Positions 1-64,000 of a stretch of 64,000 nucleotides of DNA are shown here, one piece after another. Each line of letters begins with the position of its first letter. Position 1 is the stretch's first letter. A model generated the notes under the pieces. That model did no database searches and was not told the origin of the DNA. It worked only from the letters and a program-made list of their open reading frames with translations. The translations under genes were made by a program, and so were the position numbers. Source of the DNA: Thiomicrorhabdus arctica DSM 13458 (lineage in GTDB: Bacteria > Pseudomonadota > Gammaproteobacteria > Thiomicrospirales > Thiomicrospiraceae); contig NZ_KB905899.1 in NCBI RefSeq assembly GCF_000381085.1, positions 434,001 through 498,000 on the forward strand, in the 5' to 3' direction.

Positions 1-1
1 G

Positions 2-853
2 GATGGCAAGCGTGGATTCTCCGGGAGCTGGGCCAATACCGGCAGCATGGTCGGTATGTTACTGGGGGCCGGTATTGCCGCCGCAACGACCAGCTTTCTG
101 TCCGATGCCACCGTGCAGGACTGGGGTTGGCGGCTGCCGTTTCTGGTTGGCGGCGTGATCGGCGGTATCGCTATCCTGATGCGACGCAATCTACCGGAAT
201 CGGAGCATTTCAAGCGCCACCACCGTGTTCGTGGCGAGACCTCTCCGCTGTTACAGGCGTTCACCACGGATCGACTAAAGATGATTCAGGCCATCCTATT
301 TGCATCCGCCTATGGCGTGATTTTCTACCTTCCGTTAGTGTATTTGCCTGAGTGGCTACATTCCCAGGCCGGGATGCCGCTCCATACCGCTTTGCAGATC
401 AACACCGCCGCCACCGCGCTACTGCTGATCCTGGTGCCATTTATGGGGATGATCAGTGATCGCCTGATACGCAGAACACATTTCATCGCCGGGGCGATGC
501 TCGTGATGACACTGGCTTCTTACCCTCTCTACACATTGTTGGCAAGTAACGGATACTGGGGCGCTATTGTGGTGCAGTTTGCTCTGGTGATCTTACTGGC
601 CGTTCCGCTGGGCGCTGCGCCAGCCATGTTTGTCGAGCTGTTTCCAGCGCGGGATCGATTGTCTGGCTATTCGGTAGCCTATAACCTTGGACTGGGCGTT
701 GTCGGCGGTGCCACACCGATGTTAGCCACCTGGATGATTAAAGTCAGCGGTGTTTCTGCCGCACCTGCTGCGCTGCTAGCGGTGGCCGCAGCGCTCGCTT
801 TTGTGGTCGTCTTGTGGATCAAGGATGGCAGTCGAGAACCGCTACCAGAGTGA
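2..853 (+). CDS. MHS-family MFS transporter, 3' part only
   Basis: This is the C-terminal part of an inner-membrane major facilitator of the metabolite:H+ symporter (MHS) type, the family of ProP, KgtP and citrate carriers. The frame is open from base 2, so the start lies outside the window. Residues GFSGSWANTGSMVGM at the left edge match the conserved MHS segment just before a membrane helix. Several further hydrophobic segments follow, with a basic loop RRNLPESEHFKR between two helices, and the protein ends in a short polar tail. Substrate cannot be told. Its base composition is clearly more G+C-rich than the rest of the window and the next 1.3 kb holds IS remnants, so acquisition by transfer is likely (inference). 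Confidence 0.8.
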   Translation, partial: DGKRGFSGSWANTGSMVGMLLGAGIAAATTSFLSDATVQDWGWRLPFLVGGVIGGIAILMRRNLPESEHFKRHHRVRGETSPLLQAFTTDRLKMIQAILFASAYGVIFYLPLVYLPEWLHSQAGMPLHTALQINTAATALLLILVPFMGMISDRLIRRTHFIAGAMLVMTLASYPLYTLLASNGYWGAIVVQFALVILLAVPLGAAPAMFVELFPARDRLSGYSVAYNLGLGVVGGATPMLATWMIKVSGVSAAPAALLAVAAALAFVVVLWIKDGSREPLPE

Positions 854-894
854 TCCAATTGCCGATGATTCAATCAACTCCGCTTTGAAGGTAA

Positions 895-922
895 AGGGGG
901 CTTCGCTCTGACCCTTTTTCTC
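895..922 (+). repeat. IS3-like right-end repeat, copy 1
   Basis: The segment GGGGGCTTCGCTCTGACCC followed by TTTTTCTC resembles two other copies at 1341-1377 and 2121-2148. All share a G-run, CTTCRCTYTG and a C/T-rich tail. Copy 2 directly follows the stop of a decayed IS3-family transposase, so this family is best read as IS right ends. Here it stands immediately before the transposase remnant, which suggests nested or successive insertions. Confidence 0.45.
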
Positions 923-933
923 GTAAAGTAAAT

Positions 934-1329
934 AGCTGGGATATGGGTAAACGTAATGATACAAAGCTTGTTTCAACAGCGCTTAATATAGCGCTTAAAA
1001 ATAAACATCCAAACCAGTAGGTGTTATTACACTCAGATAAAGGGTCTACTTATTGATCTGATGCTTACGTAGCATTGTTTAAACGTAATGGAATAATACA
1101 AAGTATGAGTAGAACGGCAGAATGCCGTAAGACTGCCGAAAACTTTTTAGCACCTTGAAATCAGAGTGGGTCTAGCAGACAAGCTACTTAACAAGAGAAG
1201 AAGTTCAAAGCAGCATATTTGAATATATTGAAGTCTTTGATAACAAGATATTGCAAGATAGGAAGGCATTCATATATCCATTATGAATCGCCTTCAAATT
1301 ACGAAATGGTTTTTTACGAAAAAGTCTAA
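934..1329 (+). pseudogene. decayed IS3-family transposase (3' catalytic part)
   Basis: Translation from 934 gives pieces of an IS3-family (IS150-like) DDE integrase core: a GWDM segment, TKLVSTALNIALKN, then VLLHSDKGSTY (the HSDxGSxY motif carrying the second catalytic Asp), ALFKRNGIIQSMSR, then, in another frame, TREEVQSSIFEYIEVF, and finally RHSYI.YESPSNYEMVFYEKV before TAA at 1327. Stops interrupt it at the codon before VLL, after STY and further on, and at least two frameshifts are needed. The 5' half (OrfA and the start of OrfB) is missing. It is dead and cannot make transposase. Confidence 0.85.
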
Positions 1330-1340
1330 CTGGCCAGTTT

Positions 1341-1377
1341 ATTGAGGGAGCTTCACTTTGCCCCTTTTTCTCAAATG
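1341..1377 (+). mobile_element. right end of the decayed IS3-family element (repeat copy 2)
   Basis: ATTGAGGGAGCTTCACTTTG followed by CCCCTTTTTCTC lies 11 bases after the stop of the transposase remnant, where the right terminal repeat of an IS3-family element belongs. It closely matches the copy at 2121-2148 and more loosely the one at 895-922. No matching left end was found upstream, so the element is truncated. Confidence 0.55.
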
Positions 1378-1387
1378 CTGAACATTA

Positions 1388-1609
1388 TTAAGCTGTTAAG
1401 TTAATATTGTTACCAACGGCCCCTAACATTGGAGGCGCGCTATTAACTGGCGTCGTAGGATTTGTTGCATTCACCGTATTAGCTACTTTAACAGCATCAT
1501 CCTTATCATTATCAGCATCCGGCTTATTGCCTTCAACTTTACCTTCTGTCTTGTTAGTGTTAAAGATCGCTTGCTGAGAAAGCGTATTTATACTTGATGA
1601 AATATCCAT
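1388..1609 (-). CDS. small hypothetical protein, 73 aa
   Basis: I do not recognise a named family. The ATG at 1609 is preceded by AGGAAATTAGA, which gives a usable ribosome binding site; a longer reading from 1654 lacks this. The protein begins MDISSSINTLSQQAIFN, has a very polar Asp/Lys/Asn middle and ends PPMLGAVGNNINLTA. The MDIS start and a Leu-Gly-x-Asn-Ile/Val tail are reminiscent of YjfB-like putative motility proteins, but this is a weak likeness. It has no signal peptide, membrane segment or cysteine. It sits alone between two IS remnants in accessory DNA, so a passenger gene is possible. Confidence 0.5.
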   Translation of the reverse strand: MDISSSINTLSQQAIFNTNKTEGKVEGNKPDADNDKDDAVKVANTVNATNPTTPVNSAPPMLGAVGNNINLTA

Positions 1610-2052
1610 TCTAATTTCCTCTTCATTACTTAACGGGTTGAAAATAACTTTCAACTTTAATCATAGGCTTAAATAGAATGACAAATCTTAAGACAGTATG
1701 AACTTTTAATTTGATTCTAAGCTAACCCTTTTTTTTCAGGTTTTGGGCAGGTTTGTGATGTCAAAGAGGTTTTGGTTGAGAGTTTTCAGGCGTTGTAGAA
1801 ACCACTCGTCTTTTTCGCTTCGTGTTTTAATTAGCTTAAAACCTAAAACCAAAAGCCCGCAAGAAATGACCAGGCCTGGTCGTTTGGTATTTTTCTATTA
1901 AACTTATTCGTAAACTAACGACTTTCTGGTTATAGTGATTTATAAATATTGTTTATATGGTTTACGTAGTGATTTAGTAAACCTAAACCATTGCAGGTCG
2001 AAGAGTGGCGAAAAAACTAAAGATGGTTCACCGAAAAAATCAACAAAGGGTA
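1610..2052. other. intergenic accessory DNA
   Basis: No gene recognised. It holds one copy of the dispersed palindrome (1868-1881), preceded by AAAACCAAAAGCCCGCAAGA, which is the left arm of a terminator also seen at 10524 and 20333. The right arm is absent here. A T-run near 1728 and A+T-rich DNA lead up to the mini-element at 2053. Confidence 0.6.
1868..1881. repeat. dispersed palindrome copy 1
   Basis: GACCAGGCCTGGTC, a perfect 14-base palindrome around the 12-base core ACCAGGCCTGGT. It follows a half terminator (AGCCCGCAAGA) and is followed by CGTTT, as at 10541 and 20350. Confidence 0.9.
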
Positions 2053-2134
2053 GTGAGGTTCCCCCACAAAACTGGACACTAAATATTACCATTTAGGAGT
2101 CCCAAAACAGTCTAGTTTATTGGGGGAACTTCAC
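2053..2134. mobile_element. 82-bp internally deleted IS3-like remnant with both ends
   Basis: The left end GTGAGGTTCCCCCA (2053-2066) and right end TGGGGGAACTTCAC (2121-2134) are inverted repeats matching at 13 of 14 positions. Just inside the left end lies CAAAACTGGACACT, typical of IS3-family left ends, then TTTAGGAGTCCC, which looks like the ribosome binding site that would precede orfA, but no transposase follows. The remnant therefore keeps the two ends and has lost the interior. It abuts the nuclease/helicase operon that starts at 2176. Confidence 0.6.
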
Positions 2135-2175
2135 TTTGACCACTTTTCTGAATTATTAAAGATGAGAGTAGTAAA

Positions 2176-2937
2176 TTGTTTGACGTGAGACTAAATCAAC
2201 CCAACGAAAATATTTCAATACACATTGTGGATATTAAAACTGTTTCAAAGCCTCTTGAAGATTATTTGGATGCACATTTTATTAGTATTTGTGAAGGAAG
2301 TTCAGGCAGTGTTTTATCAGATGTAAAGCAGGTTGTAAGTGAGTTTCTTAAAACAAAAGACGAAAGAACTAAAATGGGAGCAACAGCAGAGTTTTTTTTG
2401 CATCTGTATTTAATTAGCTCTGGATTTAAGCAAGAATGTTTATTCTTGAACCTCGAAGAAGGGTCAATAAAAAAAGGATTTGATGGGTATTATTCTTTCA
2501 ATAATGAAGAATTCATAATGGAGAGCAAATCAGGTTCAAGTACAACACTTACTATTAGTCATAGTGGAAAAATTAAAGAGGCGTATAAGGATTTATCAGA
2601 CAACCTGTCAGGTAGAAGTGTAAAGAGTAATAATAATCCTTGGAAAAATGCATACAATCATGCATCCCATGCTGATGTAGCTACAGATCTAAACATCCGA
2701 AAAAATATAAAAGCGTTATCAGATAACTATGATAAATCGGTGTTTTCAGAGATAAAAGATTTTAATGTCATTCCTGCTTCCACAGTTTTTTTACAAAACA
2801 TATGGAAAGATGATTTCTCTAAAGATATTATTCAAAAATTAATAGAGTTGAGCACTAAATTTGAATTTAAGAAACTACATGTTATTTGTATAACAAAAAC
2901 ATCTTTAGATTTGTTTCAAAAATATTTAGATAAGTGA
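2176..2937 (+). CDS. HamA-like PD-(D/E)XK nuclease subunit of a Hachiman-type defence module
   Basis: Predicted effector nuclease of a two-gene anti-phage module. The 253-aa protein shows a nuclease-like pattern: Glu72 in GATAEFF, Asp103 in IKKGFDGYY, and Glu116-Ser-Lys118 in FIMESKSG, as expected for a PD-(D/E)XK fold and for the DUF1837 (HamA/AbpA) group, whose usual size is similar. There is no ATG: the first start after the in-frame TGA at 2149 is TTG at 2176, with a weak AGAG 8 bases upstream, so the start is uncertain and the 5' end may have been affected by the IS remnant. The helicase gene follows after 7 bases. Base composition is far more A+T-rich than the chromosome around it. Assignment to Hachiman is from motifs and gene pairing, not from alignment. 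Confidence 0.6.
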   Translation: MFDVRLNQPNENISIHIVDIKTVSKPLEDYLDAHFISICEGSSGSVLSDVKQVVSEFLKTKDERTKMGATAEFFLHLYLISSGFKQECLFLNLEEGSIKKGFDGYYSFNNEEFIMESKSGSSTTLTISHSGKIKEAYKDLSDNLSGRSVKSNNNPWKNAYNHASHADVATDLNIRKNIKALSDNYDKSVFSEIKDFNVIPASTVFLQNIWKDDFSKDIIQKLIELSTKFEFKKLHVICITKTSLDLFQKYLDK

Positions 2938-2944
2938 GCTAAAA

Positions 2945-5365
2945 ATGGAACAAATTGAAAAAACCGCTTTAACATCAATTAATAAGAATTCATCATTTAA
3001 TGAGATTTTCAAAAAATTAACATTAGATAATCAGCTAATAGGTGAAGAAAAAACCTATATTTTGAGCTGTGCTATTATCTTTTTAAGGCAATATCAAAAC
3101 AATAAAAATTATACTAGTTATGCTGAATTAGCTTATTACATTATTTTAAAATACTCATTTAGGTATGAAGATTTTGAACCTCTATACGAGATGGCTACAA
3201 ATTTCGGTTTCTATCCTATATCAAAGTATATTCTTGAAAAAAACTTACTAAAAAACAAAAATATTGATGATGTAATTATTAACTTAAATTTAGATAATTT
3301 TAAACATAATAGTTACATAGAGACCTATGAACAAAAAATACAAAGAAAAAAAATACTTATAAGTAATGCTAATGAACAAAGCTATATTGCTCCAACCTCA
3401 TATGGTAAAAGTTCAATTATTCTTGAGTATTTGATATCAAATCAAGCTATAAAACGAATAGGCATAATAGTACCTACGAAGTCTCTTTTAGCTCAGACAT
3501 ATAAATTACTAAAAGGGGCAGGTTTAAATAAAAGAATTATCATTCATGATGAGATGTACGAGAATGATGATTCATTTGTTGCGGTGTTTACACAAGAGCG
3601 TGCATTAAGATTAATCAATAAAAATGATATATTTTTTGATTTATTGTTTATAGATGAAGCTCATAATTTATATGATAAAACACCTCGAAGTATTTTGTTA
3701 TCAAGGTTGATAAATAAAAATAGAGCGTTAAATACGAATCAAAAAGTTATTTATTTATCACCACTAATCATGGATAGTAATAACTTAAAGCAGTCAAATC
3801 AACAAGATATCCAAGAACAAAGAATTAACTTCAATATTAAAGAACCTGATATATACGAATATAGACTCAATGATGAGGTATTTAAATACAATAGGTTTGT
3901 AAATGAATTTTATTTTGTAACTAAATATAAAAATCAGATTGAATACATAAATGAACATGCACAAAAAAAGAATTTTTTTTATATACGTTCACCTAAAAAA
4001 ATTGAAGAATTTGCCAAAACTCTGAGTTATAAAGTTGATGTTAATAATGAAAAGTTAAATGAGTTATCGAAGATACTTGAAGATAATATACATAAAGACT
4101 TTTACTGTGTGGATTTCGTAAAAAAAGGATTTCTTTATATTCATGGTAAAGTTCCAGAATTAATTAAAGAGTATTTAGAGTATAAGTTTAAAGAGCTTAG
4201 TGAGTTAAAGTACATTATTGCTAATACTGTCATATTAGAAGGGATTAACCTGCCAATTGACACTATATTTATTTTAAATACACATTCTTTGTATGCTAAA
4301 GAGCTAACAAACTTAATCGGAAGAGCTAATAGGTTAAATGAGGTTTTTAAAAATAAAAACACTCTAAATAAGTTAGTCCCTAAAATTCATTTTATAAATT
4401 CCAATAAATATAACCGTAAAAAAAGCAATATGTCGAACAAGATTATGCTTCTACGCAGCAGAGTTTTTAAAGATAAAATTAGAAATCCAACACTGGAAGC
4501 ATTTGATTTCGATAGGTTAAAACCTATAGAGAAACTTAAATCTTTAGTGGTCAAAGAGGAGGAGGATTTCATAATTAACGAAGCCAAAAATGAATTTGAC
4601 CAGATAAAAAAATATTTAATTGAAGTCGGGATTTATAACCTTTATGCCAATGGTGCTTTAATTGTTGAACATCTTATTAGTACGATAGACAGTATCAAAA
4701 CCGATAAAGGTGGTTGGGATAAGCAAGGAATGATTGACAAAATTTTTCTATTGTTTATTAAGGGGATAGAAAACAACATAATTGAATTTGAATTTAAAAG
4801 ACTATTGAGCTCTGAAGCAAGAAGTTACTATGAAATGCATATAAGCAACTCACATAAATACTCTCTCAATACAAATATTATCAAAACGTTCGAATACTTC
4901 TCGCGCAAGAAAAACACGCCTTCTGGTCAGGAGTTTTATGTAGGTAGTACATATGGTGAAATATCTAGATCAACGGAGATTCATCCAAATTCAAGTAATG
5001 AAGTTTATGTAAATCTTTCTTATAAAACCGATAAGGAGCTAATAAACTTAGCAATTGTAAAGTTAAAGATTGAAGACGATTTTGTTAGTTTCCAGTTGAA
5101 CAAGTTCATTACAATGATGTATGACTTCGATTTAATTGATGACAACCAATATAACTTATACATATATGGAACTACTGACATATCAAAGTCAACCTTAAGA
5201 AAAATTGGACTTAGTGGTAGTTTAATATCAAGGCTAGAAGAGGCTGGTCAATTAGAGAATATCTCTGTTGATAAGTTTAATAATGTTAGTGTTAATGTTG
5301 AATTTGAAGAGTATAAAAAATCTGTTGATGATTTTTCTAAGTTTGAAATAAATAAATTTTTATAA
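2945..5365 (+). CDS. HamB-like superfamily 2 helicase, defence module
   Basis: An 806-aa SF2 helicase, predicted partner of the upstream nuclease. Visible motifs are Walker A APTSYGKSS (149-157), motif Ia VPTKSLLAQ (~176), DEAH box FIDEAH (235-240), motif III-like YLSPL (~270), motif V TVILEGINLP (428-437) and motif VI NLIGRANR (456-463). The GKS loop with TS(Y/F) before it and the GINLP motif V occur in the HamB/AbpB and other defence helicases. A long C-terminal region (about 480-806) has no motif I recognise and may contact DNA or the nuclease. Known Hachiman complexes use the helicase to sense damaged or phage DNA and release the nuclease; that role here is inferred. An unnamed two-gene helicase/nuclease system remains possible. 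Confidence 0.7.
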   Translation: MEQIEKTALTSINKNSSFNEIFKKLTLDNQLIGEEKTYILSCAIIFLRQYQNNKNYTSYAELAYYIILKYSFRYEDFEPLYEMATNFGFYPISKYILEKNLLKNKNIDDVIINLNLDNFKHNSYIETYEQKIQRKKILISNANEQSYIAPTSYGKSSIILEYLISNQAIKRIGIIVPTKSLLAQTYKLLKGAGLNKRIIIHDEMYENDDSFVAVFTQERALRLINKNDIFFDLLFIDEAHNLYDKTPRSILLSRLINKNRALNTNQKVIYLSPLIMDSNNLKQSNQQDIQEQRINFNIKEPDIYEYRLNDEVFKYNRFVNEFYFVTKYKNQIEYINEHAQKKNFFYIRSPKKIEEFAKTLSYKVDVNNEKLNELSKILEDNIHKDFYCVDFVKKGFLYIHGKVPELIKEYLEYKFKELSELKYIIANTVILEGINLPIDTIFILNTHSLYAKELTNLIGRANRLNEVFKNKNTLNKLVPKIHFINSNKYNRKKSNMSNKIMLLRSRVFKDKIRNPTLEAFDFDRLKPIEKLKSLVVKEEEDFIINEAKNEFDQIKKYLIEVGIYNLYANGALIVEHLISTIDSIKTDKGGWDKQGMIDKIFLLFIKGIENNIIEFEFKRLLSSEARSYYEMHISNSHKYSLNTNIIKTFEYFSRKKNTPSGQEFYVGSTYGEISRSTEIHPNSSNEVYVNLSYKTDKELINLAIVKLKIEDDFVSFQLNKFITMMYDFDLIDDNQYNLYIYGTTDISKSTLRKIGLSGSLISRLEEAGQLENISVDKFNNVSVNVEFEEYKKSVDDFSKFEINKFL

Positions 5366-5378
5366 AAAACGAGTAATT

Positions 5379-5444
5379 GGGTCAGAATAAAATCAAATTA
5401 ATTTGATCCTGCGCTCACATTACTTTGTAAGACCACGGGACATA
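5379..5444. repeat. composite intergenic repeat (GGGTCA...TGATCC stem plus 38-nt unit)
   Basis: GGGTCA at 5379 and TGATCC at 5404 form an imperfect inverted repeat around A+T-rich DNA. They are followed by one 38-nt unit (5407-5444) beginning TCCTGCGCTCACAT and ending GGGACATA. The same arrangement recurs at 6285-6390, where the unit is present twice. Both end directly in a copy of the dispersed palindrome. Confidence 0.6.
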
Positions 5445-5455
5445 CCAGGCCTGGT
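5444..5455. repeat. dispersed palindrome copy 2
   Basis: Exact core ACCAGGCCTGGT, immediately after the 38-nt unit GGGACATA, in the gap between the helicase gene and nfsB. Confidence 0.9.
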
Positions 5456-5605
5456 CATTTTCGTCATAAAAGACTCAACGAGTGAGTCCTTTCATTCAGC
5501 TTTTATCTGTTTTTTATGCATTTCAAATTAAATCATCTTCTCTGATGACTCTAATCCTATTATGATGTGTGCTATGCCTATTTTATTTACGAAAGGATTG
5601 TTTTG

Positions 5606-6262
5606 ATGAACTTGATCGATATTGCTAAAAGCCGTTATGCCACCAAGAAGTTTGATGCCTCTAAAAGAATTACAGATGAGTTGTTTGAACAGATTAAGGG
5701 GTTATTGCGATTCAGTCCTTCAAGTACGAACTCTCAGCCGTGGCATTTTGTGATTGCGGATAAGCCTGCAACCAAAAAACGTATGAGTAAAGGTACACAA
5801 GGCGCTTACAGTGCTAACGAACCTAAGGTGTTGGATGCGTCTCATGTTATTTTGTTTTGCGTTAAAACAGAGATGAGTGATGACTACCTTTTGCATCTGC
5901 TCGAGAATGAAGACAAAGACGGACGTTTTCCAAACCCTGAAAGCAAAGAGATGGTCAAAAAGGTTCGTGCTTTTTATGCGGACTTGCATCGAAAAGAGTT
6001 GAATGATGCTCAAAGTTGGATGGAGAAACAAGTTTATTTGAATTTGGGTACGGTCTTGTTGGGTGCAGGTGTTTTAGGGTTAGATGCGGTGCCAATTGAA
6101 GGCGTGGATGTTGACGTATTAGATGCAGAGTTCGGTTTGACTGACCAAGGCTATAGAGCGGTTGCGCTTGTGGCTTTAGGCTATCGAGCGGAAGATGACT
6201 TTAATGCAACGCTGCCAAAATCGAGGCTAGCAGAAGATGAGATATTTACGGTTTTAAAATAA
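5606..6262 (+). CDS. nfsB: oxygen-insensitive NAD(P)H nitroreductase NfsB
   Basis: A cytosolic FMN-dependent flavoprotein that reduces nitro compounds and quinones with two electrons. The 218-aa product is the size of E. coli NfsB (217 aa) and shares its signature stretches: ATKKFDASKRIT near the N-terminus, FSPSSTNSQPWHF (FMN binding, ~33-45), DASHVILFC, DGRFPNPE and GLDAVPIEG through to the C-terminal DFNATLPKSRL. The ATG at 5606 has GAAAGGA 9 bases upstream; a longer reading from 5567 lacks this and adds 13 residues absent in the family. Monocistronic, ending before a bidirectional terminator. Confidence 0.95.
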   Translation: MNLIDIAKSRYATKKFDASKRITDELFEQIKGLLRFSPSSTNSQPWHFVIADKPATKKRMSKGTQGAYSANEPKVLDASHVILFCVKTEMSDDYLLHLLENEDKDGRFPNPESKEMVKKVRAFYADLHRKELNDAQSWMEKQVYLNLGTVLLGAGVLGLDAVPIEGVDVDVLDAEFGLTDQGYRAVALVALGYRAEDDFNATLPKSRLAEDEIFTVLK

Positions 6263-6284
6263 TTCGTGAATATTTTGAGCCATT

Positions 6285-6390
6285 GGGATCAGAGTAACGT
6301 TAAATCAATTTGACCCTACGCCCACATGTTTTTTTAAAGCCGCAGGACATGCCCTACGCCCACATGGTTGTGTAAAGCCGCAAGGACATA
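6285..6390. repeat. composite intergenic repeat with tandem 38-nt units
   Basis: GGGATCA (6285) and TTTGACCC (6309-6316) form an inverted repeat like that at 5379. Two tandem units follow, 6313-6350 and 6352-6390. Each runs CCCTACGCCCACATG, then an A+T-rich stretch, then AAAGCCGCA and GGACAT. The second unit runs straight into the palindrome at 6390. Confidence 0.7.
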
Positions 6391-6401
6391 CCAGGCCTGG
6401 T
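6390..6401. repeat. dispersed palindrome copy 3
   Basis: Exact core ACCAGGCCTGGT between the tandem 38-nt units and a terminator. Confidence 0.9.
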
Positions 6402-6415
6402 TGTTTTGCACTCAC

Positions 6416-6447
6416 AAAAAAGCCCGCGCGATGCGGGCTTTTTTGTG
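6416..6447. terminator. bidirectional terminator between nfsB and the LysR gene
   Basis: AAAAAAGCCCGC and GCGGGCTTTTTT form a long stem with a short loop, with A and T runs on the two sides. It lies between the convergent nfsB and LysR-type genes. Confidence 0.9.
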
Positions 6448-6453
6448 GAAGGA

Positions 6454-7347
6454 CTATAGTTTAGAGAAATATCCCTTTAAGTAATCAATCAGTAGTCTTA
6501 GTTTTTTAGACTCGGCATTGCCGGGTGGAAAGACTCCATAGACATTAATGTCTTTCAGTGTGTAGTCATCCAGCACGGATATCAAAGTGCCCCGCTGAAT
6601 TTTGGGTTTGGCGTCATATATTGGAATTTGAGCTAACCCGTGACCCCCTTCAACAAAGGCGGTTTTTGCGGCGGCATTATTGGTTTTAATGGTGCCTTTT
6701 AGTTCAATCGAGTAAGAGCGTGTGCCTTTTGTCAGTTCTAGGTGATCTGAGCTTAATTTGTATAAAACCCACTGATGTTTATGAAGTTCTGTTGGCTTTT
6801 TGGGGAGTCCGTATTTTTCAAAATAACGGGGTGAACCGCAAAGGCAGGTTTTTAAGGTTGAGAGTTTGGTGGCTTGCAGTCCTGAGTCGGGCAGTGATGC
6901 ACCTCGAATCGCTAAATCAATGCCTTCTTTCATGATATCGACGACTTCATCGGTGAACATGACATCAAGCTCAATTTTAGGATAGAGCGCTCGAAATTCA
7001 TTGAGGGCAGGCACTATGATCTGTAGACCGATATTGACTGGACAAGTGATTTTTAACAAGCCGGTAGGGTCATGTTTAAGATTTTCAATTTTCTGATTCG
7101 CGGCAGAGGCTTGCTCGGCGATCACGCGACAATGTTGATAATAGGCTCGACCTGCTTCGGTGAGTGAGATTGTTCGGGTTGAGCGATTGAGTAACTTTAT
7201 CTTAAGGTGTGCTTCCAGCTTTTTTATATGGTAACTGACCACGGCACGAGACAACCCCATATGCTTGGCCGCTCCGCTTAATGTTCCTTGCTCGATGACT
7301 TGAGAAAAGACCACCATACTTTTCAGTTGTTCAAAAGGCATCTCCAT
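6454..7347 (-). CDS. LysR-family transcriptional regulator
   Basis: A 297-aa DNA-binding regulator with an N-terminal winged helix-turn-helix (about 5-64: LSGAAKHMGLSRAVVSYHIKKLEAHL, then LLNRSTRTISLTEAG) and a C-terminal substrate-binding-like effector domain (~90-295). This is the closely related group often annotated as CrgA/DmlR-like. It is transcribed away from the PfpI-yqhD-curA operon, which it most likely controls, because the shared gap holds LysR-type inverted and direct repeats. The inducer is unknown; an electrophile or aldehyde is a reasonable guess from the neighbours. The start could be two codons later (7341). Confidence 0.9.
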   Translation of the reverse strand: MEMPFEQLKSMVVFSQVIEQGTLSGAAKHMGLSRAVVSYHIKKLEAHLKIKLLNRSTRTISLTEAGRAYYQHCRVIAEQASAANQKIENLKHDPTGLLKITCPVNIGLQIIVPALNEFRALYPKIELDVMFTDEVVDIMKEGIDLAIRGASLPDSGLQATKLSTLKTCLCGSPRYFEKYGLPKKPTELHKHQWVLYKLSSDHLELTKGTRSYSIELKGTIKTNNAAAKTAFVEGGHGLAQIPIYDAKPKIQRGTLISVLDDYTLKDINVYGVFPPGNAESKKLRLLIDYLKGYFSKL

Positions 7348-7366
7348 AAGGTCATCTCACTGTTTA

Positions 7367-7417
7367 AGGTTGTATTTAAAAGGTTGTATTGAAAGATTGT
7401 ATCAATTGTTGTTACAA
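7367..7417. promoter_or_regulatory. probable LysR operator region
   Basis: Three direct repeats of A(G/A)(G/A)TTGTAT(T/C) lie at 7367-7376, 7381-7390 and 7394-7403, spaced 13-14 bases apart. The last overlaps an inverted repeat TTGTA-N11-TACAA (7397-7417), the T-N11-A-type architecture used by LysR-family proteins. It sits between the divergent regulator and operon. Confidence 0.55.
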
Positions 7418-7517
7418 AGAAGTCAATTTTGTCTGCATTGTTTGATTGGGTTTGTTTCGTTAGACTGCTCTACAAGATGAAATCAAACGTAAGAACTTAA
7501 AACCAAAGAGGTCTCAA

Positions 7518-8207
7518 ATGAACACTAAAAAAATATTAATGGTATTAACGTCACATGCTGATTTAGGTAACACGGGTGAAAAAACAGGCTTTTGGATCGA
7601 AGAGTTTGCGACACCGTATTATGCATTTAAAGATGCTGGCGTAGACGTCGTATTGGCTTCACCAGCCGGCGGTCAACCGCCAATTGATCCTAAGAGTGAG
7701 TTAGAGGGATTTCAAACCACTGCAACAGCTCGTTATTATGCGGACAGTGAGACTCAAAAAGTCGTCGCGAATACTATTGAATTAACGCAGGTTAATGTGG
7801 ATGAGTTTGATGCTGTTTTCTACCCTGGTGGACACGGTCCTTTATGGGATTTAACAGAGAACAACGATTCTATTCAATTAATCGAACAATTTCTGGCGGC
7901 GAATAAACCTGTCGCGGCGGTATGCCATGCTCCGGCGGCCTTGTTAAATGTAAAGGACAGTGCGGGTGAGTATGTTGTTAAAGGTAAAGCGGTTTCAGGC
8001 TTTACAAACGGCGAAGAAGCCGCGGTGGAACTAACGGATATAGTGCCTTTTTTACTGGAAGATGAATTAATCAAACGCGGGGGTGATTATCAAAAGGTCG
8101 ATGATTGGCATGCCTTTGCGGTGCAAGATGGACTGATCATTACGGGACAAAACCCACAAAGTTCAGAATTGGTCGCACAAAAGCTACTGAGTCAATTAAA
8201 CGCTTAA
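7518..8207 (+). CDS. DJ-1/PfpI-family class I glutamine amidotransferase-like protein
   Basis: A 229-aa cytosolic protein of the DJ-1/PfpI superfamily (Hsp31/YajL-like branch). Members act as glyoxalases or protein deglycases and chaperones against dicarbonyls. The nucleophile elbow is AVCHAPAAL with Cys136-His137, and FYPGGHGPLWDL (~101-112) is the conserved glycine-rich loop; a Glu near residue 21-28 would be the acid that activates the cysteine. AGAGG stands 6 bases before the ATG. It is the first gene of a three-gene run with two aldehyde/alkenal reductases, which supports a role in carbonyl detoxification (inference from context). Confidence 0.9.
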   Translation: MNTKKILMVLTSHADLGNTGEKTGFWIEEFATPYYAFKDAGVDVVLASPAGGQPPIDPKSELEGFQTTATARYYADSETQKVVANTIELTQVNVDEFDAVFYPGGHGPLWDLTENNDSIQLIEQFLAANKPVAAVCHAPAALLNVKDSAGEYVVKGKAVSGFTNGEEAAVELTDIVPFLLEDELIKRGGDYQKVDDWHAFAVQDGLIITGQNPQSSELVAQKLLSQLNA

Positions 8208-8234
8208 TTTTAATTTTATTGTGAGGTTTTTCCT

Positions 8235-9392
8235 ATGTTAAATTTTAGTTTCCATAACCCGACAAAAATTCATTTTGGCGAAAATCAAATTCAGTTGATT
8301 GCCGGTGAAATTCCGACTCATGCAAAGGTTTTAGTGATTTATGGGGGCGGCTCCATTAAACAGAATGGGGTCTACGATCAAGTTGTTAATGCCTTAGCCG
8401 AGCATACTTGGTTTGAGTTTTCAGGTATTGAACCGAATCCTAAATATGCTACGTTGATGAAAGCGCAAGCCATTATTCAACAAGAAGGGATTGATTATTT
8501 GTTGGCCGTGGGCGGCGGATCAGTGGTGGACGGCGCGAAATTTATTGCCGCCGCTGCACTGTATGAAGGGGAGGATCCTTGGGATATTCTTGCGAAACAA
8601 CACCCTGTAAAACAAGCACTGCCGATTGGTGTGGTCTTAACCTTACCTGCAACGGGGTCTGAAAGTAATATTGGATCGGTCGTCACGCGTGATGGTCATA
8701 AATTACCGTTTCAAAGCCCTTTTGTGCGTCCACAATTTGCCGTGTTAGACCCTAAAGTGACGTTGTCATTGTCTGAGCGCCAGATCAGTAACGGTGTGGT
8801 GGATGCGTTTGTGCATACTCTGGAACAATATTTGACCTACAGCGTGAATGGCAAGGTGCAAGATCGTTTTGCAGAAGGTTTGTTACAAACGTTAATTGAA
8901 GAGGGCCCTAAAGCCTTACAGCCTGCGACCAAAGAAGATTTGGACATACGCGCAAATATTATGTGGTCAGCCACCATGGCGTTAAATGGCCTGATTGGTT
9001 CGGGTGTTCCGCAGGATTGGTCGACCCACATGATTGGCCATGAATTAACGGGGCGTTTTGGCATTGACCATGCAAGAACCTTATCCATTATTTTGCCCGC
9101 TGTGATGAAAGTTAAACGTGAACAAAAGCGTGAAAAATTAGTCCAATTTGCAGAACGTGTTTGGCATTTAAGTGAAGGCAGCGATGAGCTTAAAATTGAT
9201 AAAGCCATTGAATTAACAGAAGCGTTTTTTCAACGCATGGGTGTCCCCACGCGACTGTCTGAAGTGGATGTCACCCAAGAGGATATTGATGGACTGATAG
9301 AGAAGCTTGAGCAACATGGCATGACTCAGCTGGGTGAACACGGAGACATTACGTTAGACGTCAGCCGTACCATCTACGAAAAAGCGTTGTAA
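8235..9392 (+). CDS. yqhD: YqhD-type NADPH-dependent aldehyde reductase (iron/zinc alcohol dehydrogenase)
   Basis: A 385-aa group III metal-dependent alcohol dehydrogenase closely resembling E. coli YqhD, which reduces short aldehydes such as acrolein, malondialdehyde and methylglyoxal with NADPH. Matching segments include VIYGGGSIKQNGVYD, GIEPNP, LLAVGGGSVVDGAKFIAAAA (nucleotide binding, ~90-110), TLPATGSESN, NGVVDAFVHTLEQY and DWSTHMIGHELT...GIDHARTL, which carry the metal-binding Asp and His residues. It lies 27 bases after the PfpI-like gene with GAGG before the ATG. In E. coli yqhD is controlled by the AraC-type YqhC; here a LysR gene stands in that position. Confidence 0.95.
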   Translation: MLNFSFHNPTKIHFGENQIQLIAGEIPTHAKVLVIYGGGSIKQNGVYDQVVNALAEHTWFEFSGIEPNPKYATLMKAQAIIQQEGIDYLLAVGGGSVVDGAKFIAAAALYEGEDPWDILAKQHPVKQALPIGVVLTLPATGSESNIGSVVTRDGHKLPFQSPFVRPQFAVLDPKVTLSLSERQISNGVVDAFVHTLEQYLTYSVNGKVQDRFAEGLLQTLIEEGPKALQPATKEDLDIRANIMWSATMALNGLIGSGVPQDWSTHMIGHELTGRFGIDHARTLSIILPAVMKVKREQKREKLVQFAERVWHLSEGSDELKIDKAIELTEAFFQRMGVPTRLSEVDVTQEDIDGLIEKLEQHGMTQLGEHGDITLDVSRTIYEKAL

Positions 9393-9427
9393 GTTGCGTA
9401 TAAACCATTGAAAACAAGGAGTTTATG

Positions 9428-10471
9428 ATGACCCAAACACGACACGCGAACAGACAGATATTATTGGCGTCGCGTCCACATGGTGCACCCACCACTGAAA
9501 ACTTTAAAATGCGACAAACTGACACGCCAAAACCGAACCGCGGAGAAGTTTTGTTACGAACGGTCTTTCTTTCACTTGATCCCTATATGAGGGGTCGCAT
9601 GAGTGATGCTAAATCCTATGCAGAACCTGTGGCATTAAATGCCGTTATGGTCGGCGGCACGGTTTGTCGGGTAGAAGAGTCCAACCATGCGGATTATCAA
9701 GAAGGCGACTGGGTTGTCTCTTTCAATGGATGGCAAGACTACAACATCTCTGATGGCGTGGGCTTACTTAAGTTGGATAGCGATATGGCAAACCCATCCT
9801 CAGCGTTAGGTGTGTTAGGCATGCCGGGTTTAACGGCGTATATGGGCTTATTGGATATTGGACAGCCACAGGCTGGCGAAACGGTTGTCGTCGCCGCTGC
9901 GACGGGTGCCGTGGGCAGTTTAGTTGGACAGATTGCCAAACTAAAAGGCTGTAAAGTGATTGGTATAGCTGGTGGGGCTGAAAAATGTCAGTATGCCGTT
10001 GAAACACTTGGATTCGATGCCTGTTTAGACCATCACTCAGATGACTTAGCGGTGCAACTTGCCAGTGCGTGCGTTGAGGGCATTGATGTCTATTTTGAGA
10101 ATGTGGGGGGGAAGGTATTTGATGCCGTTTTCCCACTGCTGAATACAAAAGCGCGTATCCCGTTATGTGGTCTTGTTTCACAATACAATGCCACAGAATT
10201 ACCTGCTGGGCCTGATTGTATGTCCGCTTTAATGGGAACCATATTAATTAAGCGTATGAAAATGCAAGGTTTTATTGTGTTTGATGATTATGGTGATCGT
10301 TATAATGAGTTTAAGGAAGTGATGGTGAAGTGGCTTGATGAAGGCAAAATTCAACACAAAGAGCATAGGGTGGAAGGGTTAGACAGTGCCGTCCCATCCT
10401 TTATCGGACTGCTTGAAGGCAAGAATTTTGGTAAATTGGTCGTTCGCGTTGGGCCAGACAGCCTCGCATAA
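9428..10471 (+). CDS. curA: NADP-dependent alkenal/one oxidoreductase, CurA/YncB type
   Basis: A medium-chain reductase of the zinc-free leukotriene B4 dehydrogenase/CurA branch that reduces the double bond of 2-alkenals, enones or curcumin with NADPH. Conserved stretches are LSLDPYMRGRMSD (~57), GDWVVSFNGWQDY, LGVLGMPGLTAYMGLLDIG, the AATGAVGSLVGQIAKLKGC dinucleotide site (~156-175) and DVYFENVGG. Two ATGs stand at 9425 and 9428; the AAGGAG ending at 9421 is better spaced for the second, so 347 aa is preferred. Last gene of the operon, ending before the palindrome-bearing terminator. Confidence 0.93.
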   Translation: MTQTRHANRQILLASRPHGAPTTENFKMRQTDTPKPNRGEVLLRTVFLSLDPYMRGRMSDAKSYAEPVALNAVMVGGTVCRVEESNHADYQEGDWVVSFNGWQDYNISDGVGLLKLDSDMANPSSALGVLGMPGLTAYMGLLDIGQPQAGETVVVAAATGAVGSLVGQIAKLKGCKVIGIAGGAEKCQYAVETLGFDACLDHHSDDLAVQLASACVEGIDVYFENVGGKVFDAVFPLLNTKARIPLCGLVSQYNATELPAGPDCMSALMGTILIKRMKMQGFIVFDDYGDRYNEFKEVMVKWLDEGKIQHKEHRVEGLDSAVPSFIGLLEGKNFGKLVVRVGPDSLA

Positions 10472-10523
10472 AATGAATCTACTGAAAAAGGAAAACTAGC
10501 CTTTTTTAAAAGTTCTTAAAACC

Positions 10524-10571
10524 AAAAGCCCGCAAGAGGTGACCAGGCCTGGTCGTTTCTTGCGGGCTTTT
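10524..10571. terminator. bidirectional terminator with the palindrome nested in its loop
   Basis: AAAAGCCCGCAAGA (10524-10537) pairs perfectly with TCTTGCGGGCTTTT (10558-10571). The 20-base loop contains GACCAGGCCTGGTC, itself a perfect palindrome, so a second hairpin can form inside the first. It separates the convergent curA and iron operons. Confidence 0.9.
10541..10554. repeat. dispersed palindrome copy 4
   Basis: GACCAGGCCTGGTC inside the loop of a complete terminator. Copies 1 and 6 keep the same left arm and the CGTTT that follows, but not the right arm. Confidence 0.9.
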
Positions 10572-10624
10572 TTTGCTTTTAGAGTTGGATGAAAGAGTGC
10601 AAGCGAACGCTTCACTTTCTTCTT

Positions 10625-11371
10625 TTACTTAAACTCATACTCAAGTTGTAATCGTGCCGTTCCATTTTCAGTTGCTTTGGTTAATCCAAATAAATAGGCG
10701 GTGTTGTATTTAATATTGCCAATTTTTCCAAAGAGTGCAGGGCCTACCTTATGAGATTGCTGCGAAGCGGGTAGCCATTTATCCCAAGCACCCACTTCAC
10801 CAAAGCCTTGAACGCCAAACTCAAGCGCTTTCTTTAATCGGTATTTTGCTTGCAACTGGTATTGACCTACGACTTCGTTCGCGGCAGGGTTATTGCCACC
10901 AAACTTCGCTTCAAAAAGAAGGTTAGCGTTATATTGCATTTTTCCTGAATTTATTTGAAACAGTGGGCCTACCTTAAATTCGGATGGATCTTCGCCATTC
11001 GAGGGCAGTTCAAGCTCGGTAATAAGACCAATGTCGATTGGGTATTGCCCCGTTTGAGTCAATTGAAACTTATTCTCAAACTCAAGTACATTCTGTGCCG
11101 GTTTCCCATTTTCTTTTTCAGATTTAAGATAGAGCTCTGAAAACCATTTTTCACTGACGCCATATCCAAAACCAAGACTGGTCACATTTTGTTTTTGATC
11201 GGGTGAGGTATCCGTTCGGCCACTTGTGCCATATTTGAAGTCTATTTCAAATTCACCTTCTTCAACGTTAGGTGTATAGACATAGTCGGCGGCGCCTGCA
11301 AAAGAGGCATTTGAATGCATCACGCCTAAAGACAAAAATAGAGTGGCTGTTGGTTTTAGAAAATTTTTCAT
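10625..11371 (-). CDS. outer-membrane beta-barrel-like protein of an iron-uptake operon
   Basis: A 248-aa exported protein: signal peptide about 1-28 (hydrophobic LFLSLGVMHSNASFAGAA), then alternating polar/aromatic strands typical of a small outer-membrane barrel (repeated F-x-x-x-Y-x-F patterns) and a C-terminus ending in LQLEYEFK, with the terminal Phe two from the end as in barrel proteins. No named family recognised. The start overlaps the end of the FTR1 gene by 4 bases (ATGA), so it is translationally coupled and probably serves the same transport process, for instance by admitting iron to the periplasm (inference). Confidence 0.7.
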   Translation of the reverse strand: MKNFLKPTATLFLSLGVMHSNASFAGAADYVYTPNVEEGEFEIDFKYGTSGRTDTSPDQKQNVTSLGFGYGVSEKWFSELYLKSEKENGKPAQNVLEFENKFQLTQTGQYPIDIGLITELELPSNGEDPSEFKVGPLFQINSGKMQYNANLLFEAKFGGNNPAANEVVGQYQLQAKYRLKKALEFGVQGFGEVGAWDKWLPASQQSHKVGPALFGKIGNIKYNTAYLFGLTKATENGTARLQLEYEFK

Positions 11372-12201
11372 GACATTGCGTCCTTGCGTGTTAAACGTTT
11401 ATTTTGGTGATTTAACCACTTGATGGCAAAAAATATGGTGAGCAGCGTGACAACATAAAACACCACTTGGATTCCATCTGGTCTTGCGTTATAGCCTAAA
11501 AGCGTTTGTAAAAAACTCCCCAAAAGGGAGGCATTTGGCAGAACAGAAGACAAATCCCATAAAGGGCTCACTAATGCGGGGATTTTATTTGCTTGCACTA
11601 GATAGTTCGCTGCTTGTGAAGCCATTCCGGCGGACAAAAAAGCAATTAAAATAGCGGTGCCTTTAAAAAATAGACGGACAGGAAGATGTAATAAGCCTGT
11701 GTAAATAATGAACCCTACTAGCACACCAGATAAAAGCCCTATGCCGCCGCCCAAAAGCATTGAGTTGGCTTGTGCCCCGGAAGCAGAAATGCCATATAAA
11801 AAGATTACGATTTCTGAACCCTCTCTTAAAATGGCAACGCCGACGATCACCAGTAAAACAGACAATGCCTTTTGACCCTCTTTAATAGCAAGGCCTGTAC
11901 TTTTAGCATCCTTAGAAATACTTGCACCGCGCGTTGACATCCAAATCGTTTGCCAAGCCAACATCACAACAGCAATACTTACTACACCGGCATTAAATAA
12001 CTCTTGTCCCAGTCCATCGGCAAAATCGCTCAGCTCACTGCCTAAATAAGCTAACAATACCGCACCCAATAAGCCGAGAAAAATTCCTGCCAATAACCAT
12101 TTATTCCTATTAGGAATGGCTTGTGTTGCTGCTGCAATAACGCCAATGACAATGGCGGCTTCTAATATTTCTCTAAAAACAATAATGGCCGTTTCAAACA
12201 T
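11368..12201 (-). CDS. FTR1-family high-affinity iron permease
   Basis: A 277-aa inner-membrane permease of the FTR1/EfeU family, which moves ferric iron coupled to its oxidation. Both iron-binding REXXE motifs are present: REILE at 10-14 in the first helix and REGSE at 126-130 in the fourth. About seven hydrophobic segments are visible. It follows the cupredoxin gene by 11 bases and overlaps the outer-membrane gene. Pairing of a cupredoxin-like periplasmic protein with FTR1 is as in EfeUO-type systems, although no EfeB peroxidase is seen here. Confidence 0.93.
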   Translation of the reverse strand: MFETAIIVFREILEAAIVIGVIAAATQAIPNRNKWLLAGIFLGLLGAVLLAYLGSELSDFADGLGQELFNAGVVSIAVVMLAWQTIWMSTRGASISKDAKSTGLAIKEGQKALSVLLVIVGVAILREGSEIVIFLYGISASGAQANSMLLGGGIGLLSGVLVGFIIYTGLLHLPVRLFFKGTAILIAFLSAGMASQAANYLVQANKIPALVSPLWDLSSVLPNASLLGSFLQTLLGYNARPDGIQVVFYVVTLLTIFFAIKWLNHQNKRLTRKDAMS

Positions 12202-12212
12202 TTTAGGTTCCT

Positions 12213-12545
12213 TTATTTAACAATGATCATGCCTTGAGCCGTCTCATGAAAAAACTCACCAAAAAAGGGATATCTACCTGGTTTTAAAGGACCAATAAAC
12301 ACTTTAGCTCGAGATTTCCCTCTAATTAATTTTTCTCGATTAAGAGGGTAGCTTTCAAATTCTTCAGCTGTTGCATCTTGATTATCAATCATCAATACAA
12401 CTTTTTTGCCCGATTCAATGGTTATTTCAGAGGGCGAAAATAGATGGTTTTTTATCGTAATTTCGTATTCTAATGTCTCGGCTGACACCAGTGAGGAATA
12501 GAGAAAACCGCTTAAAATAATTTGTAACAATATCGACTGTTTCAT
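12213..12545 (-). CDS. periplasmic cupredoxin-domain protein
   Basis: A 110-aa exported protein: signal peptide ending near VSAETLEY, then a single cupredoxin-like beta-sandwich (EITIKNHLFSPSEITIESGKKVVLMIDNQD is typical of the EfeO N-terminal/cupredoxin_1 fold) and a C-terminal GEFFHETAQGMIIVK that would carry metal ligands (His, Met). The ATG at 12545 has GTGGAG four bases upstream; a longer reading from 12599 would overlap the Fur box. First gene of the iron operon; it may oxidise or bind iron, or deliver copper, for the permease (inference). Confidence 0.8.
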   Translation of the reverse strand: MKQSILLQIILSGFLYSSLVSAETLEYEITIKNHLFSPSEITIESGKKVVLMIDNQDATAEEFESYPLNREKLIRGKSRAKVFIGPLKPGRYPFFGEFFHETAQGMIIVK

Positions 12546-12584
12546 AAGGCTCCACTTATCAATAAACTTAATGAGAATGTACAT

Positions 12585-12603
12585 GATAATGATTTTCATT
12601 CAC
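12585..12603 (-). promoter_or_regulatory. Fur box upstream of the iron operon
   Basis: GATAATGATTTTCATTCAC matches the 19-base Fur consensus GATAATGATAATCATTATC at 15 positions. It lies 40 bases before the cupredoxin start, where an iron repressor would block transcription. The neighbouring genes are an iron permease operon, which supports it. Confidence 0.75.
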
Positions 12604-12816
12604 TGTATCAAGTTTTTTAACCATTTTGTCATTTTTATCCGAATGCACTTTACTGGAAAGCAGGTCTATAGATGAGTGGAATGAAGGATTTTAGAATAAA
12701 TGGCGTTAGATATTTACAGCTGAGGACGTTGTCACGGTAGATAAGGAATTGAATGAATGCGTTTTTAAGTTATATGCTATTTCAAATAAGAGGAGGGTCG
12801 ACACTCAATTATAAAT
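12604..12816. other. intergenic, nothing further seen
   Basis: Between the Fur box and the tsdA terminator there is A+T-rich DNA without a recognisable gene or repeat; it may contain the iron-operon promoter. Confidence 0.4.
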
Positions 12817-12850
12817 AGCAAAAAGCCGCCATTAAAGGCGGCTCTTTTTA
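12817..12850 (-). terminator. terminator of tsdA
   Basis: AGCCGCC (12824-12830) and GGCGGCT (12837-12843) form a perfect seven-pair stem with a 6-base loop. A T-run follows on the minus strand (an A-run at 12820-12823), and a T-run also lies on the other side. Confidence 0.85.
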
Positions 12851-12868
12851 TAGGATGAGTCAATTATG

Positions 12869-13885
12869 TTAGGAGGGAGAAGGATAGGGACCATATTTCG
12901 CTTTATCATACGCCGCTTTATCGCCCTTAAAGTAAGCCGGAACGGCATAATCATCCGGTCTAAACCTAGGGTTGGGAAAGTCTTTCTCCCGATGTGCTTT
13001 CATGGGACGTTGTAAGGATTCAACATAAGCGGCTATATCGTAAGCTTGGTCAACGGTTAACGTCGGGTTTTGGGCTGTGGTCCCTTTTGGCATATTGCCA
13101 TAAATAAACCGAGTGGCTTTTTTCAAGCGGCTCATACCTGCACCATCGTTAAAAGAGTCCTTGCCTGCCAGTGGCGGGTGAGTATAGCTTCCATCTTTGC
13201 CATAGGTTGCCGAAGGCTGTCCTTTGCCGCCAGCACCATGGCAAGTAATACAAAATGTGCCAAATAAACGTTGGCCTACTTGAACATTGGCCTTTCGGTC
13301 TGGAAAGGTTACCTTAGGCAAGCCTGTGCCTGTCATCGCCTGATTGAGTTGAGTGCCTTTTGAGAGCCATTTGAAGTAATCAATAATTGCAATCATCTCT
13401 TTAGAGTCGGATGGGAATGGTTTTCCCTGTCCTTGACTGCGAACCATGCAACCATTGACTCGGTCTTCAGCAGAACCAATCCGCATGCTGCGTGCACGAA
13501 AACTGGGGTAATCATTCATGACATTGACATAAGGAATGCCTAAAGGAACGGTTCCTGGTAAGTTACTTGGGCCAGCGAGGTGGCAATTAACGCAATTTAA
13601 AGAGTTACCGGAGTATCTCATCTTGGGGTCACTTGATTTCGGTCCGATGAGCTTTGTTGTGTCACTTAATAGAGCAATACCATATTTGATAGAACTTGCA
13701 TTGGGTTCGTTATCTGGTGATTGATTGGGGAGTTTCCAGTCTTGAACAGGGCGATTATTGGCTTTTTGTGTTAATTCAAGAGCTTGCTTTGTTGTCAGTT
13801 TTTGACCAATCGAGTAGGGTGAAACATCCATAGAGTAGACCGGGAATGCGAATAATAATATGCAGAGGCTTAAAAAAAATCTCAT
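12869..13885 (-). CDS. tsdA: TsdA-family dihaem cytochrome c, thiosulfate dehydrogenase/tetrathionate reductase
   Basis: A periplasmic dihaem c-type cytochrome that joins two thiosulfate to tetrathionate (or the reverse). Signal peptide 1-18. Haem sites are CVNCH at 98-102 and CITCH at 212-216. The TsdA hallmark, a cysteine ligand to the catalytic haem, is kept as Cys146 in RVNGCMVRSQG (compare RVNxCFxRS in TsdA). Other family stretches are GPKSSDPKMRYSGNSLNC, YPSFRARS, FNDGAGMSRLKKA, NMPKGT (Met265, possible haem-2 ligand), AYDIAAYVESLQRP and the KYGPYPSPS end. At 338 aa it is somewhat longer than the well-known TsdA proteins. Divergent from a sensor that resembles the tetrathionate sensor TtrS. 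The preferred reaction direction cannot be read from sequence. Confidence 0.88.
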   Translation of the reverse strand: MRFFLSLCILLFAFPVYSMDVSPYSIGQKLTTKQALELTQKANNRPVQDWKLPNQSPDNEPNASSIKYGIALLSDTTKLIGPKSSDPKMRYSGNSLNCVNCHLAGPSNLPGTVPLGIPYVNVMNDYPSFRARSMRIGSAEDRVNGCMVRSQGQGKPFPSDSKEMIAIIDYFKWLSKGTQLNQAMTGTGLPKVTFPDRKANVQVGQRLFGTFCITCHGAGGKGQPSATYGKDGSYTHPPLAGKDSFNDGAGMSRLKKATRFIYGNMPKGTTAQNPTLTVDQAYDIAAYVESLQRPMKAHREKDFPNPRFRPDDYAVPAYFKGDKAAYDKAKYGPYPSPS

Positions 13886-13962
13886 GCTGTTTTTCCTTTA
13901 TTTAGGAGTGCTTTAATTTAAGTAAATATATGGTAAGTTATCGTATTTTTAATAAGTATTTT

Positions 13963-13993
13963 ATTAGAGTAACCTCTTTTTTACAACTCTAAT
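13963..13993. promoter_or_regulatory. candidate operator in the tsdA/regulator gap
   Basis: ATTAGAGT (13963-13970) and ACTCTAAT (13986-13993) are a perfect 8-base inverted repeat around 15 bases. They lie in the 302-bp gap (13886-14187) between tsdA and the divergent LuxR-type regulator, closer to tsdA. It is a plausible binding site for that regulator; nothing else in the gap is recognised. Confidence 0.35.
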
Positions 13994-14187
13994 TATTCCA
14001 CTGAGTTAAACATTATTCAGAAGGATCGTGGAGGTTGAAAGTGTTTTATTAATATCGGGACAAAAACTTAATAGGCATTTTAATTTTTAATTGTTATTCT
14101 ATTTATAAGCGGAGTTTGAAGAGGTTTTTCAGGCGGTAAAACCGAGCGTTATATTGTTTTACCGCCTCTCCATTTTGTTGATATAAA

Positions 14188-16104
14188 ATGCATAAAAGTA
14201 GGCTACCAATAAAAACTTTTTCAGAGCAAAAACGTTTAGGCGGCCGAGCATCTATTCTCGGTTGGCAATTATTTATAATCAGTTGTTTATTGATTTTATC
14301 GCCCTTCGTCCAAGCAAATACCCCTAGTGTTAACAGTATTTCCATTGGTGTGTTAGCTTATAAAGGCAAGGCGCAGACTCTTTCACAATGGATGCCAACG
14401 GCAAAATATTTGTCGGATAAAATGCCCGCCTATCAATTTCAAATTGTGCCGCTGACACTGGAAGAAATTAATCAAGCCATTCATAAAGATCATCTGAACT
14501 TCGTATTAACCAATCCAGGTCACTATATTCAACTTCAAGTCAAAAATGGCGCCACGCGTATTGTGACTTTTAAAGCACGGTATATGAATCATGTGTTGAC
14601 TCATTTTGGCACCGTTATTTTTACTCGAAAAAATGAACACCTTAATACCATTGAATCTCTTAAAGGACATACTATTGCCGCAGTGGGTGAAGAAGCTTTT
14701 GGCGGATTTCAGCTAGCGCGGAAAGTCTTTCTTGATCATAAAATTGATATTTTTAAAGACTTAAATGTTGAATGGTTGGGTTTTCCTCAAGCAGACATTG
14801 TTCGCTATGTCTTGTCGGGTAAAGCGGATGCTGGGATTGTTCGGACGGGTGTTTTGGAAAAAATGGCCAATAAAAAGGATATTTCTCTAAGTCAATTCCA
14901 AATTGTTGCACAAAAAAAATCTCACGCCATCCCGTTTGTTCATAGTTCTTCTCTGTATCCAGAATGGCCCTTTTCCAGTCTTCCAAAAACCGATATAGGC
15001 TTGGCGAAAAAAGTGGCGATTGCCCTACTTGAAATGCCACAAAATTCTATTCCAGCCTTGGCTTCTGACGGAGCAGGTTGGACCATTCCTTCAGATTATC
15101 AGCCTGTACGAGAGGTTTTAAAAGAGTTGTATATTGCACCCTATGCGCTTTCAGAATTTGATGTAGACGTTTTTTGGCAACTGTATCATTACTGGATTGT
15201 AATGGTTTTATTCACCTTTTTAGTCAGTGTCTTGGTGATTTTGTTTATTTTAAAAACCAATCGAAAATTATTACAAGCTAAGCAAGAAATCGTTAATCAA
15301 CGTGATCAGCTTGCTGTTACGATTCAGCAACGTACGGCTGAGTTGGTGGAGAGTAATAAAAGCCTGCAACTCGATATAGAATCAAGAATTCAATCTGAAA
15401 AAACCATTAATGATGGCTGTGAGTTTTTACAGGCGCTCTACAATGTGTCCACTCGATTGGATCTAACGGGTAAACAAAAGCTGCAGTCCATTTTAGATTT
15501 AACACGCCAATACCTTGGCGTGGAGTCCGCCATACTTTCAAGGTTTGACCAGCAGGCATTTAATTTATGTATTTATAGTTCTTCTAAAGAGGTCAATACC
15601 GCTCCTTGCGCTCTTGCCTATGGCAAACAGGCCATAGCTGAACATAAGGTTGTCATCTATAACGGAGTCGAGCCGTGGCAAACCTATATTGCATTGCCGG
15701 TTTTTATTTCTGACCACTCCGGCTGCTTGTTTGAATTTGTGACTGAAACACAAGACCATAAAAACAGTCTTGAGCAAGAAGCACTCTCGGAATTTGATCT
15801 GCGTATTTTAAACATTCTGGCATTTTGGGCGAGTAATGAAATTATCAGAATTGATAATGAAGATTTAGATCAAAGCCAACGAGTCATACGCCAGCAACAG
15901 TTTTTAGAGCTGACGTCTCGTGAGCGAGAAGTGTTAAAACTCGTGGTGGATGGAGAGCCTAACAAAGTAATTGCTCGTCTATTGAGTATCAGTCCTAAAA
16001 CCGTAGAGTTGCATCGGGCGAACTTATTACGTAAAACACACTCCTCCTCAACCATTCAACTTGTCAAACAAGCCGTGTTATCAGGCATTGTCACGCCAAC
16101 CTAG
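14188..16104 (+). CDS. membrane-bound one-component regulator: TtrS-like PhnD-type sensor, TM helix, GAF-like linker, LuxR HTH
   Basis: Predicted to sense a periplasmic sulfur compound and act directly on DNA. In order (638 aa): signal anchor 26-43; periplasmic PhnD-type binding domain about 50-325, with ISIGVLAYKGKAQTLSQWMPTAKYL and FVLTNPGHYIQL closely like the tetrathionate sensor TtrS; transmembrane helix ~335-356; coiled coil ~358-405; a GAF-like region ~410-550; and a LuxR/GerE helix-turn-helix 574-632 (LTSREREVLKLVVDG, IARLLSISPKTVELHR). No histidine-kinase H-box, ATPase or receiver domain is present. In TtrS/TtrR the same sensor drives a kinase and a separate LuxR-type regulator; here both ends are one chain. 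Neighbours are tsdA (divergent) and a binding protein downstream. The ligand (tetrathionate or thiosulfate) is inferred. Confidence 0.85.
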   Translation: MHKSRLPIKTFSEQKRLGGRASILGWQLFIISCLLILSPFVQANTPSVNSISIGVLAYKGKAQTLSQWMPTAKYLSDKMPAYQFQIVPLTLEEINQAIHKDHLNFVLTNPGHYIQLQVKNGATRIVTFKARYMNHVLTHFGTVIFTRKNEHLNTIESLKGHTIAAVGEEAFGGFQLARKVFLDHKIDIFKDLNVEWLGFPQADIVRYVLSGKADAGIVRTGVLEKMANKKDISLSQFQIVAQKKSHAIPFVHSSSLYPEWPFSSLPKTDIGLAKKVAIALLEMPQNSIPALASDGAGWTIPSDYQPVREVLKELYIAPYALSEFDVDVFWQLYHYWIVMVLFTFLVSVLVILFILKTNRKLLQAKQEIVNQRDQLAVTIQQRTAELVESNKSLQLDIESRIQSEKTINDGCEFLQALYNVSTRLDLTGKQKLQSILDLTRQYLGVESAILSRFDQQAFNLCIYSSSKEVNTAPCALAYGKQAIAEHKVVIYNGVEPWQTYIALPVFISDHSGCLFEFVTETQDHKNSLEQEALSEFDLRILNILAFWASNEIIRIDNEDLDQSQRVIRQQQFLELTSREREVLKLVVDGEPNKVIARLLSISPKTVELHRANLLRKTHSSSTIQLVKQAVLSGIVTPT

Positions 16105-16118
16105 GGTTTACCCTAGGT
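16099..16118 (+). promoter_or_regulatory. hairpin overlapping the regulator's stop codon
   Basis: ACCTAGGG-TTTA-CCCTAGGT is a perfect 8-base-arm inverted repeat; the TAG stop (16102-16104) lies inside the left arm. No T-run follows, so it is not a typical terminator. It could be a protein site or slow the ribosome; function unknown. Confidence 0.4.
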
Positions 16119-16175
16119 AAAATTTAGTAAATTAATATATTGTGTCATCACGCTCATTAACGGTTAATGGAGAAC

Positions 16176-16191
16176 AGTTGAACTTTCAACT
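16176..16191. promoter_or_regulatory. candidate operator upstream of the binding-protein gene
   Basis: AGTTGAA-CT-TTCAACT is a perfect dyad of 7-base arms, 122 bases before the substrate-binding protein start. It may be the site through which the LuxR-type regulator or another factor controls that gene. No direct support. Confidence 0.3.
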
Positions 16192-16312
16192 TCCATTTTC
16201 TGAAAGCTCGACGGGCTTAACAAGTCTCATCAAGAAGTACTAAGGAGCCCTCAGTTTTCAGATTGCAATGGATTAATGACGATTAAATTTTTAGATCAGG
16301 GAGTGATGATTG

Positions 16313-17284
16313 ATGAACACAATAATGAAAAAAATGGGTATAGCGTCCGCTCTAACAGCGGGTTTAATTTTGGCAGGGCCAACGATGGCCGAAGATGCTG
16401 GACAGGGGCATGATTATCGTACTTTCCATGCCAATGATAAAATTGACTATGGCAAAATAGAAGATTCTTATAATTCAGATTTGACCATTTATGTGGCTGG
16501 AAATCAGTTTATGGTGATGGAAGAATTGATGAAAGATTTTCAAAAGAAGAATCCGGATATCAAAAAGATTTACCTTGAGACCATTCCGCCGGGACAGATT
16601 TTAAAAGGGCAGATTCTTAAGCAGGGTGAAATTAACGGTCAAAAAACAGCACAAAATCCTGATCTTTTTGCCAGCGTCAATTTAGGGCATCTTAAAAAGT
16701 TGAAGGCAAAAGGTGTTATGGATGATTATCTTATCTATACGCATAACAAGTTAGAACTCATGATTGCCAAAGGTAACCCCAAGAACATTAAGGGTGTAGA
16801 AGATTTAACCAGAAAGGACTTGGTGAAATCTTTTCCAAATCCTTTAACAGAAGGGATTTTTAAATTTTACGGTTCTCGCATGCTAAAAGATTTAGGCATG
16901 TATCAAGAGCTGACGAATGATCAAAAATGTAAAGGTTGTTGGGCTGTTAAAGACGAGACTTACTTTACAAATCGTCACCACCGCGAAACGCCACATCGTA
17001 TCGAAAATGGTCAAGCGGATGTTGGGATTGTTTGGACAACAGAAGTTAAACACGGAAAATCACAAGGTCGAGCAATTGATGGAATTGAAATTCCAGCAAA
17101 ATATAACATGGGCAGTAAAGTAGGTTATGCCATCGGTGTCTTGAAAACGGGTAAAAACCCATACAACGCTTTGCGTTATATGACCTATATCAGCAGTGAT
17201 GATGCTCAGAATATCTATGCAAGTTATGGCTTTGTGAAAGCATCTCTTCAAGACTTAAAGCTTAAGTCGATTCCAACTAAATAG
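16313..17284 (+). CDS. orphan periplasmic substrate-binding protein (PBP2-like)
   Basis: A 323-aa exported binding protein: signal peptide MKKMGIASALTAGLILAGPTMA, then a two-lobe type II binding fold of the molybdate/iron/sulfate-like class (LTIYVAGNQFMVMEELMKDFQKK; DLFASVNLGHLKKLKA; LMIAKGNPKNI; GQADVGIVWTTEV). A CxxC pair, KCKGCW near residue 203, is unusual for this fold and could bind metal or form a disulfide. GGGAG is well placed for ATG 16313. No permease or ATPase lies nearby, so it may be a sensor partner or scavenger rather than part of an ABC importer. Position after the TtrS-like regulator suggests a link to sulfur-compound sensing (inference). Confidence 0.75.
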   Translation: MNTIMKKMGIASALTAGLILAGPTMAEDAGQGHDYRTFHANDKIDYGKIEDSYNSDLTIYVAGNQFMVMEELMKDFQKKNPDIKKIYLETIPPGQILKGQILKQGEINGQKTAQNPDLFASVNLGHLKKLKAKGVMDDYLIYTHNKLELMIAKGNPKNIKGVEDLTRKDLVKSFPNPLTEGIFKFYGSRMLKDLGMYQELTNDQKCKGCWAVKDETYFTNRHHRETPHRIENGQADVGIVWTTEVKHGKSQGRAIDGIEIPAKYNMGSKVGYAIGVLKTGKNPYNALRYMTYISSDDAQNIYASYGFVKASLQDLKLKSIPTK

Positions 17285-17333
17285 ATCATCATTTATTGAT
17301 CATGATAACCAGAGTAACGTTAACGTTAATTTG

Positions 17334-17345
17334 ACCAGGCCTGGT
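17334..17345. repeat. dispersed palindrome copy 5
   Basis: Exact core in the context TTAATTTG-core-TATTTTAAAGT, just upstream of a terminator. The same flanks and arrangement occur at copy 7 (24268). Confidence 0.9.
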
Positions 17346-17363
17346 TATTTTAAAGTCTTAAAC

Positions 17364-17388
17364 AAGCCCGCATTATGCGGGCTTTTTT
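17364..17388 (+). terminator. terminator after the substrate-binding protein gene
   Basis: AAGCCCGCA and TGCGGGCTT form a perfect nine-pair stem with a three-base loop, followed by a T-run. The rest of the 323-bp gap up to the chemoreceptor (17389-17607) holds nothing I recognise. Confidence 0.9.
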
Positions 17389-17607
17389 ATGTCAAAAACA
17401 AAGTGATCAAGTTTGGTTATTAAGTGTCTGTGATTTATGCAGATAAAACGGTTGTTAACTCTCTGTATTTGCTGAGGATCTTGTTGTAAATAACAAAAAG
17501 TTGTTTTGAAATAAGTCATGCTAATCAAGATAGTCATAGTACGTATTGAGATAGGTGTTTATGTTGATCTATAGTAAATACCTTATTAACTTAATGGAAT
17601 TTTGCTT

Positions 17608-20187
17608 ATGAGAAACAATAAGCCGATTACGAACAAAGAGTACTTGGTTCCAAGAGACGTTACCTTGGTCTCTAAAACCAATTTACATGGAACGATCACC
17701 GAATGTAATGATGCTTTTGAAGCAGCAAGTGGGTTTTCACGAAAGGAATTAATTGGGCAACCTCATAATGTAATAAGACATCCCGATGTGCCTGAAGCTG
17801 TCTTTAAAGATTTATGGCAGGCGCTTAAAAAAGGTAGAACGTGGAGTCAAGTTGTTAAAAACCGTCGAGCAGATGGCGGTTATTACTGGGTAAGAGCCAA
17901 TGCCTCTCCTGTGTATATTGCGGGTAAAGTCTCTGGTTATATGTCTATTAGAACCCAAGTGAGCACAGCAGAAAAGGAAGCCGCTTCTCAAGTCTATCAA
18001 GATATTAACAAGGGTAAAGCGGGTATTAAAGATGCTCGCGTTTATTATGGTTTTAACTGGAGAATCCTGCTGTTTTTGGGTCGTATTCCAGTGCAATATC
18101 AACTTACATTATGTGCCTTTATAGTTTATATCATTCCCTATTTTGCCTTTTCGGTTCAGGCCGAATATAGCCTGATTCAACAAGTTATGGTTGGGTTTCT
18201 CTGGTTGATTCCACCATTTATCTATGGGGTTAGACAACAAAAGCAATCCGACAGGGCGAAAGATCAATTAAATCAAATTGCCTCTGGAAACGATCTAACC
18301 AATGAATGGTTCGATCCTACCACCCATTACGGCCAGCTGAAAACAACCATTCGCTCTGTTTATTTGGCAGCCAGAGAACATTATGAAGAGGCGGCTTATC
18401 AATTAGACCAATCTAGACAGTTACAGTCGGCAATGGATCAAATCTCAAGCAATGTCATGATTACAGATGCCAACCTCAGCATTACCTACATGAACCAGAC
18501 TATGCAGGCTTTTATGCTAAAGAAAGAAGCCTTTTTGCAGCAATACTTACCGCATTTCAAAGCGAATGAATTGATTGGACATAATCTTGATGTGTTTTAT
18601 AAAAATCCCACTCATCAACGCGAGTTGCTTACTCAGTTGACGGAACCTCATACTGGTCATCTTAAACTGGGTTCAAAGCATTTTGAAATATATGCTATTC
18701 CTGTCTTTAATCGAGTGGGTCAGAGAACAGCAACCATTGCCGAGTGGCACGATATCACTTCTGAAAAACAACTTTTAGACGAAGTGTCATCTGCCGTTGA
18801 AGCGGCGCAACAAGGGTTATTAGACCGTCGCATTGATCTAACGCGTGTTGAAGGTGTGGCCAAACAGCTCAGCCAATCCATCAATGAACTTATTTCTACG
18901 GTTGAAAAGCCTATTAACTCAGCCGTTCAAGTTGCCGTTGCCCTGTCAGAGGGTGATTTAACCAAACACCTTGAAGGTAAGTATTTAGGACGTTTTGCCG
19001 TGATGCAAGACAGTTTAAATGTAGCGGTAGATAACCTGGCCTCAATGATGTCTCAAACGAAGTTGGCAACGAGCGCCGTACATGAAGGAGCTGGACTGAT
19101 TTATCAGGGCAGTGTCGCACTCAATAATCGCACCCAAAACCAAGCGGTTTCCTTAGAAAAAACGGCCACCAGTATGGAGCAGATAACGGCAGCGGTAAAA
19201 CAAACTGCACACAATGCACAAGAAGCCTCTAGAGTGACCCACAGTTCGGCTGAACAAGCACAGGATGGGGTGGCCGTTATGCACAATGCGATCGATTCTA
19301 TGCAGCAGATCAACAGCTCGAGTCAAAAAATTAATGACATTATCGGTCTCATTGACAGCATTGCATTTCAAACCAATCTTTTAGCGTTAAATGCGGCAGT
19401 TGAAGCCGCGCGTGCAGGTGATCATGGGCGTGGTTTTGCCGTCGTCGCAAGTGAAGTCCGTACGCTCGCAGGCAAGTCGTCACAAGCCGCTAAAGAGATT
19501 CGAGTACTCATTGAAGATACCGTTACAAAAGTGACAGAAGGATCTCATAATGTAAAGAATTCTGGTGAAGCCTTAAATGGAATTGTAGAATCGATTCGTA
19601 ATGTTAATCAAATCATTGATGAAATTGCCAATTCGAGTCATGAACAAAGTATTGGCGTCAATCAAGTCAATGATGCCATTACCCAAATAGACAGCGCCGT
19701 TCAACAAAATGCAAAACTGGTCGAAGAAACCGCGGCTACGGCTGAAGAACTGGGCAATATGTCAGAGATGATGAACCGTAATATCTCGCAATTTAAAATT
19801 AATCAGAAAGCCTCGGGACTTAGCAATAAACTGCAAACGGGGAATATGGATTTTGGATCAGCCGTTCGAGAAATTAGGCAATCTCGAGTCACCGTTCGTG
19901 CCTATATTAACGATGTCGACATTGCCCTTGATACTTCTGTGGCTGCCAATGACGCCATAACGCATTTAGGGCAATGGATTCAAGGACAGAGTCAGAACTA
20001 TGAGGGTCATGCAAACTTCAAAACACTTGCTCTCGCTCACAAAGAATTGTATGCCCAAGTCGGTAAGATACTGCAATTTAAAGGCAATGATGAGCTTGAA
20101 TCAGCAAACACAGCAATGAATCAACTTGAAAAAATGAGTCATGAGGTTATTGAACTTATCAATCGACTTGAATCTGATATCAGCTAA
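17608..20187 (+). CDS. PAS-domain methyl-accepting chemotaxis protein (Aer-like)
   Basis: An 859-aa chemoreceptor. Residues ~10-120 form an Aer-type PAS domain (VSKTNLHGTITECNDAFEAASGFSRKELIGQPHNVIRHPDVP), which in Aer binds FAD and reads redox state. Two membrane segments follow (~160-205), then a second PAS-like domain (~265-395), a HAMP-like linker (PINSAVQVAVALSEGDLTKHLEGKY) and the MCP signalling hairpin with the conserved tip IDSIAFQTNLLALNAAVEAARAG. The last ~110 residues, with THLGQW and an AHKEL motif, resemble a CZB zinc-binding tail, but the usual Cys before LGxW is absent. The ATG at 17608 is preferred over TTG two codons before. Likely aerotaxis or energy taxis; no che genes are nearby. 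Confidence 0.88.
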   Translation: MRNNKPITNKEYLVPRDVTLVSKTNLHGTITECNDAFEAASGFSRKELIGQPHNVIRHPDVPEAVFKDLWQALKKGRTWSQVVKNRRADGGYYWVRANASPVYIAGKVSGYMSIRTQVSTAEKEAASQVYQDINKGKAGIKDARVYYGFNWRILLFLGRIPVQYQLTLCAFIVYIIPYFAFSVQAEYSLIQQVMVGFLWLIPPFIYGVRQQKQSDRAKDQLNQIASGNDLTNEWFDPTTHYGQLKTTIRSVYLAAREHYEEAAYQLDQSRQLQSAMDQISSNVMITDANLSITYMNQTMQAFMLKKEAFLQQYLPHFKANELIGHNLDVFYKNPTHQRELLTQLTEPHTGHLKLGSKHFEIYAIPVFNRVGQRTATIAEWHDITSEKQLLDEVSSAVEAAQQGLLDRRIDLTRVEGVAKQLSQSINELISTVEKPINSAVQVAVALSEGDLTKHLEGKYLGRFAVMQDSLNVAVDNLASMMSQTKLATSAVHEGAGLIYQGSVALNNRTQNQAVSLEKTATSMEQITAAVKQTAHNAQEASRVTHSSAEQAQDGVAVMHNAIDSMQQINSSSQKINDIIGLIDSIAFQTNLLALNAAVEAARAGDHGRGFAVVASEVRTLAGKSSQAAKEIRVLIEDTVTKVTEGSHNVKNSGEALNGIVESIRNVNQIIDEIANSSHEQSIGVNQVNDAITQIDSAVQQNAKLVEETAATAEELGNMSEMMNRNISQFKINQKASGLSNKLQTGNMDFGSAVREIRQSRVTVRAYINDVDIALDTSVAANDAITHLGQWIQGQSQNYEGHANFKTLALAHKELYAQVGKILQFKGNDELESANTAMNQLEKMSHEVIELINRLESDIS

Positions 20188-20532
20188 AGTGACTTTATTG
20201 GCTGTGATGTGTCGTTTATTGTGTTTGTGGGTTATAGAATAAGGGTCTTAGGAAGGAATAGGGTGGGTTGCTCTTTCAATCTAAACTTTAAAAACATCCC
20301 ACCTTTTAACGGCTCAGTTGATTTTAAAACCAAAAGCCCGCAAGACGTTACCAGGCCTGGCCGTTTGTTATTTTCTTGGCTTTAAGCTGTGATTTAGGTC
20401 GTCTGAATCATTGCCAATTTGGTTTTAAGCCAAAATGTAACAAACTATTCAATACCTTTTACGTCTTCACTACTAGAATAAAACGTCTGTGATATGCATT
20501 CTTTAACTCGATTTTAGTTTAGTATTAAGGTG
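20188..20532. other. intergenic with palindrome copy 6 and a half terminator
   Basis: No gene recognised. AAAACCAAAAGCCCGCAAGA (20327-20346) repeats the left arm of the terminator at 10524, and the palindrome follows, but only TCTTGGCTTT remains as a weak right arm. GTTATGC at 20533 may mark the left boundary of an integron-like cassette. Confidence 0.5.
20350..20361. repeat. dispersed palindrome copy 6 (one mismatch)
   Basis: ACCAGGCCTGGC differs from the core only in the last base. Flanks match copies 1 and 4. Confidence 0.85.
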
Positions 20533-20574
20533 GCTAATGATCGTTATGCCCCCATTATCAGATAGGAGTTTTCT

Positions 20575-20988
20575 ATGCATGTAAAGTATTCTGGGCAGTG
20601 TCTTTGTGGAAAAATCAGCTACTCAGTTGATATTGAACCTGTGTTTACTGGAAATTGTCATTGCAAAGACTGTCAAAGGTCATCAGGCAGTGCATTCATT
20701 CCAGCGATGGTTTTCCGTGAAATAGATGTTGTAGTTTCTGGTGAAGTAAAATATTTCAAGTCTCAGGCAGACAGCGGAGATATACACAAAAGAGGTTTCT
20801 GCCCGAATTGTGGTTCTCAATTGTTCGCTCGGTTCAGTAATATGCCAGGAATGTTGGGCATAAAGGCTGGAACTTTAAATAACACATCGAATTATGCTCC
20901 AAAGTTAGATTTTCATGTAGGTGGTGCTGCACCTTGGGACTTTATGAACCCAGAGCTACCTAAAAAGCAAGGGGCAGCACAAAGCTAA
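20575..20988 (+). CDS. GFA (CENP-V/glutathione-dependent formaldehyde-activating enzyme) family protein
   Basis: A 137-aa zinc-binding protein of the Gfa/CENP-V fold. The zinc ligands are CLCGK near residue 10, GNCHCKDCQRSSGSAF (~28-43) and FCPNCGSQ (~79-86), which are the CxC, CHCxxC and CxxC sets of the family. The biochemical role of most members is unknown; only a few are shown to bind glutathione. AGGAG stands properly before the ATG. Members are frequent in chromosomal integron cassettes, and here a 60-bp attC-like site follows 8 bases after the stop, so the gene probably arrived as a cassette. Confidence 0.9.
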   Translation: MHVKYSGQCLCGKISYSVDIEPVFTGNCHCKDCQRSSGSAFIPAMVFREIDVVVSGEVKYFKSQADSGDIHKRGFCPNCGSQLFARFSNMPGMLGIKAGTLNNTSNYAPKLDFHVGGAAPWDFMNPELPKKQGAAQS

Positions 20989-20995
20989 CAACAGT

Positions 20996-21055
20996 GCATT
21001 ACAATTCATTCATGCTGACACCGCTTCGCGGCGCGGTTTAATTCAAACGTTCGGC
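20996..21055 (+). mobile_element. attC-like site (59-base element) of an integron cassette
   Basis: Begins GCATTACAATTCATTC (canonical GCCTAACAATTCRTTC), has the central GACACCGCTTCGCGGCGCGG, and ends TTTAATTCAAACGTTCGGC (canonical CTTAAYTCARGCGTTRGRY). Total length is 60 bases, as classical sites. The GTT of the right core site is intact (21049-21051), but the core site carries a C where GTTRRRY expects a purine and the left core site also has mismatches, so recombination competence is doubtful. No integrase gene is in the window. Confidence 0.65.
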
Positions 21056-21127
21056 ACATACAAAAGCACATTACAGGGCTATGTTTTATTTGGTTTTCTT
21101 AAGAATAAAAAAATAGGGAGAACATCC

Positions 21128-22129
21128 ATGAAGACTATTAAAGTGTATCAAACACGAGCCTATGGTCCAGAAGCTCGCTTTGAATTAGTTGAAATCCCAG
21201 CACCAAAGCTATCATCAGGACAAATCCTGATTGAGGTGAAAGCCACAAGTCTGAATCCAATGGATAATAAGATATTACGCCATGAACTTCGTGGCCCTGA
21301 ACTTCCCGCTATCCTTCATGGTGATGTCTCAGGTGTGGTCTCGGCTGTTGGTCCGAATGTAGATGACTTCATTGTCGGTAATGAGGTTTACGCGTGTGCT
21401 GGAGGGTTCATCGGCACTTCGGGTGTACTCGCAGAGTTTATGGTCGCCGATGTTAGACTCGTAGCCAGAAAACCAAGCTCGCTCAGTTTTATCGAATCAG
21501 CAGCGCTCCCTCTTGTCGTGATTACCGCATGGGAGTCGCTTATCGATAGTGCGAAAATTCTTGAAGGTGAGCATGTTCTCATTCACGGAGGTATCGGGGG
21601 TGTTGGTCATGTTGCCGTGCAACTAGCAAAGGCCAAAGGGGCACGAGTCGCAACCACCGTATCCTCGAAAGAAGCCGCCAAAATGGCCCGTAACTTTGGC
21701 GCGGATGACATCATCTACTATCGAGACGAAACCGTCGAAAATTACGTTCAACGGCTCACTAACAACAACGGTTTCGACGTTGTTTACGATACCGTTGGCG
21801 GTCCCAATTTTGAAAATTCACTTCAGGCAGTACGTACATACGGAAGAGTTGTAACGGTATTTACGGGGCCTGAAGCGACTGTATTGGACCTCAAGACAGC
21901 ATTTTTCAAAGGCGTTAGCATCCATACGCAAAACATGTCAATTCCACTCATCACCGGAAAAGGCCGTGAACACCATGGAACAATCCTAAAAGAGGCTGCA
22001 AAACTAGCCGATGCTGGCAAGCTTAAGCCTCTCATCGATCCACATCATTTCACGTTCGCCGAGGCCAACGAAGCCCATGCTTTCTTTGAGTCAAAGAAGT
22101 ATCTCGGAAAGATCGTGTTGACCCCCTAA
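21128..22129 (+). CDS. zinc-independent NADP-dependent quinone oxidoreductase-like protein
   Basis: A 333-aa medium-chain dehydrogenase/reductase of the quinone oxidoreductase branch. The N-terminal GroES-like domain contains VKATSLNPMDNKIL and LHGDVSGVVSAVGPNVDDF; the Rossmann part has HGGIGGVGHVAVQLAKAKGA (~155-174) and YDTVGG. The catalytic zinc Cys/His residues of alcohol dehydrogenases are not seen. GGGAG lies at a normal distance from the ATG. Its codon use is somewhat more G+C-rich than neighbours and it directly follows an attC-like site, so it may be part of the same acquired patch. Substrate unknown; quinones or enones likely. Confidence 0.88.
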   Translation: MKTIKVYQTRAYGPEARFELVEIPAPKLSSGQILIEVKATSLNPMDNKILRHELRGPELPAILHGDVSGVVSAVGPNVDDFIVGNEVYACAGGFIGTSGVLAEFMVADVRLVARKPSSLSFIESAALPLVVITAWESLIDSAKILEGEHVLIHGGIGGVGHVAVQLAKAKGARVATTVSSKEAAKMARNFGADDIIYYRDETVENYVQRLTNNNGFDVVYDTVGGPNFENSLQAVRTYGRVVTVFTGPEATVLDLKTAFFKGVSIHTQNMSIPLITGKGREHHGTILKEAAKLADAGKLKPLIDPHHFTFAEANEAHAFFESKKYLGKIVLTP

Positions 22130-22464
22130 AACGCGTGCAGAAGCAAGTCAGAAAGTCGAACAAACTCATCCAGAGCTGAAAAGGAGGGTAGTTTATATTC
22201 AAGTTGAAAGTGCAATGCCTTCAAGCCCGTACATGCATGAGTAAATATTGTATTGTGATCAACGAATGCATTAGATGATATTATTAGGGTTATTTAAAAA
22301 ATAAATTAGGTTTTTTGCGCTATTTAACTGAATAATTGGTCATAAAATGACTGAAATATACTGTTTACAACAAGGCTTGATAGCACAGGAACATTAAAAT
22401 TAAATTTGGTACGTTTTTACGTTCTCATGCCAACATCTTAACTGTATATTTTAAGGAACATCAA
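22130..22464. other. intergenic, nothing recognised
   Basis: A 335-bp A+T-rich gap, presumably holding the promoter of the rsbQ-like/GGDEF pair. No repeat or terminator is evident. Confidence 0.4.
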
Positions 22465-23298
22465 ATGGATAACGCACAACTCTCGTTAACTTCTGAGGAT
22501 ATCATCTCGAGAAATAATGTTCGTGTTACTGGGCAGGGGAAACGTACTATCGTGTTAGCGCATGGTTTTGGTTGTGACCAAAATATGTGGCGATTTATGT
22601 GGCCGGCATTAGAAAAGCATTTTAAAGTCGTTGTTTTCGATTATGTTGGCAGCGGTAAGTCTCGTTTATTTTCTTATGACAAAAAGCGCTACCAGGCATT
22701 AGATGGGTATGCACAGGATGTTATTGAGGTGTGCGATACACTTGGTTTAGAAGATGTGATTTTTGTTGGGCATTCTGTGAGTTCGATTATTGGGATGATC
22801 GCTTCTCAACTACGTCCTGAATTGTTCTCAAAATTAGTGATGGTTTGCCCGTCTCCTTGCTTTTTAAATTTAGGTTCTGAGTATTCAGGTGGTTTTGATA
22901 AAGAGGACCTGGAAGAGTTAATTAATTTAATGGATAAGAATTATATCGGTTGGGCTAATTACTTGGCTCCGCTCGTAATGGGACAATCTCATTCCGAAGA
23001 GTTGATCAATGAGTTGTCTGGTAGCTTTTGTTCTACTGATCCTAAGTATTCTAAGCCTTTTGCTCAGGCGACCTTTTTCTCAGATTATCGAAGTATCCTG
23101 TCAAAAGAACTTCATCCCTGTCTTATTTTACAAAGTGCTAATGATTCTTTAGCGGCAGTGGATGTTGGAGAGTATATGAAGGAACAAATCCCGAACGCTA
23201 CATTTGAGATTATAGATGGAACGGGACATTGCTTGCACATGACGGAACCAGATAAGGTTTTACAAAGCATGTATTCTTTTTTAAATATACCCGTTTAA
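22465..23298 (+). CDS. RsbQ-like alpha/beta hydrolase
   Basis: A 277-aa alpha/beta hydrolase closely resembling Bacillus RsbQ, which makes or delivers a small hydrophobic ligand to the PAS domain of the phosphatase RsbP in energy-stress signalling. Shared stretches are VLAHGFGCDQNMWRFMWPALE, VVFDYVGSGKS, YQALDGYAQDVIEVC, DKNYIGWAN and SFCSTDP. The triad is Ser104 (GHSVS), Asp227 (ANDS) and His255 (TGHCLHM). AAGGA precedes the ATG. The next gene, 10 bases downstream, starts with a PAS-like domain and ends in GGDEF, so the pair repeats the hydrolase/PAS partnership with a c-di-GMP output. Confidence 0.92.
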   Translation: MDNAQLSLTSEDIISRNNVRVTGQGKRTIVLAHGFGCDQNMWRFMWPALEKHFKVVVFDYVGSGKSRLFSYDKKRYQALDGYAQDVIEVCDTLGLEDVIFVGHSVSSIIGMIASQLRPELFSKLVMVCPSPCFLNLGSEYSGGFDKEDLEELINLMDKNYIGWANYLAPLVMGQSHSEELINELSGSFCSTDPKYSKPFAQATFFSDYRSILSKELHPCLILQSANDSLAAVDVGEYMKEQIPNATFEIIDGTGHCLHMTEPDKVLQSMYSFLNIPV

Positions 23299-23308
23299 GG
23301 TTGTTTAA

Positions 23309-24196
23309 GTGCTAAATAAATTTTCATGTGGTCTATTTACCAGTGACATCAAAAATGGAGATATTGAATATACGAATGATTATGTATGTGATGTGCTAGA
23401 TTATAGTAAAGGAAGTTTAATCGGCTTAAAATTGAATTTGTTATTTAGTAAGGCTTCTTTAATTTTTTTGGAGAGTTATCTATACCCAATGCTTTTAAAA
23501 GAGCATGAAATGTTTGAAATTCAATTAACAGTGTTGAATACCAAGCATGAGCGAATCCCTATCACTGCAAACGTTAAGATTCAGGACGACAAACTATATT
23601 GGTCCATTTTTACGGCTATCAATCGTGACAAACTGTATCAAGAGTTACTTGATATTAGAGATCAACTCGAACAACAAGCTGAAATATTAGAACTCAAGGC
23701 AACTACTGATTCGCTTACGTCTTTACTTAACAGACGCGCAGCCATTTTTGAATCTGAGAAGTTAATTAACCAAGCTTATCGAACTGGATCTTCTTTATCT
23801 TTTGTTATGGTTGATATTGACTATTTTAAACGGATTAATGATGAATTAGGTCACCAAAAAGGTGATGAAGTGCTCGTTGACGTTGGAAAGGTTTTACATG
23901 AGGTTTTTCGAAAAACGGATGTTATAGCCAGGTGGGGGGGAGAAGAATTTATGATTGTTCTGTACGATACACCTTTTGACGATGCACAGGCACTTTGTCA
24001 GAGATTACATCAAAATTTGAATAGTATTATCACGCTTAATAAGCCTTTGACAGTAAGTATAGGCGTGGCAGTGTGTAACTTCGGAAGCGGTAAAAGCACT
24101 GACCTTATGTCGGTTTTAGCTGAAGCTGACAGGATGTTATATAAGGCAAAAAACAATGGTCGCAATCGAACTGAAATGACCTGTTATATAAAGTAA
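23309..24196 (+). CDS. PAS-GGDEF diguanylate cyclase, partner of RsbQ-like hydrolase
   Basis: A 295-aa cytosolic diguanylate cyclase making c-di-GMP. The PAS-like sensory domain is about 1-105 (GLFTSDIKNGDIEYTNDYVCDVL, SKGSLIGLKLNLLF), followed by a short coiled coil (107-130) and a GGDEF domain (~132-290): DSLTSLLNRRA, MVDIDYFKRINDELGH, GGEEF at 210-214. An inhibitory I-site RKTD (201-204) lies five residues before GGEEF, so product inhibition is expected. The start is GTG at 23309 with AAGG before it. The PAS domain is the likely docking or ligand site for the hydrolase encoded just upstream (inference by analogy with RsbQ/RsbP). Confidence 0.9.
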   Translation: MLNKFSCGLFTSDIKNGDIEYTNDYVCDVLDYSKGSLIGLKLNLLFSKASLIFLESYLYPMLLKEHEMFEIQLTVLNTKHERIPITANVKIQDDKLYWSIFTAINRDKLYQELLDIRDQLEQQAEILELKATTDSLTSLLNRRAAIFESEKLINQAYRTGSSLSFVMVDIDYFKRINDELGHQKGDEVLVDVGKVLHEVFRKTDVIARWGGEEFMIVLYDTPFDDAQALCQRLHQNLNSIITLNKPLTVSIGVAVCNFGSGKSTDLMSVLAEADRMLYKAKNNGRNRTEMTCYIK

Positions 24197-24267
24197 GTTC
24201 GGTGCGTTAGATCATAAACGAATAAAAATCAATTGAGGTTTGAGTCCAGTTAATTTAATTTAATTTG

Positions 24268-24279
24268 ACCAGGCCTGGT
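24268..24279. repeat. dispersed palindrome copy 7
   Basis: Exact core in the same TTAATTTG-core-TATTT-CAAAGTATTAAA context as copy 5, and likewise followed at once by a terminator. Confidence 0.9.
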
Positions 24280-24293
24280 TATTTCAAAGTATT

Positions 24294-24321
24294 AAAAAGC
24301 CCGCATAACACGGGCTTTTTT
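24294..24321. terminator. bidirectional terminator between GGDEF gene and rhlE
   Basis: AAAAAGCCCG (24294-24303) and CGGGCTTTTT (24311-24320) pair perfectly with a 7-base loop. It serves two convergent genes. Confidence 0.9.
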
Positions 24322-24350
24322 GTGACTTGCAAAATGCACGACTCTTTACC

Positions 24351-25532
24351 TTACCTTCTCTTAGGCAAGTAATCCAAAATAGAAATCGGTACGACCTTTT
24401 TAACCGGAAAGCCTTCGATCTCTTTACGTGAAATGATTTTCCCCAACAGACTTTCAATCGCACAGAGGTTTTTAAAGTCGTCCTTTGAAACCAACGAGAT
24501 GGCTTCACCAGAAGCACCGGCACGACCAGTACGACCAATGCGGTGAATATAATCTTCAGCAGGGTAAGGCAGGTCGTAATTGACCACGCGACTTAGATCA
24601 TCGATATCAATCCCGCGAGCGGCGATGCCGGTGGCGACTAAAAACTTCAATTTACCCGATTTGAAATCTTCCAATATCTGTTCACGAACGGCCTGGCTTC
24701 TACCGCTATGAATAGAGTCGGCGGTAATGCCACGCTTACCAAGCTGTTCGACCAATTTGGCGGAAGAGTGTTTTTTCTCGACAAAAATAAGTGCCTGATC
24801 CCACTGCTGATCATTAATCAAATGACTTAGTAACGCAGACTTATTGTCCTTGTCTACTGTGATTAACCACTGGTTGATTTTCGGTGTAGTCTTTTTATTA
24901 GGCGAAATGGATATTTCTGCGGCGTCATCATAAACGGTATCGGCTAAATAGCGGATATCATCCGTTAGCGTTGCGGAAAACAGTAAACTTTGACGTTCAC
25001 TCGGCAGACGATCAATGATTTTATTGAGGTCGTCTATAAAACCCATATCCAACATTCTGTCAGCTTCATCTAAGACTAGGATTTCGAGATCATCAAAATA
25101 TAAAGCACGTTGATAGGCCATATCTAATAGTCTACCCGGAGTGGCCACTAGAATATCAATGCCTTCTTCCAAGCGTTCTTTTTGAGCCTCGGAATCCACG
25201 CCGCCATACACCGCCAGAGAACTCAGGTTTAGATACTTCGCATATTGGGCCACATTGGCCTCAACCTGTACGGCGAGTTCGCGTGTAGGGGTCAGGATAA
25301 GCGCACGGATAGACTTACTGCGTAGTTCGCCTTCGGTGCTATCAAGTTTCTGCAACATAGGCAGCACAAAACTGGCGGTTTTACCGGTACCCGTTTGTGC
25401 TGCCGCGATTAGGTCTCGACCGGATAGAATGATCGGTATGGCCTGTTTCTGAATGTCGGTGGGTTTGCTGTAACCCGCCTCCGAAACGGCTTTTAAAATA
25501 GGATCACTTAATCCAAGTTTTGAAAATGACAT
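24351..25532 (-). CDS. rhlE: DEAD-box ATP-dependent RNA helicase, RhlE type
   Basis: A 393-aa cytosolic RNA helicase for ribosome assembly and RNA turnover. Motifs are the Q motif (GYSKPTDIQKQAIP), Walker A AAQTGTGKT, PTRELAVQ, GG, TPGRLLD, the DEAD box LDEADRMLDMGF, SAT (FSATLTDDI), VATGIAARGIDI and HRIGRTGRAG. Length and absence of a long basic tail fit the RhlE subgroup. The real gene begins MSFSKLGLSDPILKAVSEAGY at 25532. Confidence 0.93.
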   Translation of the reverse strand: MSFSKLGLSDPILKAVSEAGYSKPTDIQKQAIPIILSGRDLIAAAQTGTGKTASFVLPMLQKLDSTEGELRSKSIRALILTPTRELAVQVEANVAQYAKYLNLSSLAVYGGVDSEAQKERLEEGIDILVATPGRLLDMAYQRALYFDDLEILVLDEADRMLDMGFIDDLNKIIDRLPSERQSLLFSATLTDDIRYLADTVYDDAAEISISPNKKTTPKINQWLITVDKDNKSALLSHLINDQQWDQALIFVEKKHSSAKLVEQLGKRGITADSIHSGRSQAVREQILEDFKSGKLKFLVATGIAARGIDIDDLSRVVNYDLPYPAEDYIHRIGRTGRAGASGEAISLVSKDDFKNLCAIESLLGKIISRKEIEGFPVKKVVPISILDYLPKRR

Positions 25533-25623
25533 ATAAAACCTTTGTGGTTATGAACAATCAACGGACTATTCTTTAATATGGGGCACATAATTGGAGCTTT
25601 GCTTAAAGCGGGTTTTTTAACTT

Positions 25624-25635
25624 ACCAGGCCTGGT
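25624..25635. repeat. dispersed palindrome copy 8
   Basis: Exact core in the gap between rhlE and fdxA. GCGGGTTTTTTAACTT lies just before it. Confidence 0.9.
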
Positions 25636-25710
25636 CAATTTTAATTCTAATTCTAATTCAGATCATTGGCTTCGGCGGTGACAAGGGCAAATAGGGCGAT
25701 TATTCGATGG

Positions 25711-26037
25711 TTATTCAATAATCAGATATTGCTCTTTGCCTGTTACACCACCCCACTCATCAGCATCTGCGGGGGCAGGGATGACCTCGGTTATGACTGG
25801 CCAAAGCTTCGCAAGTTCTATGTTTAATTCACGATAATGCTGCATGTTTTCGGGCAAAGCATCTTCTTGATAAATCGCGTCGACCGGGCATTCTGGCGTG
25901 CATAAATCACAATCGATACACACTTCAGGATCAATTGCTAAAAAGTTGGGTCCTTCATGAAATGCATCAACGGGACAAACCGCCACACAATCGGTGTATT
26001 TACATTTAATGCAATTTTCGGTAACGACAAATGCCAT
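25711..26037 (-). CDS. fdxA: 7Fe-ferredoxin FdxA
   Basis: A 108-aa ferredoxin with one [3Fe-4S] and one [4Fe-4S] cluster, nearly identical in pattern to Azotobacter ferredoxin [25 protein letters not shown], then [24 protein letters not shown]. Electron carrier in the cytosol. The gene starts at ATG 26037; longer in-frame readings add residues absent from the family. It is next to a large flavoprotein gene transcribed the other way, but no functional link is evident. Confidence 0.95.
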
Positions 26038-26224
26038 ATTCTTTCTTCGCCATGGAGTATCAATTTCTGCTAAAATTTCGTGATTAACGCCTAATTTTTC
26101 AAGTGCAAGTATACTACTTAATGGTTTGCAGATTGCAAGATTCAATCAAGTCGTTGCAGGCCTTGAACGTTAATTTTTTTATTTATATTTACTATAGCTA
26201 AGTAACATAAATTTTGGATATCCT

Positions 26225-27832
26225 ATGATTCGTATCACCAATGTAAAACTCCCTCTAGACCATAACGAAGCCCAACTTAGAAAAGCGGTTTTATCGATGC
26301 TTTTTATCAAAGAAGATCAGCTGGTCGATTTCACTATTTTTAGACGTGGTTTTGATGCCCGCAGTAAGCATAAGATAGATTTGCTGTACACCATTGATGT
26401 GTCAACAGACAATGATGAGGCTGTGATAAAAGATAACTACGATAATCCAGATGTTAGGCTCGCACCTGATATGACCTATCAGTATGTAACGCAAGCGCCT
26501 GAAGATTTAGCCGAACGTCCCGTCGTGATTGGGTTTGGACCTTGTGGAATTTTTGTGGGTTTGGTGTTGGCGGAGATGGGTTATAAACCGATTATTCTGG
26601 ACCGTGGTAAAGAAGTGCGTGAACGTACCAAAGACACTTTTGGTTTTTGGCGAAATAGAACGTTGAATACCGAATCGAATGTACAGTTTGGCGAAGGGGG
26701 CGCGGGCACTTTCTCGGATGGAAAGTTGTGGACACAGGTTAAAGATAAAAAACATTATGGCCGTAAAGTGCTGAATGATTTTGTGGCCGCTGGAGCACCA
26801 GACGAAATTTTATATGTGAGTAAGCCACATATCGGTACCTTTAAATTGGTGGGCATGGTCGAAAAAATGCGCGCTAAAATCATTGAGCTGGGCGGTGAAA
26901 TTCGCTTTAGCGCACGGGTTGATGATCTGCATATTGAAGACGGTCAAGTGACTGGGCTGACCCTGTCGGATGGCCAACAAATCAAATCGAAACATATCGC
27001 TTTAGCCACCGGGCATAGTGCACGTGATACCTTTGAAATGTTGTATGCAAAAGGGGTGTATATGGAAGCTAAGTCTTTTTCGATAGGTTTTCGTATCGAG
27101 CATAATCAATCGGCGATTGACGAGGTTCTGTTTGGCAAAAATTCTGGAAACCCGATCTTAGGCGCCGCAGATTACAAGTTGGTGCATCACTGCAAAAATG
27201 GGCGTTCTGTTTATAGTTTCTGTATGTGCCCTGGCGGAACCGTGGTCGCAGCCACCTCCGAAGAGCATCGAGTGGTGACGAACGGCATGAGCCAATATTC
27301 ACGTAATGAGCGCAATGCCAACAGCGCGATCGTGGTCGGGATTGATCCAAGTGATTATCCTGATAAGGGTCCATTGGCGGGGATTGAGTTACAGCGTCAA
27401 CTGGAAAGCGCGGCTTATGTGTTGGGTGGTGAAAATTATGATGCCCCTGCACAGTTGGTAGGGGACTATTTGGCGGGTAAATCCTCTTCTCAAGTGGGCA
27501 AGGTAGAGCCTTCCTATAAACCGGGCATCAAACTAACGGATATGACCGATATATTGCCTGCTTACTGTCTTGAGGCGATTCGTGAAGCCATTCCGGCTTT
27601 CAATAAAAAAATCCGTGGGTTTGCGATGAGGGATGCATTATTGACGGGTGTTGAAACCCGTACCTCATCCCCTGTAAGCATTAAACGTGGCGCGGACTAT
27701 CAAAGCATAAATACCAAGGGGTTGTATCCTGCGGGCGAAGGCGCGGGTTATGCAGGGGGTATTATGTCAGCGGCCATTGATGGTATTCGAGTGGCCGAAG
27801 CCATGGCGCTTGCAATCAATAAAGCGGATTAA
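26225..27832 (+). CDS. FAD-dependent oxidoreductase (COG2509 type)
   Basis: A 535-aa predicted flavoprotein of the uncharacterised FAD-dependent dehydrogenase group. An N-terminal domain (~1-95) precedes the FAD site GFGPCGIFVGLVLAEMGYKPIILDRG (~100-125). Further hallmarks are TESNVQFGEGGAGTFSDGKL, KPHIGTFKL, LATGHSARDTF, CMCPGGTVVAA and, near the end, YPAGEGAGYAGGIMSAAIDG, which closes the FAD site. Substrate is not known. No partner gene is evident. Confidence 0.9.
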   Translation: MIRITNVKLPLDHNEAQLRKAVLSMLFIKEDQLVDFTIFRRGFDARSKHKIDLLYTIDVSTDNDEAVIKDNYDNPDVRLAPDMTYQYVTQAPEDLAERPVVIGFGPCGIFVGLVLAEMGYKPIILDRGKEVRERTKDTFGFWRNRTLNTESNVQFGEGGAGTFSDGKLWTQVKDKKHYGRKVLNDFVAAGAPDEILYVSKPHIGTFKLVGMVEKMRAKIIELGGEIRFSARVDDLHIEDGQVTGLTLSDGQQIKSKHIALATGHSARDTFEMLYAKGVYMEAKSFSIGFRIEHNQSAIDEVLFGKNSGNPILGAADYKLVHHCKNGRSVYSFCMCPGGTVVAATSEEHRVVTNGMSQYSRNERNANSAIVVGIDPSDYPDKGPLAGIELQRQLESAAYVLGGENYDAPAQLVGDYLAGKSSSQVGKVEPSYKPGIKLTDMTDILPAYCLEAIREAIPAFNKKIRGFAMRDALLTGVETRTSSPVSIKRGADYQSINTKGLYPAGEGAGYAGGIMSAAIDGIRVAEAMALAINKAD

Positions 27833-27926
27833 ATAAAGCTTGTTGTTAAGCGAATGAATGGTTTTTACCGCGAATGCGCAGTCACTTAACTTCAATAGAA
27901 CATAATTTAAAATAAGGTGATCAAAT

Positions 27927-28367
27927 ATGGACTTAAATGTATACCTTTCAGGTGAAATACACACGGACTGGAGAGCGAAAATAATGGAAGGGTGCAAAGC
28001 AAATAATCTTTCTATCTCTTTTTCGTCAGCCATCACAGACCATGACGCGAGTGATGCAGCGGGCGATGTATTAGGCGGTGAAGAAAAGGGCTTTTGGCGC
28101 GATCATAAATCAGCCAAGGTAAACGCCATTAGGACGAAAACGTTAATTGAAAACTGCGATGTTGCCATTATTCGCTTTGGTGACAAATACAAGCAATGGA
28201 ACGCTGCTTTTGACGCAGGGTATTGCGCAGCTCTGGATACGCCTTATATTACGCTTCATGGTGAAGATATCATTCATCCGCTTAAAGAAGTAGATGCCGC
28301 GGCACTCGCATGGGCAACCACCCCAGAACAAGTCGTGGATGTTTTGAAATATGTGATTGGAAAGTAA
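27927..28367 (+). CDS. YtoQ family protein
   Basis: A 146-aa cytosolic protein of the YtoQ family, which has a nucleoside 2-deoxyribosyltransferase-like fold. Visible are VYLSGEIHTDWR at the N-terminus, DHDASDAAGD, FWRDHKSAKVNAIRT, CDVAIIRFGDKYKQWNAAFDAGYCAAL and ITLHGEDIIHPLKEVD. AAGG lies before the ATG. Function unproven; nucleotide-related hydrolase or transferase is the usual guess from the fold. Confidence 0.9.
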   Translation: MDLNVYLSGEIHTDWRAKIMEGCKANNLSISFSSAITDHDASDAAGDVLGGEEKGFWRDHKSAKVNAIRTKTLIENCDVAIIRFGDKYKQWNAAFDAGYCAALDTPYITLHGEDIIHPLKEVDAAALAWATTPEQVVDVLKYVIGK

Positions 28368-28793
28368 CGCAGCATCTTGAACAACTATTCATCAAGCCGT
28401 CAGAATCATTGGAATAGAGAGTCTAAAGTAATGTGACCAGGCCTGGTCACGGCTTATGAAGCTTATTTTTTAAAAAGGGCAAGGGTTTATAAAGTAATTT
28501 ATTTTAATAATAAACGGCAGTCAAATGCTTCACTGTGTACATTTAACCTATTGCACTGGCCATGGATTGTAAAGCGCAATGTCTGATGGTCTTACCGTTG
28601 GATATCGAATTTTTAGAGGTTAACAGTACTAACTATTTGTTTTACCTATAAAACCCCTTTTAACCCTATTTAAAGTACTGTTTTATGTATTAGTTTTGTG
28701 TATGAATAGCAAGATAGAATCTGTTCAAATATGCACTCAGACAGATCTTGATTAAGTATGATGCTTAGCATGTTTAACTGAGATAGAAGTCAT
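28368..28793. other. intergenic with palindrome copy 9
   Basis: A 426-bp gap without a recognised gene; it contains the 18-base palindrome at 28433 and presumably the porin promoter. Confidence 0.5.
28433..28450. repeat. dispersed palindrome copy 9, extended to 18 bases
   Basis: GTGACCAGGCCTGGTCAC is perfectly self-complementary over 18 bases; the 12-base core is at 28436-28447. It is the longest form in the window. Confidence 0.95.
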
Positions 28794-30086
28794 ATGAAAA
28801 AGCAAATCCTAAAAAAAGTCCTACCTGCCGCAATTATTGCAGCCAGCTTATCCACATCCGCACAAGCCGCTAACTGGCTAATGCTCCAAGGCACTGAAAA
28901 AGCCAACCAAGCACCCCGTGCAAAAGTATGGGGATTCATGCAACTGGATTACCAAAAAACGGACGATAGCAGACCACCAAGTGGGCTCAAAGCGGCTTTT
29001 AACCAAATGGCGCCCAACTTAACGACTTCAGAAGGATTTAATGTTAGACGTGCTCGAATTGGAGTCCGCGGTAATAATTTTCCACTGGATTCGAAGGTGA
29101 ATTATTTCTTATTAAGTGAGTTTGGCAATAATGGAATCACCACTGGCAAGGGCGCATCTCAAGGTCAACTCACTGATGCAAGTGTTACCTTAAACCACAT
29201 TAAAGGTGCTCGTATCCGAATGGGGTTATTTAAAACACCTGGCTCTGAAGAAGGCATGCAAAGTGCAACGGTTGGCAACTATATTAACTTTTCAAATGTA
29301 ACCGATCGTATTTCAAATGAAAGATTTTATGATGAACCTACCAATAACAGTGGACGTAATGGTTCTGTTTCTGCTTTCCGAGATCTTGGTATACAGGTCT
29401 TTGATTCATTTGATATAAAAGGCTGGGAAACCAGTTATGCCTTAATGTTGGGTAATGGTAACGGACTTGCACGCACGGATAATAATCAGTTTTTGGATAC
29501 CTATGCTTATTTGTCTACGGAGAAAGTGTTTGGTAAAAGCGAAGGTGGACGACGTCACGGTTTTAAGCTTTATGCCTGGAATCATGAAGGCAAACGTACG
29601 TTTAAAACCACGCCTGGTGAAAAATCATTGAGCCGTTCTGGTTTAGGAACGACTTATGCAGATGGAAAGTATCGTGCTACGGCCGAATATATTATTGCTG
29701 ACGGCATGATTTACGGTGGGTCAGCGGGCGCTAAAACACCAGCAGATGGTGCACTTTTCAGCACTCAAACAGATCAAAAAGCCAACGGTTATTATGTTGA
29801 CTTAGGTTACCGCGTCAAGCCAAATGTTGAACTTAACCTACGTTATGATCGCTTAAACAGTGGCACTGAAAAAGATGCTAATTCCGGTAAAAATTCGGAT
29901 GTTCAAAGAGAGTTTTCAACGACGACTCTAGGCGTTCAATACTTCTTTAATAAGAAAACAACCTTGATGGCTAACTATGAAATTCGTGATGTTAAGGCAC
30001 CAACGGCCCCTTCGACGGCACCTGTTCATAAAGTACTAGATGCTGTTGATAACCGTATCGCCCTACAAGTGAGAGTTGTCTATTAA
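28794..30086 (+). CDS. outer-membrane porin, OprO/OprP-like
   Basis: A 430-aa outer-membrane beta-barrel. Signal peptide 1-25 (VLPAAIIAASLSTSAQAA). The mature part begins with a strand KVWGFMQLDYQK and has the family pattern FNVRRARIGVRGNNFPLDSKVNYFLLSEFGNNG and ARIRMGLFKTPGSEEGMQS of phosphate-selective-porin-like proteins. It ends ...NRIALQVRVVY, with a terminal aromatic residue as expected for barrel assembly. Specificity is unknown; these porins favour anions, which would suit sulfur oxyanions or phosphate (inference). Single gene. Confidence 0.85.
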   Translation: MKKQILKKVLPAAIIAASLSTSAQAANWLMLQGTEKANQAPRAKVWGFMQLDYQKTDDSRPPSGLKAAFNQMAPNLTTSEGFNVRRARIGVRGNNFPLDSKVNYFLLSEFGNNGITTGKGASQGQLTDASVTLNHIKGARIRMGLFKTPGSEEGMQSATVGNYINFSNVTDRISNERFYDEPTNNSGRNGSVSAFRDLGIQVFDSFDIKGWETSYALMLGNGNGLARTDNNQFLDTYAYLSTEKVFGKSEGGRRHGFKLYAWNHEGKRTFKTTPGEKSLSRSGLGTTYADGKYRATAEYIIADGMIYGGSAGAKTPADGALFSTQTDQKANGYYVDLGYRVKPNVELNLRYDRLNSGTEKDANSGKNSDVQREFSTTTLGVQYFFNKKTTLMANYEIRDVKAPTAPSTAPVHKVLDAVDNRIALQVRVVY

Positions 30087-30394
30087 TAAGATTTTGTGAT
30101 CCTATTTTCTCTGTCGAGTGCACTGCTCGACTGAAGGGGAACATCTCGACAAACGGCTGATTCATTCGAAATCTAATGGATTAGCCATGATGATTAGCCC
30201 CTTTCTCCATTCTCTGCCTCTAACCATCTGAATACTTCTCAATAGACGACCTCTCGACAAGCTAGCAGCATCAGTACTTCTTCGATAGAACCTGTTCAAT
30301 AGTGGCTCATCTAACCGTTCTCTGTGTCTCAGTACCATGCGTTCGAGTCAAAATGGATTGGTTTTAACTCTTTGTCTGCAAGTACATTTCTTTT
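30087..30394. other. intergenic with CTCGAC-rich inverted repeats
   Basis: The gap between the convergent porin and rluA genes. GTCGAG (30113) and CTCGAC (30126) form a hairpin around TGCACTG, and further CTCGAC copies occur near 30145 and 30253. No T-run follows, so this is not a standard terminator. Confidence 0.4.
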
Positions 30395-31066
30395 TTAAAA
30401 AGGACAAGAGCATACACCACTGATTCGTTTACCCGTAATAGGATGGTCAAATTCAATTGTGGTGGCGTGTAACATTAGGCGGTTAGCCATAAAAAATGCC
30501 TCATCAGAAGCATACAGGTCGCAGCCCAAAATAGGGTGGCCGAACGCTTCGCTATGCACTCGTAATTGATGGGTTCGCCCAGTGACGGGTTTGAACTCTA
30601 CTCGAGTAATTCGTTTCTCTTTATCTTCATACCGCTCCATCACTTGATAATTTGTTAAAGCTTTTTTCCCCGTTTCGTAACAGACTTTCTGTTGTGGGAA
30701 CGTACCTTTACCAATTGGAAAATTCATGCTGCCAGAGTCTTTGTGTAAGTGGCCATGCAAAATTGCCGTATAGCTTTTAGTCACGGTACGCTCTTGAAAT
30801 TGAGTGCCAATCGCGGCATTAATGGCTTTATTTAAAGCCACAATCATAATGCCAGACGTTCCAAAATCCAGACGATGAACCAGTGTAGGCGTCGGAAATG
30901 CCTTAGCTAAACGTGAATGAACCGAGTCTTGATTGTGTGGTGGTTTACTCGACAGGCTTAACAGTCGGGTGGGCTTATTAATCAACAGCAGGTATTCGTC
31001 CTGATAGAGAATTTCAATCTCTTCATGGCAAACGGGTACGATAAATGGATCAGCTTGAGGTTGCAT
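30395..31066 (-). CDS. rluA: RluA-family 23S rRNA/tRNA pseudouridine synthase
   Basis: About 223 aa, the size of E. coli RluA, which makes pseudouridine 746 in 23S rRNA and 32 in some tRNAs. The catalytic Asp is in LVHRLDFGTSGIMIVAL. Other family parts are YQDEYLLLINKPTRLLSL, ERTVTKSYTAILHG, TRVEFKPVTGRTHQLRVHSEAFGHPILGCDLY and ANRLMLHA. No S4 domain. ATG at 31066 is chosen; a GTG at 31084 would add six residues and neither has a clear ribosome binding site. Confidence 0.88.
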   Translation of the reverse strand: MQPQADPFIVPVCHEEIEILYQDEYLLLINKPTRLLSLSSKPPHNQDSVHSRLAKAFPTPTLVHRLDFGTSGIMIVALNKAINAAIGTQFQERTVTKSYTAILHGHLHKDSGSMNFPIGKGTFPQQKVCYETGKKALTNYQVMERYEDKEKRITRVEFKPVTGRTHQLRVHSEAFGHPILGCDLYASDEAFFMANRLMLHATTIEFDHPITGKRISGVCSCPF

Positions 31067-31188
31067 AGAGTATCGATAAAGCACTAAGTTTTGGGCAAGA
31101 GCGAATTATACCAAAATAAGCACACGGCCTTTTAAGGGAATAGATTAGGCTTATTACTATGGGTGTCCCTCTATTTAAAAAAGAATTC

Positions 31189-31200
31189 ACCAGGCCTGGT
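31189..31200. repeat. dispersed palindrome copy 10
   Basis: Exact core in the 263-bp gap between the divergent rluA and TIGR03790 genes, so it is not tied to a terminator. Confidence 0.9.
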
Positions 31201-31329
31201 CGGTTTATAAAATAATCAGAAATGTACTCATTTATGTCTATTTTGTGTGCATTTTAAGTCATCGTTTTGAATTTATTATGATATGTTTAATCAACTTAAA
31301 TAGATGCATAAGATCCATGGGGAGAGAAA

Positions 31330-32652
31330 GTGCAGAGACGAAAAATTCTAAGCCTGTTTTTGTTCCTATTAGGGAGCAGTTGGTTACCTCTGGCGAATGC
31401 TCAAAATCCCCAAATTGAACTGCCTAGCTACGGTATAAACAGCCAAAATTTAGCGGTCATTGTGAAGCGGGGTGATTTACTGTCCGAACAAACGGCTGAA
31501 TACTATCAACAGCAACGACATATTCCCATTGAGCATCTTTATACAGTGGATCTTCCGGACACTGACTCAATGGACTCAACTCAATTCAAAACCGTGTACA
31601 GGACGCTTCTACAGGAGATGCCAGATGATATTCAAGGCTTGTTGCTGACGTGGCAAAAACCTTACCGAGTAGAGAGTATGTCAGTGACCAGTGCCTTTAG
31701 CTTTGGATTTGATTCTAAATATACTCAGCCCTCTGGGAAAGGCTGTCAACCGACGGCGAAGAGCTCATATTTTAATAGTTTCAGCACACAGCCATGGCAA
31801 GACTTGGGCATGCGACCTAGTATGCTGTTAACGGGGCGTAATTTTGAAGACATAAAGCACTTGATTGATCGAGGCGTGGCCTCTGATGGAAAAATGCCAG
31901 TAGGCAGTGCATATTTAGTGCGGACCTCTGATCAAGCGCGTAGTACTCGCGCCAGTGCTTTTAAAGCATTGGCTGATCACTGGAACTATAACGATGAGTT
32001 ACGGGTAAAATATATGGATCGTTCTCAAAAGGATGAGCCGGATTATTTGCAAGGCATAAAAGACATCATGCTGTATCAGACGGGCGGGGTTGATATTCCA
32101 TTCCTTAATGATAATACCTACCTCCCTGGCGCGATCGCTGACCACTTAACGTCAGTAGGAGGTGCGGGTTTAGGCGTTGAAGGGCAAATGAAAGCGTTTC
32201 GCTGGTTGGAGGCGGGTGCAACGGGCAGTTATGGAACGGTGATTGAGCCTTGTAATTTCCCCGCTAAATTTCCAAATCCGATTTACATATTGCCTCATTA
32301 TTTGGCTGGGGAAACCTTATTAGAGTCTTATTGGAAATCGGTTGAACAACCGGGAGAGGGGTTATTTGTAGGAGAGCCATTAGCGAGGCCTTTTGGCGCT
32401 CAAAAATTGCTCTATACGGACAAAACAGTGCTTATTAAAACCCGTTTGTTGAAAGCGTTAATACCCTATCAGGTATTTGTTTGGGATAAACAGGGTCAAA
32501 AATATAAGCGTATCAAAGCCAAAGTAGGGGTTGATAGAAAGACTAAAAGTGTGGTGATACAGTTTGACCGTGTACGAGATGATATCAGTGTTGACATCAG
32601 GCCTGATCATTACAAAATTGTCGATCCCACGATGGAAACAGTCTCTCATTAA
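31330..32652 (+). CDS. TIGR03790 family exported protein
   Basis: A 440-aa exported protein of unknown function. Signal peptide about 1-25 (ILSLFLFLLGSSWLPLANA). The start is GTG with GGGGAGAG before it. The family pattern is visible: NLAVIVKRGDLLSEQTAEYYQQQRHIP, GLLLTWQKPYRVESMSVTSAFSFGF, PVGSAYLVRTSD, LPGAIADHLTSVGG, WLEAGATGSYGTVIEPCNFPAKFPNP, LAGETLLESYWKSVEQPGEGLFVGEPLARPFG. The late conserved Gly/Pro-rich block recalls caspase/gingipain-like folds, but I cannot show a catalytic dyad. It ends 2 bases before the convergent CARF-nuclease gene. Confidence 0.85.
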   Translation: MQRRKILSLFLFLLGSSWLPLANAQNPQIELPSYGINSQNLAVIVKRGDLLSEQTAEYYQQQRHIPIEHLYTVDLPDTDSMDSTQFKTVYRTLLQEMPDDIQGLLLTWQKPYRVESMSVTSAFSFGFDSKYTQPSGKGCQPTAKSSYFNSFSTQPWQDLGMRPSMLLTGRNFEDIKHLIDRGVASDGKMPVGSAYLVRTSDQARSTRASAFKALADHWNYNDELRVKYMDRSQKDEPDYLQGIKDIMLYQTGGVDIPFLNDNTYLPGAIADHLTSVGGAGLGVEGQMKAFRWLEAGATGSYGTVIEPCNFPAKFPNPIYILPHYLAGETLLESYWKSVEQPGEGLFVGEPLARPFGAQKLLYTDKTVLIKTRLLKALIPYQVFVWDKQGQKYKRIKAKVGVDRKTKSVVIQFDRVRDDISVDIRPDHYKIVDPTMETVSH

Positions 32653-32654
32653 GT

Positions 32655-33851
32655 TTATTCTTTGCGTTGCCAAGTATGACTGATTTCATTCAGAATCCAG
32701 TGTTTGAGATGCGTTTTTAAATCCATTAACTGCTTACCATCAATCACACCAACATTCAGCAGATTGGCTTTATTGAGGTTGGCACCAATGTCTTCAGTCG
32801 TCACCAAAAGCCCATGCGCGGTTACGCCTCCAAGTCGATTTTTTAAACTGTCTAGTCTTTGTAAATGTAAGTTTACATTCACGTTCGCCCCGGTTTTACA
32901 TTCCACAATAAACAGTTGATTGTTGGCTATAAACAACACATCAGCTTCATCATGGGCGTTTTCACGCTGTAGCTTGACGCCAAACGCGACGTCTTTCAGC
33001 TTAGGAATTTCTGCTTTGAGTTCTAATATCGCACGATAGGTATAGTACTCTAACCAACCGCCTTCAAAAAAGGTGCGCCTCCATCCATCGTGTTCAGCTC
33101 TAGGACTGATTTCATTGTCGTTCATGTTTAAGCAGAGTATGTTTTGATTATGCAGTTTACGCAGAAAGCCCACTAATAAATCGGCGTTGATTCGTGTGTG
33201 AGAATTGATTTCATTTAAATAATAGTGCTCATTGTGTAAGATCAATTTAAACGATTTACCTCGCGCAAAGTGCGTTGAAAAAAACTGATAAGTCGTCAGT
33301 GCATGTTGTTGCAGAATGATTTTTTGAATGGCATTCACCAAACCATTGGCAAAGCTTGCTTGGCTGGGTGTTAATTTAACGGCATCCATTTGTTCTATTC
33401 CATGTGCATGCAAAAACTCTTCAAGCTGAAGGTTGTCAGCAATATTAAACTCAGCCAGACCATTGGGTTGAATCCATTTGAATTGGTCGTTCGGCAACAG
33501 GTAATAGAGCCCAACAGGGGTATTTTCAAAGGCCTTGAAGACACTGAGCGTATACATTTTACTGGCACAGCTGATATTAAAGGCGAGCTGTTCGTAGGGT
33601 ATCTCTTTTACCAGATTTTTGAGGTCACTGACGATGTCGCTGATCTCAAAAGCAGGTTCTATTGGCCGCAGCTCGGCCTTGATGTTATGTGCATTGTAGA
33701 TCGTTTTGAGTCGCTTGGCATTTTCAATGAGGTTGGGTGTATAGGCAATCAAAACATTCTTAACAATCAACCGTTCATCTAATATAGGTCCTAGATTCGG
33801 TGTCATTTCGCGATCGGCGAAAACAAGATGAGTGCTGTATTGATTAATCAT
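32655..33851 (-). CDS. DUF1887 / Card1-like CARF-PD-(D/E)XK nuclease
   Basis: About 398 aa (405 if started at 33872). The N-terminal half is a CARF-like Rossmann domain, the middle (~200-260) a winged-helix-like linker, and the C-terminal part a PD-(D/E)XK nuclease: GGWLEYYTYRAI (Glu275), HDEADVLF (Asp311), FIVECKTG (Glu324, Lys326; 405-aa numbering). This is the layout of Card1/Can2 and VC1899, nucleases activated by cyclic oligoadenylate in type III CRISPR. The CARF ligand loop, usually a Gly-Gly-Thr-like turn, reads NISCASKMYT here, so the ligand may differ. No CRISPR array or cas gene is in the window. Its start overlaps the end of the upstream GGDEF gene, implying co-transcription. Confidence 0.85.
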   Translation of the reverse strand: MINQYSTHLVFADREMTPNLGPILDERLIVKNVLIAYTPNLIENAKRLKTIYNAHNIKAELRPIEPAFEISDIVSDLKNLVKEIPYEQLAFNISCASKMYTLSVFKAFENTPVGLYYLLPNDQFKWIQPNGLAEFNIADNLQLEEFLHAHGIEQMDAVKLTPSQASFANGLVNAIQKIILQQHALTTYQFFSTHFARGKSFKLILHNEHYYLNEINSHTRINADLLVGFLRKLHNQNILCLNMNDNEISPRAEHDGWRRTFFEGGWLEYYTYRAILELKAEIPKLKDVAFGVKLQRENAHDEADVLFIANNQLFIVECKTGANVNVNLHLQRLDSLKNRLGGVTAHGLLVTTEDIGANLNKANLLNVGVIDGKQLMDLKTHLKHWILNEISHTWQRKE

Positions 33852-35619
33852 GTCGGAGGGCTTGGTCGGCATTTTGAAGGCTTAATCCGTTTGAAACGAG
33901 GGGGTTAAAAGTAGCGACCATGACTTGGTTTCTACCAGATTGTTTCGCTCTGTAAAGAAGTGAATCGGCTGTGCGCACAGCTTCGATAATACACTTATCC
34001 GGTGTTATATGGATAGAAACACCAATGCTAACAGTGATTTTGATCGGTTGAGTTTTGTCTAAAATTTCCATATTTTCAACCGTTGACCTTATTCGCTCTG
34101 CAATCTCTTTTGTTTGGTTAACCTGAGTGTCGGGAAGAAGAATAAGAAACTCTTCTCCGCCAAGACGAAAAATATAGTCGCTGGTTTTAATTGAGTTTTG
34201 CAGTAGCCTCGCGATTCTTTGCAAAACGATGTCTCCCGTTTCATGTCCATAAGTATCGTTTACCAATTTAAAAAAGTCGATATCAATCATCAAAGCGGAC
34301 AGTTGTGTGTGGTGAATCTTATTGGTGAGACTCTGTTCTTGATGGCAAATGTCGTTATAAGCTCTACGGTTGGGCAAATTCGTTAGCGCATCGGTTTTGG
34401 CAAAGAACTCAGCAATTTGCTTATCTTTTTCATTGATTTTTACCCGATTGACTAAGGCAAATGATAGTAAGATTGAATCAACGACCATGCCAATTTCTAT
34501 CGCTTGATAGCCAATGCGAGTGTAAGGAACCAGTGCCATGACAGTGAGTGCTGTTATGGAGGTACCAATCAGCCCAGCAGTGGTTCCAAGTAAAAAGAAA
34601 AGTGCAGATTGATTCCCATTTAAAAGTGATAACAGCGCAATAGAAAAGACATAAATGCTAAATAAAATTGCCATAGTGATGGCGAGTATGATGTGTATAT
34701 GGTATCCAAATAGAGCAGAAAAAAGCATTGTGCCTATAAATATTAAAATAAAAGCATTCATGCTTTTTTGAGCCGAAGGTAGATATTTTTTTAGGTTTAG
34801 AAAGGATTTGGCAAACAGTAATCCGGAAATTGAAAATAAAAAGATGGTTGTCGATTGTAGCCAATTTTGAATGGTGGGGTAATCACCCAAAAGAAATTGA
34901 AAGGTATAACCATGATAACTGACGTTCGCCATTAAGAAAATGGCTAAATAGAGTGCGTAAAAAGCATAGTAGCGTAACTTAATACTGACAAAAAGAATCA
35001 AATGATATAGAAGCATCGCAATAATAATACCGTACATAAATGCAGTTACACTAACGTGTAAAACTTGATCTTTGAACAGGGTTTCACGGTCGATAATCGA
35101 GATTGGTACGATAAACGGATCACGGGTCTTCACTTGAACATAAACCGTCGAAATACCGGGTTCAAAAAGATGTTCTATATTTGGGTAAGGGTGGGCCACA
35201 GCCCTTTGGCTAAAAGGATAAATGTTTCCTGTCGTGTATTGCTGTATTGTTGAATTTGGCGAAATTACTTTAATTTTAATGTCATCCAACCAAGGGGTTT
35301 CAAAGACCAGCAGTCGACTTAAGGATTGAGTTTGAGGGTTGGTGACATCAAATTTATAATAAAAGGTTGAGTTGGTAAATAAGTGTGCGCTAACATCCTG
35401 TTTCAGCGGCTTGAAGTTGTCTATTGGCAATTCGGTTATATGGGAGAATTCGACGTGGTGGTTGACATCTTCGTAGAATGAGATGGCATGACCGATTTGA
35501 TGATTGGGTTGTGTAATGTCCACGGTCGGCAAAGCAGCGCATGCTGGCGATAAGAGTGTGAAAAATAGAATAAAAACACTGAATAATTTAAACATTTGAT
35601 TGGTAAACAATAAGTTCAT
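33844..35619 (-). CDS. 7TMR-DISM diguanylate cyclase
   Basis: A membrane diguanylate cyclase (about 591 aa from ATG 35619). After a signal segment (FKLFSVFILFFTLLSPACA) a periplasmic 7TMR-DISMED2-type sensory domain spans roughly 30-180, followed by seven membrane helices (~190-400) and a GGDEF domain with DALTNLPNRRAYND, MIDIDFFKLVNDTYGHETGD and RLGGEEF. The position of the inhibitory RxxD site reads KTSD, so the I-site Arg is missing and product inhibition is doubtful. A TTG at 35658 could extend the protein by 13 residues. Its stop overlaps the CARF-nuclease start. Confidence 0.88.
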   Translation of the reverse strand: MNLLFTNQMFKLFSVFILFFTLLSPACAALPTVDITQPNHQIGHAISFYEDVNHHVEFSHITELPIDNFKPLKQDVSAHLFTNSTFYYKFDVTNPQTQSLSRLLVFETPWLDDIKIKVISPNSTIQQYTTGNIYPFSQRAVAHPYPNIEHLFEPGISTVYVQVKTRDPFIVPISIIDRETLFKDQVLHVSVTAFMYGIIIAMLLYHLILFVSIKLRYYAFYALYLAIFLMANVSYHGYTFQFLLGDYPTIQNWLQSTTIFLFSISGLLFAKSFLNLKKYLPSAQKSMNAFILIFIGTMLFSALFGYHIHIILAITMAILFSIYVFSIALLSLLNGNQSALFFLLGTTAGLIGTSITALTVMALVPYTRIGYQAIEIGMVVDSILLSFALVNRVKINEKDKQIAEFFAKTDALTNLPNRRAYNDICHQEQSLTNKIHHTQLSALMIDIDFFKLVNDTYGHETGDIVLQRIARLLQNSIKTSDYIFRLGGEEFLILLPDTQVNQTKEIAERIRSTVENMEILDKTQPIKITVSIGVSIHITPDKCIIEAVRTADSLLYRAKQSGRNQVMVATFNPLVSNGLSLQNADQALRHD

Positions 35620-35961
35620 GTAGTGACGTTTTAAAATAATAGCATAAGTGATGGTCAAGCTTGGTAACTTTAAAAATCAACTGAAACCTATTTTGGAACT
35701 TATAAGGTATTTGTTACACACTTAATCAGTGGAATTTAGTAAAAATATATAGGATTATTTGGCGCTCTGCTTTAGCTAAAAAAGCTTGAACGAGAGGAGT
35801 GATTTGCCAAACAAATTGAAACAAGCTTTAAAGCAATCATGGGCGCGTGTATCATATCGTTTACTATTTTCTTTAGATTCTATGGCAGTGCTTTTAAGTT
35901 AAAGAAAAGCCCCTAAATATATCCAAATATATCCAACTAAAAGTATTAAAGGTGAGCATTA
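35620..35961. other. intergenic, small tandem repeat
   Basis: No gene recognised. AAATATATCC is repeated in tandem at 35915-35924 and 35925-35934, just before rnhA. Confidence 0.5.
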
Positions 35962-36747
35962 ATGGCTAAAAAGTTTTATGTGGTTTGGCAAGGTAAAGTG
36001 CCGGGTATTTACACTGACTGGAATAGCTGTAAAAGTCAGGTTGATAAATTTGCGGGTGCAAAGTATAAGTCATTTCCAACCTTAGCAGAAGCTGAACAGG
36101 CTTATGTTGGCGTGCATACGCAATCCCGTTCAACATCCACGGCTTCCAAAACAACGCCGGTCAAAAAGAAAGCCCCCTCAAAAGCAGCTACTGTCAAAAC
36201 CTATACGGCGGCTGAAATCGCCACCATGCCAATCGACGTTAAGATTTATACCGATGGTGGCTGCGATCCAAATCCAGGTAAAGCTGGTTCGGGGATGGCG
36301 GTGTATCGTAATGAAATGATAGCGGAACTTTGGTATGGATTGTATAACCCAATGGGCACTAATAATACAGCAGAGTTAAACGCTTTACATCAAGCTCTCA
36401 TGTTGGCTCAAATTGAGAGCAATAATGATAAGTCAGTCGCCATTTTTTGTGACTCAAAGTATTCTATTCAGTGTGTGACACAGTGGGCGATTAACTGGCA
36501 GAAAAAAGGCTGGAAAAAAGCTGGCGGTGAAATCAAAAATTTAGAGTTGATTAAAGAGATGTTTGCTTTGCATCAGCTGTTAAAAGATAGGGTGCAGGTG
36601 TTGCATGTCAATGGTCACGTGGGAGTGGAGGGCAATGAATTAGCGGATAGAATGTCTATTTTGGCGATTAAAACCAAAGAGGCTAAATTCAGCTGCTACC
36701 AAGAAAAAATTAACATTGCTGAGATTCTAAAAATGACAACGGGTTAA
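35962..36747 (+). CDS. rnhA: ribonuclease HI with N-terminal hybrid-binding domain
   Basis: A 261-aa enzyme cleaving RNA in RNA-DNA hybrids. Residues 1-52 form a viroplasmin/hybrid-binding domain (KKFYVVWQGKVPGIYTDWNSCKSQV, then FPTLAEAEQAYVG), typical of eukaryote-type RNase H1 and some bacteria. A Lys/Thr/Ser-rich linker (~55-90) follows. The catalytic domain carries the acidic set in YTDGGCDPNPG, NNTAELNALHQAL, FCDSKYSIQCV, NGHVGVEGNELAD. AAAGGTGAG precedes the ATG. The binding domain increases processivity on hybrids in characterised members. Confidence 0.93.
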   Translation: MAKKFYVVWQGKVPGIYTDWNSCKSQVDKFAGAKYKSFPTLAEAEQAYVGVHTQSRSTSTASKTTPVKKKAPSKAATVKTYTAAEIATMPIDVKIYTDGGCDPNPGKAGSGMAVYRNEMIAELWYGLYNPMGTNNTAELNALHQALMLAQIESNNDKSVAIFCDSKYSIQCVTQWAINWQKKGWKKAGGEIKNLELIKEMFALHQLLKDRVQVLHVNGHVGVEGNELADRMSILAIKTKEAKFSCYQEKINIAEILKMTTG

Positions 36748-36860
36748 TAATGACGTTATAACTCATTTCATTTGTTTGTCATAAAGCCGTCATCTCTTTG
36801 TTATCAACATCTTTTAAACTACGTTGGTCTTTATTTAATGTGATTTAAAAGGTAAGAAAA

Positions 36861-37436
36861 ATGAAAAAATTATTAGTCGCTTTATCCGTTGCTGGCATGA
36901 TGACCGGTTGTTCTTCTGTACCAGAGAGTAACTCAACTCAAGGTGATGCAAAAGTGGTCGAAAAAACTGCTGCTGCATCAAGTTTGAATAACGAAGATTT
37001 ATTTGTGGTTTATGAAGAAGGCCGAATGAATATTTTTTATGATGCTGACCTTTATAAAGATTTCCTTCAGCTTGGTGAGACGTCTTTCCGTAAAACGTTC
37101 ATTGGTGCGGGTCCTAAAGGGGAAACGCTTATGTACGGTTTGACGAAGGCGGATAAGAAAAAGCTAACGGGGATTCCTTCGATCGAAATGATGGAAGGTC
37201 GTTTAGCGCCTGCTAATGATTTTTATGGCGAAATTATTGCTGATGGTCGCATTAATGTCTTCGATGATTGGAAGTTGTTCCAGATGTTTATGGCTCATGG
37301 TGAAGTTCCATTCCGTCTAACGGATATTGGCGCAGGCCCTAAGGGTGAAACCGTGGTTTATGCTTTGACTAAGGAGACTAAGAAAAAACGTCCTGAAGCA
37401 TTAATTGCTAAGTTCAAAGCGTTTCGAGCGATGTAA
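36861..37436 (+). CDS. lipoprotein with two repeated domains
   Basis: A 191-aa predicted lipoprotein: signal peptide with lipobox MMTGC (Cys17). The mature protein contains two copies of a ~60-residue unit, first FVVYEEGRMNIFYDADLYKDF...GETSFRKTFIGAGPKGETLMYGLTK, then EIIADGRINVFDDWKLFQMF...GEVPFRLTDIGAGPKGETVVYALTK. The shared (D/E)GR(M/I)N(I/V)F and IGAGPKGET(L/V)(M/V)Y signatures show an internal duplication. No named family recognised. AAAAGG precedes the ATG and a terminator follows; single gene. Confidence 0.8.
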   Translation: MKKLLVALSVAGMMTGCSSVPESNSTQGDAKVVEKTAAASSLNNEDLFVVYEEGRMNIFYDADLYKDFLQLGETSFRKTFIGAGPKGETLMYGLTKADKKKLTGIPSIEMMEGRLAPANDFYGEIIADGRINVFDDWKLFQMFMAHGEVPFRLTDIGAGPKGETVVYALTKETKKKRPEALIAKFKAFRAM

Positions 37437-37485
37437 TTGTTATTATGATAAAGCTTGTTTAAAAGCTCTATCGTTATGACATAAG

Positions 37486-37511
37486 AAAGCCGGGTTTATC
37501 CCGGTTTTTTT
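37486..37511 (+). terminator. terminator after the lipoprotein gene
   Basis: AAGCCGGG and CCCGGTTT form a stem (one G-T pair) around TTTAT, followed by a T-run. Confidence 0.8.
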
Positions 37512-37546
37512 ATGTCGGCAATAAAGTCTATGCCGTTTAAGAGATT

Positions 37547-37560
37547 CACCAGGCCTGGTG
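37547..37560. repeat. dispersed palindrome copy 11
   Basis: CACCAGGCCTGGTG, a perfect 14-base palindrome (core 37548-37559), 36 bases after a terminator, between convergent genes. Confidence 0.9.
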
Positions 37561-37608
37561 GGTCATACGGTTTAATGTACAGTCTATAATCCACTGCTTG
37601 TTTAAAGC

Positions 37609-38814
37609 TTATTCGACACGCTGTTCAATAGATATGTTGTCTTCCACCGCTTCGCTTGGATGATTGACAATCAATTCACCTGCGCTAATGCCCTGAATAA
37701 TTTGGGCTTGGAGACCGTTACGCTGTCCAATAGTGACTTTGCGACGTTTTGCATGATCACCTTCAATCACAAAAAGCGCCCAGCCATTATTGTATCTAAA
37801 TAGACTGCTGGCAGGCACTTGCAGCACATCTTCTTCATGCCATAGAACAAAGCTTGCCTCAACTCGATAGCCATCTCCTAAGCGTTGCCATTGCTCGGCG
37901 GGCGAGGTGAAGTCAGAGATAATCAGCACACGTTGCTCTTCCACACCCAATGCAGAAGTTTTAGTGAAACCGACCGGTTCTATCACTCGCACTCGACCTT
38001 CTAGTGCGTGTGATCCTCCCCAACGGTTTAAAAAGACTTTCATACCCCGTTTGATTTTGACGGCATCAGCGGACAAGACATCGACCTCAATTTCTAAGGA
38101 TCTTGGGTCACCGACCTCTAACAAGGCTTCACCGGTACTTACAGGACCTTCACAACTGCGTGCTACTTTGAGTATTTGACCGTTGATGGGGGAGCGTACT
38201 GAGACACGTTCTACGGGTTGATCAGCAGCCTGTGTATCTGAATACTCTACGGTCATTTTGGCTGATTCTAACTCATGGCGGGCAACTTCTACAGCGAAAT
38301 CAGTTGAGCGCTTGGTGGCTGATAACCGTTGTGCTTGAGTTTGTGCTGTATCGAAAACACCTTGAGAAATCAAACCTTTTTCTAATAAGGGTTGATAGCG
38401 TTTGAGCTCCTTATTAGCGAGCTGTGCCGACACAGCAGTAGCTCGTGCTTGTTCTATTGCTACTTGTAATGCAGACTCGGCGACAAAGACCTGCGTTTGT
38501 GCTAAGGCACGACTACGTGGATCAAGTACTTGAGAAGCAAGCGGGGTAATACTTAATAATGTTTGTCCTTGCTCAACGGTATCTCCAACCTTAAGATGTT
38601 GCAGGCAGGTAATTCCATTCACCGGTGCGGCAATGGTGTAGTGATCAATAATTCGGGTGCGGCCTTCCTCTTCAATCGTTATGGTCAGAGGAGCGTGTTT
38701 CGCTGTTGCCGTCTCAACTAGAATGGGCTGAGGCCAAAATCCCCACACCAATAATGCACTTATCAGCAGACCACTAACGATTACTCCTGGATGATTTCGT
38801 AATTGCACAAACAT
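37609..38814 (-). CDS. HlyD-family periplasmic adaptor of an ABC exporter
   Basis: A 401-aa membrane-fusion protein anchored by one N-terminal helix (VIVSGLLISALLVWGFWP). It has a lipoyl-like half (ITIEEEGRTRIIDHYTIAAPVNGI), an alpha-hairpin (~90-200: RALAQTQVFVAESALQVAIEQ... and EVARHELESAKM) and the second lipoyl half (VRSPINGQILKV), then beta-barrel segments. The ATG at 38814 has GAAGGA upstream; an earlier in-frame start would overlap the permease gene. Third gene of the exporter operon, so it links the FtsX-like permease to the outer membrane or cell surface (inference). Confidence 0.88.
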   Translation of the reverse strand: MFVQLRNHPGVIVSGLLISALLVWGFWPQPILVETATAKHAPLTITIEEEGRTRIIDHYTIAAPVNGITCLQHLKVGDTVEQGQTLLSITPLASQVLDPRSRALAQTQVFVAESALQVAIEQARATAVSAQLANKELKRYQPLLEKGLISQGVFDTAQTQAQRLSATKRSTDFAVEVARHELESAKMTVEYSDTQAADQPVERVSVRSPINGQILKVARSCEGPVSTGEALLEVGDPRSLEIEVDVLSADAVKIKRGMKVFLNRWGGSHALEGRVRVIEPVGFTKTSALGVEEQRVLIISDFTSPAEQWQRLGDGYRVEASFVLWHEEDVLQVPASSLFRYNNGWALFVIEGDHAKRRKVTIGQRNGLQAQIIQGISAGELIVNHPSEAVEDNISIEQRVE

Positions 38815-38818
38815 GAAT

Positions 38819-41185
38819 TTATTCCTTCGCTTTAAGGGCGGCAACCATATCAAGATGTGCCAAGTTACGCCAAATCATAATGGCTGAAATCAGTGAGGAA
38901 GCAATGACGACCAAGGCGGCAAAAGAATAAACCTGAGGGCTTAATACCAGTGGGATTCGGTAGAGATCAGACTCAAATTGTGATGCTAAATAGGCACACA
39001 AGCCATAACCAATTAAAAACCCTAAAGGAATTGCCACCAGCGTCAAAAGAAATTGTTCACCTAATAATATATAAGCAATTTCGCTCCGATGAAAGCCCAA
39101 TACTCGGAGACTGGCTAATTCTCTATTACGTTCTGATAGCGCGATTCGCATACTATTGTAAACCACCCCAAAAGCAATGCTACCCCCAAGCAGTGTGCTG
39201 ATAAAGGTAAAGAATAGTATGGATTCATTCATGGTTTCGTAAAAGCCTTTAATGGCTGAGCGTTGCTCTATCACGCCCGCGATTCTCGGCATCTCTTTCA
39301 GCTTGTTATAGACAAGAGATTGATCGCGTTCATCAACTTTTAATAAGGCGCCTGAAATAATAGAGCCTTCCTTTAATAAACGATTAAGCATTTTTTGCTG
39401 TAAATAAACATTAGCACCTAGATATTGCTTAGCGGTGCCGATAACCGGAACTTGCAGGGTGGTACGTTGACCTTCCAGAACTTCAATGGTGAGCATATCT
39501 CCCGGCTTGATGTGTAATAGCTCAGCCAGGTAATCCGTTAAAATGACACCTTTTTCCGGCAGATCAATTTCCTTAAGATCCGTGTTGAGTAATCGCATGA
39601 GCTGGCTGCTTTGGGGTATGCCATTGACTGATGTTCGATAAGAACGATGTTCAAAGCTTAATTTAGCTGACACATTACGAAAACCTTCAACATACTCTAC
39701 ACCCTGTAAATTGCGCAATGAATAGAGTGATTTTTGAGAAGTGGGTTCCGCATAGAGTGCAATGATATCCTCACGTTGGCTCATATTGTATTGCACATCA
39801 ATCATCTGGTTTATGGCACCTTCCTGAAATCCGCCCACCATCATAATGCCACATGCCATACTAATGCCCAATGTTGTCAGTAGGGATTTAAAGGGACGGC
39901 GTTCTATGTTGCGTAAAATCATTCGAGAAGGTTGTGAGAAAAAACGTTGAAGACCGAGTCGCTCAATCACTGTCGTATGATAAATGGTCGGTTGTTCGGC
40001 ACGCATGCCTTGTGCGGGTGCGAGTTTAGCGGCTTTGTAGACAGCAAACAGAGTGCCTAATATAGCGACTAAAACACTAATGAACGCTGCAAAAAAAATG
40101 ACCTGTGGTTTGAGTGTGTAAATCATGTAAGGCAAACTATAAAAATGCATATAGATATTACTCATGCCAATACCCATCCAAGTACCCGCTCCGATGCCAA
40201 TGATTATACCTATCGACACAATCATTAAAACGAGCTTAATATAATGTAAACCTATGGACAAGTTGCTGTAACCAAAGGCCTTCAAGGTTGCGATCTGTTC
40301 GCGTTCCAGGCTAATAAGACGGCTAATGACTACATTTAATAAGAAGGCTGCAACACTGAAAAAGATGATGGGGAATACGGTTGCAATGGTGTTTTGTTGC
40401 TTGAGTTCTTCTGTTAAAAAACGGTTTGAAAGTTGGTCTTTACGTGCGATGGCACCAATGCTGCCATAAGGTCTGAGTATGTCATCCAACCGGTCAATCA
40501 CATCTTCTGAGTGTGCGCCTTTGCTGAGGGTGAGAGAGATATTATTAAAGGCGCCTTTCATATCATAGGCACTTGCAAGAGGGGTGCGTGCCATCCAGAG
40601 AACCCCGTAGCGTTGGTAGTCTGGGAACATGGCGCCAGGTGCGATTTGATAAATGTACTCAGGAGAGAGTGCTGTGCCGACTACGGTTAATGCCTTACGT
40701 CGACCATTGATGGTGGCGAATATCTTATCGCCTGCTTTTAACTCGTGTGCCTTGACAAACTCGTCACTCAGTAGAACCTCATTATCCCTACCGGGTTCAA
40801 ATAAGCGGCCACTGCGCAGATGGACTTGATTGAGCAGGCCACGACTGTTGTTATCAGGTAAGGAGATTAAATGTCCACTAATAGGGTCGTTAAAGTCGGC
40901 CACGTCTAAATTGATATAAGCAAGTACTCGAGTTTCAACTTTGTCAACGCCTGGAATTTTCTCAATGCGGGGCACTAGTGATAAGGGTGCGCGTTTGAGT
41001 GTAGCGAAGACATCAGCGAAATGATTGTCTCGGTAGTAATTATCTCGAGTTTTGGTGAGTGAGTCGAGCGTGCTCAGTGACATAATAAAAATAGCGACAC
41101 CACTGACAATCACCATCGCAATAGCCAAAGCTTGCAAACGCATTGCCCAAAGTTCTCGCCATAATTTTTTGTCGAGCGCATTCAT
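38819..41185 (-). CDS. FtsX/MacB-like ABC transporter permease
   Basis: A 788-aa inner-membrane permease of the COG0577 type, with two FtsX-like blocks. An N-terminal helix (LQALAIAMVIVSGVAIFIMS) is followed by a large periplasmic domain (~45-255), helices ~270-390 and ~430-450, a second periplasmic domain (~455-650) and three C-terminal helices from ~660. Such permeases do not carry substrates through the membrane but transmit ATPase motion to periplasmic partners, for lipoprotein or lipid extraction or tripartite efflux. It lies 6 bases after the ATPase gene and 4 before the adaptor. Substrate unknown. Confidence 0.88.
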   Translation of the reverse strand: MNALDKKLWRELWAMRLQALAIAMVIVSGVAIFIMSLSTLDSLTKTRDNYYRDNHFADVFATLKRAPLSLVPRIEKIPGVDKVETRVLAYINLDVADFNDPISGHLISLPDNNSRGLLNQVHLRSGRLFEPGRDNEVLLSDEFVKAHELKAGDKIFATINGRRKALTVVGTALSPEYIYQIAPGAMFPDYQRYGVLWMARTPLASAYDMKGAFNNISLTLSKGAHSEDVIDRLDDILRPYGSIGAIARKDQLSNRFLTEELKQQNTIATVFPIIFFSVAAFLLNVVISRLISLEREQIATLKAFGYSNLSIGLHYIKLVLMIVSIGIIIGIGAGTWMGIGMSNIYMHFYSLPYMIYTLKPQVIFFAAFISVLVAILGTLFAVYKAAKLAPAQGMRAEQPTIYHTTVIERLGLQRFFSQPSRMILRNIERRPFKSLLTTLGISMACGIMMVGGFQEGAINQMIDVQYNMSQREDIIALYAEPTSQKSLYSLRNLQGVEYVEGFRNVSAKLSFEHRSYRTSVNGIPQSSQLMRLLNTDLKEIDLPEKGVILTDYLAELLHIKPGDMLTIEVLEGQRTTLQVPVIGTAKQYLGANVYLQQKMLNRLLKEGSIISGALLKVDERDQSLVYNKLKEMPRIAGVIEQRSAIKGFYETMNESILFFTFISTLLGGSIAFGVVYNSMRIALSERNRELASLRVLGFHRSEIAYILLGEQFLLTLVAIPLGFLIGYGLCAYLASQFESDLYRIPLVLSPQVYSFAALVVIASSLISAIMIWRNLAHLDMVAALKAKE

Positions 41186-41191
41186 AATGGT

Positions 41192-41920
41192 TTACCAGCT
41201 TAACTGATTAGGTTGAACGCGTTGGGCGTTCACGTGAATATCACTAATCAAACCGTCTGTTAAATGAATGACTCTATTTGCCATTTGCGCAATCCCTGCA
41301 TTATGAGTGATGACGGCAGTAGTTGTGCCCAAGCTTTCATTCACTCGTTGCAACGCTTCAAGCACCATAATTCCTGTTTGAGAGTCCAAAGCGCCAGTGG
41401 GTTCATCGCATAATAATACGTCTGGGTTTTTGGCGATGGCGCGGGCAATCGCAACGCGTTGTTGTTCGCCACCTGAAAGTTGGGCAGGGAAGTGGTCCAT
41501 GCGATTTCCTAACCCTACTAAAACCAAAGCATCTTCAGGTGTCATGGGTGCTTTAGATATTTCGGTCACCACTGCGACATTTTCTCGTGCGGTTAAACTT
41601 GGGATAAGATTGTAAAATTGAAAGACAAAACCCACGTGATAACGACGGTATTCAGTTAAAGCATGTTCGTCAGCGAGCGTTAAGTCTTGCTTGCCATAGA
41701 GGACTTGACCTGTGGTTGGAGTATCTAAGCCGCCCAGAATATTTAATAAGGTTGATTTTCCACTGCCTGAAGCCCCTAGTAGAACTGTGAACTCGCCACG
41801 ATAAAGGTTTAAATCAACCCCACGTAGAGCATGCACCTCCACTTCACCCATCTGGTAGGTTTTGGTGACTCCCTTGACATGAAATACCACTTCGCCATTC
41901 AATTTTTGAGCTATTTTCAC
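41192..41920 (-). CDS. ABC transporter ATP-binding protein (MacB/LolD type)
   Basis: A 242-aa ATPase: Walker [15 protein letters not shown] (~48-61), Q-loop [17 protein letters not shown], signature [14 protein letters not shown], Walker [13 protein letters not shown], His switch VITHN. These are of the LolD/MacB subgroup that works with FtsX-like permeases. The start is GTG at 41920 with GAGG upstream. First gene of a three-gene exporter operon (ATPase, permease, HlyD adaptor). Confidence 0.92.
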
Positions 41921-42289
41921 TGCGCCTCAGCCATCTTATTAAGCTTCTCCAATAAAAGTATACCAGAGCATTAAGTGTGGGACTTTACCTAATGCATTAA
42001 GCATAATCATTAGGAGTAAACGTAAAGTTACGGAACTATGTAGAGAAGAAGGTGTTATGTATATTATATGTAACATTTAAGCTTTATTCTGAATAAGGGT
42101 GGTTGTTTATGTGAGGAGAATTACTTATAATTAATCTGGTTAACTAAATTAATGGTTAGCAAAATCTCACTATTTATGCATTTTGTACCTGAGCACAGTA
42201 AATAGTATTTTTACAGGGCAAAATAATAGTATTTACTTAAATAAGTTTAGACGCACTCTTAACTTAGAATGGATTGTTGGAGAATCAGA
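41921..42289. other. intergenic between divergent genes, nothing recognised
   Basis: A 369-bp A+T-rich gap that must hold promoters for the exporter operon and the PEP-CTERM gene. I see no repeat or clear operator. Confidence 0.4.
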
Positions 42290-42916
42290 ATGAAACATTT
42301 AATGCATACTAGCCTGATGACCGCGTTAGTTGGTTTTTCGAGTCTTGCTCTAGCGGCTCCGGCTCCAGTGTTGACGGAAATTGTCAGTCAGAAGACAGAT
42401 ATCACGGTTGCAGGTCAAAGCTATGCGACTACCTTTAATCCAACAAGTTTTTCATTGAGTGATTTTACAGGGTTAGAAGTGTCCTTTGACATACAGGGTG
42501 ATTATAATTATTATCAAAATGAAAGTTTGAATTTTAAGCTTGATGGCGGTCTGTATGAGTTCACACTGGATCTAAATTCAGCTCAAACGGTTCAGGCAAT
42601 CAATACGACCTTGATTGGACCTGGGAATTACTATCACTTAACGGGAACGTACAATATTACTGGCAGTGAATGGGATGCTATTGCAGCAGATAATCAACTC
42701 AACATTGCTTGGTTTAATGCACCTAATGTCGGGAATATTGAGACTGAGGAAGGTAATAATCCATACTTTAACTCTCAAGGTGATTTCGTTTCTTACTCCA
42801 TTGCCGGGATTGCCACGGCAGTACCAGAACCTTCTACATATGCCCTTATGTTAACTGGATTAGGATTGGTCGGCTTTATGGCAAGCCGCCGAAGAAAATT
42901 TAAATTTAAGCTCTAA
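42290..42916 (+). CDS. PEP-CTERM sorting-domain protein
   Basis: A 208-aa exported protein. Signal peptide about 1-22 (LMTALVGFSSLALA), a beta-rich central domain without named family, and a C-terminal sorting signal VPEPSTYALMLTGLGLVGFMASRRRK: the VPEP motif, a hydrophobic helix and a basic end, recognised by an exosortase (EpsH-type). The ATG at 42290 has GGAG upstream. Such proteins usually go with exopolysaccharide clusters; none is in this window. Likely surface or biofilm protein. Confidence 0.9.
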   Translation: MKHLMHTSLMTALVGFSSLALAAPAPVLTEIVSQKTDITVAGQSYATTFNPTSFSLSDFTGLEVSFDIQGDYNYYQNESLNFKLDGGLYEFTLDLNSAQTVQAINTTLIGPGNYYHLTGTYNITGSEWDAIAADNQLNIAWFNAPNVGNIETEEGNNPYFNSQGDFVSYSIAGIATAVPEPSTYALMLTGLGLVGFMASRRRKFKFKL

Positions 42917-42926
42917 AACCTCACTG

Positions 42927-42961
42927 AAAAAGCCTTTCTTGGTACGCAAGGAGGGCTTTTT
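42927..42961 (+). terminator. terminator after the PEP-CTERM gene
   Basis: AAAAAGCC and GGCTTTTT are the outer arms of an imperfect stem, with CTT/AAG pairs further in. The remaining gap to 43431 shows no gene I can support: the open frame on the minus strand (42860-43231) overlaps this hairpin and has unlikely composition. Confidence 0.7.
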
Positions 42962-43431
42962 GGGTTTAACACTGACGTCGTATTTATTTATCAAATTACG
43001 TTGGCTTCTCTCTCGAAAATTTATTGCTTTTCCTACTGAAGGTTTATAACCTTTAACCGATATAAATATATATTTAGGGGGGCTAGGCATGATAGGTTTT
43101 AGCGCAGAATCTGAAAAGAAAGAGTGAGTATGATGACGCTTAATTAAACTAAATATGCTTTTAACCTGCTGTGTGAATAATGGACCAAGCGTCCATCTTG
43201 ACATGACTCTGATCGCTTTTAATCTAGCCAATCGTAGAGAATATAAATTATTCAGGCAGGACTTTAGAGCCGATGACTATTTTAGTTTGGCTGGTAAATT
43301 AGACTGGAGTGTTTATGTTTGGAAGATGTGAAGAAAATAGCGGCCTAGTTTTAGAATCATAGTGGTCACGGTTACTCAAAAAAACATCGATATTCTCTGT
43401 TTAATTTTTGTGGTTTGAGAGATGTGTATTC

Positions 43432-44397
43432 TTAATCACTATAATAATCAGTCAGTTGACCATCAATCACAATCTGCCAAGAGTCATTGATTCCATTTAA
43501 AGCTTGAGTGTGTACATCCACGTAAATAGTGCTGATATCTCCGCCTGTATCACTGCCATTTGAATCAACCGTTATGATGGTTTTGTCTTCACCTTGAACA
43601 CTGGTTTCTTCAAAGTTTAAATACTGACCTAAATCATTACCTGTAACAGTGCCTTCTATAAGGTCTGATAAAATAAGAAAGTCATCATCGAATGCATAAT
43701 GCGTGATGCACGTGGTGCCGCCGAGGATCAACGTTAGGTCAATGATTTCGATTTCACTTTCACTGGTCGGATAAAGTACACCAAAGAAATCCGCAGAATC
43801 CGTGCCGACAATTTCTTTATCACATAAGGGTTCAATCGGGGGTTGAGTTGGAGGTTCAATAGGGGGTTGAATAGGAGGTTCAGTGGGAGGTTGAATAGGA
43901 GGTTCAATGATGGCGTCTGGCTCTACAGAAGTCGGATTTTGAGTTTCTGCTAAACCAACTGGAGTCGTTGCGGTCTCAAAACCGCTCGTGACGTCACCCT
44001 CTAGTCCCAAGCGATCTACTATGTTTAATGGACCTGCGTTGGCACTTGAATTGGGTGTTGCTTCACCTCCGGCGGCTGTTGCTTCAAGGTCTTCAAAGTT
44101 ACCTTGCAAAACGGCAAGTTGTAATGCTTTAACATCAATGGCACCTTCGGTCGCTGAATCAGTCATAGCAGCTGTGCCAGTGACATCTTCATTGAGTGTC
44201 ATTTTCATGTCACGACCCAATGCCAGCAAATCACCGTTAGTCAGATTAATTGTGATGTTACCGTCAGGTGAGGTCATGATGACATCATCAGCAAATACTT
44301 TATCGCCTAGTTTTAAAGTCGTTACAACACCTGTGATTGGATTTTTAACTTGAACCATTCCTGTGATGGTAGCGACTTTTCCAGCAAGAGTAGCCAT
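43432..44397 (-). CDS. minimal LapA-like protein: retention module, Pro-rich linker, T1SS target
   Basis: A 321-aa protein with an adhesin retention module at the N-terminus (VATITGMVQVKNPITGVVTTLKLGDKV, SPDGNITINLTNGDLLALGRD). The LapG-type di-alanine protease site is ATAAGG (Thr107-Ala-Ala-Gly110). A proline-rich stretch at 165-190 repeats PPIQPPTEPP. The C-terminal ~110 residues (DDFLILSDLIEGTVTGNDLGQYLNFEE, ITVDSNGSDTGGD) look like the target domain of type I-secreted RTX adhesins. LapA-type adhesins usually have thousands of residues of repeats between these ends; here none remain. GGAG precedes the start. No LapG, LapD or secretion genes in the window. Confidence 0.82.
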   Translation of the reverse strand: MATLAGKVATITGMVQVKNPITGVVTTLKLGDKVFADDVIMTSPDGNITINLTNGDLLALGRDMKMTLNEDVTGTAAMTDSATEGAIDVKALQLAVLQGNFEDLEATAAGGEATPNSSANAGPLNIVDRLGLEGDVTSGFETATTPVGLAETQNPTSVEPDAIIEPPIQPPTEPPIQPPIEPPTQPPIEPLCDKEIVGTDSADFFGVLYPTSESEIEIIDLTLILGGTTCITHYAFDDDFLILSDLIEGTVTGNDLGQYLNFEETSVQGEDKTIITVDSNGSDTGGDISTIYVDVHTQALNGINDSWQIVIDGQLTDYYSD

Positions 44398-44891
44398 TCC
44401 ATTTCTCCATTGACTAAAAAGTTATTTGTTTAATGACTTACATTATACGTATTTTTACAGTCATAAGGTTGGGTTTAAAAAAATTTTTATCAAAAATAGT
44501 GAAGTCTACTTTTTACCTCAGTGGGAAAGGTTTTTGGTGTCCAGTTGCTTAAAGGGTGTGGAGAGTTGATATTGTATTTAAAACAACCGTCGCGAGGATT
44601 TCTCAACGATCTTGACGGTCGTTGGATAAGGCTTTTTGTGAAAGAATAGACGTTATCTTAATTCTCTAGAATAGAGTGTGATCTGTTATTTGTTTATTTC
44701 TCATGTCTTTGATTAAACACGGTTTTTATTAAAAAACAATGAATTTCAGCCGCGCATTTTATCTAAACCTATCTCTTTTTATTGAAAAGCGTACAATGAA
44801 ATTTAGATATTAAATTATCTTTAACACTATTTTTTGGGTTATCAAGTCATTGATAATAAGTTAAATAAACGATTATTATGGAGAGCAGATT
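44398..44891. other. intergenic between divergent genes
   Basis: A 494-bp gap, A+T-rich. An imperfect inverted repeat CAACCGTC / GACGGTCGTTG lies near 44583-44625. No gene or standard terminator recognised; promoters of both flanking genes are expected here. Confidence 0.4.
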
Positions 44892-45335
44892 ATGAAATCA
44901 GTATGGATTCTTGTGGCAGATAGTAGTCAGGCACGTATTTTTAGTGCACAAAATTCACAGGCAGATTTGATAGAAATTGAGACATTAATACACCCAGAAG
45001 GGCGCTTGCACGATCAAGATCTGGAAAGTGATTCACCGGGCAAAATCAGTGGACCCCAAGGAGCAGGTGGACATGCTTATAGCGATGAAAACTCCCCTAA
45101 AGAGCAAGAAGAGATTAATTTTGCCCTCCGCGTTGCGCATCATCTGTCCGATGAATTAAATCAAAATAAATTTGACCGACTTTACATGGTCGCTGCCCCG
45201 TCTTTTTTGGGAGATTTACGCAATGCCCTTTCGAGTCGAGTCGAAAAGCATGTTGCTTTCAGTTTAGGTAAAAATATCGTGATGTTATCCCCGGAAGAGA
45301 TTAGGACCCATTTGCCGCTGTCACTCGCTTCCTAA
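44892..45335 (+). CDS. host attachment family protein
   Basis: A 147-aa cytosolic protein of the host-attachment (PF10116) family, first named for plant-associated bacteria but widespread. Family pattern: WILVADSSQARIFSA, then a polar stretch, HAYSDENSPKEQEEINFALRVAHHLSDELNQ, FDRLYMVAAPSFLGDLRNAL and HVAFSLGKNIVMLSPEEIRTHL. GGAGAG precedes the ATG. The fold resembles eRF1 domain 2/RNase H-like proteins; function is not established. Confidence 0.9.
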   Translation: MKSVWILVADSSQARIFSAQNSQADLIEIETLIHPEGRLHDQDLESDSPGKISGPQGAGGHAYSDENSPKEQEEINFALRVAHHLSDELNQNKFDRLYMVAAPSFLGDLRNALSSRVEKHVAFSLGKNIVMLSPEEIRTHLPLSLAS

Positions 45336-45360
45336 CAAGCGTACTGTGTGATTAGACACA

Positions 45361-45390
45361 AAAAAACCGCGAGTGAGTCAGCGGTTTTTT
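45361..45390. terminator. bidirectional terminator
   Basis: AAAAAACCGC (45361-45370) and GCGGTTTTTT (45381-45390) pair perfectly around a 10-base loop between convergent genes. Confidence 0.9.
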
Positions 45391-45429
45391 GGGTTTCTAA
45401 AGTGTTTATTTAAGCTGGCTTTAAAAAAT

Positions 45430-46002
45430 CTAAGCTTTCTTTAGAAAGGCTGAAATGAGTACGATTTGTGTTCCATTAACTTTGCCTTCAATATGCAAAG
45501 GATTGTCAGTTAGGTGAATGCCTCTGACCACCGTGCCACGTTTTGCAGTAAAGTTAGCACCTTTAACGACTAAATCTTTAATCAGTGTGACATTATCACC
45601 TTCTTGAAGAGTCGTACCATTACTGTCTTTAGTTGGTTCGTTGTCATGATCCGACTCTGCAACTAAGCCCGCGTCCGCCCAAGTTTTAGCTTCATCATCT
45701 AGATACATCATATCTAATAAGTCTTGGGGCCACCCTTCACTACGTAAGCTGTGCAACAAACGGTACGACATAACTTGTACGGCAGGAACGATAGACCACA
45801 TACTGTCATTCAAACAACGCCAGTGGTTTGAATCCATCTTTGCTGAGTCTTCAATTTGGCTTTTGCAAGTGATACAGACTAGAATTGCTTGTTCAGCTGA
45901 ACCATCAGAAGGTGTTACTTCCATTACGCTCAAGTCGTCTTTTGCGCCACAAAGCTCGCACTTGCTACCACTACGGGTTTGTAAAGTTTCTTCAATGCTC
46001 AT
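45430..46002 (-). CDS. PhnA/YjdM-family zinc-ribbon protein
   Basis: A 190-aa cytosolic protein. The N-terminal zinc ribbon has two CxxC pairs (KCELCGAKD and VCITCKSQ), then a variable middle and the C-terminal PhnA domain (LQEGDNVTLIKDLVVKGANFTAKRGTVVRGIHLTDNPLHIEGKVNGTQIVLISAFLKK). Despite the name, PhnA/YjdM proteins are not part of the C-P lyase and their role is unclear. Longer than the ~110-aa E. coli protein because of the middle segment. Confidence 0.9.
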   Translation of the reverse strand: MSIEETLQTRSGSKCELCGAKDDLSVMEVTPSDGSAEQAILVCITCKSQIEDSAKMDSNHWRCLNDSMWSIVPAVQVMSYRLLHSLRSEGWPQDLLDMMYLDDEAKTWADAGLVAESDHDNEPTKDSNGTTLQEGDNVTLIKDLVVKGANFTAKRGTVVRGIHLTDNPLHIEGKVNGTQIVLISAFLKKA

Positions 46003-46270
46003 AATTGTTTACTCATTTTATGCAGGTTATTGGTCGATACTGGAAACCTTTAGTACGTTAGAATCAACCTTTAAATTTTGTGTGCATATTATGCCTTCTT
46101 TACAGACAAAAATCAGCATAAGTTCGGTTCTTGTTGGGCTTTTTATGGATGGGTTATGCACTTAATACATAAATCTAAAAGCATTTTTAAATGGAACGGG
46201 CTTGGTTAATAGATTTAGACAGAGTTATGCTGGTTTTTGGCTTTTGTTTTGTCCATTCAACGGTTAGAAT

Positions 46271-47173
46271 TTGGATAAGAAAGTTAATAGTTTTGGATGC
46301 ATTAAAGAGTGCTTGGATAATGGTTGTTTAAAATTGAATAGTACATACGATTTATCAATAGATTATTTTGCTGTCCTTGGTGTGCATTATGGTGCCTGTG
46401 AGAAGACGGTCAAGATGATGTATCGTAAAATGGCGCGACGTTATCATCCTGATGTATCAACCATTCACGATGCTCAGAAAAAATTTCAAGATATTTCTGC
46501 CGCGTATGAAATTTTAAAAAAACATCGTGATGCGTATTGTCTCGATCATGAACGTCATAAAAAGAGTGTTTCAACTCATCGAAGTCAAGCAAAATCGCAA
46601 GCCGGTTCCAGGGCGAACAAAGCTAGTTATACCGAACCACCCGCGAGCTCAAGTCCTCACTCAGAGGGTAGACAGAAGTCTGAAGATTACTCTGGGCAAA
46701 CTTACCGAGCACAAAAACCAATAAATGGTAAAGACCGAGTTATTGTTTACCCTTTGACGTTGCGGTATGCGATTCGTTTACTAAAATTAGGTACTTTTTA
46801 TATTCCCGGCTTAAAAGTCAAAATGAAATTCACCCGTGAAGCGTTTGATGGCAAAACCTTTCGTTTAGAGGGAAAAGGGTATAGCGGTGTATTTGGCGGT
46901 AAAAAGGGTGATTTTCTAGTACGCTTTAATATTAAGCTTGATAGTGTTCGATTTCATTTAAAAGCAGGTGATATTTATGGCGAATTTTCAGTGCCTACAG
47001 GTCTTTTACAAGAGGGTAAGAAAGTAGAGCTTGAGTCACCAAGTGGTCGGTTGAATTTGACGGTACCGATCTCTTACTCCCCCAACGATTATATTAAAGT
47101 ACCGGCCATGGGCTTGCCTGCAGATGCGATGATCGCCGCCGGTGATTTCTATGCCCGTTTGGTGACGGCGTAA
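46271..47173 (+). CDS. DnaJ-domain (CbpA-like) co-chaperone
   Basis: A Hsp40-type protein of up to 300 aa: J domain ~27-90 (DYFAVLGVHYGACEKTVKMMYRKMARRYHPDVS with the HPD motif, then FQDISAAYEILKK), a Ser/Lys-rich linker (~95-150) and a DnaJ-C-like substrate domain (VIVYPLTLRYAIRLLKLGTFYIPG, RLEGKGYSG, GDFLVRFNIKLD). There is no Cys zinc-finger region. No ATG precedes the J domain: TTG at 46271 directly follows an in-frame TAG, and TTG codons at 46313 or 46334 are alternatives; none has a strong ribosome binding site. Confidence 0.82.
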   Translation: MDKKVNSFGCIKECLDNGCLKLNSTYDLSIDYFAVLGVHYGACEKTVKMMYRKMARRYHPDVSTIHDAQKKFQDISAAYEILKKHRDAYCLDHERHKKSVSTHRSQAKSQAGSRANKASYTEPPASSSPHSEGRQKSEDYSGQTYRAQKPINGKDRVIVYPLTLRYAIRLLKLGTFYIPGLKVKMKFTREAFDGKTFRLEGKGYSGVFGGKKGDFLVRFNIKLDSVRFHLKAGDIYGEFSVPTGLLQEGKKVELESPSGRLNLTVPISYSPNDYIKVPAMGLPADAMIAAGDFYARLVTA

Positions 47174-47425
47174 TTGGTTGTCTAAATGATGGTTTTTCTA
47201 ATGTTGGCCACTTTGACTTAATAGGTATAACGGGTACCGTCAGAGAGTACGCTGCTTGAAAAATCTCTGCTAGCCTATATAAATAGAGAGATGATATTTA
47301 ACACGATGTCTTTATTGTGGAGTCACCCATCGAAGCTTCTTTTAGGGTCTGTTTTAGAAAGAGCTCTACAGCAAAATAAATTTAACATAAATAAATATAT
47401 AATTATTAAAATAGAAAGGTTTTGA

Positions 47426-47743
47426 ATGCCCCATTCACATGAACATGACGACGGTAATTTACTGTTAGAAACGGCTAAACCCAAAGTGGAACTTCCAAAA
47501 CGCTATCAAGTCGTTTTATTAAATGATGATTACACTCCTATGGATTTTGTAGTGGATGTCTTACAGCGGTTTTTTGGTTTAGATGAACAGAAAGCAGGCA
47601 TGATTATGTTGGCTGTTCACCGCGATGGTAAAGGTGTTTGTGGAGTCTTTAGTCGCGAAATAGCTGAGATGAAAGTACAACAAGTAAATAGTTATTCTCG
47701 TGAAAGTAAACATCCATTGATGTGTCAGTTGGAGGTCGCTTAA
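47426..47743 (+). CDS. clpS: ATP-dependent Clp protease adaptor ClpS
   Basis: A 105-aa adaptor delivering N-degron proteins to ClpAP. PKRYQVVLLNDDYTPMDFVVDVLQRFFGLDEQKAGMIMLAVHRDGKGVCGVFSREIAEMK is the full ClpS core with the ND and H residues of the N-end-rule pocket. A disordered N-tail precedes it. AAAGG lies before the ATG, and clpA starts one base after the stop. Confidence 0.97.
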   Translation: MPHSHEHDDGNLLLETAKPKVELPKRYQVVLLNDDYTPMDFVVDVLQRFFGLDEQKAGMIMLAVHRDGKGVCGVFSREIAEMKVQQVNSYSRESKHPLMCQLEVA

Positions 47744-47744
47744 T

Positions 47745-49985
47745 ATGTTGAGTAAAGAACTACAAATGACATTGAGCAATGCATTTAGTGTTGCGCATGA
47801 GTATGAGCATGAATTCGTCACGTTAGAGCATCTTTTATTAGAGTTATTGGGTGTCCCTTTGGTTCAAGAAGTTATTGTTGCCTGTGGTGCTGAAATATCC
47901 GTGATTGAAGAGAGTCTTGAACGCTTTCTCGAGTCTGAGATGATCAGTCGTAAACCGGATGAACTACAGCCAACCATGAGTTTTCAGCGTGTGATTGAGC
48001 GAGCGATCTATCTGGTGCAGTCGAATGGCTACCCAGAGGTCACTCCCGTCCACGTACTGGCTTCTCTATATGCCGAACAAGATTCTCAAGCGGTTTATTT
48101 ATTAGAAAGTAATGGCGTAGAGCGAGTAGATGTCTTGAGTTATTTGTCACACGGCGTCATTGCCTCAGAGGCAGATGACTTTTTATCATCCACCCCGGAT
48201 GCTGGAGGGGGCGCAGAACTTGGTGAAGATTCAGAAGCTAAACAATCGCCTTTAGAGACTTATACAACGAATTTGAATGCCGAGGTAGAATTGGGTCGAA
48301 TTGATCCGATTATCGGTCGTGAATGGGAATTGAATCGTACTTTAGAGATATTGAGTCGTCGTCGAAAAAATAATCCTTTATTAGTCGGTGAGCCAGGTGT
48401 AGGAAAAACGGCCGTTGCCGAAGGTTTAGCTTATCAAATTGTGCATAACCAAGTACCGGATCTGTTAAGCGATGCGGTAGTCTATAGTTTGGATATGGGG
48501 GCTTTATTAGCCGGTACGCGTTATCGCGGTGATTTTGAAAAACGTTTTAAAGCTTTGTTAAATGCATTAGAAACGCAGTCACATGCTATTTTGTTTATTG
48601 ATGAAATTCATACGGTGATTGGAGCTGGTGCTGTACAAGGCGGCGCTATGGACGCTTCTAATTTGATGAAGCCTGCTTTGTCGTCCGGAAAAATTCGCTG
48701 CATGGGTGCCACAACTTATGAAGAGTTTAGAGGGGTGTTTGAGAAAGATCGTGCCCTGGCTCGTCGTTTTCAAAAGGTCGATGTCAAAGAACCATCCATT
48801 CAAGAAACCTTTGATATCCTCAAGGGTCTTAAAACCAAGTACGAAGAGCACCATCATGTTAAATATACTCTACCAGCTCTTAAAGAAGCCGTCGCACTGT
48901 CAGCACGTTATTTAACAGATAGACATCTGCCTGATAAAGCGATTGATGTGATTGATGAAGCAGGTGCTAAACAAGCATTGGCGATTGTCAGTAAGCGTAA
49001 AAAACAGATTGGCGTGCCTGAAATACAGCAGGTCATTGCCAGTATTGCACGTATCCCTGTCGCGCAGATTACTCAAAAAGAAAAAGATAAATTACATGAT
49101 TTGGGCGATAACCTTAAACGGGTTGTTTTTGGCCAGGATTATGCGGTTGATCAATTAACGTCTGCAATTAGATTGTCACGTTCAGGATTGTCTGACCCTA
49201 ATAAACCGACGGGTTCATTCCTGTTTTCAGGGCCGACAGGGGTCGGTAAAACCGAGCTGACACAACAGTTGGCCAAACACCTTGGTGTGGAAATGCTACG
49301 TTTTGATATGTCGGAATATATGGAGCGTCATACTGTGTCACGTTTGATTGGCGCGCCACCAGGTTATGTAGGTTATGACCAAGGTGGTTTATTAACCGAA
49401 GCGGTCAATAAGCATCCTCATGCAGTTGTCCTGTTGGATGAAATTGAAAAAGCCCATCCAGATGTGTTCAATATTTTATTGCAAGTCATGGATCACGGTA
49501 CCTTAACGGATAATAATGGTCGCAAGGCGGACTTTAGAAATGTCATCTTAATTATGACCTCTAACGTGGGTGCAGAGCAGATGGCTCGCGCTAGTATGGG
49601 CTTCTCGGTACAAGATCATACGCTGGATTTTGATGCAGAGTTGAAAAAAGTATTTACCCCAGAGTTCCGTAACCGTTTAGATGGGGTGGTGCAATTTAAT
49701 CGCCTCACTGCGGCTTCCATGGGCTCTGTCGTTAATAAGTTTATTTATGGACTAGAGAATGCATTAGCAGAGAAAAAAGTGACTTTAAAAGTCACTGATC
49801 GCGCGCGTTCTTGGCTGGCTAAAAATGGCTATGATCCTTTGATGGGTGCAAGACCTATGGCGCGCCTAATTCAAGAAAAGGTGAAGCAGCCTCTGGCCGA
49901 TAAATTACTGTTTGGTGATTTACAGAAGGGCGGTGAAATTGTGGTGGATTGTGAAGAGGATGCCTTAATCTTTAATAAGGTGTAG
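47745..49985 (+). CDS. clpA: ATP-dependent Clp protease ATPase subunit ClpA
   Basis: A 746-aa double AAA+ unfoldase that feeds ClpP. Clp-N repeats at ~1-140 (HEFVTLEHLLLELL), first ATPase module with Walker A GEPGVGKTAVAEG (~215) and ILFIDEIHTVIGAG, second with Walker A GPTGVGKTELTQQL (~500) and VVLLDEIEKAHPDVFN. The C-terminal D2 small domain follows. GGAGG lies within the end of clpS, so the two are coupled. Terminator follows at 50026. Confidence 0.97.
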   Translation: MLSKELQMTLSNAFSVAHEYEHEFVTLEHLLLELLGVPLVQEVIVACGAEISVIEESLERFLESEMISRKPDELQPTMSFQRVIERAIYLVQSNGYPEVTPVHVLASLYAEQDSQAVYLLESNGVERVDVLSYLSHGVIASEADDFLSSTPDAGGGAELGEDSEAKQSPLETYTTNLNAEVELGRIDPIIGREWELNRTLEILSRRRKNNPLLVGEPGVGKTAVAEGLAYQIVHNQVPDLLSDAVVYSLDMGALLAGTRYRGDFEKRFKALLNALETQSHAILFIDEIHTVIGAGAVQGGAMDASNLMKPALSSGKIRCMGATTYEEFRGVFEKDRALARRFQKVDVKEPSIQETFDILKGLKTKYEEHHHVKYTLPALKEAVALSARYLTDRHLPDKAIDVIDEAGAKQALAIVSKRKKQIGVPEIQQVIASIARIPVAQITQKEKDKLHDLGDNLKRVVFGQDYAVDQLTSAIRLSRSGLSDPNKPTGSFLFSGPTGVGKTELTQQLAKHLGVEMLRFDMSEYMERHTVSRLIGAPPGYVGYDQGGLLTEAVNKHPHAVVLLDEIEKAHPDVFNILLQVMDHGTLTDNNGRKADFRNVILIMTSNVGAEQMARASMGFSVQDHTLDFDAELKKVFTPEFRNRLDGVVQFNRLTAASMGSVVNKFIYGLENALAEKKVTLKVTDRARSWLAKNGYDPLMGARPMARLIQEKVKQPLADKLLFGDLQKGGEIVVDCEEDALIFNKV

Positions 49986-50025
49986 TCACTTGTTTGCTCA
50001 TAATTAACCACTAGATTGTTGTTAG

Positions 50026-50055
50026 CCCAGTCATGATTTATGACTGGGTTTTTTT
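50026..50055 (+). terminator. terminator of clpSA
   Basis: CCCAGTCAT (50026-50034) and ATGACTGGG (50040-50048) form a perfect nine-pair stem with a 5-base loop, followed by seven T. Confidence 0.92.
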
Positions 50056-50277
50056 ATGCCTGTCGTGTAGATCACCGACCTAATAGCCATCCATGAAACA
50101 GCATGATTAAGGAAGTAACGATCTGTTTCTGTTAACTTGATTGACGGCTGGTGAATTGCTCTTTCGTTGCTAAATGAAATTCCTAATTAGGGTTCGGTGG
50201 TCCTTTTTTAAAGTGTGTATATAGACCCTTTTATAAGATAGAATGTAAGTATCTTAAGTGTGTTAAATAGGTTTTTT

Positions 50278-51444
50278 ATGGGAAAAATATTTAAGGATAA
50301 TCGACTGTCTTGTTTGTACATTATTGACGGTTCAGAGTTGATTGAAGAGCTCAAACTTCATTTAGCAGCACAATTTCAAGATTATAAAATTGCTAAGAGT
50401 GGGGCAGAGGCTGAAAAAATTTGTGTCATTGAACAGCCGCATATAATCTTATTTGGGACAAATCACCTTATCAATTCAAGTGAGATTTATCTGGATCTAA
50501 TGGTCAAACATAAAGATTTAGAGTTTCATCGATCCATCCTTATGGTGAAAGCTGAAGATGCAGCAGAAGCTGCGAAGTTGTGCACTGATCGGGTATTTAA
50601 TGATTATATTATTGTTAAGCCTTTATATGATAAAGAGGTGTTTAATTCAGTTATTCGCCGTTGTATAGAAGTGATTGCCGAGCATGGTAGCTTGGAAGAG
50701 TTATCAGATGTCGAGCTAGAGCTCAGAAATGTACAAATAAATGGTCTTGAAAACCATAAAACAGAAACTCTTTTACAGAATAAAACACGGACGACTCAAC
50801 AACAGTTTAAAACTGAAATGTCCAGTGATATTGACGACTTCACAGGTAAAGTGATCCATGATCTTGATGATGGCAAAGATGCACAACACATAAAAAAGTC
50901 CATTACCAATCTCTCTGAAAAGCTGCACCACTCTCTCGAAAGAGGTGATAAGGATATGAACTCGGCACTGAGTGAGTGGGAAAAACTTTCTGCCATCACC
51001 CAGAAACAACTTAATTCAGGGTTATCCTCTGCGATTAAGGCCACAAAAGTACAAAGAACGATTCTTATTATTGAAGACGATGAGTTTTATTTAAATGTAT
51101 TGGCAGCGGGTCTTGAAACAGAAGGATATTGTATTAAAAAAACGTTAACAGGTAAACTTGGCCTTGAAATGATTAATCAAATTCGTCCGGATTTGATTAT
51201 TTTGGATTGGAACTTGCCAGATATCATGGGTTCTTTTGTTTTAAAAACCATTAAAAGTAGTATTAAATTTTGCCATATTCCCGTTATTGTCTTAACAGGA
51301 CACAGTCAAGTTTCAATTATCAAAGAGGCTATGGCTTTAGGCGCTTCTGATTTTATCGTAAAACCTTCGGACAAAAAGCAGATGCTAAATAAAATTCAAC
51401 AAGCTATTTTTGGTAAAAGCACCACTCATGCAGGGCCAGCCTAG
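50278..51444 (+). CDS. response regulator with degenerate and intact receiver domains
   Basis: A 388-aa signalling protein. The first ~125 residues have receiver-like hydrophobic spacing (LSCLYIIDGSELIEELK...PHIILFGTNHLI...YIIVKPLYDKE), but the phospho-Asp position reads IILFGTN, so it cannot be phosphorylated there. A helical middle part (~140-255) precedes a normal receiver: ILIIEDDEFYLNVL, LIILDWNLPD (Asp310), VIVLTGHS, DFIVKPSDKK. ATG 50278 is preferred over GTG 50260. Its stop TAG overlaps the GTG start of the downstream kinase gene, which points to one signalling pair. Confidence 0.85.
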   Translation: MGKIFKDNRLSCLYIIDGSELIEELKLHLAAQFQDYKIAKSGAEAEKICVIEQPHIILFGTNHLINSSEIYLDLMVKHKDLEFHRSILMVKAEDAAEAAKLCTDRVFNDYIIVKPLYDKEVFNSVIRRCIEVIAEHGSLEELSDVELELRNVQINGLENHKTETLLQNKTRTTQQQFKTEMSSDIDDFTGKVIHDLDDGKDAQHIKKSITNLSEKLHHSLERGDKDMNSALSEWEKLSAITQKQLNSGLSSAIKATKVQRTILIIEDDEFYLNVLAAGLETEGYCIKKTLTGKLGLEMINQIRPDLIILDWNLPDIMGSFVLKTIKSSIKFCHIPVIVLTGHSQVSIIKEAMALGASDFIVKPSDKKQMLNKIQQAIFGKSTTHAGPA

Positions 51445-51632
51445 TGTTAAGCAGAGTGTTTAAACGTAAGGAAAAAATCATAGCTTTTATCTTCTTTATT
51501 TCTATTGGTAGCGCATTAGCTTTAATTGAATATCAATTATTTACTACGGTCGAAGAAAAAACCGTTGAGTCTGAAGTTAGACAAAAATCAGATGTGAGAA
51601 AGTCGGTCATTATTAATGCGTTTCAGAATTAA
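51444..51632 (+). pseudogene. 5' fragment of the hybrid kinase/EAL gene, ended by an in-frame TAA
   Basis: Encodes the missing N-terminus of the next reading frame: GTG start overlapping the upstream stop (TAGTG), basic residues, one membrane helix (IIAFIFFISIGSALALIEY) and the first periplasmic helix, then TAA at 51630-51632. The following codons, in the same frame with no shift (ATT ATT GAT TTA GGC), continue a sensor domain that otherwise lacks its first membrane anchor. The simplest reading is a single nonsense change in one ~1,438-codon gene. Confidence 0.8.
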
Positions 51633-51662
51633 ATTATTGATTTAGGCACATTACTCGTACAG

Positions 51663-54600
51663 TTGAAACAGAAAAATGATTTAGTATTGGAAGATGAATT
51701 TAAACAATTTTTGCATCAAACACACTCTTACACTAAAGCATTGCAGGATGTTTTAATTTTAAATTATAAAGTGGAGCAGGATCATCCAAAAAATCAGGTA
51801 ATGAGTGAAGGTCAATTGCAAGCACACTATTTTCATGAACATTTTTTTAATCGTGCCACGCCACTTAAAAAGGATGTCGGCCCCAGTAAATCTACAGATT
51901 ATGAAAGAGCTCACAGTAAATGGTTTGAAAAGTTTAAAAACCCTGTTTTATTACAGAAATTACAGCTTGCTAAAGAAAGTGGAAAAATACAGTTTTATAT
52001 AGAACATTTAACCCCTCCGATAACGTCAGATCAATCGAGTGTCTTCAAAGTTATTATGCCAATTTACTGGTCTCAAGATAATGAGTTTAAACAAGTTATT
52101 GACCCGGAAGATTTCACAGGTTTTGTGATTTTAACCGTAAATTTAGGCGAGTTGGTATTGGATGCTTTGAACAAGTATATTAAAACCCCAGGTGGCTTAC
52201 ATATTTTTATTTATGATCAAGACATTACACCCGAGAATCTTATTGCTTATCATGGTAGTCGAGCCGTCCCCGGGATAGCAGATACCGTCTTGGATGAAGC
52301 GATTTTAAGAAAAGAGTCCTTGTTGGAGTTTTCGGATGCGGAATACTTTGTTTCAGAGGTTCAGCTCTTTGAACAGAAATGGAAGTTTGTCTTTATTAAT
52401 TCTGAAATGGGTTTTATTTCAAAACGAACATTTATTCCATTAATTGCCAGTGGTTTGACTCTTCTATTTACCTTGTTAATGACGGGTTATCTTGTATTTT
52501 CAATTCGTGCTAAAAATAAGTTGAAACAACAAGTAAAAGAACAGATTGATGTCGTTAAAGATAAAGAAGCTCGGGTTCGTGGAATTGTGGATACTGTTGC
52601 TGATGGAATTATAACGATTAGTAAAGATGGCATTATTGATTCAGTTAATCCAGCAGTTGAAATGCTATTTGGGTATCGATCAGAGGAAATGATAGGCCAT
52701 AATATCAGCATGCTAATGCCATTATCTTATGAAGGAGCGGATCTTTTTTTGAAATATCAGGAGGAGTTGGCTAAGGAACAAAGCAGTGGTATTGAGAAGA
52801 GTGTAAATGGCCGACGCAAGGATGGCTCTATTTTTGCAATGGATTTAGTGGTTGGTAAAATGCGAATCTCTGGGAAAACCATGTTCACAGGCATTATTAA
52901 AGATATTACTAAACGCAAGTTGGCGGAAGAAGCTCTCCTAAAAGCGAAAAATTCTGCAGAGCTGGCCAATAGAGCAAAATCCGAATTTTTATCGAGTATG
53001 AGTCATGAGTTGAGAACACCCTTAAATGCTATTTTAGGGTATTCTCAAATGATTAAATATGACAAAAGTTTGCCTAAAAGTATCACTAACAATATTTCTG
53101 AAATACACCTAGCAGGAGAGCATCTGTTAAATCTAATTAACGATGTATTAGATTTAGCAACGATTGAGACTGGTAATATAGAGCTTCATCTAGAGTGGTG
53201 TAATATTGATACAGCCATCCGTCAAGCGAGTTCCTTAGTGAAACCCTTGGCGGATAAACATGGTATTTTATTGGAGTTTAATAACCGCGATTCAGAAAGA
53301 TGTGTCTATGTTGATAAACGTCGTTTAAAACAAATAATTTTAAATCTGATCTCGAATGCTATTAAATATAACCGCAAAAATGGTTATATTGAAGTGTTCT
53401 GTGAAGTAGATGATTCAGAGATGCTTACTTTAGCAGTAAGAGACACTGGTTTAGGAATCTCTGAAGAACGTCAAAAACAATTATTTACACCCTTTAATCG
53501 TTTAGGAGCTGAGTCGAGTGACATTGAGGGCAGTGGAATAGGTTTAATCATCACCAAAAATCTGATAGAGGCAATGGGTGGGACGCTAGGTTTAGACACA
53601 AAGTTAGGGTTTGGATCGACCTTTAAGGTATCGTTTCTGTCTCAAAAATGCACTCTCAGTGAAACTAATTTACAGCCCAATGATAGCGTTATTGCAGAAC
53701 ATTTCTCTCAACAAGGCATTCATCAATTCAAGATTTTGGTGGCTGAAGATAATGAGATAAACCAACATGTTATAACCCAGCAATTAGCCATGCTTGGTTA
53801 TAAGTCTACGGTGGCTGATGACGGCTTGGCAGCGTGGGAATTATATCACTCCGGGCATTATGATTTATTGCTAACAGACATGAACATGCCTAGGATGGAT
53901 GGAAATACTTTAGTCAAAAAAATACGATTATGTGAACAGAACTCAACAGCTCACCTCCCGATCATTGCTATTTCAGCTGATGCTATGGACAACTCAAAAA
54001 CAACCTCTCATGAAGCGGGTATTGATGATTATTTGGTCAAACCTGTAGACCTTAAAGATTTAGAGCAAAAGCTTAATTATTGGCTGAGTTTTCAGATGGA
54101 CCCATCGGAAAAGGTTCAAGTATTAGATGATCAAATAGAGTTAACCTCTACCAAGAGTGAATTCAGTCAAGAAACTCCTTGTGTAAATATTAAAGCGTTA
54201 CATGGATTGGTGGGCGACGATATCGAGCTTAACTGCAAAATTCTCCAAGATTTTAATGAGAAGACTCCTCCTCAAATTGTAGGTATTCATCAAGCTTTAT
54301 TAGAAGGCGATTTTAAAAAAATTGCTGATATTGCGCATAAGTTGAAATCCTCTACGCGAACCATCGGTGCAATACCGTTGGCTGACATTGCTGATCAAGT
54401 CGAAAGTACTGCAAAACAAAGTGATGTCGAAACTCTTCAAGAGCTTGTGCCCTTGTTGGAGCCTAAATTGGGTGAGGTTATTGTGTTTATCAACGCCTAT
54501 TGTCAGTGTGTTTCTGAGCCCAATTCAGTTGTCGATATTGATTTGAATGACTTTCCATTATCAAACTTGAATATCATGGTCATTGATGATGATTCATTCA

Positions 54601-55760
54601 TATTAACGCTTTTTTCCAATTTCATGGAAGAGCTGCACATTTCAAAGAACTTTTTATCTGCTTCCGGTTCAGATGGATTAACCTATCTGTCACAGCAAAC
54701 AGAAGCCGTTGATGTTATTTTTTGCGATTTAAATATGCCTGAGATGGATGGCATGGAAGTATTGAACCAACTGGCTTTACATGAGTTTCCAGGCGCTATT
54801 GTGCTAATCAGTGGGGAAGGTTTGAACGTTTTAGAAGCCGCCAGTCACTTAGCGAAGCAGCATAACCTTAATGTTATTGCAGAACTGGAAAAGCCGATAA
54901 ATCTTCCGTCCATTGTCGATTGCTTAACGCAATTAGTATCTCCCACGAAGTCTGTTGCCGTCGAACCGGCGGATGAGATTACTTTTACCCGAGATGAAAT
55001 TTTTGCCGCAATAAACGAAAATCAATTAGAGGTTCATTTTCAACCCAAAGTCTCAATGAGTAGCAAAGTGCCATTAGGTATGGAGGCTTTGGTGCGTTGG
55101 AATCACCCCAAAAATGGCTATATTAGTCCATCAATATTTATCCCAATGGTCGAAAAAGAAGGCTTAATTGGTGAACTTACTGAACAAGTTATTAAGCAGG
55201 CCTTTTTGTTTACTGGAGAGTTGATTCGGGAGGGGTATGCTCTAAAAGTTTCGGTTAACATTTCAACCTCTTGTTTAGCCGATTTGTCTTGGTATGATTT
55301 CTTGTTATTAGAAGCGGATGAAACACACCTCTTTATCGAAAATATTATTGTAGAAGTTAATGAAAGTTCAATCATGATGAATTCCGAAGTTGCATTGGCG
55401 GCTTTAACACGCATCACCCAACAAGGCATGGGGGTCTCTATTGATGGTTTCGGTATTGGATTCTCATCATTAAATAAGTTGCAAAACATTCCTTTTACAG
55501 AGTTGAAGTTGAATCATCGTTTCGTTCATAACTCAGATAAAGATGAGGAGTCCAGCAATGTTTTAACAGCAATCATTGAAATGGCAAAAAACCTAAATCT
55601 CAGTGTGGTTGCGGAAGGTGTTGAAACACCTGAAGAATGGCGTTTGGTCAGCGAATTAGGTTGTGATATGGCCCAAGGTTATTTAATTGCTAAACCAATG
55701 AATAAGTTGGATTTTCGAACTTGGCTATCGTCATGGATGGTGGATATTAAAGGTTCTTGA
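51663..55760 (+). CDS. hybrid histidine kinase with REC, Hpt, second REC and EAL domains (N-terminus cut off by a nonsense codon)
   Basis: The 1,365-aa remainder has, in order: periplasmic CHASE-like sensor (~1-255), membrane helix (~258-282), PAS (~300-425), HisKA with H-box SSMSHELRTPLN (~445), HATPase (NLISNAIKYN, DTGLGISEE, GSGIGLIITKN), receiver 1 (LLLTDMNMPRMDG), Hpt (AHKLKSSTRTIGA), receiver 2 (VIFCDLNMPEMDG) and EAL (~1115-1360, MEALVRW). In the EAL domain DDFGxG reads DGFGIG and KxD reads KLN, so phosphodiesterase activity is doubtful and c-di-GMP sensing more likely. TTG 51663 is the first possible start after the TAA, with no ribosome binding site. Without the first helix, membrane topology would be wrong. 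Convergent with pfp. Confidence 0.8.
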   Translation: MKQKNDLVLEDEFKQFLHQTHSYTKALQDVLILNYKVEQDHPKNQVMSEGQLQAHYFHEHFFNRATPLKKDVGPSKSTDYERAHSKWFEKFKNPVLLQKLQLAKESGKIQFYIEHLTPPITSDQSSVFKVIMPIYWSQDNEFKQVIDPEDFTGFVILTVNLGELVLDALNKYIKTPGGLHIFIYDQDITPENLIAYHGSRAVPGIADTVLDEAILRKESLLEFSDAEYFVSEVQLFEQKWKFVFINSEMGFISKRTFIPLIASGLTLLFTLLMTGYLVFSIRAKNKLKQQVKEQIDVVKDKEARVRGIVDTVADGIITISKDGIIDSVNPAVEMLFGYRSEEMIGHNISMLMPLSYEGADLFLKYQEELAKEQSSGIEKSVNGRRKDGSIFAMDLVVGKMRISGKTMFTGIIKDITKRKLAEEALLKAKNSAELANRAKSEFLSSMSHELRTPLNAILGYSQMIKYDKSLPKSITNNISEIHLAGEHLLNLINDVLDLATIETGNIELHLEWCNIDTAIRQASSLVKPLADKHGILLEFNNRDSERCVYVDKRRLKQIILNLISNAIKYNRKNGYIEVFCEVDDSEMLTLAVRDTGLGISEERQKQLFTPFNRLGAESSDIEGSGIGLIITKNLIEAMGGTLGLDTKLGFGSTFKVSFLSQKCTLSETNLQPNDSVIAEHFSQQGIHQFKILVAEDNEINQHVITQQLAMLGYKSTVADDGLAAWELYHSGHYDLLLTDMNMPRMDGNTLVKKIRLCEQNSTAHLPIIAISADAMDNSKTTSHEAGIDDYLVKPVDLKDLEQKLNYWLSFQMDPSEKVQVLDDQIELTSTKSEFSQETPCVNIKALHGLVGDDIELNCKILQDFNEKTPPQIVGIHQALLEGDFKKIADIAHKLKSSTRTIGAIPLADIADQVESTAKQSDVETLQELVPLLEPKLGEVIVFINAYCQCVSEPNSVVDIDLNDFPLSNLNIMVIDDDSFILTLFSNFMEELHISKNFLSASGSDGLTYLSQQTEAVDVIFCDLNMPEMDGMEVLNQLALHEFPGAIVLISGEGLNVLEAASHLAKQHNLNVIAELEKPINLPSIVDCLTQLVSPTKSVAVEPADEITFTRDEIFAAINENQLEVHFQPKVSMSSKVPLGMEALVRWNHPKNGYISPSIFIPMVEKEGLIGELTEQVIKQAFLFTGELIREGYALKVSVNISTSCLADLSWYDFLLLEADETHLFIENIIVEVNESSIMMNSEVALAALTRITQQGMGVSIDGFGIGFSSLNKLQNIPFTELKLNHRFVHNSDKDEESSNVLTAIIEMAKNLNLSVVAEGVETPEEWRLVSELGCDMAQGYLIAKPMNKLDFRTWLSSWMVDIKGS

Positions 55761-56065
55761 AATATATAAAATAATTAAAAAAGAGTAAATTATTCGTCGA
55801 GAACATTTCACTATATATGTTGATTATTAATGATTGGATGTGGGGATGTTTTTAGTGATCCATCCTTAATGTCATTTAGAATGATAGCCCGAACACCACT
55901 GAAATGGACATGGTGTCTTAAAAAATTCTAGATCAGTAGAATGTAGACGAGAAAAAAGTAGCGGGAATTTTTACATAGGAACCAAAGCTTACTGAAGCTT
56001 TAATTCCGGCAATGGAAAGCTTACCTGGCTAGGTAAGTCTTGAAAATGTCGATGGTTTGCATTGG
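55761..56065. other. intergenic with two hairpins
   Basis: AAAGCTT-ACTG-AAGCTTT (55984-56001) and CTTACCT-GGCT-AGGTAAG (56020-56037) are perfect inverted repeats between the convergent EAL and pfp genes. Neither has a good T-run. No gene recognised. Confidence 0.5.
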
Positions 56066-57436
56066 TTATTTGATGGCCGTAAACGGGGTTAGTTGTTGAT
56101 CAACCGTTGTGAACTCAATTAATCGACTATCTGGTAAACCCTTCTTAAACGGGACAGAGCGTTCACCTTGAATCAGTGGGCGTAAGTACTCTAAAGCGGC
56201 CTCTGTGACATCCATGCCATCTTCTGTTAAAAAGGCATCTGGTACCGTTTTTTCAAGATTGGCAACCACGTTTAAATCAACGGTTTTATAGCGCCATGTA
56301 AAGGGTTCTATACTTGTTAGTTCAATAATAGGCAAGACGCCATGTAACCCCTCTAATGCCGCTTTAACAGCTGCTTTTCCTGCACCATATGCCATCTGCC
56401 AGTCCACTTCAGAGACCAAATGGCTGGCAGAGCGTTGTAAATAGTCAGGGATGGCACAATGGGTTTTACGTTTAAAATGCTGAGCGACAATGTGCGATAA
56501 GGTGGTACCCGCGCCCCCTAATTGAATGTAGTCGCGTTCATGGGTGTGTTCGATACTGGCAATACTGATGTACTCGCCATTGGCTGTCTGTAAACCTTCT
56601 GAAACGGCACAGACACAGTATCCTTTTTCAGTAATCAGGGCTTCAACTTTTTGCAAAAAAGCGTCTTCATTAAAAGCTCGTTCAGCGGGCAGTATGATTA
56701 AGGGCACATCTGGAATAATATCTTTAATAAGAGCGGCAGAGAGGGTTAACCAGCCTGTGTTTCTGCCCATCGTCTCCATAATAAAGAATTTAGTGGAGGT
56801 TTCATGCATAGAGATGATGTCCTGCGTGGCTTCTAGAAAGCTCGTCGCAAGGTATTTTGCGGCACTGCCAAACCCAGGGCTACAGTGCGATAGATCCAAA
56901 TCATTATCAATGGTTTTGGGAACACCGACACAGATGACCGGATGACCGTGTTGCCCACAGTAGTCAGCCACTTTTTGTGCGGTTACCATCGAGCCATTGC
57001 CACCATTGTATAAAAAATAGCCAATCTCATAGCGTTTAAAGACCTCCAAAACACGCTCATATTGTGCAGGGTTATGATCAAGTGGATCCAAATCAAAACG
57101 ACAGGCTTTGAACGCTGCGCCAGGTTGGAATTTCAACTTTTCTAAAGTGGCTTGGGAGATGTCGCTTAAATCAACCAACTCTTCTTCTAATACGCCTTTG
57201 ATACCGTTCAGTGCGGCATAGGTTTTGCCAAAAAAATCGGAATGTTGCTGAACCGTTTCAATGACGGCTGCCGCACTGGCATTGATGACCGCAGTGACAC
57301 CGCCAGCTTGAGCATAGAGGACATTTTTTGCAGGTTGTTGTCCAGTCTTATGAGGCTTTTTTTGGGAAGAGGGTGCGTTACTATTATGGGCGTTCACTTT
57401 GGGAATCCTTGAGTTATCACTTGTGTCACTGGACAT
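56066..57436 (-). CDS. pfp: pyrophosphate-dependent 6-phosphofructokinase
   Basis: A 456-aa phosphofructokinase, predicted to use pyrophosphate reversibly between fructose 6-phosphate and the 1,6-bisphosphate. VLYAQAGGVTAVINAS is the N-terminal phosphate loop. PKTIDNDLDLS has the Lys (PKTIDND) of PPi-dependent enzymes rather than the Gly of ATP-dependent ones. The donor loop reads YNGGNGSM, with Asn where most have GGD(D/G)S. METMGRNTGWL is the substrate site. The Ser/Asn-rich first ~38 residues are probably disordered. PPi-type enzymes are known in related chemolithoautotrophs and methanotrophs, where they spare ATP in the Calvin/RuMP cycles. Confidence 0.88.
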   Translation of the reverse strand: MSSDTSDNSRIPKVNAHNSNAPSSQKKPHKTGQQPAKNVLYAQAGGVTAVINASAAAVIETVQQHSDFFGKTYAALNGIKGVLEEELVDLSDISQATLEKLKFQPGAAFKACRFDLDPLDHNPAQYERVLEVFKRYEIGYFLYNGGNGSMVTAQKVADYCGQHGHPVICVGVPKTIDNDLDLSHCSPGFGSAAKYLATSFLEATQDIISMHETSTKFFIMETMGRNTGWLTLSAALIKDIIPDVPLIILPAERAFNEDAFLQKVEALITEKGYCVCAVSEGLQTANGEYISIASIEHTHERDYIQLGGAGTTLSHIVAQHFKRKTHCAIPDYLQRSASHLVSEVDWQMAYGAGKAAVKAALEGLHGVLPIIELTSIEPFTWRYKTVDLNVVANLEKTVPDAFLTEDGMDVTEAALEYLRPLIQGERSVPFKKGLPDSRLIEFTTVDQQLTPFTAIK

Positions 57437-57490
57437 TTTAAGGGCATAACAAAATTAGCTCGTAAAAATACAAGTCAAAGGCATTTAAAT

Positions 57491-58696
57491 TTATTTTTCT
57501 GGGATGAGCCTAATTTTATTCTGTTCTATATTAAGTGAGGTTAAACCTTTTTTAATTGATATTAAGTCTTTACCTATCAGTTGATTACGCCAACCTTTTA
57601 AGAAAGATTCCGCACTGTTTTCCAGGCGCAGTAGAGTGAGTATATCATTGCGATTGATTAAGGATGGTAGGTTTAAACGGTAGTCTATCGCCACTTGTTG
57701 AGCGTAGGCCATACACAGCTGTATGAATGCTTCTTCTTGCAGGGTTGGGCTGGCTACTTTAGGCGCAGGTTTTGGCCATTCATCCGGTGATTGCTGAAAC
57801 ACTTCATCAATTAATTCAACCCAGTGTGCTCCATGGACTTTCACTGAAGAAGATTTAATCTGCGGCACTTTGTAAAGTGCCTCCATCGTAATGGGAGGGC
57901 GTTTAGCAATATGCGTAATCACGTCATCATCCATAACCCATTTCTTCGGTTGGTTTTGTCTCATGGCAAAATTTTCGCGCCATGTTGCAAGGGTATTAAC
58001 GATTGCCAATTGTTTGGCTTTAAAGGCCTTGATGCCTTTAACTTTTGCACCGGCATTTTCTGGATCTGGCGTATACAGTGTTTTATCTAATAGTGCGGCA
58101 CAGTCTTGAGTAACCGCTTCAATTTCATCTGGGGTTAGAGATTTTAAACACTGTTCATAAAGTGGCGAAAGGTAACGGACATCATCTAAAGCATATTCAA
58201 TCTGTTCAGGCGTCAAAGGGCGATGATGCCAATTAGTGCGTGTTTGGCTTTTATCGATAATGACGCCTAACTCTTCTTTAATGACGCGAGCGAATCCAGC
58301 CATTTCACCATGTTTTAAAAACAGCGCGGCGAGTTGAGTATCGAAAATAGAGACCGGCATTTTGTCTTCAAGTTGGTACAATACTTCGATGTCTTGGCGT
58401 GCGGAATGGAATACTTTAAGGGTGTTCGGATCGGTCAGTAACGCCGTCAAAGCACGCAGAGGGTTCGTTCCGCTGGTGACATCGGCTGATTGCGTGATCA
58501 ATATTGGATCAATAATCGCCATTTGTCCCAAGCAGTCTTGAATTTGAACTAAACTAAGTTCAGCAAAATAGGTATCCACTCTGACAAATTCAGTGTCGAT
58601 AGCCACCCAAGAAATATCAGGGTTATCGATAATTTGCTGACAATAGTGGTGCAGTTGGAATTCGGTTTCTACCGATATATAAGCATTCTTTTTCAT
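57491..58696 (-). CDS. rnd: ribonuclease D
   Basis: A 401-aa 3'-5' exoribonuclease trimming tRNA and other stable RNAs. DEDD exonuclease domain with WVAIDTEFVRVDTYFAELSLVQIQ (Asp-x-Glu), VFHSARQDIEVL and YALDDVRYLSPLYEQ (Tyr of DEDDy). HRDC-type helical domains follow (~215-295 and ~320-395). Transcribed divergently from mpl. Confidence 0.93.
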   Translation of the reverse strand: MKKNAYISVETEFQLHHYCQQIIDNPDISWVAIDTEFVRVDTYFAELSLVQIQDCLGQMAIIDPILITQSADVTSGTNPLRALTALLTDPNTLKVFHSARQDIEVLYQLEDKMPVSIFDTQLAALFLKHGEMAGFARVIKEELGVIIDKSQTRTNWHHRPLTPEQIEYALDDVRYLSPLYEQCLKSLTPDEIEAVTQDCAALLDKTLYTPDPENAGAKVKGIKAFKAKQLAIVNTLATWRENFAMRQNQPKKWVMDDDVITHIAKRPPITMEALYKVPQIKSSSVKVHGAHWVELIDEVFQQSPDEWPKPAPKVASPTLQEEAFIQLCMAYAQQVAIDYRLNLPSLINRNDILTLLRLENSAESFLKGWRNQLIGKDLISIKKGLTSLNIEQNKIRLIPEK

Positions 58697-58743
58697 AGTG
58701 AGAGAGTGTAAGAGAGTGACGTAAGTTGAGCAAGGATAATTGC

Positions 58744-60126
58744 GTGAAAGTAGAGAAAATTCATATATTAGGTATCGCAGGCACGTTTATGGGGGGAATT
58801 GCCCAAATTGCTAAAGCGATGGGCCACCAAGTATCTGGCTCAGATAAAGCCATTTATCCGCCGATGAGTAGTCAATTAGAGCAAGCGGGCATCGCCGTTT
58901 CTAATGATGATGACATCTCCTTTTTGAAAGATTCACCTGATTCGGTGGTCATTGGTAACGCCAAAAGTCGCGGGCATGTGGCCGTCGAGGCGACGCTTAA
59001 TACACTGCAAGCTTATACCTCTGGTCCACAATGGTTAGCAGAGCATGTTTTGCATGATCGCTGGGTGGTTGCTGTGGCTGGAACCCATGGTAAGACGTCT
59101 ACCGCATCCATGGTGGCCTGGTTACTGGAATATGCTAACTTAAATCCTGGTTTTCTGATTGGTGGCGTGCCAGAAAATTTTGGTGTGTCAGCACGTTTAG
59201 GCGATTCGCCTTTTTTTGTGGTCGAAGCGGATGAATATGACACGGCTTTCTTTGATAAACGCTCTAAATTTGTCCACTATCATCCAAGAACATGTGTGTT
59301 AAATAATCTAGAGTTTGACCATGCGGATATTTTTGATTCGGTTAAAGATATTCAAAAACAGTTTCATCACTTAGTGCGTACCGTGCCAGGCAATGGTTTG
59401 ATTGTGATGCCAACTGATGAGCCTTATCTAGACGAAGTCATTGCTTTAGGATGTTGGACGCCAATCGAAAAACAAGGTTCTGCAGGCGAGTGGAGTTATA
59501 AACTTTATGCCCAAGACGGTTCAGAGTTTGAGGTGATGTATAAAGGTCATTGCCTAGGGCGTGTAAAATGGACTTTGACCGGATTGCATAATGTGCGTAA
59601 TGCCCTGAGTGCCATTGCGGCCGCAGTGCATTGTGGTGTACTGGCACGTTTTGCGGTTGAGGGGTTGTCTGAATTTAAAGGTATTCGTCGCAGAATGACG
59701 TTGATTGGAGAAGTGAAGGGCATTAAAGTTTTTGATGACTTTGCCCATCATCCAACCGCGATTGAAACTACGTTGCAAGGGGCGAGAAAGCAGCTGCAAC
59801 ATGCCCAAACAAATCGGGCCAGCCCAAGTCGGTTAATTGCAGTATTTGAACCCCGTTCAAATACAATGCGAATGGGCATTCATAAAGCGACGTTGCCATT
59901 AGCTTTCAAAGAAGCCGATGTTGTTTATGCTTTTATTGATGACGATTGGAATTGGCCATTACCAATAGAAGAGTTTACACAAACCGTCATTGTGAAAAAT
60001 AGCTATGAAGCTCTACTGGAACAGTTAGTGAATGATTTACAGACAGGAGATACCGTTGTGATTATGAGTAACGGCAGTTTTGGCGGAATTCATCAAAAAC
60101 TGTTCGAAGCTTTAAAGGTGAGGTAA
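58744..60126 (+). CDS. mpl: UDP-MurNAc:L-alanyl-gamma-D-glutamyl-meso-DAP ligase Mpl
   Basis: A 460-aa cytosolic ligase recycling murein tripeptide onto UDP-MurNAc. Rossmann start HILGIAGTFMGGIAQIAKAMGHQVSGSD, ATP loop AGTHGKTSTASM, EADEYDTAFFDKRSKFVHYHP and the C-terminal FDDFAHHPTAI and AVFEPRSNTMRMG. GTG 58744 is chosen because AAGGA lies 8 bases before it; a TTG at 58726 would add 6 residues absent in the family. A 27-codon open frame follows 7 bases after the stop. Confidence 0.93.
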   Translation: MKVEKIHILGIAGTFMGGIAQIAKAMGHQVSGSDKAIYPPMSSQLEQAGIAVSNDDDISFLKDSPDSVVIGNAKSRGHVAVEATLNTLQAYTSGPQWLAEHVLHDRWVVAVAGTHGKTSTASMVAWLLEYANLNPGFLIGGVPENFGVSARLGDSPFFVVEADEYDTAFFDKRSKFVHYHPRTCVLNNLEFDHADIFDSVKDIQKQFHHLVRTVPGNGLIVMPTDEPYLDEVIALGCWTPIEKQGSAGEWSYKLYAQDGSEFEVMYKGHCLGRVKWTLTGLHNVRNALSAIAAAVHCGVLARFAVEGLSEFKGIRRRMTLIGEVKGIKVFDDFAHHPTAIETTLQGARKQLQHAQTNRASPSRLIAVFEPRSNTMRMGIHKATLPLAFKEADVVYAFIDDDWNWPLPIEEFTQTVIVKNSYEALLEQLVNDLQTGDTVVIMSNGSFGGIHQKLFEALKVR

Positions 60127-60133
60127 CCGTTTT

Positions 60134-60217
60134 ATGGTTTGGGTACTTTTGGAACTACTGATATTAGTGGTCATTGTGGGTTGGGTTGTTTGGATGATTC
60201 GACCTTCAAAAAAGTGA
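60134..60217 (+). CDS. candidate 27-aa single-helix membrane protein
   Basis: ATG at 60134, seven bases after the mpl stop, opens a 27-codon frame: MVWVLLELLILVVIVGW, then VVWMIRPSKK. It is one hydrophobic helix followed by a basic tail, which fits the positive-inside rule. GAGG at the end of mpl gives a possible coupled ribosome binding site. No family recognised; small size means it could be chance. Confidence 0.4.
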   Translation: MVWVLLELLILVVIVGWVVWMIRPSKK

Positions 60218-60288
60218 TCTGTTTCTTATAAAATATCTTAAGACATAGATATATTATTGTAGATTAGGCGTTTCGACGGTGGCTTTGT

Positions 60289-60849
60289 TTATAAGTCTTT
60301 TAAGGAAAACTCTGAAATTTGAAGTGGTTTATCCGGTCGGTAAGCTTTAATGAGTCCATCTGACCAGCATTGAGCGCGTGTAGGAAGGCCATTTTTCAGA
60401 TAGCTTTGTATTTGCCGTAATACAGCTTGTTGAAACTCTGGTGTTGGACCATCGCAATCGCCGTTTAGATTGTCGGCACTGAAGTGAAATTTAAATCCGG
60501 CTGAGCGTGAAAAAATCCATTCAAGTGCTTGAGGTTTAACTTCAACTTTTTCAAACTCAGTTTGCTGTTCTGCTGTTCGACCGTCTGGCTGATACCAATA
60601 GCCAAAATCCTCCAATAAACGTCTCTCCATGCCTGCGACACACCAATGACTAATCTCATGTAAGGCACTGGCAAAAAAGCCGTGTGCAAAGATAATTCGA
60701 TGATGCGGGTGATTCTCATCGGCAGGCAAATAGAGCGGTTCACCTTTACCCCGTACCAGTTCAGTTTTATAGGTGTCCATAAAGGTCTGATTAAATAAAC
60801 TGACAATGGTTTCGGCATTCTGTTGCATAAATGGTTGCATAAATTGCAC
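60289..60849 (-). CDS. epmC: elongation factor P hydroxylase EpmC
   Basis: A 186-aa enzyme that hydroxylates the modified lysine of EF-P (YfcM/EpmC). Family core HHRIIFAHGFFASALHEISHWCVAGMERRLLEDFGYWYQPDGR, with the HExxH-like HEISHW metal site, then QTEFEKVEVKPQALEWIFSRSAGFKFHFSADNL. Its presence implies EpmA/EpmB and lysylated EF-P in this organism; those genes are not in the window. Confidence 0.93.
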   Translation of the reverse strand: MQFMQPFMQQNAETIVSLFNQTFMDTYKTELVRGKGEPLYLPADENHPHHRIIFAHGFFASALHEISHWCVAGMERRLLEDFGYWYQPDGRTAEQQTEFEKVEVKPQALEWIFSRSAGFKFHFSADNLNGDCDGPTPEFQQAVLRQIQSYLKNGLPTRAQCWSDGLIKAYRPDKPLQISEFSLKDL

Positions 60850-60906
60850 TATCGATTTTCTGAGAAAGGGATAAAAGCCTCGTCAAACTGATGGAAAATT
60901 GGTTTG

Positions 60907-60918
60907 ACCAGGCCTGGG
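60907..60918. repeat. dispersed palindrome copy 12 (one mismatch)
   Basis: ACCAGGCCTGGG differs from the core in the last base. It lies in the 84-bp gap between hemL and epmC, 16 bases after the hemL stop codon (TTTGACC before it, as in copies 5 and 7). Confidence 0.85.
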
Positions 60919-60933
60919 CAGATTGTTTTGATT

Positions 60934-62214
60934 TTAAAGGGTCGCCATTACCTTACGTGCAGCGGCAATGGTATTATCAATATCGGCATCGGTATGCTGT
61001 GAAGAGACAAAACCGGCTTCATAAGCTGAGGGTGCAAGATAAACACCTTCGTCCAACATCCCATGATAGAAGGCTTTAAAGTGCTCCAAATTACCCTTAG
61101 CGACTTGGGAAAAACGGCTGATATTCTTCTCTTCCGAAAAGAATAACCCAAACATACCACCCACTTGATTGGTGGTGAAGGGAATGCCTAACTCATCTGC
61201 AACGGCTTGCATACCAGTCGTTAAACGCTTGGCTTTTGTATCTAGGTTTTCAAAGAATCCAGCTTGTTTAATCAGGTTTAAAGTCATTAAGCCAGCAGCC
61301 ATTGCGATTGGATTACCCGATAAGGTTCCTGCTTGATAGACCGGTCCTAATGGGGCGATGTGTTGCATAATCTCACGCTTGCCACCGAAAGAGGCGAGCG
61401 GCATACCGCCACCAATGACTTTACCAAAGGTCGTCAGGTCAGGAGTAATGTTGTAAAGCCCCTGTGCGCCTTGCAGACCTGCACGGAAACCACACATAAC
61501 TTCATCAAAAATCAGCACTGCACCACTTGCATCACAGACCTCACGAAGGGTTTCTAAAAAGCCAGGCTCTGGTGGGATACAGTTCATATTACCGGCAATC
61601 GGTTCAACAATAATACAGGCTATTTGTTCACCCACTTCAGCAAAGACTTTGCGCACTTCCTCAGCATCATTGTGCGTTAAAGTAAGTGTTAATTCAGCGA
61701 GGCTGTCTGGAACGCCTGGTGAAGAAGGCACACCTAATGTCAATGCCCCTGAACCCGCTTTGACTAATAAAGAGTCAGAGTGACCGTGATAACACCCTTC
61801 GAATTTAACAATTTTGTCCCGTCCGGTATAGCCTCGCGCCAACCGAATCGCTGTCATGGTGGCCTCAGTACCAGAACTCACCATACGAACCATGTCCATT
61901 GAAGGTATCAGTTCACAGACCAAATCCGCCATTTCCGTTTCAAGTGCTGTTGGTGCTCCGAAGCTTAAACCTTTTTCGGCTTGTTGTTGCACGGCTTTAA
62001 CCACGTCTGGATGAGCGTGCCCTAAGATGGCTGGCCCCCAAGATGCGACATAATCGATATACACTTTATCATCCACATCGGTTAAATATGCGCCTTTAGC
62101 GGTTTTAAAGAAAACAGGATCTCCACCTACGCCTTTAAAAGCTCTAACAGGTGAGTTTACGCCACCTGGAATGTGTTGTTGTGCCGCTTCAAATAGGTCG
62201 TGAGATTTGCTCAT
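60934..62214 (-). CDS. hemL: glutamate-1-semialdehyde 2,1-aminomutase HemL
   Basis: A 426-aa PLP enzyme giving 5-aminolevulinate in the C5 haem pathway. [33 protein letters not shown] at the start, [32 protein letters not shown] and the PLP lysine in [18 protein letters not shown]. Normal length. Followed on the minus strand by palindrome copy 12 and epmC. Confidence 0.97.
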
Positions 62215-62308
62215 GTGAATTCCTTTTAATCTGCAAGTTTGTTTAGGAGTGAAATAGTAAAACCGAATTATACCGTGAATTTGTTGTTAAATCATTGCCG
62301 AATCACCG

Positions 62309-62339
62309 CGGATTAAGGCCGGATTAAGGCCGGATTGAG
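62309..62339. repeat. short tandem repeat
   Basis: GCGGATTAAGG, CCGGATTAAGG and CCGGATTGAG are nearly three tandem copies of an 11-base unit between thiE and hemL. Confidence 0.7.
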
Positions 62340-62376
62340 TCTGAGGTCTTAGTGATAAGAATACAGATATGATTAT

Positions 62377-63018
62377 TTAAAATTGTTGGCTGATAGCATG
62401 TGCCGCAGCTTTTATATCCGCTTGGCCAAAAACACCTTGAATGACCGCGAGGGAATCTACGCCTGCATCGATGAGTTGTTTGGCATTTATTTGGTTTATT
62501 CCGCCAATAGCGACAATGGGAATTCTGAGGTTTTTCTTGGCTTGAATTAAGGTTTGAATACCGGCTTGTGGTGCATTAGGTTTTGTCAACGAGGGGAAAA
62601 AACATCCAAATGCGACATAATCAGCACCCAAATTTTGCATCTGTTGAGCGCGTCGTAAATCATTGTAGCAAGTGACTCCTATAATGGCATCAGCGCCAAG
62701 AATATCACGTGCAGTTTTCATATCTTCGTCATTTTTACCAAGATGTACCCCATGTGCTTGAGATTGTTTTGCAAGTTGAATATCGTCATTAATAATCAAC
62801 CAGGCCTGGTGATTTTCGCACAGAGTTTTCAGTTGCTTAGCTAAGCTGAGTTGTAGCTCATAAGCCGAGTGTTTATCACGGAACTGGACAATCCTCGCTC
62901 CGCCTTCTAATGCCAAGGAGACATCTGAGATTAACGTTTCTGGGGTTGAGCAACTCGGATCGGTAATGACGTATAGACCTTGAATGGTTTTATGCGTCAG
63001 GGGTAATGAGTAATCCAT
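62377..63018 (-). CDS. thiE: thiamine-phosphate synthase ThiE
   Basis: A 213-aa TIM-barrel enzyme joining HMP-PP and thiazole phosphate. IVQFRDKHSAYE (~41), WLIINDDIQLAKQSQAHGVHLGKNDED, IIGVTCYND, DYVAFGCFFPSLTKPNA, IVAIGGINQINAKQLIDAGVDSLAVIQGVF. The minus-strand codons for HQAWL contain a complete copy of the dispersed palindrome. No TPP riboswitch seen in the short upstream gap. Confidence 0.93.
   Translation of the reverse strand: MDYSLPLTHKTIQGLYVITDPSCSTPETLISDVSLALEGGARIVQFRDKHSAYELQLSLAKQLKTLCENHQAWLIINDDIQLAKQSQAHGVHLGKNDEDMKTARDILGADAIIGVTCYNDLRRAQQMQNLGADYVAFGCFFPSLTKPNAPQAGIQTLIQAKKNLRIPIVAIGGINQINAKQLIDAGVDSLAVIQGVFGQADIKAAAHAISQQF
62799..62810. repeat. dispersed palindrome copy 13, inside thiE
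   Basis: Exact core ACCAGGCCTGGT, the only copy found inside a coding sequence. It encodes the end of ENHQAWLIIND. Confidence 0.9.
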
Positions 63019-63125
63019 GAGTAAGGTGCTATCTTATTGTTTAAGGAGGACTGTATTAAAAAAACGAGAGTGAGCACATTATTGAGTACTCACCATCAAT
63101 ATGGTCGAAGGAGTCAGTGACTGAA

Positions 63126-63629
63126 TTAAAGTTGTGGACTCATTTGTTTAATGCGCTTTGCGACTAGGTCGAAATGAACTTCACCAATCTGTTTGTAAAC
63201 AATTTTACCGTTCGGTGCAATTAAGAAGCTGGTCGGGGTCAGTAAAATATTACCAAATGCCTTTGCGATCGCACCGTCTGTATCCATTTTAAAGATGAAT
63301 GGGTAGGGGTTATTTTGAATGAAGCTTTGCACCTGACTCACAGGATCATAATTCATAGAAATAGCCACTAATTCAAAGCGATCGCCCAAGGCTAATTTCA
63401 TTTTTGCCAACTCCGGCATCTCTTTAATGCAACCAGGACAAGAGGTTGCCCAGAAGTTCACTAGAATCGGTTTCATCGGCTTGCTGAGGTTAATGCTTTG
63501 ACCTTGTTCCGTTTCAATCGTAATGTTAGGGCCCTTGCCTAAGCCATCTGCAAATACCGTAAAATAAAGTAAAGTGGCTAGTAGGCCAATGACTAATACC
63601 GCAAAGATTTTTCCACCAATATTTTGCAT
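63126..63629 (-). CDS. TlpA-family membrane-anchored thioredoxin
   Basis: A 167-aa periplasmic thiol-disulfide protein tethered by one N-terminal helix (IFAVLVIGLLATLLYFTVFA). Thioredoxin fold with WATSCPGCIKEMPEL (CPGC active site, ~60-64), LVAISMNYDPV and the cis-Pro segment LLTPTSFLIAPNGKIV. Probably a reductant for cytochrome c maturation or another periplasmic target. Alone between thiE and rpiA. Confidence 0.9.
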   Translation of the reverse strand: MQNIGGKIFAVLVIGLLATLLYFTVFADGLGKGPNITIETEQGQSINLSKPMKPILVNFWATSCPGCIKEMPELAKMKLALGDRFELVAISMNYDPVSQVQSFIQNNPYPFIFKMDTDGAIAKAFGNILLTPTSFLIAPNGKIVYKQIGEVHFDLVAKRIKQMSPQL

Positions 63630-63664
63630 AATTCAGGGCTCTTCTTGTTTTGAAAAAAAATAAA

Positions 63665-63690
63665 AAAGGGTCATTTGTTCATGACCCTTT
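63665..63690. terminator. terminator of rpiA
   Basis: AAAGGGTCAT (63665-63674) and ATGACCCTTT (63681-63690) form a perfect ten-pair stem with a 6-base loop. On the minus strand it is followed by a long T-run (A-rich at 63650-63667). Confidence 0.92.
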
Positions 63691-63723
63691 AAAAACGCTA
63701 ACAGAGCTTGTTTGTAGCGTGGA

Positions 63724-64000
63724 TTATTTAGCCGTTAGTGTTTCAACGCCATTGGCGGTTCCACATAGGAATATATCTGCGGGACGAGCAGCAAACAAAC
63801 CATTTGTAACAACACCCACAATACTGTTTAATTCGTTTTCCATCGCAACAGGGTCAACTATCTCTAAGCGGTGAACGTCTAAAATTAGATTACCATTGTC
63901 CGTGGTGAATCCTTCGCGGAGAACGGGCTCACCGCGAAAACGCTTTACGATTTCACGCGCAACATAACTGCGTGCCATTGGAATGACTTCGACGGGCAAT
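63724..64000 (-). CDS. rpiA: ribose-5-phosphate isomerase A, C-terminal part
   Basis: The last ~91 residues of RpiA, continuing beyond the right edge. [79 protein letters not shown] are the conserved C-terminal segments. It interconverts ribose 5-phosphate and ribulose 5-phosphate in the pentose phosphate and Calvin cycles. Confidence 0.93.

Follow-up and report, generated by a model that had tools for sequence, protein, structure and literature searches.

A predicted one-component membrane regulator joining a TtrS-like periplasmic sensor to a GerE-type helix-turn-helix in Thiomicrorhabdus arctica

Results

Genes and features of the locus

The window, a 64,000-nucleotide stretch of the genome of Thiomicrorhabdus arctica DSM 13458 (contig NZ_KB905899.1), carries a gene for a predicted membrane regulator, which is divergent from a gene for a tsdA-like di-haem cytochrome and is followed on its own strand by a gene for a secreted solute-binding protein. 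The inverted repeat CCTAGGGTNNACCCTAGG lies between the regulator and the binding-protein gene (Table 1).

Table 1. Features of the regulator locus (positions are those of the window)
Feature	Position	Strand	Basis
tsdA-like di-haem cytochrome, divergent neighbour, outside the conserved module	12869-13885	-	Pfam, PDB match
One-component membrane regulator (PhnD, TM, long helix, GAF-like, GerE HTH), predicted, 638 aa	14188-16104	+	ORF, Pfam, NCBIfam, AlphaFold model
N-terminal hydrophobic segment, residues 23-41, signal peptide or anchor	14254-14310	+	Hydrophobicity
Periplasmic PhnD-fold sensor domain, TtrS-like, residues 53-286	14344-15045	+	Pfam, NCBIfam, domain tree, fold matches
Transmembrane (TM) helix, residues 337-355	15196-15252	+	Model and TM prediction
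Cytoplasmic stretch of long helix, residues 356-422	15253-15453	+	Model
GAF-like domain, residues 428-519	15469-15744	+	Model and homology to sox- or binding-protein-linked PhnD histidine kinases
GerE/LuxR-type helix-turn-helix (HTH), residues 575-626, FixJ/TtrR type	15910-16065	+	Pfam, NCBIfam, homology
Predicted operator: CCTAGGGTTTACCCTAGG, a perfect inverted repeat that overlaps the stop codon of the regulator gene	16100-16117		Comparison of loci, motif scores
Predicted promoter: -35-like TTGTGT (16140-16145), 17 bp, -10-like GTTAAT (16163-16168)	16140-16168	+	TTG spacing; -10 by eye
Predicted target: secreted ModA-fold solute-binding protein (SBP_bac_11)	16310-17284	+	Pfam, gene order, co-occurrence, model

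Architecture of the regulator

Pfam assigned the sensor domain of the regulator to Phosphonate-bd (E 4e-32) and its C-terminal part to GerE (E 7e-16; 58.1 bits against a curated cut-off of 23.5), and gave no HisKA, HATPase or receiver domain in the protein up to E 0.1. The top NCBIfam match was the TtrS kinase model (residues 51-376, E 6e-50), a partial match whose 170 bits lie far below the whole-protein cut-off of 750, while the PhnD model followed far behind with E 5e-7 only. A domain tree also agrees with a sensor of the TtrS kind: in it the single PhnD transporter protein lies apart from the sensors as a whole, though its branch is very long. Clustering with phosphonate-binding proteins, which the first-pass annotation had named as evidence against its reading, was thus not found. 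Since the domain shares only about 30% identity with TtrS (the comparison sequence being an E. coli plasmid copy), its ligand may differ from that of TtrS.

Besides the N-terminal hydrophobic segment, the protein has a single strong TM helix. The segment had been called a signal anchor; it is present, but the VQA↓N that follows it could make it a cleavable signal peptide instead. An AlphaFold model built on 12 sequences (pLDDT 77, pTM 0.39 overall, moderate confidence) comprises a PhnD fold, a helix at residues 326-422 that spans the membrane, the GAF-like domain, a second helix at 535-571 and the HTH at 577-632, and its best fold matches in the PDB are PtxB, ArrX and PhnD. No Pfam match to GAF was obtained in the regulator, and the term GAF-like is used here on the strength of the model and of homology to kinases.

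A DNA-binding domain and a TM helix in a single polypeptide are the defining combination of transmembrane one-component regulators. As the TtrS-like sensor and the TtrR/FixJ-type HTH are fused here and phosphorelay domains are absent, the protein is predicted to be such a regulator, and no receiver domain or ttr gene occurs in the genes adjoining it. The first-pass annotation had anticipated much of this from the letters of the DNA: its TtrS-like periplasmic domain, one TM helix, GAF-like part and GerE-type HTH lacking kinase and receiver were all recovered, and the resulting chain of sensor, TM helix and HTH agrees with its proposal of a one-protein membrane regulator in place of a phosphorelay pair.

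A family of long and short fusions

Relatives were collected with a four-sequence alignment, which yielded 38 loci (among them L152, from Streptomyces, a match to the HTH only); a single-sequence scan of genome contigs had given no match. The same architecture recurs in 11 other intact, full-length relatives at 40-67% identity, and this recurrence excludes chance and makes the fusions a real family. The nearest comes from Thiomicrorhabdus sp. Milos-T2 (67%, intact and full length), and the ten further intact ones, from gammaproteobacterial or proteobacterial records, are 40-48% identical. At L125 (2247-4161) a long fusion lies in two frames, with the break between periplasmic domain and TM helix, either through sequencing error or as a true split.

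Rhodobacterales and other Alphaproteobacteria have a short form of about 400-540 aa, PhnD-TM-HTH without the GAF region (L133, L136-L139, L141 and L145-L151). Searching 398 genomes of the phylum with a short fusion produced no clear further full-length example, a 525-aa frame in G515 aside. Short fusions form one clade in the domain tree (100/100 bootstrap); long fusions are monophyletic in 42% of bootstrap trees, and one or two changes are needed.

The downstream binding-protein gene

Of the 12 intact long fusions, 10 (the window, L115-L121, L124 and L134) have the binding-protein gene after them on the same strand, and the gene also follows the split fusion of L125. At L118 soxB comes after it. 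The two exceptions are L123, where the fusion precedes soxY and a DsrE-like gene, and L122, where it precedes a gene for a membrane protein. Within the taxonomic family the gene was found in two of 63 genomes, exactly the two with a fusion. Gene order and co-occurrence indicate that the conserved partner of the regulator is this downstream gene, not tsdA. The first-pass annotation had also connected the regulator with sulfur compounds, and a link to sulfur oxidation is supported by the soxB, soxY and DsrE-like genes that stand beside its relatives.

The product has a ModA-like fold in the predicted structure (pLDDT 70), and there is no transporter gene beside its gene in the window; it may carry an oxyanion of sulfur or of a metal. 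Members of this protein family from many gammaproteobacterial families (window 16310-17284 and L044-L057) share about 60-77% identity and have invariant C-x2-CW and RHHRETP motifs. Several short fusions in Rhodobacterales (L141, L145 and L148-L151) lie directly before a gene for a secreted DsrE-like protein.

A predicted operator with fixed promoter geometry

Repeats of the CCTAGGGTNNACCCTAGG type are kept in most fusion loci and in some kinase/regulator loci, and also occur before soxB, soxY and DsrE-like genes. The window site scored 26.8 bits when the motif model was built without the window, and three Rhodobacterales loci outside the training set scored 25.1-26.8 bits. Sites no more than one mismatch away from CCTAG-N8-CTAGG were found at 12 of 21 binding-protein genes with a PhnD-type regulator nearby and at none of 15 without one (Fisher p 2.6e-4, duplicates of the window removed), a statistic that is not wholly independent, since the motif was defined on the same loci as were counted; the independent sites are those of the Rhodobacterales and of soxB only. 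No good match to the repeat was found in the kinase loci L098, L099 and L100 or in the fusion locus L097/L124.

The window genome holds a single exact match to CTAGGGTNNACCCTAG and, allowing up to two mismatches, one other place, located between soxB and the PhnD-type kinase/regulator pair of this genome; a looser pattern gave further two-mismatch sites, in numbers not above a reversed control. Relatives with sox-linked pairs likewise have the repeat before soxB (21.7, 22.1 and 16.2 bits), which suggests that these sister pairs control thiosulfate oxidation. The soxB-preceding repeats lie at 7046 (L037), 9815 (L042), 10250 (L041) and 10993 (L039).

In all 11 long-fusion promoters (11/11) the distance between the start of the repeat and a -35-like TTG is exactly 40 bases, which would fit a regulator positioned at a set distance from the -35 element. 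Several promoters have an additional CTAG half-site between repeat and TTG. At L141 and L145 a CCTAGGG...CCCTAG repeat separates the short fusion from the DsrE-like gene, and L131 has identical copies CCTAGGGTGTACCATAGG at 300 and 1634, one before the binding-protein gene and the other 1.3 kb upstream.

Relation to PhnD-type kinase/regulator pairs

The GAF-like region of the regulator is homologous to the corresponding part of PhnD-type kinases encoded beside soxB or the binding-protein gene (L039, E 2.8e-14; L098, 1.3e-7; L041, 1.5e-7; the window genome's own kinase, 2.1e-5), and for its HTH the response regulators that go with these kinases are better matches than TtrR. Such pairs (for example L037 and L100) share with the fusion the sensor, TM helix, HTH and neighbourhood, with the GAF-like region in common at the sox loci and L098 and the inverted repeat in common at the sox loci; unlike the fusion, they have a kinase and a receiver, on two proteins. 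At L098 and L100 the kinase gene comes first, then that of the regulator and then the binding-protein gene, and loss of the HisKA-HATPase and receiver parts from this arrangement would leave the order fusion, binding protein. The most likely origin of the fusion is a kinase-regulator pair that stood before the same gene and lost these domains, the direction from pair to fusion being the one we infer.

Discussion

We consider it likely that the protein is a membrane-anchored one-component regulator, derived from a kinase-regulator pair, that responds to a periplasmic sulfur oxyanion by switching on the downstream gene through its HTH at CCTAGGGTNNACCCTAGG. The TtrS-like periplasmic domain would bind a small sulfur oxyanion such as thiosulfate, tetrathionate or similar, and the ensuing conformational change would pass through the TM helix and the long helix to the GAF-like domain and on to the FixJ-type HTH. 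The C-terminal HTH would then bind CCTAGGGTNNACCCTAGG and activate the gene for the secreted ModA-fold protein. The architecture, the family, the partner gene, the repeat with its fixed promoter geometry and the GAF-region homology to kinases are read from sequence; the ligand, the binding of DNA by this HTH and activation instead of repression are what we infer from them.

ToxR and CadC carry an N-terminal winged HTH of the OmpR type. The regulator has no such N-terminal domain, its HTH being C-terminal and of the GerE type, and it differs further in its PhnD-fold sensor; what it has in common with ToxR/CadC-type proteins is an external sensor, a TM helix and a DNA-binding domain in one chain (PMC10269533). 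Membrane proteins with a C-terminal LuxR-type HTH are also known from Eggerthella lenta, where DadR and similar regulators act as activators of the neighbouring gene, but their N-terminal part is a 12-TM domain and not a periplasmic binding-protein fold (PMC9734109). The closest likeness is to TtrS/TtrR, which respond to tetrathionate, and ThsS/ThsR, which respond to thiosulfate, systems with a PhnD-type periplasmic sensor, a LuxR-type output of the TtrR/FixJ kind and a sulfur context (PMC5408782). In contrast to both, the fusion is a single chain that lacks HisKA, HATPase and receiver, includes a GAF-like domain and has other neighbours. TtrS/TtrR use a separate response regulator with a receiver and lie beside ttrBCA, neither of which is present at the fusion locus, and a family search of 369 genomes of the class found no true TtrS above the cut-off. 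A previous survey of PhnD sensors retained only proteins with HisKA and HATPase (PMC5408782) and would therefore have missed the fusion form. While LuxR-HTH membrane regulators (PMC9734109), ToxR-like proteins (PMC10269533) and PhnD-type kinases (PMC5408782) are all known, no description of a direct joining of PhnD and GerE parts was found in the literature searched, which covers few subscription journals.

Beyond this locus, we lean towards the view that a periplasmic sulfur-sensing two-component lineage collapsed into one-protein transmembrane regulators, long in Gammaproteobacteria and short in Rhodobacterales, in which kinase and receiver were lost while the sensor, the DNA site and the target gene were retained. 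If so, this would be a natural bypass of a phosphorelay whose before and after states are both extant and comparable. The locus exists both as a kinase/regulator pair and as a single protein, in some cases with the predicted operator in common, and so lends itself to testing how direct transmembrane signalling can replace a phosphorelay. PMC11582611 describes the sensing of external sulfur compounds by sulfur oxidisers as poorly understood, and the regulator is a candidate sulfur sensor with a predicted DNA site and a predicted target, and possibly a compact part for sulfur biosensors.

The linkage to the binding protein might reflect sensing as well as regulation, with the binding protein acting as a co-sensor that takes up the ligand and hands it on to the PhnD domain. 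Its gene adjoins no transporter gene in the window, and the linkage is retained across kinase, long-fusion and short-fusion forms; yet the same sensor family is linked elsewhere to soxB, soxY or DsrE-like genes without the binding protein, and many genomes have the binding protein with no PhnD-type regulator nearby, so that we regard this role as unlikely. A sensor of phosphonate or phosphite would fit PtxB and PhnD as structural relatives, but we give it hardly any credence given the lead of the TtrS model over the PhnD models, the place of the PhnD transporter protein in the domain tree and the sulfur-oxidation genes among the relatives' neighbours. It is also very improbable that the repeat is a terminator or another structural element, with gene order alone conserved: although it sits at or just beyond the 3' end of the regulator in fusion loci, it is followed by no T run, it keeps a set distance from the -35-like element, and it is found both before soxB and at L128, L129 and L131, where the binding-protein gene is upstream of the kinase.

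Control of the divergent tsdA gene in response to tetrathionate or thiosulfate was the reading of the first-pass annotation. The neighbour is TsdA-like, its product matching the PDB thiosulfate dehydrogenase 4wqc (E 5e-33) and having two CXXCH motifs (CVNCH and CITCH), and it shares a 302-bp intergenic region with the regulator; TsdA-domain cytochromes also accompany PhnD-type kinase/regulator pairs at L144 and on plasmids of Thioclava and Ideonella. Against this, the shared region holds no operator-like site, its best scoring 3.3 bits against 26.8 before the binding-protein gene. tsdA was found in one of 32 genomes of the genus and not in the other 31, and no other fusion adjoins it, so that the linkage of tsdA to a fusion, which had been expected to recur, is unique to this genome among those covered. 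These results rule tsdA out as a conserved partner and make its control by the regulator distinctly unlikely; activation of the binding-protein gene through the repeat is the reading we prefer.

The cytochromes beside PhnD-type pairs are large multi-haem proteins with a SoxA/TsdA-like domain (L144; L158, 2708-4795; L160, 1864-3879), and their loci come from the Thioclava and Ideonella plasmids and one MAG. Downstream of tsdA in the window, on the same strand, 10625-12599 encodes an FTR1-type iron permease, a cupredoxin and one more protein.
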